DNA from: Phormidium pseudopriestleyi FRX01
GTDB taxonomy: Bacteria; Cyanobacteriota; Cyanobacteriia; Cyanobacteriales; Laspinemataceae
DNA: 35,423 bases
Direction: 5' to 3'
Assembly (NCBI RefSeq): GCF_017313335.1
Contig: NZ_JAFLQW010000586.1
Span: 1 to 35,423 of the forward strand
Part shown: positions 1 to 35,423 of the stretch, piece by piece
How the letters are laid out: each line of letters begins with the position of its first letter
How positions within the stretch are numbered: position 1 is the stretch's first letter
Program-made: the position numbers and the translations under genes
Notes under the pieces: model-generated
Databases searched by the model: none
Seen by the model: the letters and a program-made list of their open reading frames with translations, nothing else
Told to the model about the DNA's origin: nothing

Positions 1-1
1 G

Positions 2-133
2 AAGTTTGGAGAGGTTGATGCTGAATTAGCCCAAATTATTGACGGGTTAATTGAACTGACTCCTTTGGAACGGACTCAGTTAATTATGCAATTGTCGCGG
101 GAGGAAATTTTAGCCCGATTTGCGAATAATTGA
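2..133 (+). CDS. C-terminal fragment of an unidentified protein (possibly DUF4351/Rpn-type)
   Basis: An open frame enters from the left edge and gives 43 residues before a TGA stop at 131-133. The tail is helical and charged and contains LTPLERTQLIMQLSREE. This resembles the C-terminal tail of cyanobacterial Rpn-family (recombination-promoting nuclease-like) proteins that carry DUF4351, but too little is visible to assign it. A strong stem-loop terminator follows 17 bases after the stop, which supports a real gene end. Confidence 0.4.
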   Translation, partial: KFGEVDAELAQIIDGLIELTPLERTQLIMQLSREEILARFANN

Positions 134-150
134 TAATTGGGTTAGGGATT

Positions 151-197
151 AAAAACAGCGATCGCCTCTCAATCCAAGAGGGCGATCGCTGTTTTTT
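151..197 (+). terminator. Perfect 16-bp stem-loop terminator built on HIP1
   Basis: Bases 151-166 pair exactly with 181-196 around a 14-base loop. Each arm contains GCGATCGC. The left arm starts with five A and the right arm ends in six T, so it can act as an intrinsic terminator on either strand. It closes the gene ending at 133. Confidence 0.8.
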
Positions 198-450
198 GAC
201 TCTAAACCCAGCGCGATCGCCCTTGGGCTGCTTTGAGGTCCCCAATATCCAGAAACCATTACATCATCGTTGAGGAGGAGTTGCAAAAGTGCCATCAAAG
301 GATTAATCTTCCCTTAGATACCAGGCGATCGCCTGGGTGTCTGCTTTCTATCCAGATCCGTGCCTTTTCTCAGTCTGCATAACTCTGCATACATAACTTT
401 GCGATTTTTCTCCCATCACATCAGTCCCTGATGTTTAGATGACTCCATTC
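198..450. other. Spacer with a HIP1-centred palindrome
   Basis: About 250 bases lie between the terminator and the TPS pseudogene, and I see no convincing gene here. Bases 321-336 form a perfect 16-bp palindrome, CCAGGCGATCGCCTGG. A short direct repeat (CTGCATAACT, then CTGCATACATAACT) lies near 376-400. The promoter of the downstream locus presumably lies here, but no clear -35/-10 pair stands out. Confidence 0.4.
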
Positions 451-3400
451 ATGAAACCACTCCTTTTCCCCGTCCCTTAGCGAGTAGCTTAACCCTCTGC
501 TGGTTTGGGATAGCACCCACTCGAACTTCAGCTCAAATTGTCCCCGATCGCACGTTACCGGAAAATTCCCGCGTCACCCCAGATGACAACATCTTTATTA
601 TTGAAGGCGGGACCTCCACCACCGGCGGGACTCTTTTCCACAGTTTTGAGGAATTTTCTCTCCCTACAAATACCGAAGGATTCTTCAACAACACGAATCA
701 AATCAACCAAATTCTCACCCGCATCACCGGCGGTTCTATCTCTAATATTGATGGAATTTTAAGAGCAAACGGCAACGCAAACCTGTTTTTACTCAACCCC
801 AACGGCATTGTTTTTGGTCCCAATGCACGATTGGAACTCGGAGGGTCTTTTCTGGCAACAACAGGCGATCGCTTTGTATTTGCCGATGGTTCATTCTTTA
901 GCGCCAGCAATCCCGAAACCCTACCCCTCCTCACCGTAAATGCGCCGGTTGGATTACAATTTGGCGCAACCTCCGGACCCATTTATATCTCAGGAATCGG
1001 TCATAATTTAGAAGTCGATGACTTGGGTGCCGTTGAGCGCAGCAATCGGTCCGATGGACTTCAGGTAAATCCCGGTAATAGGATGGCAATTCTGGGGTCA
1101 ACAGTTACACTCGATGGCGGCAACTTAATCGCAGAATCTGGACGAATCGAGGTGGGAAGTGTTAGCGTAGGCAGCAATGTCAGTTTAACCTCAACGGCAC
1201 AAAATTTAACCCTCGATTATCAAAATGTCACTGGGTTTCAAGATATCCAACTTACGGAATTAGCCTCAATTGATGCCAGTGGTCCTGGAGGAGGAGATAT
1301 CCGCCTTCATGGACAAAATATTAATCTCAATAATTCATCGGTTATTTTGTCTTTAACTGAGGGAGAAGAAATTGGCAAAACTATAGAAATTAATGCTTCT
1401 AATTCCCTAATTTTAAGTCAATATTCGGCAATTCTTGCCGAAACTTATGGTTTGGGTATCGGGGCTGACTTAAATATTAATGCGGGAGGGTTACGGGTTG
1501 GAGATGGCGCAACTATATCCACGGGCGTGAATGGGGGGCAACCGGGAAATGCCTTAAATATTGATGTGCGTGAATTAATTCTCGAAGAAGGTGGACAAAT
1601 TTCTGCTTCTAGCTTTTTTGAAGAAGGACAAGCCGGTGACATTAATATTACAGCCTCTGAATCGATTACAGTTAGTGGAGAAGGAGAAGATATAGGAGGA
1701 TTTTTGCGTGCTAGTGGGATTTCTTCAACTCAAAATAATCCATTAGGAACTGGGAGTGGGGGTAATGTTATTTTAGAAACCCCCACTCTCATTGTAGATA
1801 GGGGAGGACAAATTGCAGTTGGAACGGTTGGATTGGGTCCAGGGGGCAATTTAACCATTCGGGTGACTGATTCAATTGAATTGATGGGAATGGCGGCTGA
1901 TGAGAAATCTCCGAGTGGGATTTTTGCTTCATCGATGGGTTTGGGTCAAGCCGGAAATTTAACGATAGAAACCGACCGACTGGTTATCCGAGATGGTGCT
2001 AGTGTGTCCGCCAAGGGAGATACTCTAGGAGAAATATTACAGTTTTTTGAACTGGATAGTTTTGAGGAATTGCCCCCTGAAATTTTAGGGTTTATTTTAG
2101 AAGTGTTGCAACTTGAAACTGTCAGTCAAATTCAACCGGGTCAAGCGGGAAATATCAGGATTAATGCTTCCGATATTTTCTTGGAAAATCAAGGAAGCAT
2201 CCGCGCTACAACGGCTGCGGGAGCGGATGCTAATATTGCAATCACCACGAATAATTTCCAATTGCGTCGAGGCAGTAATCTCACCACCAATGCGTCTAAT
2301 TTGGCTACCGGGGGAAATATTGCCCTGGATACCCAAACCCTAGTTCTGGGAGAAAATAGTAAGATTACCGCTCAGGCGGAAGATGGACGAGGCGGGAATA
2401 TTCAAGTGAATACTACGGCAGATATTCGGTCTGGTGATAGTTCAATTGATGCCAGTTCTCAACGGGGAATTGATGGGGTGGTGGCAATTAATCGCCCGGA
2501 AGTTGACCCGGCTGCTGCATTAGTTGAACTGGAAGAGGACCGGATTAATCCGGTTGCACTGGTTCCCCGAGGATGTGATGTGGGGGGTGGTGAAAATAGT
2601 AGTCGATTTATTGTTTCGGGATGGGGAGGTTTACCGCGATCGCCTCGGGAACCCCGTTCGTGTGGTAATAATTTTATCGATAATTTAGACCCGCTTCCTG
2701 AGCGAAATTCTAGCGGTTCTCAGCAGTTAGGGAATTTTTCTCTCGGGGAAGCTGTCCCGGTTCAAGGAATTTCAGAAGCATCGAATTGGCAGATCAATGA
2801 GCAGGGTGAGGTGGTTTTAATTGCTGCGGTTGAGAAGAGTTCACCGGATTTACCGGGAATTGCTTGTGATGGGGAGGCGCTTTCTCCAGGTTTCAAAAAT
2901 GTAGGGACTGAGGTATCGGATGTCCCAGAATCGATTACGGTGGCTCACTTTAATGTGGTCGGCAATTCGTTGTTTTCTGAGGCAGAAATTAATCAGGTTC
3001 TAGCGCCTTATACGAATCGATCGCTCTCCTTTGTGGACCTGCAAACCGCTCGTTCGGCAATTACCAATCTCTATGTAAATGCCGGATATATTACCACCGG
3101 AGCCTATCTTCCGCCGCAAACCGTGAGGGAGAATACGGTGGAAATTGCGGTGGTTCCTGGGGTTTTACAAGAGATTCAGGTGAATTCAAGTCGCCTGGAT
3201 CATTATGTGCGCGATCGCCTTGCGGTGGCGATCGGCAATGAACCCGTGAATGTGAATCGAATTGTCGAAGCGTTACGCTTACTCAGACTTGATCCGTTAA
3301 TCCAAGAGGTCCAAGGGGAACTCCGCGCTGTCCCTATCCCGGGACAAAATATACTAGAGGTAAATATCATTGAAGCGTCCCCCTTTTCCGGGACCCAAGT

Positions 3401-3788
3401 CGTCCTAGATAATCGCCGATCGCCCGGAGTGAGCACCTTTCGTCAGCAAGTCCAAGGCAACTATAATAACCTCCTGGGACTGGGCGATCGCCTCTTTCTC
3501 AGTTATGCCCGCACTGAGGGGAGCAATACCTGGGAAGGGAGTTATATGGTTTCTCTCACATCGCATAATGCCACCCTCGGCTTCCGCTACAGCAACGGCA
3601 ATAGCCAAATTGTCGAGTCTCCCTTTGATCGCCTGGATATCGAGGCGAACTCCCGTCTGTATGAACTCACATTGCGGCAACCCTTCCAAAGAGCAACCGA
3701 TAATTACACCCGAGAATTTGCCCTGGGGTTCACCGCTTCCCGGCCAGAAAGTGAGACCTCTTTATTGGGCGATCGCTTCCCCCTCTGA
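451..3788 (+). pseudogene. Frameshifted TPS exoprotein (haemagglutinin type) fused to TpsB transporter N-terminus
   Basis: An ATG at 451 opens a signal-peptide-like start (MKPLLFPVP) that meets TAG at 478-480. The rest of the signal peptide (ASSLTLCWFGIAPTRTSAQ) continues in another frame, so one base appears lost or gained near 465-480. From about 534 the frame stays open to TGA 3786-3788. It encodes a TPS secretion domain (FLLNPNGIVFGPNA), a repetitive beta-helical passenger to about 2560, and a C-terminal segment of exoprotein type (INEQGEVVLIAA). With no stop it then continues into POTRA domains (from about 2925, ITVAHFNVVGNSLFS) and the first barrel strands of an ShlB/FhaC-type transporter. 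Exoprotein and transporter are normally separate genes, so the fusion is unusual. No ATG occurs in this frame before the TPS domain; the first usable codon is TTG 831, inside it. Family assignment is confident. Loss of function is inferred. Confidence 0.85.
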
Positions 3789-4418
3789 GCGCCGGTGCCA
3801 ACAATAATGGGGAACTGCGCGTCTCTGCCTTGCGCTTCTTCCAAGACTGGACCCAACCAACCGGATCAAGTTTTGACCCTGCGATCGACCTTTAGTTTAG
3901 GAGTGGATGCCTTTAATGCCACCGTAAATAATAACGCCCCAGATAGTCGCTTCTTCGCTTGGCGGGGACAAGGACAGTGGGTGCGGAGTTTCGGACGAGA
4001 TACCCTGCTGTTTGTGCGCGGGGATGTCCAACTGTCCCCCGACAATCTGGTATCCTTTGAACAAATCGGTCTCGGTGGACTGGATACCGTGCGCGGTTAT
4101 CGTCAGGATACCCTATTAACCGATAATGGGGTGTTGGGTTCTGTGGAACTCCGCTTGCCGGTTTTCCGCTTTGCTGGCGGGAATGGGTTGGTGCAATTAG
4201 CTCCTTTTCTGGATGTCGGCACCGGATGGAATAGCGCAGGACAAGACAATCCTGATACAACCTCTCTAGTCTCCATTGGCATTGGACTCCAATTAGAGTT
4301 AGGCGATGATTTAACTGCTCGTTTAGATTTTGGTTAACCCCTGGTTGATATTAATTTGCGAAACAGAACATGGCAAGAAAATGGCATCCATTTTTCAGTA
4401 AAGTACAATCCTTTTTGA
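3782..4418 (+). pseudogene. C-terminal beta-barrel of the ShlB/FhaC-type TPS transporter, disrupted
   Basis: The barrel continues after the TGA at 3786, first in the -1 frame (SAGANNNGELRVSALRFFQDW, about 3785-3862). It then returns to the original frame at DQVLTLRSTFSLGVDAF (about 3870). Two compensating frameshifts therefore flank about 90 bases. The motif GLGGLDTVRGYRQD and the strands after it are typical of the TpsB barrel. An in-frame TAA at 4335-4337 interrupts the last strands. Beyond it the same frame reads PLVDINLRNRTWQENG and ends in VKYNPF before TGA 4416-4418, a good TpsB C-terminus. The barrel lacks its terminal strand if translation stops at TAA, so insertion by the BAM machinery would be expected to fail. 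The 3' end overlaps the start of the next gene by 49 bases. Confidence 0.85.
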
Positions 4419-6640
4419 ACCGGGGTTGGAAATTTATCCTAATCAGTATTTTCGCAACAATTACTATCTTAAATCTACAAGGGGATTCACCAGTGTTTGC
4501 CTATCAACTCTTGGGTTAACCCGTTGCTCAAACTCAGAGTTCAGAAGGGGAAATGCGCTTAGAGGAAGGGCGGCGCTCATACGAAAAGCTCCGGTTTGCT
4601 GAAGCCGAAACCGTTTGGCACTCAGCAGTTGGATTATTATTTGGAGAGGAAAAAGCATTAGGGTTCAGTTATATCGCTTTAGCTCAATTGCGCCAAAGCA
4701 AATTGGATGAGGCAGAAACATCGATTCAGGAAAGTCTCAGACTGTTAAATCAGGTCAGGACACCGGGAACATCCGAGCGAAATCAAACCATTCATGCTCG
4801 GATTTTGACCACAGCAGCCCAGATTAACTTAGCCAGAAATCAACCGGAATTAGCCGAACAAGCCTTAAAGCAGTTGGCTGAAGCGACCGCAATTTATGAA
4901 AGACTAAACCAGGCAAAATGGATGATTGCCAGCCAGATTAATCAAGCCCAAGCGATGCAGCAATTGGGAATGTATCGCGAAGTATTGAAAACTTTAAAAG
5001 ATTTGGAAGACCCGATTATCAATCATTCTGAACCGGCGATTCGATTGAGTGGTATCCTCAATTTGGGGAAAACTTATCGGGCGATCGGGGTGTTGGACCA
5101 GTCCTACTGTGTTTTACAAGCTGGACAAGAAAATCCGGAGATTGCATTGGAATTGGGAAATACAGCCCTGGCGATCGGCAACCGACTCAAAGACGAATTG
5201 GATTCTATAACTGAATTGACGTTTGAGCCTATTTTTACAAAACAACAGACACCAAAGTGTAAATTTCCAGTTGAATTGGATAGTCAGGTTAACGCTTGGG
5301 ATTTTTATGAAAAAGCCAACGAATTTTATCAAAAAGTCTGGAATTCTCCCATAGTCAAAGCCGAGACTCAAGTTCAAGCAATGCTGAACAATTTGAGCCT
5401 TTCATTGGATTTAAAAGACACCGAAGGATTAGAGGTGGAAACGAGTCAGTTAGAGAGACAGGCCAACGAATTAGTACCTCAAGTTCTCCAACTGATTGAA
5501 ATTATGCGATTGAATCGGGAGAAGGTGTACGATCGCATTTATTTAGCCCGGAGTTTAACTCCCCTGAACCCAGAATTGAGCCAGAACCAGTTAGAAACGG
5601 CCATTGTCGAAGCGCAGGAGTTAGAGGATAAACGCGCAGAAGCGTATGCGATCGGCGAGTTGGGATCGATGAAACAACAGCATGGGAATTTCACTGAAGC
5701 AGAACAGTGGACCCGACAAGCTGTCGCCATGACGCCACCGGATGCGATAGATATGAGGTATCAGTGGGAGTGGCAGTTGGGACAAATTTTGAAGGAGGAG
5801 GGGAGAACTGAGGAGGCGATTCACCATTATACTCAAGCGGTGGATTTGCTACAAAGGGTGCGTCAAAATTTAGTGGCGATCGCTGCTGGTATGGGGGAGA
5901 TGAATGCGGACCTCCAGTTTGATTTTCGCGATCGGGTCGAACCCGTCTATCGGGAGTTAGTCGAGTTACTCTTAGACCCCCAAGGGAATGAAGTCACCAG
6001 TCAAGATCACATTCAAACGGCTTTAGGTGTTATCGAACTCCTGCAAGTTGCTGAATTAGAGAATTTTCTCCAATGTGACTTGCAACCGGAACCCCAGGTT
6101 CAGTTGGCCCGCAGCGTTGCCGAAGCTAAACATAAGGTTGCTGAAAAATTAGAATTAATTTTCCAAAAATATCCAAACTATGCCCTGATTTACCCAATGA
6201 TTTTGCCCAACAAGCTAGAGGTAATTTTAGCTTTAGCAGAACAACCCTTAGTCCATCATTCAATTCTCAAGCCAGCCGCAGAATTTAAAGAGACTCTCAA
6301 AAAATTAAAAGCTAGATTTAGAGATAGAAGTCAATCGGAAAAACTTCAAAAATTATCTTATGAAGTATATCAATGGTTGATTGAACCTTGGGCAGATCGC
6401 GTTCAGAGCAAGCCGCTAGTTTTCATTCTGGACATTCCCTTCCAAACTATCCCAATGGCCGGATTATACGATAAAATCAATAAAAGATATTTAATTGAAG
6501 ACCATGAAATATCTTTAATGACTACCCTACAAATGTTGATAAAAAAATCGCCGAAAAATGAACTTATCCAAATCTTAAGTGCGGGAATTAGTCAAGGCCG
6601 TATGGAACGAAATATTGCCTTTAGTGACCTATTTTTGTAG
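4370..6640 (+). pseudogene. Exported TPR protein with N-terminal part of a CHAT domain, interrupted by stop and frameshift
   Basis: ATG 4370 starts a plausible secretory leader: MARKWHPFF, then the hydrophobic stretch FILISIFATITIL, then SPVFA. An in-frame TAA at 4517-4519 follows, after which the same frame stays open to 6640. ATG 4553 could restart translation, but the product would lack the leader. The middle is alpha-helical with TPR-like repeats (about 4600-5900). From about 6270 the start of a CHAT (caspase HetF-associated with TPRs) domain is visible, for example VFILDIPFQTIPMAGL. The frame ends at TAG 6638-6640 where the protein should read on as FVEKELTNI, so an indel lies near 6622-6637. 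Known relatives are exported TPR-CHAT proteins beside TPS genes in cyanobacteria. The substrate is unknown. Confidence 0.8.
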
Positions 6641-7218
6641 AAAAAGAACTCACTAATATCAGCAATGAGTTTCCTAAAAGTAAACGGTTTTTTGAGGAAG
6701 ATTTTACTAAAAATAATTTTAAAACTACCCTGGAAAATAATACATTTTCGATTCTTCATTTAGCCACTCATGGGCATTTTAGTTCGCAACGTTATTTTAC
6801 ATTTATTTTGGCGGGAGATGGAATTATTGATTTAACTGATTTTAACAATTTGTTCAGAACCAATCAAAACGCTCTAACCAATCAAATTCAGTTATTAGTT
6901 TTAAGCGCTTGTAAAACTGCCGAGGGAGATCGCAAATCTGCTTTAGGAATTGCCGGAGTAACAGTCAATAGCAGAATTAATAACACAATAGCATCTCTCT
7001 GGTCTGTAAATGATGAATCGACTTCTATACTGATGAGTCAGTTTTACAAAAAATTGAATCAATTTTCTGAAAGTTATGAGAATGGAAATATTAATATTTC
7101 TCAGGCCCTGCGCGCCGCTCAAATATTTTTAATTGAACAAGGAAAACGAAACCCTCGTTACCGACATCGACATCCCTATCATTGGGCGTCTTTTATTTTA
7201 TTGGAAAACGCTCTGTAA
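6637..7218 (+). pseudogene. Catalytic C-terminal half of the CHAT domain, out of frame with its N-terminal part
   Basis: The reading frame opening at GTA 6637 continues the CHAT domain of the preceding gene after a one-base shift. The caspase-like dyad is present: His in LATHGHF (codon 6769-6771) and Cys in LSACKTAEG (codon 6910-6912). The end has the typical YRHRHPYHWASFILLENAL tail. Without the frameshift it would complete a protein of about 950 residues. The only in-frame start is TTG near 6808, downstream of the His, so a separate functional product is unlikely. Preserved catalytic residues suggest the lesions are recent, or that some are assembly errors. Confidence 0.8.
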
Positions 7219-7251
7219 TTTTTTTGATTTGATTTCTTAAGTTTGGATAAA

Positions 7252-7282
7252 ATCCACCTATCGAATCCAAAGATAGGTGGAT
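7252..7282. terminator. Bidirectional terminator between convergent loci
   Basis: An exact 11-bp stem (ATCCACCTATC at 7252-7262 with GATAGGTGGAT at 7272-7282) surrounds a 9-base loop. AT-rich sequence flanks both sides. It separates the CHAT pseudogene (+) from the DUF928 gene (-) and suits termination in both directions. Confidence 0.75.
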
Positions 7283-7289
7283 CATAATT

Positions 7290-8012
7290 TTAATTGCCAA
7301 GACAGTTCATCGGTTGATCTATTATATTATTCCAATAGTTACGGCGATTCTCGTCGAGTTGATCAGCAACGGAATCTAAAAGAGTTTCCCATTCTTGTTT
7401 TAGGTCTTCGTTGGTTTTATCCCCGCATCGCTTGACGGCGAGGGCATCTACCTGATCATACCAAGGTAAGCGATCATCCCCTAAAAAGTCATTGTCTTGA
7501 ATCCGGTGAATCCATCCTTGAAGGACAATATTTTGACTTTCATCTTGAGGATTACATATCACAGATAAATACCAATTATAGTCTAGGTTTTTTTCGAGGA
7601 TATATTTTTCTGGAATAGACACTTGAAAAAAGCCAGGATTGTTCGGTAAAGGAATCTCAATCGGTTCAACAAAATTTTTGTCGTCTTCTTTAAGCATATT
7701 AAATCTGGCTGTAATTTGATTGTCCAAAGTATAAGGAGAATAAAACCAGAAACTAGGTTGACTTTTTAGGGTTTCTCCTATTCTTACAGCAGGAGCTAAT
7801 GCGGTTAATCTAAGGTTCTCACTAGGCTCAACACTACAGATTCCCCGACTTCCTGCATCTACAACATCACTGATTGGCTCTTCATCCTCAAAGTTTTGCT
7901 CTTCATCATTTTGATTGGATAAAACGTTCATCGATAGACTGAGAAGCAGAATTAAAGCGGGAATTAGACGGAAACCGATTGTGTTGTGGAACCAGGGTAA
8001 TTTACTTTTCAT
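7290..8012 (-). CDS. DUF928 family exported protein
   Basis: About 240 residues. The start is the ATG at 8012 (MKSKLPW); a TTG three codons upstream is possible but less likely. Residues about 12-32 form a hydrophobic segment (IPALILLLSLSMNVLS) consistent with a signal peptide or membrane anchor, and an acidic linker follows. The core matches the cyanobacterial DUF928 family: RLTALAPAV near the start, an SFWFYSPY segment, and an immunoglobulin-like beta-rich region including NLDYNWYLSVICN. It is predicted to be periplasmic. No enzymatic residues are recognised. It is the last gene of the four-gene operon, 29 bases after the CHAT-CHASE2 gene. Relatives recur beside CHAT-CHASE2 and TPS genes, which supports an envelope role. 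The biochemical function is unknown. Confidence 0.8.
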   Translation of the reverse strand: MKSKLPWFHNTIGFRLIPALILLLSLSMNVLSNQNDEEQNFEDEEPISDVVDAGSRGICSVEPSENLRLTALAPAVRIGETLKSQPSFWFYSPYTLDNQITARFNMLKEDDKNFVEPIEIPLPNNPGFFQVSIPEKYILEKNLDYNWYLSVICNPQDESQNIVLQGWIHRIQDNDFLGDDRLPWYDQVDALAVKRCGDKTNEDLKQEWETLLDSVADQLDENRRNYWNNIIDQPMNCLGN

Positions 8013-8041
8013 GATTTTCAAAGATTTAGGTTAAAATAAAA

Positions 8042-10366
8042 TCAGATTTGGTAGTTTTTGTACAATACCAATTTTCCACTTGTTAAGATTAAAGCCAAAG
8101 CAGAAGGAATCAGAGGAATCCACCCCCCTTGGAGAAATAAAACCCAGCACACTCCGCCCAAAATGCAGATTGCAGTAATGCTAGATAATCCCAGGGTTAG
8201 TGGCGATCGCAATTTCCAGACTAATAAACCCCCGATTAAAGACCAAGAGCCAATCCAGAAAATTTCTTGCCACTCGGACCACCACCAAAAAAGTGGTCTT
8301 CCGTCTAAAACTGCACTGATAATTTGACTGATTTGATGAGCTTGAATTTCCACTCCGGCCATATTGTTGTTCAAGGTATTTCTAAAAGGAGTTCCATGAC
8401 TATCTGACTCAGTTGCTCCAATTAAAACAACGCGATTATGAATTAAATTGGGCAATTCTAAATCATGAACTCCTTCCAACAGACCTCGAAGAGAAATTGT
8501 TTCAAATTCAGCATTCCGATAATTTAATAAAACTTGATATCCATGAACCCGATTGCTAGGTAATTGATAGCCTCCTGCATTAAAATCTAATTTTCTAAAG
8601 AGCACACCCTGAATTTCTCTTTGTCCATCCGGTAAAGTTTTCATCACAGAAGGTTGATTTAAAACAGTCTCTAAATACCGTAAAGCAACCCGGAGATTTA
8701 AAGAAAAACTGGTTGGGCATTTATCCATTGATGGAGCGCCAAATAATTGCCTACGAATTAAATTGTCAGGGTCAAATGGCACATCGGTAAACCCAATACT
8801 TTGGGTTTTGGCAAATGTATCATTGATTCTAATAGATGGAACATTTTGAGAATCTCCAATTCTACAAACCCCGATCATTTGCTTTTGGTTGATCAGGGTT
8901 TCTAGGGTTTCGGATAGTTTAGGATTTGTAAATGCCTGTTCTTGATAAATATCAAGTCCAACTATTATGGGCTGATCAGGTATAATTTTTTGGTTAATTT
9001 GATTAAATGCTTCTTCAGCCAAAGAAAATCGATTAGTAAAATTTTTCTCTTCGTATTGGTAATCTATATCATCATCATCTATCGTGATCAGTAAAATGCG
9101 TTCATCAGGCGCTTCTGGCGGTCGCGATCGCAGAAAAAAGTCGTAGGCAGCTAACTCCAAGGGTTGTAATAATCCCAAAATTCGGGCTAAGACGACAATA
9201 AAGGTACAAACCAAACTGGTTACCGTGGCTTGCTTCAACGAAACTCTATTATGTAAATCCCCCCACTTCAGGGGGATATGGGCTGGATTTTGACAAACGA
9301 TTGGTAGCCAATTGAGTCCCGGATATTTATCTTGAAACTCTTCGGCAATTCGCTCTTTAGCGCGGCGGACTGCCACATACAAAGGACGGTTATTATCTGC
9401 ATATTCAAGCAAAAAATATTCTAAAAATTTCTGAGCGGCATGGTCGGGAATTTGTTCGCGCATTGCGATGACAACTGGTATTTTAAAATCTACCACCAGT
9501 TCGTATGCAAATTCTAGTCCTAAACAGGAATTTAAAAGGACTATTTTTAAATGGCGATCAACAATGGCGGTTTTTAAAGTATTTTTAAACTCAGAGGGAG
9601 TTAAAGATTCTGTTGAATTGAGATAAATCTTACCTTTTTGGGAATCTTTATCTCGGTCTCCATGTCCAGCAAAAAAGAAAATATCCCAGGATTTGTCCCA
9701 TAACAAATTTCTGAGATGATCCCCAGTGGGTTCGATAATCAAGGTGGGTTCAGCGCCCACGGATTTTAAGCGTTCGATTTGTTCACGATCAGGCTTGGTA
9801 TTAATCCTCTCATCGCTGCCAAACACGGATAAAATTCTGACGTTTTTTCTGGGGGTGGCTTTAATCGGTTTTTCTCCATATTTGGTATCAAAGGAGCTAA
9901 ATACGACTTCGGCGTTGGGATGGGTTTCAAAAAAAATCCAGGCAGACCAGGGAATTTGCCAAAGGTTATAATCGCTGGTTTTAATCAAAAATCGAATGTC
10001 TTCTTCGGGGTGTAAATAAGTCAGAATCCTATCAGCGATCGCCCGAAATCCTGGAGCATCTAACCATTCGTTGATTTTCTGTTCCAGGGTTTGAGAGAGT
10101 TTTTGACATTTGGCTAAAGACACATTAGAATTATTCTCTACGCCTAAAAACCGAAATTCTCCCCCGCGATAGATTTGTTCGAGTTGTTCATAATTATCTT
10201 GCCAGATTTGATAAGATTGGTAAATCTCTACCGCTGGGGGGAGTTGTCCCCAGATGTTTTCGGTGAGGACTTTGCCATCCCGTTCTTCTTCGGAGATTTC
10301 AATTAACTCGACTTGATAGCCCGAGGTGATGTCTCCCTCTAATGATAGTTTGACTAATTTTGCCAT
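8042..10366 (-). CDS. CHAT-CHASE2 transmembrane protein (protease-like sensor)
   Basis: 774 residues, ATG start with AGAAGG just upstream. The N-terminal half is a cytoplasmic CHAT domain with a caspase-type dyad: His235 in FFAGHGD and Cys281 in LLNSCLG. A membrane helix at about 381-400 leads to a CHASE2 sensor domain (about 400-690, LLITIDDDDIDYQ and VVLIGATESDSHGTPF). Two or three C-terminal membrane helices follow (about 695-770). In known CHASE2 proteins the domain is extracytoplasmic and usually linked to kinases, cyclases or similar outputs. Here the output appears to be a CHAT peptidase placed at the N-terminus. It probably senses an envelope signal and cleaves a cytoplasmic protein. 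The substrate is not known; the DUF1822 protein or the sigma-like factor encoded beside it are the obvious candidates by inference. Confidence 0.88.
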   Translation of the reverse strand: MAKLVKLSLEGDITSGYQVELIEISEEERDGKVLTENIWGQLPPAVEIYQSYQIWQDNYEQLEQIYRGGEFRFLGVENNSNVSLAKCQKLSQTLEQKINEWLDAPGFRAIADRILTYLHPEEDIRFLIKTSDYNLWQIPWSAWIFFETHPNAEVVFSSFDTKYGEKPIKATPRKNVRILSVFGSDERINTKPDREQIERLKSVGAEPTLIIEPTGDHLRNLLWDKSWDIFFFAGHGDRDKDSQKGKIYLNSTESLTPSEFKNTLKTAIVDRHLKIVLLNSCLGLEFAYELVVDFKIPVVIAMREQIPDHAAQKFLEYFLLEYADNNRPLYVAVRRAKERIAEEFQDKYPGLNWLPIVCQNPAHIPLKWGDLHNRVSLKQATVTSLVCTFIVVLARILGLLQPLELAAYDFFLRSRPPEAPDERILLITIDDDDIDYQYEEKNFTNRFSLAEEAFNQINQKIIPDQPIIVGLDIYQEQAFTNPKLSETLETLINQKQMIGVCRIGDSQNVPSIRINDTFAKTQSIGFTDVPFDPDNLIRRQLFGAPSMDKCPTSFSLNLRVALRYLETVLNQPSVMKTLPDGQREIQGVLFRKLDFNAGGYQLPSNRVHGYQVLLNYRNAEFETISLRGLLEGVHDLELPNLIHNRVVLIGATESDSHGTPFRNTLNNNMAGVEIQAHQISQIISAVLDGRPLFWWWSEWQEIFWIGSWSLIGGLLVWKLRSPLTLGLSSITAICILGGVCWVLFLQGGWIPLIPSALALILTSGKLVLYKNYQI

Positions 10367-10405
10367 CCTTCTAGTCCTCTTAATTTCTTCTCAACTGTTG
10401 GGTGC

Positions 10406-11617
10406 TTAAATGGTAAAGTATTCGAGAATGTTACAGTTTCCTAGACTGATGCTGAGAAGAAACTCGGTCCCTGGTGAGCTACAAAAGGGTTGGGGTAATT
10501 GGAGAATATTGGTTGCGGTTTCAGATTCAACTTCGACTAAAATTCTGCCGTTGTCATCTAATAAGGCGAGTTTTAAATTGGGGGATAAGCATTCGGTCCG
10601 ATCGCCTGAATTAAAGGGACGCAGTTGGGGTGAAATCCACAAGTTTCCTTCGGTATCCTCCATTAAATCAATCACGAGGGCGATCGCCTCCTCACCTAAC
10701 TCCAATTGTTTCACCCGACTCACCATTGCTTTCGGTTCCACTGGGGCGCGTCGGAAGGTTCCCGCTAATTGGGAAGAGCCAAAGACATCTTGATAGAGTT
10801 GCCAACCGATCGCAATTAATTCAGTGGCGATCGCACTCCCTTGCGTCTGGAACCATTGAGTTAAAGCGGGGGGTTGTACCCGCTGCTGATAAAGTTCCTT
10901 GCGCCAGGTTTCGTTTGCCATTAATCCCCCCCATTGAGCAAAGGGCAGTTGTAGTCGCAGGCGCGGCGATCGCAATGCTGCGGGGGACAACGCTCTCACT
11001 GCATCTTTGACGCTAGTATAGGACATCGGGGGCAACGGAGAAACGGGTTTAGCTTGATGAATCCCCAGGGTTTCCCAGAGGAGAGTTAAATCTTGATGCC
11101 AACACTCCGGGGATAAAGCATAAAGGCGACTGCTGCGAGTATAAGTTGCCTGGTTTTCCAACTCTACATCCGTCACAAACCCTCGCACACAACTCCAACA
11201 ATTTTCTTCTTCGTCATCCAAGTTCACTTGAATTGACACATAGTAATCTGCCCGTAATTCAGGAATATCAATCCACTCCCGAGGCACAATTAAATCATCG
11301 GGATTCAAGGTTTGACTGGGAATCAACACCAGTCGATTTTTTCCCAAGCTAATGGGAACTCCCTCTATAAATTCCCACAGACTTTCTAAGTCGGTGAGAT
11401 CTGGTTCCACTACCTGAAAATCTCCCTCAAATCGTTCCGAAACCCAACTCCTAAACCCCTGCAAGCATAAGTGTCCGAGATAGGCTTGATTTCGAGCGAT
11501 GGGGTTAGAATGGCAACGAGACTTTTGCCATGCTTGAGTCTGCATTTCCAACGATAGATTAAAATACAATTGATCCGGAGCAATTGGGGCAAATGGATGG
11601 ATCACATTGGCACTCAT
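10406..11617 (-). CDS. DUF1822 family protein
   Basis: 403 residues. ATG start preceded by an AGGAGAAAC ribosome-binding site. It matches the cyanobacterial DUF1822 family: an N-terminal FAPIAPDQLYFNL and AYLGHLCLQGFRSWV, a central mixed region, and a beta-rich C-terminus (EAIALVIDLMEDTEGNLWISPQL). No signal peptide or membrane segment is seen, so it is probably cytoplasmic. It lies 26 bases from the sigma-like gene upstream and 39 bases from the CHAT-CHASE2 gene downstream, so it is surely cotranscribed. The molecular function is not established. Constant linkage to sigma factor and CHAT genes suggests an adaptor, an anti-sigma-type partner or a CHAT substrate, but nothing in the sequence proves which. 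Confidence 0.85.
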   Translation of the reverse strand: MSANVIHPFAPIAPDQLYFNLSLEMQTQAWQKSRCHSNPIARNQAYLGHLCLQGFRSWVSERFEGDFQVVEPDLTDLESLWEFIEGVPISLGKNRLVLIPSQTLNPDDLIVPREWIDIPELRADYYVSIQVNLDDEEENCWSCVRGFVTDVELENQATYTRSSRLYALSPECWHQDLTLLWETLGIHQAKPVSPLPPMSYTSVKDAVRALSPAALRSPRLRLQLPFAQWGGLMANETWRKELYQQRVQPPALTQWFQTQGSAIATELIAIGWQLYQDVFGSSQLAGTFRRAPVEPKAMVSRVKQLELGEEAIALVIDLMEDTEGNLWISPQLRPFNSGDRTECLSPNLKLALLDDNGRILVEVESETATNILQLPQPFCSSPGTEFLLSISLGNCNILEYFTI

Positions 11618-11642
11618 GTCAGTTTCTCCTTATTTTAAAAGA

Positions 11643-13784
11643 TTAAAACCATTTTTTCAGAACTTTCTCTAAATCCCCCTCACTGAGGGAGACGGCTAAC
11701 TGTTGTTGACACCAATACTGGATAGCCTCTAAAAATAGCCCTTCCGCTTGAGAGAGTTTGTTGACCACTTCCTCAGCAGTAACTTGATACCCAACACTCA
11801 GGCGATCGGCGATTTTTCGAGGTTTCAACCGTTGTTGATAATACAAAGTCAAAAGTTGATACTCCTCGGGATATCGGGTGGGAAATCGGGGAAGAACTTG
11901 GGTTTGATAATGAGATTTTAACCAAGTTTTGACGGTGGTGGTGACCAATTCCGTGAGTTTGAGGTGCAAAATCATCTGCAATTCTTTCAGGGATGCCGAA
12001 AGCTGACGGGTCATATAATTTGCAGTACAGTTTAACTTTTGAGTGACTTCTTCCGGAGATAAGTCGGTGCCGTAGATATATCGGAGGATTTTTTGCTGTT
12101 CCTCGTTTAAAGTGGCAACCCCTTCTAATATTTTATTAGAAAGCAGGTTAGGTGAATGAATGGAATCTTGATCAGATTGCACCACCAGTTGATCGGTGGA
12201 TGTCTCCAGCCACAAACCAATACAAAGCACTCTTAGCAAGGGATGTTTCGCCCGGTCTAGTGCTTGCTCTACTTCCCAACTCTTGAGCTTGGTTTCAGAG
12301 GCAATTTGATGAATGGTTTTCTGCTTTCGATAGTGCTTTTCTAACAGGGAGCGTTCCGGCTTGGATAGAGATTTACACAGGGTTTCCGTCAGAACTTCAT
12401 GAATTTTATGTGAAAATTTAGGATAAACATTCCCCTCCAATAACCACTGTTCTAAATCATGATTGACTCCGGCTAGGCTGATGCCTTTTTTATCCGCTAA
12501 CCACTGGCAGAATAAGGAGAGGAGGGGCTCGATATAGTCGGACTCTCGGCGGGAAATTTGGCTTTGATGAACCCCAAAAATTTGCCCTACATCTTGTTGG
12601 CTGAGTCCCATGCCATAGCGCAGGGGTAAAATTTTGACAATATAATCGGGTTTTTCTCCCTGAGCGATCGCCTGATAAAAACTTGAGTTGAGTTGCGCCA
12701 AATTTTCGGTCAAAATCTCCTGAACATTCACCAACAAATCCGAGGAATTGGAGGAAAAAGTCGCCTGGACAACTGGCTTCTGAAGACTCAGCTGATCCAA
12801 TACATCGGGATTATTAAGATTGACTTCATCAAGTAGCGCACTGTTTCGCAAGGCTTGGACTGATTCCTGCATCCACTGTTCGAGATGTTCTGGGTTTCTG
12901 GTGGTATCTTGAAACACCGCCAAAGGGACTCCCATTAATTCTTTTTCTTGATTGTAGTAGCGCGAAACTTCCGCATAATCTTCCCGGTGAGGATTCGGCC
13001 AGCGATCGCCTTTTTTGCGCCCGGGATGATTGACTCGGTTATCTTTATAAACCGACTTAAAATAATCCCATGCAAAAATATATCGTTCAATCAGTAGATC
13101 CGAAAGACCTTGTTTTTTCAAAGATTGTCTTAACTCGCTTTCTTTAGCCATACAGAGCAGCCTCCAATCTGATGCTCGGGAAATTCCAAACTGTTCCAGT
13201 CCCTCTAAAATCTTGTACTCAAAAGCCCGTTTAAAATAGAATTCTATAGAGAATTTTCCCTGGCTTTCTTGGGCAACACGGAGAAAGTTTCCAACAATTT
13301 TAATAATTTCATGGGGATTATTGATAATATCCTGAACTTGAAAAAACCAGTGTTCCCAGGTATAATTTTTCAGCCGCTTCCAGCTTTTAGATGTTTTTTC
13401 AACGGCTCGGTAAGCGGGTTCATCCAGATCAGCACAGAGTAGGGGGTAGAGTTCATATTTTTGTCTAAAGCCCTTCCCCCTCTGCCTCGGCTGTCCCGGA
13501 TCAATCCCAGCGAATTGCTCTGCCTGCCAGAGTTGCGCTAAATAAATCACGAATTTATTCCACTCTTCCAGTTCCCCCTCGGGTTTATACAGATTTTGGA
13601 TAAACTCATCGGTTTTTTTGATTTGTTCCAGAGAACGATGAGCGTCAGTTTTAACAACCCATTGGGGCTGATATTTGTTATGGTAAAAGCCAATTTCCAG
13701 GCTAGTGGTTAGTTTCTCATCGAGAGAAGTGCGGAAGGGGACGTGAGGTAGAAGAGGCATCATCTTGATTTTCCCTGAACTCAT
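11643..13784 (-). CDS. Divergent sigma-70-like transcription factor
   Basis: 713 residues. The ATG at 13784 has no clear ribosome-binding site; ATG codons 8 or 9, after GGGAAAATC, are alternatives. The middle (DWRLLCMAKESELRQSL through RYIFAWDYFKSVY) resembles a large cyanobacterial family annotated as sigma-70-type factors. The C-terminal half holds several region-4-like helix-turn-helix units: MGLSQQDVGQIFGVHQSQIS (about residue 400), QKTIHQIASETKLKSWEVEQ (about 500), and LSPEEVTQKLNCTANYMTRQ (about 580). No canonical region 2 with the -10 recognition motif is obvious. It may therefore be a true but divergent sigma factor or only a region-4-bearing regulator. As first gene of the operon with DUF1822, CHAT-CHASE2 and DUF928 it probably controls this locus or an envelope regulon. 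Confidence 0.7.
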   Translation of the reverse strand: MSSGKIKMMPLLPHVPFRTSLDEKLTTSLEIGFYHNKYQPQWVVKTDAHRSLEQIKKTDEFIQNLYKPEGELEEWNKFVIYLAQLWQAEQFAGIDPGQPRQRGKGFRQKYELYPLLCADLDEPAYRAVEKTSKSWKRLKNYTWEHWFFQVQDIINNPHEIIKIVGNFLRVAQESQGKFSIEFYFKRAFEYKILEGLEQFGISRASDWRLLCMAKESELRQSLKKQGLSDLLIERYIFAWDYFKSVYKDNRVNHPGRKKGDRWPNPHREDYAEVSRYYNQEKELMGVPLAVFQDTTRNPEHLEQWMQESVQALRNSALLDEVNLNNPDVLDQLSLQKPVVQATFSSNSSDLLVNVQEILTENLAQLNSSFYQAIAQGEKPDYIVKILPLRYGMGLSQQDVGQIFGVHQSQISRRESDYIEPLLSLFCQWLADKKGISLAGVNHDLEQWLLEGNVYPKFSHKIHEVLTETLCKSLSKPERSLLEKHYRKQKTIHQIASETKLKSWEVEQALDRAKHPLLRVLCIGLWLETSTDQLVVQSDQDSIHSPNLLSNKILEGVATLNEEQQKILRYIYGTDLSPEEVTQKLNCTANYMTRQLSASLKELQMILHLKLTELVTTTVKTWLKSHYQTQVLPRFPTRYPEEYQLLTLYYQQRLKPRKIADRLSVGYQVTAEEVVNKLSQAEGLFLEAIQYWCQQQLAVSLSEGDLEKVLKKWF

Positions 13785-14009
13785 AAATTAATTTGAGTAG
13801 AGACCCTGACGAACAGTGTAATGCACAAGTAAGCGATCGAGAAATAGAGGAGTCCAAAAAAATAAATTATCCAAGTTCTGTAGTGAAAAACTTACTTGAC
13901 TATGATTGCTGCGTAGGCAGGCGAGCTCCGCGAGTGCCCCACCGTTAACGGGTGTGGGTTTTGGGTATTTTATTTTTTGGAGTTCCCTAGAGGGGAGAAC
14001 CCACCCCGG
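13785..14009. other. Upstream region of the sigma/CHAT operon
   Basis: This spacer of about 225 bases must hold the - strand promoter of the four-gene operon. A TTGGATAATTTATTTTTTT stretch (- strand, near 13850-13880) gives a possible -10 box (GATAAT), but no convincing -35 box is seen. Small inverted repeats are present (CCCCACCGTTAACGGGTGTGGG near 13938-13959). No gene is visible. Confidence 0.3.
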
Positions 14010-14570
14010 TTAACCCATCGATTGTTTCATTTTTGGACGGGAATAATGGGCGGCGATCGCCGGTTCTAATTCATCCAAAAATTCCCTCGGCATTTTTTCT
14101 TTGAGCATCAGCAAGACTTGCTCTCCCCGTTGACATTGCACCGGGTCAACTCCCGTCGCCATCACCGATTTTAGTCGTGGCAAGGCATCAGGAATCAGTT
14201 GGACTAAACCACTCATGCATCGGTAAAACTGTTCTGATTCGAGTTCCGCATCTTCCCGGGGTAATTCAATGCCAGCGCGAACTTCTCCCCTGAGAGCATC
14301 GTACTCCCACCGGAGCATTTTCGTTTCCCCGCAAAGGGAAAGCGGGGTACTCAACACCAACTCCCGATAGGGATGTCGGTGAAAATGGAGTAGACGCGGC
14401 ACATAAATCCAGCAAAATCTGCCTTGTTCCTTTAACTCAATCACAATCTGCAAGGGATTGACAACTTCTGAACGAACCGCTGCAATAATTCGCGAATTCG
14501 CCGGATCAACTATATAGTTCCACTTCCAGGCGTTAAGGTACGCCTCTATCTGGGCCAGGGTGGCTCCCAT
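14010..14570 (-). CDS. YbjN-domain-like protein
   Basis: 186 residues from ATG 14570, which has TAGGAAAG seven bases upstream. An upstream GTG at 14633 would add 21 poorly placed residues, so the ATG is preferred. The opening (LAQIEAYLNAWKWNYIVDP), the central beta strands (IIAAVRSEVVNPLQIVIELKEQGRFCWIYVPRLL) and the helical end (LESEQFYRCMSGLVQLIPDALPRL) resemble the YbjN fold, a type III secretion chaperone-like fold common in cyanobacteria. Such proteins are soluble and thought to bind partner proteins. No catalytic motif is seen. It stands alone between repeat-rich spacers. Its stop codon lies in a GGTTAACC palindrome. Confidence 0.6.
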   Translation of the reverse strand: MGATLAQIEAYLNAWKWNYIVDPANSRIIAAVRSEVVNPLQIVIELKEQGRFCWIYVPRLLHFHRHPYRELVLSTPLSLCGETKMLRWEYDALRGEVRAGIELPREDAELESEQFYRCMSGLVQLIPDALPRLKSVMATGVDPVQCQRGEQVLLMLKEKMPREFLDELEPAIAAHYSRPKMKQSMG

Positions 14571-14825
14571 CTGACTCTTTCCTAAATCGCCTACATCTGT
14601 GTAGTGGGACAAAAAACAAAAAGTTATGCACACCTCAGAAAAATTCGTCCCAAATTCTTGAACCTCAAAGATTTGGGCCGATTCAATCCCTAGAATAGGT
14701 CAAATTGCCAAGCTGCAACTCATACCAAATCCGGGTATCAAAAGTGGTTTTTATCGAGTAGCGGGCGAGGGCCGACTTCGTCCTTGTAGCCTAACCCTGT
14801 CAAGGGGGTTGCATCTTTTTGACGG

Positions 14826-14900
14826 ATGAAAGAGTCACTACCAACGTTCGTAGTAACTCCTTCAGGGGTTGCCTGACTCGGTGAAGGAGTCACTACGAAC
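14826..14900. repeat. Imperfect palindromic repeat with an extra half copy
   Basis: GTTCGTAGTAACTCCTTCA (14846-14864) pairs with the inverted copy at 14882-14900 with one mismatch over 19 bases. A third related arm (ATGAAAGAGTCACTACCAAC) lies directly before it at about 14826-14845. This has the form of the GTTCGTAGT...ACTACGAAC elements dispersed in Oscillatoriales genomes. Confidence 0.75.
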
Positions 14901-14951
14901 TATTTTCTCTAAGGCGGATTGCGATCGCCCAGTTACTTTCTTCAGAAACTG

Positions 14952-15054
14952 TAAGCTGTTTTCCATCTAAATTGGATAATCCTAGCGAGCAAGATGTTTG
15001 GGTTCCAAAGGTTTCATGATTTCCTCACCTCCAATTTAGACAGGCAACAGCTTA
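14952..15054. repeat. 103-bp inverted-repeat element (MITE-like)
   Basis: Two 25-base arms (14952-14976 and 15030-15054) are inverted copies with five mismatches clustered in the middle. They share TAAGCTGTT outside and TCTAAATTGGA inside, around a 53-base centre. No coding sequence fits inside, so it is either a non-autonomous mobile remnant or a structured RNA. Confidence 0.55.
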
Positions 15055-15077
15055 TACTCCTTTCAATTGTCAAAGGT

Positions 15078-15323
15078 CTATAAAAAGAAGCGCGACTCAA
15101 GGGTGGGTCTACACGGACAAAGCCCGAGAAGCGCGGCGTCAAAGCGAAAACCGACTTTTACCAACCGGATTTGATCTAACTTCTGCACCAACACATCAAC
15201 CGCCTTGCGAACCTGAACCCCTAACTGGTTCGTCACCTCCTCCTGAGAGTCAGCACTTTTAGCCAAAAGCGCCTCCAGGGTTTCCTGATTTTCCACCCCA
15301 AAGAACCGGCGAACCCCCAACAA
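15078..15323 (-). pseudogene. Unrecognised 81-codon open frame, probably a gene remnant
   Basis: The frame has no ATG or ribosome-binding site; TTG at 15323 or the TTG after it would be the only start. Residues about 10-50 look protein-like and helical (ENQETLEALLAKSADSQEEV then LGVQVRKAVDVLVQKLDQI). The last 30 residues are compositionally different (LGLCPCRPTLESRFFL) and look out of frame. It sits 43 bases after the exodeoxyribonuclease III stop on the same strand. I do not recognise the family. The best reading is the eroded tail of a former gene, adjacent to repeats. Confidence 0.3.
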
Positions 15324-15366
15324 ACTTCTAAAGGCGCCCAGGGTAATTTTTTCCTCTATCCAGAGA

Positions 15367-16149
15367 TTAGTCTAATTCTAAAATAACTGGGGTGTGGTCA
15401 CTGGGTTTGGGTAACTTCCTGGGTTCGCTGTCAATGGTACAACCGATCGCCCGTTCTTTCAGCTTCGGCGTTACATAATGATGATCGATGCGCCAGCCGC
15501 GATTTCGGGTGAAAGCACCGGCGCGATAATCCCACCAGCTAAACTGTCCCGCTTCTTGATTAAAGAGGCGGAAGGCATCGGTTAATCCCAGTTCTAAAAT
15601 GTTAGTTAAGGCTTGCCGTTCTGCCGGGGAAGCCATGATATCATTCGAGGTGGTTTTCCGATGAATATCTCTGGCTTCTAAGGCAATATTAAAATCACCA
15701 CAAATACACAATTTATCGGTTTTGTCAAGAATAATTTTAAGATAGTTTTCTAGGGTTTTAAGCCAAGTTAGTTTATAACTATATTTATCGCTGCCAACAG
15801 ATGAACCATTAGGGACATAGAGATTGAGAATGCGAATATCTTCAAAAACTCCGGTAATGACGCGCTTTTGTTCGTCTAATTCGGCGGCTTCTGGACCGAG
15901 GATGGGGGTAAAGCCAATGCTAACGTCGGTGAGGGGACTTTTACTGAATAAAGCAACCCCGTTGTAGGATTTCTGGCCGGAGATATAAAGGTGATAGCCT
16001 AATGCTTCTAAAGCCGATCGCGGAAAATCCGCATCCACCACCTTTGTCTCCTGCAAGCACAATACCTCAACGGGGTTGGTCTGTAACCAGTCGGTTACCT
16101 GTTCTAATCGAGTTCTAATCGAGTTAACGTTCCAAGTCGCAATCTTCAT
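15367..16149 (-). CDS. xthA: Exodeoxyribonuclease III
   Basis: 260 residues, ATG start, normal length for the family. It is an AP endonuclease and 3'-5' exonuclease of base-excision repair. All hallmark motifs of the exonuclease-endonuclease-phosphatase fold are present: ATWNVNSIR at the start, LCLQETKV with metal-binding Glu34, LYVPNG, CGDFNIA with the catalytic Asp and Asn, GWRIDHHYV, and the final KPSDHTPVILEL with the catalytic His. It acts on DNA abasic sites in the cytoplasm. It lies 74 bases downstream of the 2-oxoglutarate decarboxylase gene on the same strand, separated by a long inverted repeat, so separate transcription is likely. Confidence 0.95.
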   Translation of the reverse strand: MKIATWNVNSIRTRLEQVTDWLQTNPVEVLCLQETKVVDADFPRSALEALGYHLYISGQKSYNGVALFSKSPLTDVSIGFTPILGPEAAELDEQKRVITGVFEDIRILNLYVPNGSSVGSDKYSYKLTWLKTLENYLKIILDKTDKLCICGDFNIALEARDIHRKTTSNDIMASPAERQALTNILELGLTDAFRLFNQEAGQFSWWDYRAGAFTRNRGWRIDHHYVTPKLKERAIGCTIDSEPRKLPKPSDHTPVILELD

Positions 16150-16215
16150 GAGTTAGGAATTAAGGATGAGAGGTTAATTGTACCGCGTTTTCTCTCATTC
16201 CTTAACCCCTAACTC
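16150..16215. repeat. Long stem-loop between decarboxylase and xthA genes
   Basis: GAGTTAGGAATTAAGGATGAGAG (16150-16172) is an imperfect inverted copy of 16192-16215 (ending CCTTAACCCCTAACTC). The loop is about 19 bases. It fills nearly all of the 74-base spacer and may terminate the upstream gene (- strand). The TTAACCCCTAACTC sequence is of a kind seen repeatedly in cyanobacterial spacers. Confidence 0.6.
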
Positions 16216-16223
16216 ATACTGAT

Positions 16224-17870
16224 TTATATGATGCAGTTCAATCCGCCGGATTTTTGACTAAAGCGGATGTTTTCGCTATAGTCAACTGGACAGTCAATCA
16301 CTGCTGGAACATCTTGGGCGAGGGCTTCTTTTAGGGTGGGAATTAAATCCGCTGCGGATTCGATTCGATAGCCTTTTAATCCCATACTTTCTGCAAATTT
16401 CACAAAGTCGGGATTGGTGAATTTGATGAAAGCCGATTCGCCATAGTGGTTCTGTTGTTTCCACTCAATCAGTCCGTATCCGCCATCGTTAAAAACGATT
16501 GTCACGAAGGGGGTCCCGACGCGCAAGGCGGTTTCTAATTCTTGGCAGTTCATCATAAATCCGCCATCGCCGGTGGCGGCGACAACTTTGCGATCGGGAT
16601 AGACTAATTTAGCCGCTAATGCGCCAGGAATCGCAATTCCCATAGCAGCAAATCCATTAGAAATTAAACAAGTATTAGGCCGATCGCAATGATAGTGACG
16701 GGCAATCCACATCTTATGAGCACCCACATCGGAGATAACAATATCATCCGGTCCCATCACCTGCCGCAAGTCATAAATCAGTTTTTGCGGTTTGACGGGA
16801 AATCCATCATCATTGGCATACTGTTCATAATCGGCGCGAATATCGGCGCGAAGTTCGCAAGCGTGGGGGGTGGGTTTACTCTGGCGATCGGCGCGATGCA
16901 AAATTTCCATCAAGGAGTCCGAAATATCCCCAACTACTTCGACAATCGGGATATAACTACTATCAATTTCCGCCGGAGTTGCATTAATATGAATGATCGG
17001 AATCTTCCCGTCTGGATTCCATTTTTTCGGGGAATATTCAATCAAATCATAGCCAACAGCAATGACCAAATCCGTTTGCTCAAATGCACAGGTAATATAA
17101 TCACGCTGTTGCAATCCCGTTGTCCATAAGGCAAGGGGATGAGTATAGGGAATTACACCTTTCCCCATAAAGGTATTAGTCACTGGAATATGCAAGCGAG
17201 TGGCAAATTCAGTTAAAACTGACCCAGCATGAGCGCGAATTGCTCCATTTCCCACTAAAATAAGAGGATTATTGGCCCGAGAAATGGTGGCAGCGGCTTC
17301 ATTTAATCCTTGATAAGAGGCATAGCTTTTTTCTTGCTTATCTTTTCTCAAGGGTTCACCGACAACCGGCATGGCAGCAATATTTTCCGGTAAATCGATA
17401 TGAACCGCCCCGGGTTTTTCGGTTTGTGCGCGTTTAAAGGCTTTGCGAACAATTTCTGGGGTGATGCTGGGACGGACAATTTGGGCGTTCCATTTGGTGA
17501 CGGGTTCAAACATCGCCACCAAGTCTAAATATTGATGGGATTCAATATGCATGCGATCGGTCCCAACTTGTCCGGTAATGGCAACCAGAGGAGCACCATC
17601 TAAGTTGGCATCGGCGACTCCTGTAATCAGGTTGGTGGCACCGGGACCCAAGGTGGAGAGGCAGACTCCGGCTTTTCCGGTCAAACGTCCATAGACATCA
17701 GCCATGAATGCCGCGCCTTGTTCGTGACGGGTGGTAATAAATTGAATAGAAGAGTTACTCAGTGCTTTTAAAACGGCGAGATTTTCTTCTCCAGGAAGTC
17801 CGAAAACGTATTGCACGCCTTCATTTTCCAGACAATGAACTAATAGTTCGGCGGTGTTAAGTTCACCCAT
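16224..17870 (-). CDS. 2-oxoglutarate decarboxylase (acetolactate synthase-like TPP enzyme)
   Basis: 548 residues, ATG start. A thiamine-diphosphate enzyme of the acetolactate synthase superfamily. Glu50 in TTRHEQGAAFMADVYGR is the catalytic glutamate; STLGPGATN and the GDGGFMMNCQELETALR...FND diphosphate/Mg motif are present. By sequence alone it would be annotated as acetolactate synthase large subunit. It lies directly after a succinate-semialdehyde dehydrogenase gene on the same strand. This is the arrangement shown in Synechococcus PCC 7002 to encode 2-oxoglutarate decarboxylase plus the dehydrogenase, which together convert 2-oxoglutarate to succinate and close the TCA cycle. The assignment rests on length and this pairing. 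A catabolic acetolactate synthase remains the alternative. Confidence 0.8.
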   Translation of the reverse strand: MGELNTAELLVHCLENEGVQYVFGLPGEENLAVLKALSNSSIQFITTRHEQGAAFMADVYGRLTGKAGVCLSTLGPGATNLITGVADANLDGAPLVAITGQVGTDRMHIESHQYLDLVAMFEPVTKWNAQIVRPSITPEIVRKAFKRAQTEKPGAVHIDLPENIAAMPVVGEPLRKDKQEKSYASYQGLNEAAATISRANNPLILVGNGAIRAHAGSVLTEFATRLHIPVTNTFMGKGVIPYTHPLALWTTGLQQRDYITCAFEQTDLVIAVGYDLIEYSPKKWNPDGKIPIIHINATPAEIDSSYIPIVEVVGDISDSLMEILHRADRQSKPTPHACELRADIRADYEQYANDDGFPVKPQKLIYDLRQVMGPDDIVISDVGAHKMWIARHYHCDRPNTCLISNGFAAMGIAIPGALAAKLVYPDRKVVAATGDGGFMMNCQELETALRVGTPFVTIVFNDGGYGLIEWKQQNHYGESAFIKFTNPDFVKFAESMGLKGYRIESAADLIPTLKEALAQDVPAVIDCPVDYSENIRFSQKSGGLNCII

Positions 17871-17994
17871 AATCTTGTGTTACCTCAGAGAAATGCTGGA
17901 TTGATGACGGTGGGAAAGGTGCGAACCTTCGGGGATTACCGAGGGTTTCAATGAGTGCAGAACCGATGAAAATCGGTCAGGATACCGTTGGGTT

Positions 17995-19362
17995 TTATTT
18001 GACCCAAACGCTTTTGATGTTCACGAATTCGTGAATGCCTTGAATGCTTAATTCGCGTCCATATCCAGACCGTTTGATGCCACCAAAGGGTAGGCGTGGG
18101 TCGGATTTGACTAAGCCATTAATAAAGACGGCACCGGCTTCGAGTTCTTCGATAAAGCGATCGCATTCTTGGGGTTCGTTCGTCCAAGCCGAAGCACCCA
18201 AACCAAAGGGAATATCGTTCGCCCGGGCGATCGCTTCGTCAATATTGGCAACTCGAAATAATAGGGCCACGGGGCCAAAAAATTCTTCCCGTTCTGCCGG
18301 TATTCCTCGGGGAATATCGGTGATTAATGTCGGAGGATAGAAGTTTCCGGGACGATCAATTAAAGGAATGCCCCCAATCGCCGCTTTTGCTCCATTTTCA
18401 ACGCAAGCTAACACTTGTTGGTGTAATTCCTCTAGGATTGATCGGGTGGCTAGAGGCCCAATATCCGTTGCCGGATCCATTGGATCTCCCACCCGTAATG
18501 CCTTGAAATGCTCAATCAAGCGTTGCTCAAACTCGTCGGCGATCGCTTCTTCGACGATGAAGCGTTTTGCTGCGATACAAGACTGCCCATTATTAATCAT
18601 CCGCGCTTTCGTCGCCGTTGCGGCGGCAACTTCTAGATCCGCGCTCTTCATTACAATAAACGGATCACTCCCTCCTAATTCTAGGACAGTTTTCTTGATA
18701 TATTTCCCCGCTTTTTCAGCTAAACTGGAACCGGCGAACTCGGATCCGGTCAAAGCCGCAGCCTGGACGCGCTCATCGGCGATCACGTTCCCTACTTTGT
18801 CAGCACCTATTAACAAAGTTTGGAACACTCCCTCGGGAAATCCCGCTTCGGTAAAAATCTCTTCAATGGCGAGGGCGCATTGCGGTACATTGGAAGCGTG
18901 TTTAAGTAGACCCACATTCCCGGCCATCAGTGCCGGTGCTGCAAACCGAAACACTTGCCAAAATGGAAAATTCCAGGGCATCACCGCCAAAACGGGGCCG
19001 AGGGGTTGGTAGCGCACAAAGCTGGTACTCGCATCGGTTTGTCCGGGAAGATCGGCCAGGAATTGGGCGGCATTCTGGGCATAGTACCGACAACCCACAG
19101 CACTTTTTTCCGCCTCGGCGATCGCCGAAGCAAGGGTTTTGCCCATTTCCAGGGTCATGATTTTCCCATAGTGCTCTTTATTTTTTTCCAAAATATCTGC
19201 GGCAGCATTCATCCATACCGCCCGTTGGTCCAGGGGAATCCGCCGATATTTTTCAAAAGCCTGTTGCGATTTTTCCAGTTTAGCCTGGATTTCGGCATCG
19301 GTTAGGGGCGTAAAAGTTTGGATCGTTTCTCCCGTGACTGGGTTGATACTGGCAATAGCCAC
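17995..19362 (-). CDS. gabD: Succinate-semialdehyde dehydrogenase
   Basis: 455 residues. The start is GTG 19362 with GGAG about 8 bases upstream; no better ATG exists. An aldehyde dehydrogenase with PWNFPFW (129-135), the general-base Glu228 in VLELGGSDPFIV and the nucleophile Cys262 in NNGQSCIAAKRF. The tail LPFGGIKRSGYGREL is typical of succinate-semialdehyde dehydrogenases. It oxidises succinate semialdehyde to succinate with NAD(P)+ in the cytoplasm. It is the first gene of a probable two-gene operon, 124 bases before the 2-oxoglutarate decarboxylase gene, and forms the second step of the cyanobacterial 2-oxoglutarate-to-succinate bypass. A perfect 10-bp inverted repeat lies 29 bases upstream of its start. 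Confidence 0.92.
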   Translation of the reverse strand: MAIASINPVTGETIQTFTPLTDAEIQAKLEKSQQAFEKYRRIPLDQRAVWMNAAADILEKNKEHYGKIMTLEMGKTLASAIAEAEKSAVGCRYYAQNAAQFLADLPGQTDASTSFVRYQPLGPVLAVMPWNFPFWQVFRFAAPALMAGNVGLLKHASNVPQCALAIEEIFTEAGFPEGVFQTLLIGADKVGNVIADERVQAAALTGSEFAGSSLAEKAGKYIKKTVLELGGSDPFIVMKSADLEVAAATATKARMINNGQSCIAAKRFIVEEAIADEFEQRLIEHFKALRVGDPMDPATDIGPLATRSILEELHQQVLACVENGAKAAIGGIPLIDRPGNFYPPTLITDIPRGIPAEREEFFGPVALLFRVANIDEAIARANDIPFGLGASAWTNEPQECDRFIEELEAGAVFINGLVKSDPRLPFGGIKRSGYGRELSIQGIHEFVNIKSVWVK

Positions 19363-19390
19363 GATCTCATCTCCAATTTACATAATGATT

Positions 19391-19420
19391 CTAGCCTCAA
19401 CAACAAAGTCTTGAGGCTAG
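19391..19420. promoter_or_regulatory. Perfect inverted repeat in the leader of the dehydrogenase-decarboxylase operon
   Basis: CTAGCCTCAA (19391-19400) and TTGAGGCTAG (19411-19420) form a 10-bp perfect stem with a 10-base loop. It sits 29 bases upstream of the GTG start, and on that strand no T-run follows. It may be an operator or leader hairpin. A terminator for the upstream gmd gene is possible but less likely. Confidence 0.45.
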
Positions 19421-19587
19421 ATTGGTGGCACTGTTATTTTGTCAAATTTTCTGGGTCTGAAATGTTAAATTTCACGTCGATTTTTGTCGGAAATCTCCGG
19501 GGGAGCAAAAGTCCCAAATTTAGTATCCATCTGTTACAAAACTCTGACATTTGAACGCAACAACCGGCGGGGTGTTGCTGCCATCCC
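19421..19587. other. Spacer between gmd and the dehydrogenase gene
   Basis: No gene is visible. A weak stem-loop (GCAACA...TGTTGC, 19557-19578) lies just after the gmd stop and could be its terminator, but the T-run on the - strand is poor. Confidence 0.3.
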
Positions 19588-20547
19588 TTAAATCCCTTGC
19601 CTTTTTGCCTCCACCATCTGTCTAACCACCTCGGGCATTTTCGAGGTTGCCTCCCATCCCAGCTTGGCTTTTGCCTTGTCTGGATTGCCTCGACCGATCG
19701 CAATATCGGTGGGTCGATACAAACTGGTGTCAATATTGACCCACTCCTGCCAATCCAGTCCCACACTGGAAAACGCGATCGCCACAAAATCCTCTAACTG
19801 ATGGGTTTCCCCGGTGGCAATCACATAATCATCGGGTTCGGGATGTTGCAACATCAAATACATCGCCTCTACATATTCTGGCGCGTAACCCCAGTCCCGC
19901 TGTACGGAAATATTCCCGAGATTGACTTTTTCGCGACTCCCCCCGGCAATCCGGCAGGCAGCCGCAATGATTTTTTGGGTGACAAACCGTTCGGGTCTCA
20001 GGGGGGACTCATGGTTATACAAAATTCCTGAACAGGCAAATAATCCGTAAGCTTCTCGATAGTTTGCCACTTCCCAAAAGGCGGTGGATTTGGCGACGGC
20101 GTAGGGACTGCGGGGCCGAAACGGGGTGGTTTCATCTGCCGCGCGATCGCCCGTATCTCCAAAACATTCGCTGGACCCAGCATTATAAAATTTAATCGTT
20201 TTTCCCGTAAACCGAATCGCTTCCAATAAGTTCAAGGTCCCGGTGGCAATACTTTCTAAGGTTTCTACAGGTTGCTCGAAGGATAGCCCCACAGAACTTT
20301 GTCCCGCTAGATTGTACACCTCATCGGGTTCAATTTTTGTCAAAATTTGTAACACACTGCGAAAGTCCGTTAGGGACATGGATTCTAACTTGACTTGTTC
20401 GCGAATGCCTAAGCGGGTCAAATTGCGAAAGGATGACATTTGCGCGTCTCGGGAGGTGCCACAAACCGTATAGCCCTTGGAGAGGAGTAATTGGGCTAGA
20501 TAGGCTCCATCTTGACCGGAAATTCCACAAATTAGCGCTTTTTTCAT
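19588..20547 (-). CDS. gmd: GDP-mannose 4,6-dehydratase
   Basis: 319 residues, ATG start. An extended short-chain dehydrogenase with the Rossmann motif CGISGQDGAYLA (residues 7-18), NLAGQSSVGLSFEQP, the catalytic Ser126-Glu127 pair in NAGSSECFGD, and the Tyr149/Lys153 pair in PYAVAK. The NHESPLRPERFVTQKI and VQRDWGYAPEYVEAM segments are diagnostic of Gmd. It converts GDP-D-mannose to GDP-4-dehydro-6-deoxymannose for fucose, rhamnose or related sugars of surface glycans. No fucose synthase or glycosyltransferase lies next to it; the nearest glycosyltransferase is about 11 kb away. It is divergent from ribonuclease D. Confidence 0.93.
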   Translation of the reverse strand: MKKALICGISGQDGAYLAQLLLSKGYTVCGTSRDAQMSSFRNLTRLGIREQVKLESMSLTDFRSVLQILTKIEPDEVYNLAGQSSVGLSFEQPVETLESIATGTLNLLEAIRFTGKTIKFYNAGSSECFGDTGDRAADETTPFRPRSPYAVAKSTAFWEVANYREAYGLFACSGILYNHESPLRPERFVTQKIIAAACRIAGGSREKVNLGNISVQRDWGYAPEYVEAMYLMLQHPEPDDYVIATGETHQLEDFVAIAFSSVGLDWQEWVNIDTSLYRPTDIAIGRGNPDKAKAKLGWEATSKMPEVVRQMVEAKRQGI

Positions 20548-20718
20548 AACTGAGTTTGCCTTCTATTGTTTAGCATTTTAAGAGTTGCGACTCTTTCAAA
20601 GATAGCTTAGATCCGCTTGGGCACTCTTTCTAAGAAGGGTTGCCCTTCACTCGGGGTTAAATTCCCGGTAACCTGGACATTTAACCTCAATAAAGAATAA
20701 TCACCGGGAGTAAAGACG
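20548..20718. promoter_or_regulatory. Divergent promoter region between gmd and rnd
   Basis: This 171-base spacer separates two genes reading away from each other, so it must carry both promoters. Small stem-loops are visible (AGAGTTGCGACTCT at 20580-20593; GGGCA...TGCCC about 20619-20646). CACCGGGAG, about ten bases before the ATG, serves as ribosome-binding site for the + strand gene. Confidence 0.5.
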
Positions 20719-21648
20719 ATGCCCTATTTAACGGACCCAACGGATATTAAAGATGCGATCGCCACCTGTACCCAAGTCAAACGTCTCTGGGTGGATACAG
20801 AAGTGGCGGATTATAAAACCAAAAACCCCCGACTTTCTCTGATTCAGATTTTGCCAGAATTCCCCGGGGATTTCCCCAATTCTCTGGAACTGTTCATGAA
20901 CCGAGTTTATCTTTTAGATGTTCTCGATCGCCCGGAATTAACCCGAGAGTTTATCAACGCTATCATGAGTGAACCGGCTATTGAAAAGGTGTTTCACAAT
21001 GCCAGTTATGATCTCAGGTTTTTAGGAAAATACCAGGCCAAAAATGTCACTTGTACGTTAGCTTTGGTGAAAAGATTGCCGTTGTTTATGGTGGAAACCT
21101 CCAATTTTCAACTAAAAACTTTAGCTTGTGAATTGTGCGGTTTACCCCGTCCCGATAGTTCTGAGCAACAAAGTGACTGGGGAATCCGCCCCCTAAGTGA
21201 GAATCAAATTCGATATGCCACCCTCGACCCGATTTATTTAGCTTATGTGCATCGGCGTCTGATGGAGATTGAAGGGATGACTCAGCGCGATCCGGCAACG
21301 GATAACGTCAAGGTCCTGGCGGCAGAATATCTACGATTAAAGCAGGAAGTGGCGTTACTGGAGTCGGAATTGAGTTATGTAGAACATCGCCTCAAATCGG
21401 CGATGCAAGCTCAACGGATTTCACAAATGCATCGGGTTAAATTTTCTAGTTATGCGCGATCGACGTATAAAACGCCGTTTTCAGAATTGGCGAAACTGGT
21501 GCAGGAGGAACAGCTTGATTTTGATTTTGTGCTGACTCTGACGAAGGATATGCGGGCTCAGTTAGATGCCGTCAGCGATCGCCTTCCGATGTCCGTTGAA
21601 ACTTCCGAAACCCTCCAGTTAAAGGTCATTAAACCGGAGGATGAGTAA
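20719..21648 (+). CDS. rnd: Ribonuclease D-like 3'-5' exonuclease
   Basis: 309 residues, ATG start with GGGAG upstream. A DEDDy-type exonuclease: Asp26 and Glu28 in WVDTEVAD, Asp98 in VFHNASYDLRFLGK, and Tyr166 with Asp170 in IRYATLDPIY. These ligate the two catalytic metals. It trims RNA 3' ends, probably in tRNA maturation. The C-terminal part (residues about 205-250) is a helical segment (LRLKQEVALLESELSYVEHRL) predicted to form a coiled coil, in place of the HRDC domains of the enterobacterial enzyme. This shorter form is usual in cyanobacteria. A stem-loop at 21664-21702 ends the unit. Confidence 0.88.
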   Translation: MPYLTDPTDIKDAIATCTQVKRLWVDTEVADYKTKNPRLSLIQILPEFPGDFPNSLELFMNRVYLLDVLDRPELTREFINAIMSEPAIEKVFHNASYDLRFLGKYQAKNVTCTLALVKRLPLFMVETSNFQLKTLACELCGLPRPDSSEQQSDWGIRPLSENQIRYATLDPIYLAYVHRRLMEIEGMTQRDPATDNVKVLAAEYLRLKQEVALLESELSYVEHRLKSAMQAQRISQMHRVKFSSYARSTYKTPFSELAKLVQEEQLDFDFVLTLTKDMRAQLDAVSDRLPMSVETSETLQLKVIKPEDE

Positions 21649-21663
21649 CCGATGTGAGCAACC

Positions 21664-21702
21664 CAGAGGGACCCTATCCGGGGCAAGGGTGGGGTCCCTC
21701 TG
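21664..21702. terminator. Stem-loop after ribonuclease D gene
   Basis: CAGAGGGACCC (21664-21674) pairs exactly with GGGTCCCTCTG (21692-21702) around a 17-base loop. No T-run follows, so it may stabilise the 3' end or terminate weakly. Confidence 0.5.
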
Positions 21703-21791
21703 AACGAAGCCATCTAAAATCCTGAAAGGGGATTGCAGAATTCTGAGAAATACTGTAAACTTTTGTAAATAGCACCCAGGAGGAAGGCAAA

Positions 21792-22217
21792 GTGACGACA
21801 CAACAGGGATTTGGGAAAGTGCAACCGCGCAAGAAAACCGGCAAAGGCACGGCAAAGCGGGAGGAGGCAGCACAGAAGTATGAGAAAATGAAAAAAGGGG
21901 AAATGCCCGAATTTCATATTTTTATGCGGATGCAGGGGAAAAAGAACTGGTTTCCGGTGGGTTCGTTGATGGTGAATCGAAGCAGTCAGATTAATCAAGC
22001 GATTTTTGACACCGAGGAAGAGTTGCGAGAAGGCGGATTTCGATTGTTTCCCATTCTGCGAAAAAATCAACAAAATTTGGAGTATGGGTATCGCTTAAAA
22101 GGCAAGGAATATGCAGAAGATCCCATCGAATTAGCCGTCTGTCCTCCATCCAAACAGCCGAATTTTATCCAAGGTGCGATCGCCAAGTTGAAAGAGAGTT
22201 TTTCGGGTTCTAAGTAA
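21792..22217 (+). CDS. HHL1-like protein
   Basis: 141 residues. The GTG start at 21792 is set by a strong ribosome-binding site (CCAGGAGGAAGG) ending eight bases before it; no ATG fits. The N-terminus is basic (KVQPRKKTGKGTAKREEAAQ) and followed by a compact domain (FHIFMRMQGKKNWFPVGSLM, then LFPILRKNQQNLEYGYRLKG). The arrangement F-x-I-F-x-R...W-x-P-x-G and the ending YGYRL resemble the cyanobacterial relatives of plant HHL1, a thylakoid protein linked to photosystem II repair in high light. The family link is from memory of the pattern and moderately sure. No membrane segment is clear. It is followed by a stem-loop terminator and appears monocistronic. Confidence 0.55.
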   Translation: MTTQQGFGKVQPRKKTGKGTAKREEAAQKYEKMKKGEMPEFHIFMRMQGKKNWFPVGSLMVNRSSQINQAIFDTEEELREGGFRLFPILRKNQQNLEYGYRLKGKEYAEDPIELAVCPPSKQPNFIQGAIAKLKESFSGSK

Positions 22218-22260
22218 AGGGCGATCGGTGAATTGAAAAGAGTTACAGTTAATGAGTACC

Positions 22261-22289
22261 GGGTGCGCGACAATCAGCGTAACGCACCC
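22261..22289 (+). terminator. Stem-loop terminator of REP type
   Basis: GGGTGCG (22261-22267) pairs with CGCACCC (22283-22289), followed by TTTCC. The GGTGCG...CGCACC form is a common dispersed palindrome in cyanobacterial spacers. It likely terminates the HHL1-like gene. Confidence 0.5.
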
Positions 22290-22358
22290 TTTCCATTAAG
22301 CGGGTAGCGCCTGGTTATTGTTAAGAAATATTAAGATATTGTTCGAGTTTCCCCTAGA

Positions 22359-22404
22359 ATCCGGTAAGATATAAAACGATTCCGTAAGGCACCGGATTAT
22401 CCGG
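22359..22404. promoter_or_regulatory. CCGGAT palindromes and candidate promoter upstream of nuclease-ParA gene
   Basis: Bases 22392-22404 read CCGGATTATCCGG, a perfect 13-base palindrome ending nine bases before the TTG start. A third half site, ATCCGG (22359-22364), lies 27 bases upstream, inverted relative to CCGGAT at 22392. TAAGAT (22365-22370) and TATAAA (22370-22375), possible -10 boxes, lie between. The layout suits an operator for autorepression or a ParB-type centromere site. Confidence 0.4.
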
Positions 22405-22413
22405 GTAAAAACC

Positions 22414-23898
22414 TTGAGTTTCCATCCAGACCTTTGCCGAAACGAGAGCGAAGTCGAGAGCAAACTAATCGTCAGTTACTTGTTGCCAGCATTAGGCTAT
22501 ACCCCCGACAGTTGGCATCAAGAAGTTGCCTTTAGTAGCATTCGGTTAGATTTCTTAGCCTTCGCCATCCAAGCCGTTCCCTTCGTCCTCGATGCCAATT
22601 CTCCCCTGAGTGTCGTAATGGAGGCCAAAAGTCCCAAACAAAATCTAGACAAACACCTGAGAAAGTTTAAGCGCTATTTAACGAAACTACAGGTTAAATA
22701 TGGAGTCCTCACGAATGGCAAGGAAATGCGGATTTATGAACGAGTGGGGGAGGAAATTGAGTTAGCCTTTCAGTGTTTGGGACAAGAAATTGAGGCAAAC
22801 ATTGAAGAAATAAATGCCTTAATTGGGAAAGAGAGCAGTAACCATAGACAAACCCTAGATTCACCGGATACAGACTCTAATCTCCCTCAAATTAGGGACG
22901 AGTCAATTTCTGAACAAGCATCGGAAACAATCCCTTTTTCCATCCCATTTCCAGAGGAACTATTTCCTCCGACTCCACCCCTTCCCGAACCCGTTGTTGA
23001 GCAAATTTCTAATAATAAGAGGAAATCTACATTGAAAGTAATTGCTGTTTATCATAACAAAGGCGGCGTCGGAAAAACGACGGTTGCAGTCAACTTAGCT
23101 GCCGCCCTCAGAAAAAAGGGAAAAAAAGTCCTATTAATTGATATAGATGCTCAATCTAATTCAACTTTTGCCACAGGATTACTTAAATTCATATTTGAAG
23201 AAGATGACAATTTAAGAGAGAATAATGTTTATCATCTTTTGGAATCTGGCGACTTTTCTTTTGTATCAGATGTTGCTCGAAAATCTGATTATTTTAATAA
23301 TCCAGAAATTGATGTAATTCCTTCTCATATTACCCTCATTGAAGGGCAGTATAAATTGAATCAAATCGGCGCAAGTAAAACTCGGTTGGTTACCAAGTTA
23401 AGCCGAGTAGAAAAAGAATATGATTTTGTAATTATAGATACCCCGCCCTCGCGGGATTTATATGCAGAAGTAGCATTGATTGCTGCGGATCATCTGATTA
23501 TTCCGTCTGATTTGAAACCTTTTGCTAACCAAGGGTTACCCAGTGTTACGCAGTTTATCAGCCAAGTGAATGAATTTCGAGAGATGATTGGAAAAGGACC
23601 CCTTAATCTTTTAGGCGTCTTACCTTCTAAAATTGCAACCAACGCGAAATTTTTGCAATATACTTTCCCCAAACAAAAGAGTGTAATTCCGGGTCGATAT
23701 GGCCTGCCCTTAATGGATACAATTATTTACGAAAGAACCATTCTTTCTCAATGCACTAATCATACCAATACCAGCCCGCTGGGGGAAGAAATACCAGAAC
23801 CCAAATCAATATTAGAGTATGATCCCGATTCTTTATCATCGGGAGAATTTGAAGCCTTAGCGATGGAAGTTTTAACAAAAACAGGAATAAACCGATGA
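22414..23898 (+). CDS. HsdR-N-type nuclease domain fused to ParA-family ATPase
   Basis: 494 residues. The start is TTG 22414: an in-frame stop lies upstream and no earlier ATG exists. Residues about 10-130 form a PD-(D/E)xK nuclease-like domain of the kind found at the N-terminus of type I restriction HsdR: ESEVESKLIVSYLLPALGY, Asp46 in IRLDF, Glu70-Ala-Lys72 in VVMEAKSPKQ, then YGVLTNGKEMRIYE. An acidic, proline-rich linker (140-205) joins it to a ParA/Soj ATPase: deviant Walker A KGGVGKTT (216-223), LLIDIDAQSN (240-249), and FVIIDTPPSRD. ParA proteins hydrolyse ATP on DNA to position cargo. The nuclease fusion is unusual. It overlaps the ParB-like gene by four bases (ATGA), so the two are translationally coupled. 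No methyltransferase or specificity subunit is near, so it is not a classical restriction system. Confidence 0.85.
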   Translation: MSFHPDLCRNESEVESKLIVSYLLPALGYTPDSWHQEVAFSSIRLDFLAFAIQAVPFVLDANSPLSVVMEAKSPKQNLDKHLRKFKRYLTKLQVKYGVLTNGKEMRIYERVGEEIELAFQCLGQEIEANIEEINALIGKESSNHRQTLDSPDTDSNLPQIRDESISEQASETIPFSIPFPEELFPPTPPLPEPVVEQISNNKRKSTLKVIAVYHNKGGVGKTTVAVNLAAALRKKGKKVLLIDIDAQSNSTFATGLLKFIFEEDDNLRENNVYHLLESGDFSFVSDVARKSDYFNNPEIDVIPSHITLIEGQYKLNQIGASKTRLVTKLSRVEKEYDFVIIDTPPSRDLYAEVALIAADHLIIPSDLKPFANQGLPSVTQFISQVNEFREMIGKGPLNLLGVLPSKIATNAKFLQYTFPKQKSVIPGRYGLPLMDTIIYERTILSQCTNHTNTSPLGEEIPEPKSILEYDPDSLSSGEFEALAMEVLTKTGINR

Positions 23899-24689
23899 TT
23901 TCTTTTTCCCTAGTAGATGTTAAAAGTATCAATTCAACCGTATCTCGTTCCACTTTATCTGAAACAGTGTTGAATAGTCTTTCCGACCTAATTTTAGAGT
24001 GTGAAGGACTTTTAAAACCTGTAGTTTTAAAAAGAACGGGACCCGAAAGCTATACCGTAGTTGATGGACATTTAGAATACTACGCTGCTGTTAGAGCAAA
24101 AGAAAAAAATCCTCGTAAAGGGGAAATGGTTAATGCTTTTGTGATTTCACCAAAACATGAAGAAATCATACTCAAGCAAACTGAGTTATTGAAGAGTTTT
24201 GCAGAATCTAATACAAATCAAGGTGTTCAAAATTCACCGGCTCAAGTACCCATTGAATCTAATCAGCAAGATGTTAAAGATTTATCCGTTCAGACGCCAA
24301 TTCAATCGGATGTAGAAGCCAGATTCATTAATATTGAAGTTCGGCTGGAAACCCGACTCAATGAATTAAAAGCTGAGTATTCTCAGAATCTCCAAAGAAT
24401 GGAAGAGACGTTAAGTCAAAAGTTAGAGGAAAGGTTAAAAGATATTGAAAACCGGAACCCCAAACCTGCTCCATTACTAGAATCTCTGAATAACTTAGAG
24501 TTGCCTTCACCCCAACTGGATTCGCAGTTGAAAAATGCTGGAGTCAAGCAAAATATCATCAAGAATATAGAGGATGAGCGAAATAAAACACCCTTTGAAC
24601 CCTTCATCAATTTTGAAGATGTGGTTACCAGAATTAAGGGATTGGGTGATAAAACAATGATTAAACTGATTGATGGTTGGCAAAGGTAA
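23895..24689 (+). CDS. ParB-like partner protein with coiled coil
   Basis: 264 residues. ATG 23895 overlaps the stop of the ParA fusion (ATGA). Residues about 18-90 resemble the ParB/sulfiredoxin N-terminal fold: LSETVLNSLSDLILECEGLLKPVVLKR then SYTVVDGHLEYYAAVRA, where DGHLEYYAA stands at the site of the usual DGxxRxxAA box. A variable linker (100-145) and a long charged helix, likely coiled coil (about 150-195, ELKAEYSQNLQRMEETLSQK), follow. The last 30 residues (FEDVVTRIKGLGDKTMIKLI) look like a helix-hairpin-helix or small DNA-binding tail. No standard ParB helix-turn-helix is seen. It probably recruits the nuclease-ParA protein to DNA. Family call moderate, role inferred. Confidence 0.7.
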   Translation: MISFSLVDVKSINSTVSRSTLSETVLNSLSDLILECEGLLKPVVLKRTGPESYTVVDGHLEYYAAVRAKEKNPRKGEMVNAFVISPKHEEIILKQTELLKSFAESNTNQGVQNSPAQVPIESNQQDVKDLSVQTPIQSDVEARFINIEVRLETRLNELKAEYSQNLQRMEETLSQKLEERLKDIENRNPKPAPLLESLNNLELPSPQLDSQLKNAGVKQNIIKNIEDERNKTPFEPFINFEDVVTRIKGLGDKTMIKLIDGWQR

Positions 24690-24717
24690 GAATATCCTGA
24701 CTCTGTAATTTTTTAGA

Positions 24718-24745
24718 AGAGTGGCAGTTTCAAACCTGCCACTCT
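24718..24745. terminator. Bidirectional terminator between ParB-like and ATPase genes
   Basis: AGAGTGGCAG (24718-24727) pairs exactly with CTGCCACTCT (24736-24745) around an 8-base loop. A TTTTTT run lies to the left and TATTTT to the right. It serves the convergent genes on both sides. Confidence 0.75.
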
Positions 24746-24747
24746 GT

Positions 24748-26799
24748 CTATTTTCTAACCTTGTTGCCAAAGGCTTCTAACACACAAACTAACTGGGCTG
24801 ATTCGGGGATTTTTTCATCTAAAATAAACAGCTTATTTTCTGTGCAAAGCTGAAAGATTAACTCTTTAACTTGATACTCTTGGACATCGGTAAATTGGTC
24901 TAAGGTATTTTGAATCAAGACGGTTTGGCCCATGATTTGCTGGGTACGAACTAAGGCGAGTAAATACTCTTTGGCTTTCTTTAAGGCTTTACTGCGATCG
25001 CCTGCGGGTCCAAGTTGTTTCGGTTTATTATCGCTGACTCCTATAATGCGGGTATATCCAGCAAATACGCCCAAGGTTTGTAATACCGGACATTCTTCTA
25101 AAATTTGAGCTTGGCGAATCATTTCTTGTAATTCTTTTAAGTTCGGGGTGAGACTTCCCACGACTAATTCACCAGCACAAGCGGCGTTGACTAAGCTATG
25201 ATAAGTGACTAAATAATGGACCGATACCATATCCGGCAAAATGTGGCGATGGGGATGTCCGGTAAAAATTTGGGAGTAAAGTTTATTCCCCAGGTTTTTG
25301 CGCGTTCCTAAGCGTTCACCGCGAATTAAATAGAGGGTTTTGCAGCGTTGCATCGTCAGGGCTTTTTCGCAGGCTTTCATGATATGATAAAAGCTGACTA
25401 GATTGGGGTCTTCTGTCCAAACAATCCCTATTCTTCCCAGTTGCGCTGGCAGATGATAGCTGAGGGAATAACTGGCGTAGGTTGGACTGGGTAAGAGTTT
25501 TTGTTGAATGCCACTCACATTTAAGGCTTCAAGGGCTTCTCGCACCATTTGCATCAGTTCTGGGGCAGAAAATTGACGCAGGCGGGTGATTTTATCCTGG
25601 GTTTTATTAAATTCTTTCACCCAGACGAGGTGAAAGGCGGCAGTTACTTCGTTTATTGAAGGTGAGATGACCGATTCGGTCCTAGTTCCTGGCTGTTGTT
25701 TGGCCTCTTGAAACAGTTGTCTTCCCAGGAGGAGTGCAAACCGAGGCAAGGTTTTCCCCCCGGGAAATTTGGCCGCTAAATCTGGTTCGGTGATGGGATA
25801 GATGGGGGATAGGGGGAGAGTTTCGGCTAATTGGTGTAAGGAATACAATCCCATGGCTAACAATCCGGCAGCTTGATTGAGGTCGATCGCACTCAGGCGG
25901 ATTTTTGTATCAATTCGGGCTAAATCTGCCGGTTGAATCCGTTTATAGTTTTGCTGCCAGGTATTGGTGATAATACTAATAATAATAACAAAGTTTTTGA
26001 GTTTTTGGTTGTGAATAATGGAATTAACATTAAATAACGCCTGTAAATTAATTAATCCATCTATCCCTCGGTCAATATTATCTAAGTTATCAAAACATAA
26101 GACAATCGGCTGAGTTGCGGAGGCAATTTTTCCAAAATTTGATAAAATTTGCTGGGCGGCATTTTCTGTATCAATGGACCGTTTAACCCGCAACAGTTTT
26201 AAACTGGATTCATCTAAATCATCCCCTTTCAGCCACTCACAAGCGAGGGGATATAATTTAGGATTGGTTAAGTCATAGAGAACGCCAAAGAACTCATTGG
26301 CGTTATAGATTCCGGCAGGATAGGTTCCTTTTAATTTATGGATAAACAGTTGTCGTTCTCCGAATACCCGTTTCATCAGCGTTCTATCTTGAAAGGCGGC
26401 TAATTCTTTTAGCCAGAGTAACAGTTGGGATTCGGTTTGACCCTGGGGAACATACATCAAACTATCGACGGTATTGCGGAGGGTATGCCGCCAAATAAAT
26501 TCGCTTTCAGGCCAAGGTCCAATATAGGCAAAAAATGCTTGGGAATTGAGGGTACTTTTAATCCGTCCTAATAGATAACTTTTTCCGGAACCGGAATCTC
26601 CCGAGAGGAGAATTGTGCGGGTTCGATGGTCTTGGGTGACGGTATGGACGACGGAGGTAATTTCCGTTAAGACTTCTTGATGAATGGAATCGACGGTAAA
26701 GGCCGAATTTTGGTCTTCTTGCCAAAAATTCCCGGGTCTAAAGGTGGTGGAATCAAAGGGATTAACGGATTCTTGAATAATGCGGTCAATAGATGCCAC
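24748..26799 (-). CDS. P-loop ATPase (ORC/STAND-like), downstream paralogue
   Basis: 683 residues from GTG 26799, chosen because TGAGGAGT lies just upstream and because it aligns with the start of the paralogue at 28981; an upstream TTG (26844) is weak. A P-loop ATPase: Walker A GDSGSGKS (67-74), Walker B PIVLCFDNLDNI (about 231-242), then a likely sensor-1 strand (NFVIIISIITNTWQQN). The region after residue 300 is helical with winged-helix-like parts near the end (about 620-680). A conserved central segment (SYSLSYHLP, MVSVHYLVTYHSLVNAACAGELVVG) is shared with the neighbour. No transmembrane segment. The fold suggests an ATP-driven DNA- or protein-binding switch of the ORC/Cdc6 or STAND class. 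Specific function unrecognised. Confidence 0.75.
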   Translation of the reverse strand: MASIDRIIQESVNPFDSTTFRPGNFWQEDQNSAFTVDSIHQEVLTEITSVVHTVTQDHRTRTILLSGDSGSGKSYLLGRIKSTLNSQAFFAYIGPWPESEFIWRHTLRNTVDSLMYVPQGQTESQLLLWLKELAAFQDRTLMKRVFGERQLFIHKLKGTYPAGIYNANEFFGVLYDLTNPKLYPLACEWLKGDDLDESSLKLLRVKRSIDTENAAQQILSNFGKIASATQPIVLCFDNLDNIDRGIDGLINLQALFNVNSIIHNQKLKNFVIIISIITNTWQQNYKRIQPADLARIDTKIRLSAIDLNQAAGLLAMGLYSLHQLAETLPLSPIYPITEPDLAAKFPGGKTLPRFALLLGRQLFQEAKQQPGTRTESVISPSINEVTAAFHLVWVKEFNKTQDKITRLRQFSAPELMQMVREALEALNVSGIQQKLLPSPTYASYSLSYHLPAQLGRIGIVWTEDPNLVSFYHIMKACEKALTMQRCKTLYLIRGERLGTRKNLGNKLYSQIFTGHPHRHILPDMVSVHYLVTYHSLVNAACAGELVVGSLTPNLKELQEMIRQAQILEECPVLQTLGVFAGYTRIIGVSDNKPKQLGPAGDRSKALKKAKEYLLALVRTQQIMGQTVLIQNTLDQFTDVQEYQVKELIFQLCTENKLFILDEKIPESAQLVCVLEAFGNKVRK

Positions 26800-26854
26800 G
26801 GCGGACTCCTCAGTGAGAGAATACAGGTTGTAATAGGGGTGCAATTCCGTCCAG

Positions 26855-26886
26855 AGGCGATCGCAATTCTCTAGGCGATCGCAATT
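26855..26886. repeat. Duplicated HIP1 block between twin ATPase genes
   Basis: AGGCGATCGCAATT occurs at 26855-26868 and again at 26873-26886. It lies in the 91-base spacer between the two ATPase genes. HIP1 sites (GCGATCGC) are common in this genome; this tight duplication may be incidental. Confidence 0.6.
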
Positions 26887-26890
26887 GGAG

Positions 26891-28981
26891 TTATCGCGAA
26901 GAGTTGACCAAATAGACTAACTGATCTTCTAGTTTGGCATCAGGATTGAGAATGGCAACTTCCGGATGATTTTCGCAAAGATGTTCAATTAAATGATGAA
27001 CTTGGGATTCGTTAATATGGGAAAATTGCAAAATCGCTTCTTGAGATAACCGTTGACGGGCCATACATTGTTGATTGATAGCCCGATTTAACAGAAAATC
27101 CTCCACAGGTTGCCACAATTCCCGAGTTGCTTCGCCAATGGGGAGACTGGGAACCAGTTCTAATTCTTGCAACAGGGGACAGTATTGCAAAATTTTGGAT
27201 TCCCGAATCAGGGTTTGCAATTCGGTTAAATTTGGGGTAGCATCGCCGACAATTAAATCTCCGCCACAGGCATCATTGACTAAGCTGTGATAGGTAACCA
27301 AATAATGAACCGAGAGTAAGTCTGGTTTGAGATGATGATGACGAGATTTCCGGTAAATATCGGTATATATTTTGTATCCGGTATTGTTAGGATTGCCGAT
27401 ACTTTCTTCGCGGATTAGGTGCAAACTGTGGCATTGTTTCGCGGCGATCGCCTCTTGGCAGACTTTCATAAAATTGCAAAACTTCGTCAAATTGGCATCT
27501 TCACTCCATGCCACCCCAACGGTTTCTGAAGTTCCCGGGAATTGATAACTGAGGGAATAACTACTATAAGTCCGACTATCCAAGAGGCGAAGCTTAACAT
27601 CTGGGACGGATAATGCTTCTAATGCTTCCCCTAACATGGCGATTAATTCCGGGGAAGAGAACTGTCGGATCCGGGAAATTCTCTCCTGAGTTTGCGTAAA
27701 TTTCCGCAACCATAACAACTTGAAAGCTGCCAGCAAATCTGCTTTGGGTTCAGCGGTTGGAGGTAAACTTTTGACCCCGGGAACATTGGTCGCCGGTTCG
27801 GAGGAATGGGAGGGTTGTGAATCCAAAACCTGGGTATATTCTACCTCAATATATTCCAGGCGATCGCGCATTAATTCTAACTTGTGGTCCTGCAATAACT
27901 GTCGTCCCAACATCAGGACATTTCTGGGACGAGTTTTCCCCCCAGGAAACTTATCCTCCAACTTTTCTCGGGTGAGGGGATACAAATTAGACGGGGGTTG
28001 GGTGGCGGATTGACGATGCAAAATGGACAAGCGACTCGCCCAAATTGCCTCCCCTTGATAGAGACTAATTTGTTTGAGTTGAACAATCGCATCGAGTCGG
28101 TCCCTATCCGTTGCTTGGATGCGAAAGGCATTTTGTTTCCAAGTATCGGTAATGATGCTAATCATTACTAGAAAATTCTTTAATTTTTGGTTATGAATCA
28201 CTGAATTTACCCCAAATAAACTGGGCAAATCAATGGACCAATCGGCTAATCGGGCAATATTATCTAATTGGTCAAAACATAAGACAATTGGCAGAGTTTC
28301 AGCAGAAATTCGGCCAAAATTTGCTAGAATTTTTTGGGCGGCATCTTCGCTATCGATGGAATGTTGCACCCGGAGGAGTTTGAGACTTTCTTCGTCTAAA
28401 TCATCGCCGCGTAACCACTCGCAGGCAATGCTAGAAAATTTAGGATTGGTTAAGTCATAGAGGACGCCGAAGAACTCATTGGCATTATAGATTCCTGTGG
28501 GATAGTTATCTCTGAGATTGCGGATAAAAACCTGGCGATCGCCGCGAATCATATCCATGAGACTGCGATGTTCAAATTCCGATAATCCTTTTAACCACAA
28601 AATTAATTGAGAATCTTGTTCTCCCTCGGGAACTTCCAGCAAACTATCCACCGTGTAGCGGAGAATATGCCGCCAAATATAGTCACTGGCGGTAAAGGGT
28701 TCGATATAAACAAAAAAGGCTTTACGATTGAGAATCCGCTTGATTCGGCCTAATAAATAGGACTTACCGGACCCTGTTTCTCCTTCTAATAAAACGGTCC
28801 GAGTGCGATGGTCCTCTGCCACCTGATTGAGTAAGGTTTCGATTTGGCCGATCGCCTCTTGGTGAATCGAATCAACCGTAAACACCGGATTTTGTTTTTC
28901 CTGCCAAAAATTGCCGGACCAAAAGGTTTCCGCATCAAAAGGATTCGGTTCTCGCTGAATGATTTGTTCGAGTGTTGCCAT
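26891..28981 (-). CDS. P-loop ATPase (ORC/STAND-like), upstream paralogue
   Basis: 696 residues from ATG 28981 (AAAGG upstream). An earlier ATG at 29014 lies at the edge of the heptamer repeat and is less likely. Walker A GETGSGKS (67-74), Walker B PIVLCFDQLDNI (231-242), sensor-1-like NFLVMISIITDTWKQN. It is alignable along its whole length with the downstream gene (shared IYNANEFFGVLYDLTNPK, GDDLDEESLKLLRV, NSVIHNQKLKNF), with an extra linker near residues 370-400. The two are thus a tandem duplication that has diverged while both keep intact nucleotide-binding motifs, consistent with a hetero-oligomer. It follows the winged-helix-like gene on the same strand after 122 bases. Function unrecognised. 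Confidence 0.75.
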   Translation of the reverse strand: MATLEQIIQREPNPFDAETFWSGNFWQEKQNPVFTVDSIHQEAIGQIETLLNQVAEDHRTRTVLLEGETGSGKSYLLGRIKRILNRKAFFVYIEPFTASDYIWRHILRYTVDSLLEVPEGEQDSQLILWLKGLSEFEHRSLMDMIRGDRQVFIRNLRDNYPTGIYNANEFFGVLYDLTNPKFSSIACEWLRGDDLDEESLKLLRVQHSIDSEDAAQKILANFGRISAETLPIVLCFDQLDNIARLADWSIDLPSLFGVNSVIHNQKLKNFLVMISIITDTWKQNAFRIQATDRDRLDAIVQLKQISLYQGEAIWASRLSILHRQSATQPPSNLYPLTREKLEDKFPGGKTRPRNVLMLGRQLLQDHKLELMRDRLEYIEVEYTQVLDSQPSHSSEPATNVPGVKSLPPTAEPKADLLAAFKLLWLRKFTQTQERISRIRQFSSPELIAMLGEALEALSVPDVKLRLLDSRTYSSYSLSYQFPGTSETVGVAWSEDANLTKFCNFMKVCQEAIAAKQCHSLHLIREESIGNPNNTGYKIYTDIYRKSRHHHLKPDLLSVHYLVTYHSLVNDACGGDLIVGDATPNLTELQTLIRESKILQYCPLLQELELVPSLPIGEATRELWQPVEDFLLNRAINQQCMARQRLSQEAILQFSHINESQVHHLIEHLCENHPEVAILNPDAKLEDQLVYLVNSSR

Positions 28982-29002
28982 CAGAGTACCTTTGGGTAAG
29001 TT

Positions 29003-29058
29003 GTCATTGGTCATTGGTCATTGGTCATTGGTCGTTGGTCATTGGTCGTTGGTGATTA
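29003..29058. repeat. Heptamer tandem repeat (STRR type)
   Basis: Seven consecutive copies of GTCATTG or GTCGTTG (29003-29051) followed by a degenerate GTGATTA. This is the form of the short tandemly repeated repetitive sequences of filamentous cyanobacteria. It lies in the spacer between the winged-helix-like gene and the first ATPase gene and touches the alternative ATPase start. Confidence 0.85.
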
Positions 29059-29103
29059 GTGGGCGGTTTGTCCTTTGTTATCTTTGATTACCTATCCCTA
29101 AAT

Positions 29104-29961
29104 TTATTCAGTAACAATAATAAAAAACAAGGGACCGCCGATATCTTGGGGAATTCCCAACTCGATTTGGTCTGGACTGTAAGACATTGCCTCTTGTAAA
29201 GAACTTAACTCAATGCGATCGGTGCGTTGTAAGCGATAAAGAGTGCGATCAAACTCTTCCCGGGAGAGGGGAGGTTGTAACTTTTGCCTCAGATGAAAAA
29301 TCGGCAAATAGTTATCGGTTGATAATTCCCGATCTAACTTCTGAATGAGATGCACAATCTCATCATCGGATAACGGTTTAGATTTAATCACCTCCAATGA
29401 TGGCAAAGGAGTTGTTGTTGCGGGGGATGAATTGGGAGGAAAAGAGTCTTCAGGCGATCGCAAAGATTTCCGCAAGAAGCGCAAATAATTCGTCAGCATA
29501 TCCAAACTAACGACAGGTAACGTTCCACTGGGATTGTACTCTTCCCGGAGGTATTCCTGTCCTCGGGCTGTTAACCAGACCTCGGTAATTTGGATTTTTT
29601 CCGCCTTAATTAACCCTTTTTCTGCTAACCCTTGAATAACAGATTGCCGGGTTGCCGCCTCTAGCTTTGTTTGTGCCGGAGTGATGGTAGACTCAGCACA
29701 AGCAGTCAGGATAGCCACTTCTGCCTCGGCGATCGGCAAGCGGGTTGGATCGAGTTGCAGCAAAGATTTGCCTGCCGGAGAAATCGAAAATGTCAAAATC
29801 TCCTCGGCATATCCGACTAACTGGCGATCGGCGAGTGTACGACAGATGCCATCGCGTTCCGTCGCCTTAGTTTTCGGATTCGGTTTAATCTGTGTGATGG
29901 CGGCCCGATAATCGGGAAACCCTAGTAAATCTAGCAGAAACTTGAGCTCCTGCACTTCCAT
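29104..29961 (-). CDS. Winged-helix-like protein paired with twin ATPases
   Basis: 285 residues, ATG start. Three parts are visible: an N-terminal helical domain (ELKFLLDLLGFPDY), a middle winged-helix-like domain (about 80-135, ATRQSVIQGLAEKGLIKAEK then WLTARGQEYL), and after a Pro/Ser linker (170-190) a second winged-helix-like domain (about 200-285, NYLPIFHLRQKL, LSREEFDRTLYRLQRTDRIE) ending in GGPLFFIIV. No catalytic motif or membrane segment is seen. It is the first gene of a three-gene - strand set with two ATPases, so it is likely their DNA-binding or substrate-recognition partner, or their regulator. I do not know a named family for it. Confidence 0.6.
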   Translation of the reverse strand: MEVQELKFLLDLLGFPDYRAAITQIKPNPKTKATERDGICRTLADRQLVGYAEEILTFSISPAGKSLLQLDPTRLPIAEAEVAILTACAESTITPAQTKLEAATRQSVIQGLAEKGLIKAEKIQITEVWLTARGQEYLREEYNPSGTLPVVSLDMLTNYLRFLRKSLRSPEDSFPPNSSPATTTPLPSLEVIKSKPLSDDEIVHLIQKLDRELSTDNYLPIFHLRQKLQPPLSREEFDRTLYRLQRTDRIELSSLQEAMSYSPDQIELGIPQDIGGPLFFIIVTE

Positions 29962-30196
29962 GTGCTCCCCCTAACTGGATTGGCAACGACAATAAGGACA
30001 AAACCTCTTATAACAGTTTAAATTGCAGGGAGACCTAGACGACTGCGAGAATTGTGTTGGCGATCGCCCCCGGGGGGACATGGCCCTCTGGAACCCTGAA
30101 TGGAGATGGGGTAAATTGGGGAGACGGGGGAAATGTTTGTACTAGCGACAAGTGTCGTTATCCTCTCCCATCATCCATTATCCCTCTGCTTACCCT
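29962..30196. promoter_or_regulatory. Divergent spacer between winged-helix-like gene and SDR gene
   Basis: About 235 bases with genes leading away on both sides, so promoters for both must be here. TTATAACAG (+ strand, near 30010) and TTGACA (30196-30201) resemble promoter elements, but no full -35/-10 pair with good spacing is seen. No gene visible. Confidence 0.3.
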
Positions 30197-30238
30197 TGAC
30201 AAACAACCAATGACAAACAACCAATGACAAACAACCAA
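30197..30238. repeat. Three exact 14-bp tandem repeats overlapping the SDR start
   Basis: TGACAAACAACCAA occurs three times in succession at 30197-30210, 30211-30224 and 30225-30238. The last copies contain the ATG at 30224. It resembles doubled heptamers of the STRR class. Confidence 0.9.
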
Positions 30239-31027
30239 AATATGGGTAGAGTTGCGGGAAAAGCGGCCTGGGTGACAGGTGGGGGTTCGGGAATTGGGCG
30301 GGCAACAGCGATCGCCTTGGCAGCAGAAGGTGCAAGGGTTGCCGTGACCGATATTGATGGAGAAAAAGCCCATAAAACTGCTGTAGAAATGCGAAAAAAA
30401 GGATATTCAACCCTGTCGTTTCAACTGGATGTTACCGATGAAAATCAGTGGCAAAAAGGGATAGAGTTGGTATTAACTGAATGGGGTCAACTGGATATTT
30501 TAGTGAATAATGCAGGAATCTCAGTTGCCCAATCTATTACTGACATGAACTTAGCCCAATGGCGGCAAGTGATGTCCGTGAATTTAGATGGTGTATTTTT
30601 GGGGACAAAATATGGGATAATCGGCATGAAGCGAGGCAAGGGTGGCAGCATTATTAATGTTTCCTCGGCCTCTGGATTTAAAGCCGCCCCCGGTGCCTCA
30701 GCCTATTCTACCAGCAAAGCCGGAGTGCGTTTATTTTCCAAATGTGCCGCATTAGAAGCTGCTCAAACTGAGCCCCGGATTCGGGTGAATACCGTGCTAC
30801 CCGGTGGCGTGATGACACCGATGTGGTCGAGTATGGAAGGGTGGGAAATCTGGAAAGAACAAGCGGGAACAGAAGCGGAATTATGGAATAAATTAGCTGA
30901 AAATACCCCTTTGAAACGGTTTGCAAAACCCGAAGAAATTGCTTTAGCTATTCTATATTTAGCCTCGGATGAATCCCAATTTGTAACCGGAGCAGAATTA
31001 GTAATTGATGGAGGATTCACTGCGTAA
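30224..31027 (+). CDS. SDR-family NAD(P)-dependent oxidoreductase
   Basis: 267 residues if started at ATG 30224, which lies in the tandem repeat; ATG 30242 (261 residues) is equally plausible since neither has a clear ribosome-binding site. A classical short-chain dehydrogenase of about 260 residues: TGGGSGIG cofactor motif (18-25), Asp in [15 protein letters not shown] (95-100), catalytic Ser in INVSSASG, and Tyr161/Lys165 in AYSTSKAG. It ends with the usual [12 protein letters not shown]. Asp after the second strand suggests NAD(H) preference. It is FabG-like in build; the substrate cannot be told, and neighbours give no pathway. Confidence 0.88.
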
Positions 31028-31470
31028 TCCGCATTTAAAACTGCCAATTTTGTAGAGAAATAGAGAAATGGAAATAAATTTATTGGCTTAGTTCAGTTGG
31101 AGAGGATTCGATATAAGGGATAAGAAACCGGTTTTTCCTCCTGGATTTGTTGGGGATTGCTATAGGTTTTGTCAAGAAACCTGGTGGTCTTCCCCTTGAA
31201 GTACCCCCGGAGTAGGATAAGGAGGCTTAATCAGTGGAATAATTCTGGAAGAGTCTTTTTAGGGAGAATATTCAGGGTGATTCGGGACATCTCCCAACCG
31301 GAATGATTTAGACTCGATAGAGCAAACCAATGGGTTTGATGCCGATGCAGTTCCATGACCGGCAGAGAGCGCCCGATTGGAGAAGAAACCAGATCAAAGG
31401 AGGATCGAGAATAACCCATGTTATCGTTTGATTATTATAGTAGTTTACCGGATTAAGGGTTGATGATTGT
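31028..31470. other. Spacer between SDR and glycosyltransferase genes
   Basis: About 440 bases. A degenerate direct repeat is seen (AAGAAACCGG near 31122 and AAGAAACCTGG near 31176), of a type scattered in Oscillatoriales spacers. A small - strand frame lies at 31231-31419 (listed separately). Nothing else is recognisable. Confidence 0.5.
31231..31419 (-). CDS. Possible small protein, unrecognised
   Basis: 62 codons with an ATG start and a TATAAT box (- strand, 31439-31434) 14 bases upstream, leaving almost no leader; no ribosome-binding site is seen. The sequence has no recognised motif. It may be a real leaderless small gene or a chance frame in a long spacer. Confidence 0.2.
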   Translation of the reverse strand: MGYSRSSFDLVSSPIGRSLPVMELHRHQTHWFALSSLNHSGWEMSRITLNILPKKTLPELFH

Positions 31471-32718
31471 ATGAAAATTTTAATGATATCTTGCACCTTT
31501 CCCTATCCACCCACACTGGGGGGAACCCATGTGAGGACCTTTAACTTAATGAAATATCTGAGTCAGCACCATCATGTCAGTTTAGTGACCCAGCGATCGC
31601 CCTCCGTCACCGATGCGGAAGTAGAACGGTTACGGGACTGGGTGCAAGATGTGGTGATTTTCCCTCCTCCGGGTGCAGGTGTAGGACAAGGCAGCTTAGG
31701 AAAAGTGAAGCGCTTCGCCAAATTTCTAACTCAAGGAACACCGCCTAACGTCCTGTCACGGTACTCGGCAAAAATGCAGCATTGGGTGGATGATTATGTA
31801 GAATCGGTGATGGCTAAAGGGGAGAACTCAGAATTTGCGATCACCTGCGAGCATAGTGTTAACGAGATTTATGTCCGTCCCGAGTGGTCCGAGGCGATCG
31901 CCAGTGTCGTAGATATCCACAGTTCCGTGTACGGGACCTGTCGGCAACTCTTAGAAACCAACACCTCAGAAAATACCCTACGCGATCGCCTGCAATTGCC
32001 CCTTTTGCAGAAGTATGAACAACGCTACTGTTCTAAATTCTCTGGGATTATCGTCACCACCGAAGATGACCAACAGCAAATCAAAGACTTAAATCCCGAT
32101 GCCAACATTTCCGTCATCCCCAATGGCGTGGATTTAGAGATGTTTCCCGTTCGCGATGTCGATCCCGGGGGACATCGCCTCGTCTTTGTGGGGGCGATGG
32201 ATATTTTAGCCAATATTGATGCCGTCAGATTTTTAGCCTTAGAGGTCTTTCCCTTAGTCCGCTTGCGGTATCCCGATGCCACCCTAGCCCTAGTGGGGTC
32301 CCGACCCGTACCCCAAGTCCAGGAACTGGCAAACCAGTCCGGAGTGACCGTCACAGGTCAGGTCCCTTCGATCGCCGAATATTTGCACCAAGCGACGGTT
32401 TGCGTGATTCCGATGCGAACCGGATATGGAATTAAAAATAAAACCCTAGAGGCAATGGCCGCTGGAACCCCCGTGGTTGCCAGCGATCGCGGATTAGAAG
32501 GATTAACAGTAGAGGGACCCAACGTCCCCTTACGCGCATTACGGGCCAACGAAGTCACCGCGTATGTGGCTGAAATCGGGCGTTTATTTGAAGACCGCCG
32601 TCTGCGAGACCAATTATCCGTGAATGCCCGACGACTCGTGGAACAGGACTATACCTGGGACGTGGCCGGAAGTCGCTACTCCAGCTTATTAAGCGAGTTA
32701 TCCGCCCGTAAATCCTGA
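31471..32718 (+). CDS. Glycosyltransferase, GT4-like
   Basis: 415 residues, ATG start. A GT-B fold enzyme: the N-terminal domain opens with MKILMISCTFPYPPTLGG and NLMKYLSQHHHVSLV; the C-terminal domain has VIPNGVDLEMFP, LVFVGAMDILANIDAV, ALVGSRPVPQVQELA and the donor-site region NKTLEAMAAGTPVVASDRGLEGL, in which the EX7E-type motif is only partly kept. It resembles transferases of the exopolysaccharide/PEP-CTERM-associated group. It transfers a sugar from a nucleotide donor to a lipid or glycan in surface polysaccharide synthesis; the specific sugar is unknown. It stands 79 bases before a large membrane protein gene on the same strand. Confidence 0.85.
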   Translation: MKILMISCTFPYPPTLGGTHVRTFNLMKYLSQHHHVSLVTQRSPSVTDAEVERLRDWVQDVVIFPPPGAGVGQGSLGKVKRFAKFLTQGTPPNVLSRYSAKMQHWVDDYVESVMAKGENSEFAITCEHSVNEIYVRPEWSEAIASVVDIHSSVYGTCRQLLETNTSENTLRDRLQLPLLQKYEQRYCSKFSGIIVTTEDDQQQIKDLNPDANISVIPNGVDLEMFPVRDVDPGGHRLVFVGAMDILANIDAVRFLALEVFPLVRLRYPDATLALVGSRPVPQVQELANQSGVTVTGQVPSIAEYLHQATVCVIPMRTGYGIKNKTLEAMAAGTPVVASDRGLEGLTVEGPNVPLRALRANEVTAYVAEIGRLFEDRRLRDQLSVNARRLVEQDYTWDVAGSRYSSLLSELSARKS

Positions 32719-32797
32719 TAGGATAGCAACACATTCAATTCAGATTGGGTCGATCCAGCGTCCTAGAAACCTATCCCCCTTACCTTTGATATCTCGG

Positions 32798-35260
32798 ATG
32801 AACAACCCTATTCGCAAGCGAGCACCTCTGAGTCCGGCCACTGCGAACCGGCCATCGCGCAAACCAGTGCCTGCATCGCCTGCTGGGAAATCGCGAACGC
32901 GACCCTCTCGCGATCGGGTGTCGCCGCCTCGGAAAACGCCCCCAGTCTCTCGAACCCGGAAGGGCGATCGCCCGCCTGATCCCAAACCTGGCAATGGATT
33001 GAGTGCGATCGCCGCCATCACCGGCAGTACCACCTTATTCTTTTGCGGCGCATGGTTAAGCATTCGCCTGATTGTTGATCCCGCCTCCATCAACTGGGTA
33101 CAACCCTGGTTACCTGCCGCCTCCCAAGTCCCGATCGCCAACAAAGAAGCCCCCCAAACCCTCCAGGCAATCACCGACCAAATTCGAGAAACCGGACTCA
33201 TTCCTGCATCCACCCTCTCTCTCGATTCCCCACCCCAAACCTCAAACCCGACCCCCTCCAAAGCCCAACAGCAACTGCTGATGCCGGTGATGACGGAAAT
33301 CCCCTGTTCCGGGACTCCAGAAGCCAATGCCTCCGGTTGTCAAGCCCTTGCCGAACTCCGGGTTTATCGCCCCGTCTTTAATCCCGACAATCCCAGTGAC
33401 CCCCAGCCTTACTATCAACTCCTCAACAAGCTAGAAGTCACCGGACCCGACCAATCCGCCCTCGTTCCCACCTTAACCGACAGCGAAGCCGCCACCTTCA
33501 GCGTCGGCCCTCAACCCCTGACCCGCTTAGACCCGTTTGAAAACGCCCCAGAACTGGGAAATTGGTTTAACTTACACAGCGATCGCAGCGTCGGCAACCG
33601 CAAAATCGCCTACGGGAAAATCATTCACTACAACCCCGAAACCTTTCACCTCAGCGAAATGGCCGACTGGGTGAGTCCCGAAGGTCATCTCCCCGAATGG
33701 CAGGAAATCAGCGGAGGCGAGGACCCGGAACTGGTCATCGATCGCACCATCGGCATGGAACCCCAGTTCCAAACCTATCAAATCAAACCCGTCCAATTTT
33801 TCCTCAACCCCATCCGCCTAGAGGAAATCTCCCTCGTCGAACCCGTCCTCACTTCCCGCGCCTACCGAGATGCCCTCCTCCTAGCCAGAAGTGGCTTATG
33901 GTCTGCCTCCTGGGAATTAATGGCCTCCCTCAAACAAGACAGTTCCGGTTCAAGCTGGCCCCAATCCGCCCAAGCCCAACTGGATGTGCTCCGGTATCAT
34001 GCCCAAATTACCCAAACCCAAGCCAACGCCACCGGGATGGAAGCCCCCCAGCACATCCTCACCGCCTTGATCGATGGCAACTGGAAAAAAGCCCTTGAGG
34101 TGTATGAGTTACAGCTTAAACTCGGGGATGATATGGGAAGCTTACTTACCGATGAAAAAGTTGCCTTGTGGAATCGCATCGAAACCGCAGTCCAAGTCAA
34201 TCCCGGCCAATCCGATGCCAAAGCATGGGGGGCATTGGTCTTAGCCGCCCGCTACAATGACAGCGAAGCCGTTGCCTGGTTGGAAGAACAAACCCAAAAC
34301 ACTGCCCAACTGCGCGATCGCATTTATAATTTGCTCGATGCCCGCGCTAATGCCAGTACCTACGCCGCAAAACTCAAAACCCATAAAAGTCAAATCATCG
34401 GGACCGCCTCCATGCTGTCCCAAGTCAATCCCCAAGACTGGATTCGCCCCCAAGGCAGCCAACCCTTAGAACTGCAATCGGGACAAGTCTGGTATCAAGT
34501 CCAGGTGAGTGGGTTTAACGACTCTCGTCGCTGGCGACAGACCCCCTTCAACGATATTAATCTCCCCAAATCCGCCCTAGGAAATCATCTGTGGAAAGAG
34601 TTGGGATTACACAACGACCCTCAGATTCAAATCGGTGTCTGGATGCCCAATGGCGAGCAAAAAACCACCCTAGGGACCGTCAAGGGATTGCGGTTAGTCG
34701 AGGGAAACTTACTCCTGCTGACCACAAGCGATGCCATTCCCACCCCAGAAATTGGTTCAGGCGTGTCTAAACCCTTGAGTTTGACGGCAGGGGCCCTTTC
34801 ATGGCGATCGCCCACACCCCAAACCCTCAAACAATTGCAACGGGATGATCCTGAATGGGTGGAGATGCTACTTCCTTCCTTGTGGCAGGAGTTGCAAACC
34901 GCTGGACAAGTCCCCCAGGGCGCAGTTCCCTCCCAGGAACATATCCTCACCCAACTGGGCGGATGGTTCGTCCAATCCACGGACCTCACCGGCAACAACT
35001 GGCCCGACGCCGTGATTACCCTGCGAAACGATGTCTTAGTGCGATCGCCCGGATTCTCCAATTCCGCCTACCGAACCCGCACTTTAATTTTTGATGACCA
35101 AGGGGCGCTGATTTACAGTGAACTCTCCACCGCTGACACTCAAGCGATCACCGGCATTGCCGATCTACCCAATGGCGGACTCCCCGTCTTAGTAGTAGAA
35201 GCGACCAATGGGTACAACTTGCAGCGTTGGTCCAGCGATCGGCAGCGGTTTGAGTTTTAA
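32798..35260 (+). CDS. Large single-pass membrane protein of unknown function
   Basis: 820 residues from ATG 32798 (a TTG four codons upstream is less likely). Residues 1-65 are rich in Pro, Arg, Lys and Ser (RKRAPLSPAT, RPSRKPVPAS), then a membrane helix at about 70-90 (SAIAAITGSTTLFFCGAWLS). The remaining 730 residues should be outside the cytoplasm. They include a helical repeat-like stretch (about 350-530, ALLLARSGLWSASWELM, ALEVYELQLKLGDDMG) and a C-terminal beta-rich region (WPDAVITLRNDVLVRSPGF). No enzymatic motif is recognised. It could be an envelope scaffold. It may be cotranscribed with the glycosyltransferase. Confidence 0.75.
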   Translation: MNNPIRKRAPLSPATANRPSRKPVPASPAGKSRTRPSRDRVSPPRKTPPVSRTRKGDRPPDPKPGNGLSAIAAITGSTTLFFCGAWLSIRLIVDPASINWVQPWLPAASQVPIANKEAPQTLQAITDQIRETGLIPASTLSLDSPPQTSNPTPSKAQQQLLMPVMTEIPCSGTPEANASGCQALAELRVYRPVFNPDNPSDPQPYYQLLNKLEVTGPDQSALVPTLTDSEAATFSVGPQPLTRLDPFENAPELGNWFNLHSDRSVGNRKIAYGKIIHYNPETFHLSEMADWVSPEGHLPEWQEISGGEDPELVIDRTIGMEPQFQTYQIKPVQFFLNPIRLEEISLVEPVLTSRAYRDALLLARSGLWSASWELMASLKQDSSGSSWPQSAQAQLDVLRYHAQITQTQANATGMEAPQHILTALIDGNWKKALEVYELQLKLGDDMGSLLTDEKVALWNRIETAVQVNPGQSDAKAWGALVLAARYNDSEAVAWLEEQTQNTAQLRDRIYNLLDARANASTYAAKLKTHKSQIIGTASMLSQVNPQDWIRPQGSQPLELQSGQVWYQVQVSGFNDSRRWRQTPFNDINLPKSALGNHLWKELGLHNDPQIQIGVWMPNGEQKTTLGTVKGLRLVEGNLLLLTTSDAIPTPEIGSGVSKPLSLTAGALSWRSPTPQTLKQLQRDDPEWVEMLLPSLWQELQTAGQVPQGAVPSQEHILTQLGGWFVQSTDLTGNNWPDAVITLRNDVLVRSPGFSNSAYRTRTLIFDDQGALIYSELSTADTQAITGIADLPNGGLPVLVVEATNGYNLQRWSSDRQRFEF

Positions 35261-35333
35261 CCCACCCATTCCAGTCTTGCAAAAGTAGGTTTTTTAAGCT
35301 CATGGTGATTTGCCTTAGATTAACTCCTCCTCC

Positions 35334-35400
35334 GGTCCCCTCCCCTTAGCAAGGTCCGGGTTAGGGTGGGGTCCTAGTGAGGTAGCGATCGCCACCTCAC
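35334..35400. repeat. Spacer palindromes at the right edge
   Basis: Bases 35334-35374 form an imperfect inverted repeat of the CCCCTCCCC...GGTGGGG kind common in cyanobacterial spacers. Bases 35377-35400 are a near-perfect palindrome (GTGAGGT, then GCGATCGC, then ACCTCAC). They may end transcription of the preceding gene, but no T-run follows. Confidence 0.55.
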
Positions 35401-35423
35401 GCACTCACGGGAGGCGATCGCAC

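Follow-up and report, generated by a model that had tools for sequence, protein, structure and literature searches.

A cyanobacterial gene pair joining a restriction-type nuclease-ParA fusion to a ParB-fold partner, with a tentative role in DNA conflict

ParA proteins act as ATP-dependent, DNA-bound dimers that are stimulated by a partner, dimeric cutting is common among PD-(D/E)xK nucleases, and ParB proteins carry two CTP boxes, GERR and ENxQR. The ParA-binding motif of ParB is LG[RK]GL (PMC12704722). The locus described here resembles ParABS systems of the Soj/Spo0J type in that a ParA with a deviant Walker A motif is encoded next to a ParB-fold protein, and differs from them in that a nuclease domain is fused to the ParA. 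This domain is a PD-(D/E)xK domain of the HSDR_N_2 family, as is the HsdR N-terminal nuclease of type I and type IIG restriction enzymes; unlike those enzymes, however, the fusion has no SF2 motor, methylase or specificity part, and its ATPase is a ParA. Carboxysome positioning by McdAB likewise pairs a cyanobacterial ParA with a partner gene, but McdAB includes no nuclease and, to our knowledge, McdB is not a ParB-fold protein. In Mokosh, the MkoA protein is a helicase-nuclease, whereas the protein reported here has no helicase. Wadjet/MksBEFG and Hachiman are alike in idea, not in homology, since in each a DNA-handling ATPase controls a nuclease; these ATPases are SMC proteins or helicases rather than ParA (PMC10586767, PMC12278908).

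The locus lies in a window of 35,423 nucleotides, the whole stretch of DNA that was analyzed, from Phormidium pseudopriestleyi FRX01 (contig NZ_JAFLQW010000586.1, positions 1 to 35,423). The fusion gene (22414-23898, plus strand) has a TTG start and encodes 494 amino acids, as supported by the ORF call, by Pfam matches to HSDR_N_2 and AAA_31 and by full-length cyanobacterial homologues, and the window's own genome contains one copy. An HSDR_N_2 nuclease-like domain (aa 17-110; 22462-22743) is followed by a variable linker (aa 141-206; 22834-23031) and a complete ParA ATPase domain (aa 207-494; 23032-23895). The HSDR_N_2 match scored 26.5 bits when the whole protein was searched and 29.3 bits when the domain was searched by itself (curated Pfam cut-off 25), and 16 of 16 nuclease domains of relatives that were tested matched the same family at E 0.001. 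In tblastn searches, the domain matched N-terminal parts of type IIG restriction enzymes at E-values down to 2e-7; the hits, to type IIG enzymes and N-6 DNA methylases, lay on haloarchaeal viruses and on Thermus and haloarchaeal plasmids. Searching the solved structures by profile, with this domain as query, gave no credible match. The ParA part is matched by AAA_31/ParA at aa 208-387 (E 4e-53) and, in a structure model of the fusion based on 8 sequences, is nearer to Soj/ParA (Z 23.7) than to McdA (Z 19.5). Structure prediction of the N-terminal domain had been proposed beforehand; in this model aa 1-73 fall below pLDDT 50 and the nuclease fold is unreadable.

The preliminary description had placed an HsdR-N-type domain with Asp46 and Glu70-x-Lys72 ahead of a complete ParA in one protein, and both Pfam and the alignment agree. 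Among the 42 fusions of the window's family (family 1), D46 (codon 22549-22551) is kept in 39, and E70 and K72 (codons 70-72, 22621-22629) are each kept in 41, while the deviant Walker A motif KGGVGKTT (23059-23082) is intact in all 42. The equivalents of the three catalytic residues are all present in 5 of 5 proteins of a second family, and the D and E-x-K positions are conserved in all aligned members of a third. It had also been noted that the fusion stands without methylase or specificity genes, and indeed no HsdM or HsdS gene was found among the neighbors scanned; with no SF2 motor in the fusion protein either, the locus does not classify as a type I restriction system. No model in PADLOC-DB 2.0.0 matched the fusion over its whole length, the matches being to the P-loop or to partial domains only.

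The fusion gene overlaps by 4 bases the start of a ParB-like partner gene (23895-24689, plus strand; 264 aa), with which it forms an operon. A same-strand partner lies immediately downstream in 40 of the 45 loci with a fusion-like gene, mostly with -4 to +10 bases between the fusion stop and the partner start. The preliminary description had not mentioned this partner, whose presence turns what looked like a single enzyme into a module of two genes. In a structure model of the partner (mean pLDDT 70), aa 1-105 (23895-24209) have a ParB/sulfiredoxin fold that matches Myxococcus ParB with Z 10.0 (92 aligned residues, rmsd 3.2), aa 137-187 (24303-24455) are predicted to form a long helix or coiled coil, and aa 192-264 (24468-24686) form a helix-hairpin-helix (HhH)-like module, recognized also by our own HMM, that resembles the HhH domains of KIF22 (Z 6.7) and ComEA (Z 6.0). 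The Pfam ParB_N match is weak in the window's partner (18.3 bits) and exceeds the cut-off in relatives. A terminator-like hairpin, by consensus match only, lies at 24718-24745 (plus strand) between the module and the convergent genes that follow.

Unlike the ParB of ParABS systems, the partners have neither the CTP boxes nor LG[RK]GL, which a pattern search found in 0 of 69 partners of three kinds, and no HTH domain for binding parS was recognized in them, although a missing match does not prove absence; nor was any parS-like repeat common to the relatives found within 180 bases upstream. The partners have tails of HhH type, Rho_N/SAP type or an unnamed third type, each of which occurs with both the first and the second kind of ParB-like head, indicating that nucleic-acid-binding tails shuffle over at least two kinds of head. 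Since a canonical ParB is encoded elsewhere in the window's genome, the fusion and its partner would be an extra system.

The preliminary description had asked whether the fusion is found across cyanobacteria or in this strain alone. The nuclease domain is matched in 68 of 386 cyanobacterial genomes, 48 of them closely (E 1e-30 or better), and in one all-species scan with short peptides the full protein turned up in cyanobacteria alone. With the fusion thus not confined to this strain and the catalytic residues conserved, neither of the two outcomes that the preliminary description had named as refuting it was obtained. The gene occurs as one strong copy per genome in 29 of 30 genomes of a Microcoleus-like genus (a label that rests on the named records L014 and L015), in 7 of 8 genomes of Laspinema (named from records L009, L010 and L012), and in 86 of 193 genomes of a group, f6, that we take to be Nostocaceae from the family's size and content. 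Many family-1 members lie on multi-megabase contigs and are thus chromosomal, and a pattern-based search of PLSDB plasmids, INPHARED phages and IMG/VR found no close family-1 member in these collections. Proteins of family 2 have the same domain order, are about 24-33% identical to family 1 in the nuclease domain, and are accompanied by a partner with the second kind of ParB-like head. Of the 386 genomes, 41 have family 3, again an HsdR_N-ParA protein, at E 1e-30. In 8 of the 10 loci read, the next gene encodes a partner whose head is of a third kind and whose tail is Rho_N-like; the two loci without it (L090 and L151) are from the same genome and two of those with it (L153 and L163) are the same plasmid.

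A gene-by-gene comparison of five loci, namely the window, L009 and L010 (Laspinema), L011 (Oscillatoria HE19RPO) and L012 (Laspinema D2d), revealed a mosaic structure. Identity is 86-97% for the flanking proteins and, in every pair, 84-97% for the nuclease domain, but the stretch from about aa 200-215 to where the partner ends exists as two alleles, between which the ParA is 52-54% and the partner 34-37% identical. A scan of informative sites in Laspinema showed that the diagnostic sites flip sharply at this domain boundary, and the recombination break lies between the end of the linker and about aa 215. In trees of the 42 fusions, which were quick ones and from which the clades to be tested were chosen after inspection, the nuclease tree requires 10 host-family changes, the minimum for 11 families, whereas the ParA tree requires 15; partner tail type agrees more closely with the ParA tree, on which it changes 7 times, than with the nuclease tree, on which it changes 11 times. 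The Laspinema clade has a support of 98 from the nuclease data and is rejected by the ParA data (AU p 0.0002), which also reject a Nostocaceae clade (p 0.002). Furthermore, within one genus, a single site between neighboring proteins that are 66-96% identical is occupied by family 1 in one genome and by family 2 in another, the two fusions being only 30% identical. As judged from these sequences, the nuclease half tracks the host families, while the ParA and ParB-like half is exchanged as a block with its break at the domain boundary.

A further rearrangement was found in a single genome, G121, in which the C-terminal half of an SF1 helicase is joined to a ParA of the same subfamily. One in-frame stop separates this fusion from the upstream frame, which encodes the N-terminal helicase half, matches MkoA of Mokosh and has a weak match to the MTES_1575 nuclease. 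At this locus (L087, 2379-8452), a broken family-2 module and the helicase-ParA fusion with a family-1-type partner stand in tandem.

We tentatively favor, at a little short of an even chance, the reading that this is a two-gene cyanobacterial module, made up of a restriction-type nuclease-ParA fusion and a ParB-fold partner, that acts in DNA conflict. Given the known dimers of ParA and the dimeric cutting of PD-(D/E)xK nucleases, the most economical model is a pair of nuclease domains acting on DNA, gated by ATP and set by the partner. ATP would turn the ParA part into a DNA-bound dimer and so might bring two nuclease domains together; the partner, anchored on DNA by its tail, would stimulate or release the ParA and thereby determine where and when the nuclease acts. 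The target would be foreign or competing DNA, and the ParA/ParB-like half would serve as a changeable half for recognition and control; we infer all four of these elements, namely the ATP gating, the cutting by dimers, the control by the partner and the role in conflict. This reading is consistent with the conservation of both domains together with their catalytic and Walker A residues, with the ParB fold and shuffled tails of the partner, with the discordant nuclease and ParA trees and the exchange of the ParA/partner block in Laspinema, and with the alternation of families 1 and 2 at one site between conserved flanks. The joining of the same ParA/partner pair to a Mokosh-like helicase points in the same direction, as does the presence of the identically laid out family 3 on a viral contig and on two Nostoc plasmids with further partition genes of their own. 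In particular, the fact that the nuclease is conserved while the ParA/partner half behind it is exchanged suggests a changing pressure on that half, as would be expected in conflict with foreign DNA.

Several observations nevertheless argue against a role in conflict. The module is single-copy and near-universal in the Microcoleus-like genus and in Laspinema, which is unusual for a defense gene, and this core-gene behavior in some genera is the main difficulty. Moreover, the fusion is not a PADLOC member, two lineages have lost catalytic residues while their frames are intact, the structure model is too poor in its nuclease part to judge, and the helicase fusion is a single case that is broken by a stop. 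In addition, the ParA/partner pair also occurs without the nuclease: in about nine genomes the ParA subfamily lacks it, and the ParB-like gene is mostly retained.

The surroundings of the module likewise gave no support for the defense-island location that the preliminary description had put forward for checking. The neighbors of the module and control proteins from the same genomes, 103 proteins in each set, each included a handful of defense-like genes, with matches such as HEC-01A, AbiU, MkoA and SspH in the neighbor set. Redundant models inflate the counts of defense families (121 among the neighbors against 36 among the controls), and of the two MkoA matches in the neighbor set at least one is the G121 helicase itself, as it has the same E-values. 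There was thus no clear excess of defense genes over the controls and no ground for claiming an enrichment. The broader suggestion of a surveillance or defense device, on the other hand, gains indirect support from the block exchange, the shuffled tails, the mobile relatives and the one Mokosh-like fusion.

The core-gene behavior fits more naturally with a second explanation, a serious rival though on balance unlikely, namely that the module is a core chromosomal device of these polyploid cyanobacteria, in which the ParA/ParB-like pair organizes or positions DNA and the nuclease serves in repair, in the resolution of joined chromosomes or in the control of copy number. Its chromosomal location, its single copy per genome, the vertical descent of its nuclease half and its near-universal presence in two genera would all be expected of such a device. 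However, fewer than half of the Nostocaceae genomes carry the fusion gene, the ParA/partner block has been exchanged between distant lineages, and both the mobile family 3 and the Mokosh-like helicase fusion would be difficult to account for in this way.

We consider it distinctly improbable that the chromosomal module is a domesticated weapon or stabilizer of mobile elements, derived from plasmid or phage modules of the family-3 type that cut rivals or plasmid copies lying outside the partition complex, and now directed against incompatible plasmids. Such an origin draws on the occurrence of family 3 on two Nostoc plasmids, both of which also encode ParM and one of which has two further ParA/ParB pairs, and on one IMG/VR contig; the block exchange, too, would fit an escape from cross-talk with the ParA/ParB of resident plasmids. 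The absence of family 1 from every plasmid and phage in the collections searched stands against it. For the same reason, and with family 1 being chromosomal and single-copy, the proposal of the preliminary description that the window's gene belongs to a selfish element's partition system was not supported. Finally, it is very unlikely that the nuclease-like domain is a DNA-binding or structural piece only, within a ParA/ParB-like positioning system for some cargo: the unfused ParA/partner pairs and the losses in two lineages with intact frames (Gly in place of D46 in three Laspinema genomes, L143-L145, and both E70 and K72 in L147) are compatible with it, but D, E and K are kept in nearly all of family 1 and throughout the aligned members of families 2 and 3.

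In the open-access literature searched, we found no description of a protein that joins HsdR_N to ParA. The parts are of known kinds, while their combination and their modular exchange appear to be new. It is possible, although we regard it as rather doubtful, that the module represents a new form of DNA surveillance, in which a ParA, in place of a helicase or an SMC protein, keeps a restriction nuclease on DNA, the choice of what is cut falls to a ParB-fold partner whose tails are interchangeable, and the nuclease is kept while the ParA/ParB-like half is exchanged. If the conflict reading is correct, the known work of ParA-type ATPases, the positioning of DNA and protein cargo, extends to the control of a nuclease, and a genome can retain its nuclease yet change the ParA/ParB-like half. 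Since the module is common in filamentous cyanobacteria, being nearly universal in one genus, it may have consequences for plasmid transfer, phage resistance and genetic work with such organisms, and it offers a case in which a role of ParA/ParB-like pairs beyond segregation can be put to the test.

A few minor features of these loci were also observed. The palindrome ACCGGATTATCCGGGT lies at 22391-22406, a few bases 5′ of the TTG start, with no strand assigned; within the relatives it is kept only in Laspinema, with small changes and with both ParA alleles, and it may be an operator. Short palindromic repeats of the AGTAGTGAGTCCTTTAGGACTC type border the module in one genus (5981-6041 and 8265-8346 in L056; 5939-6022 and 8551-8614 in L086). 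They were considered as a signal of mobility and set aside, as they look like ordinary interspersed repeats; they are probably general repeats of this kind and possibly recombination sites.

Nostocaceae and a few others have, near the module, a separate ParA gene that stands alone, encodes 294-318 aa (about 25% identical) and is usually divergent (L053, L057-L059, L061, L065-L067, L070 and L083). In Microcoleus (10903-12886 in L015; also L051, L052 and L055), a second ParB-like/Rho_N gene lies near the module and is followed by a gene for a Uma2-family "putative restriction endonuclease", the Uma2 match having been read in L015. In the window, the region 24748-29961 (minus strand), convergent with the module, encodes a pair of paralogous AAA_16 ATPases of 698 and 707 aa, along with a 285-aa, weakly winged-helix-like protein. 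These genes are related to ATPase and winged-helix genes of L009, where, as in L010 and L011, a protein of 862-872 aa is encoded (2121-4709 in L009, minus strand), a similar gene being present in L016. As read in L009, this protein combines a 3′-5′ exonuclease, a PD-(D/E)xK nuclease and an FtsK/HerA motor, and it matches SspH and mad8 in PADLOC. Its gene stands in line with those for the AAA_16-like ATPase and the winged-helix-like protein, and this row of genes is possibly a DNA-processing or defense operon.
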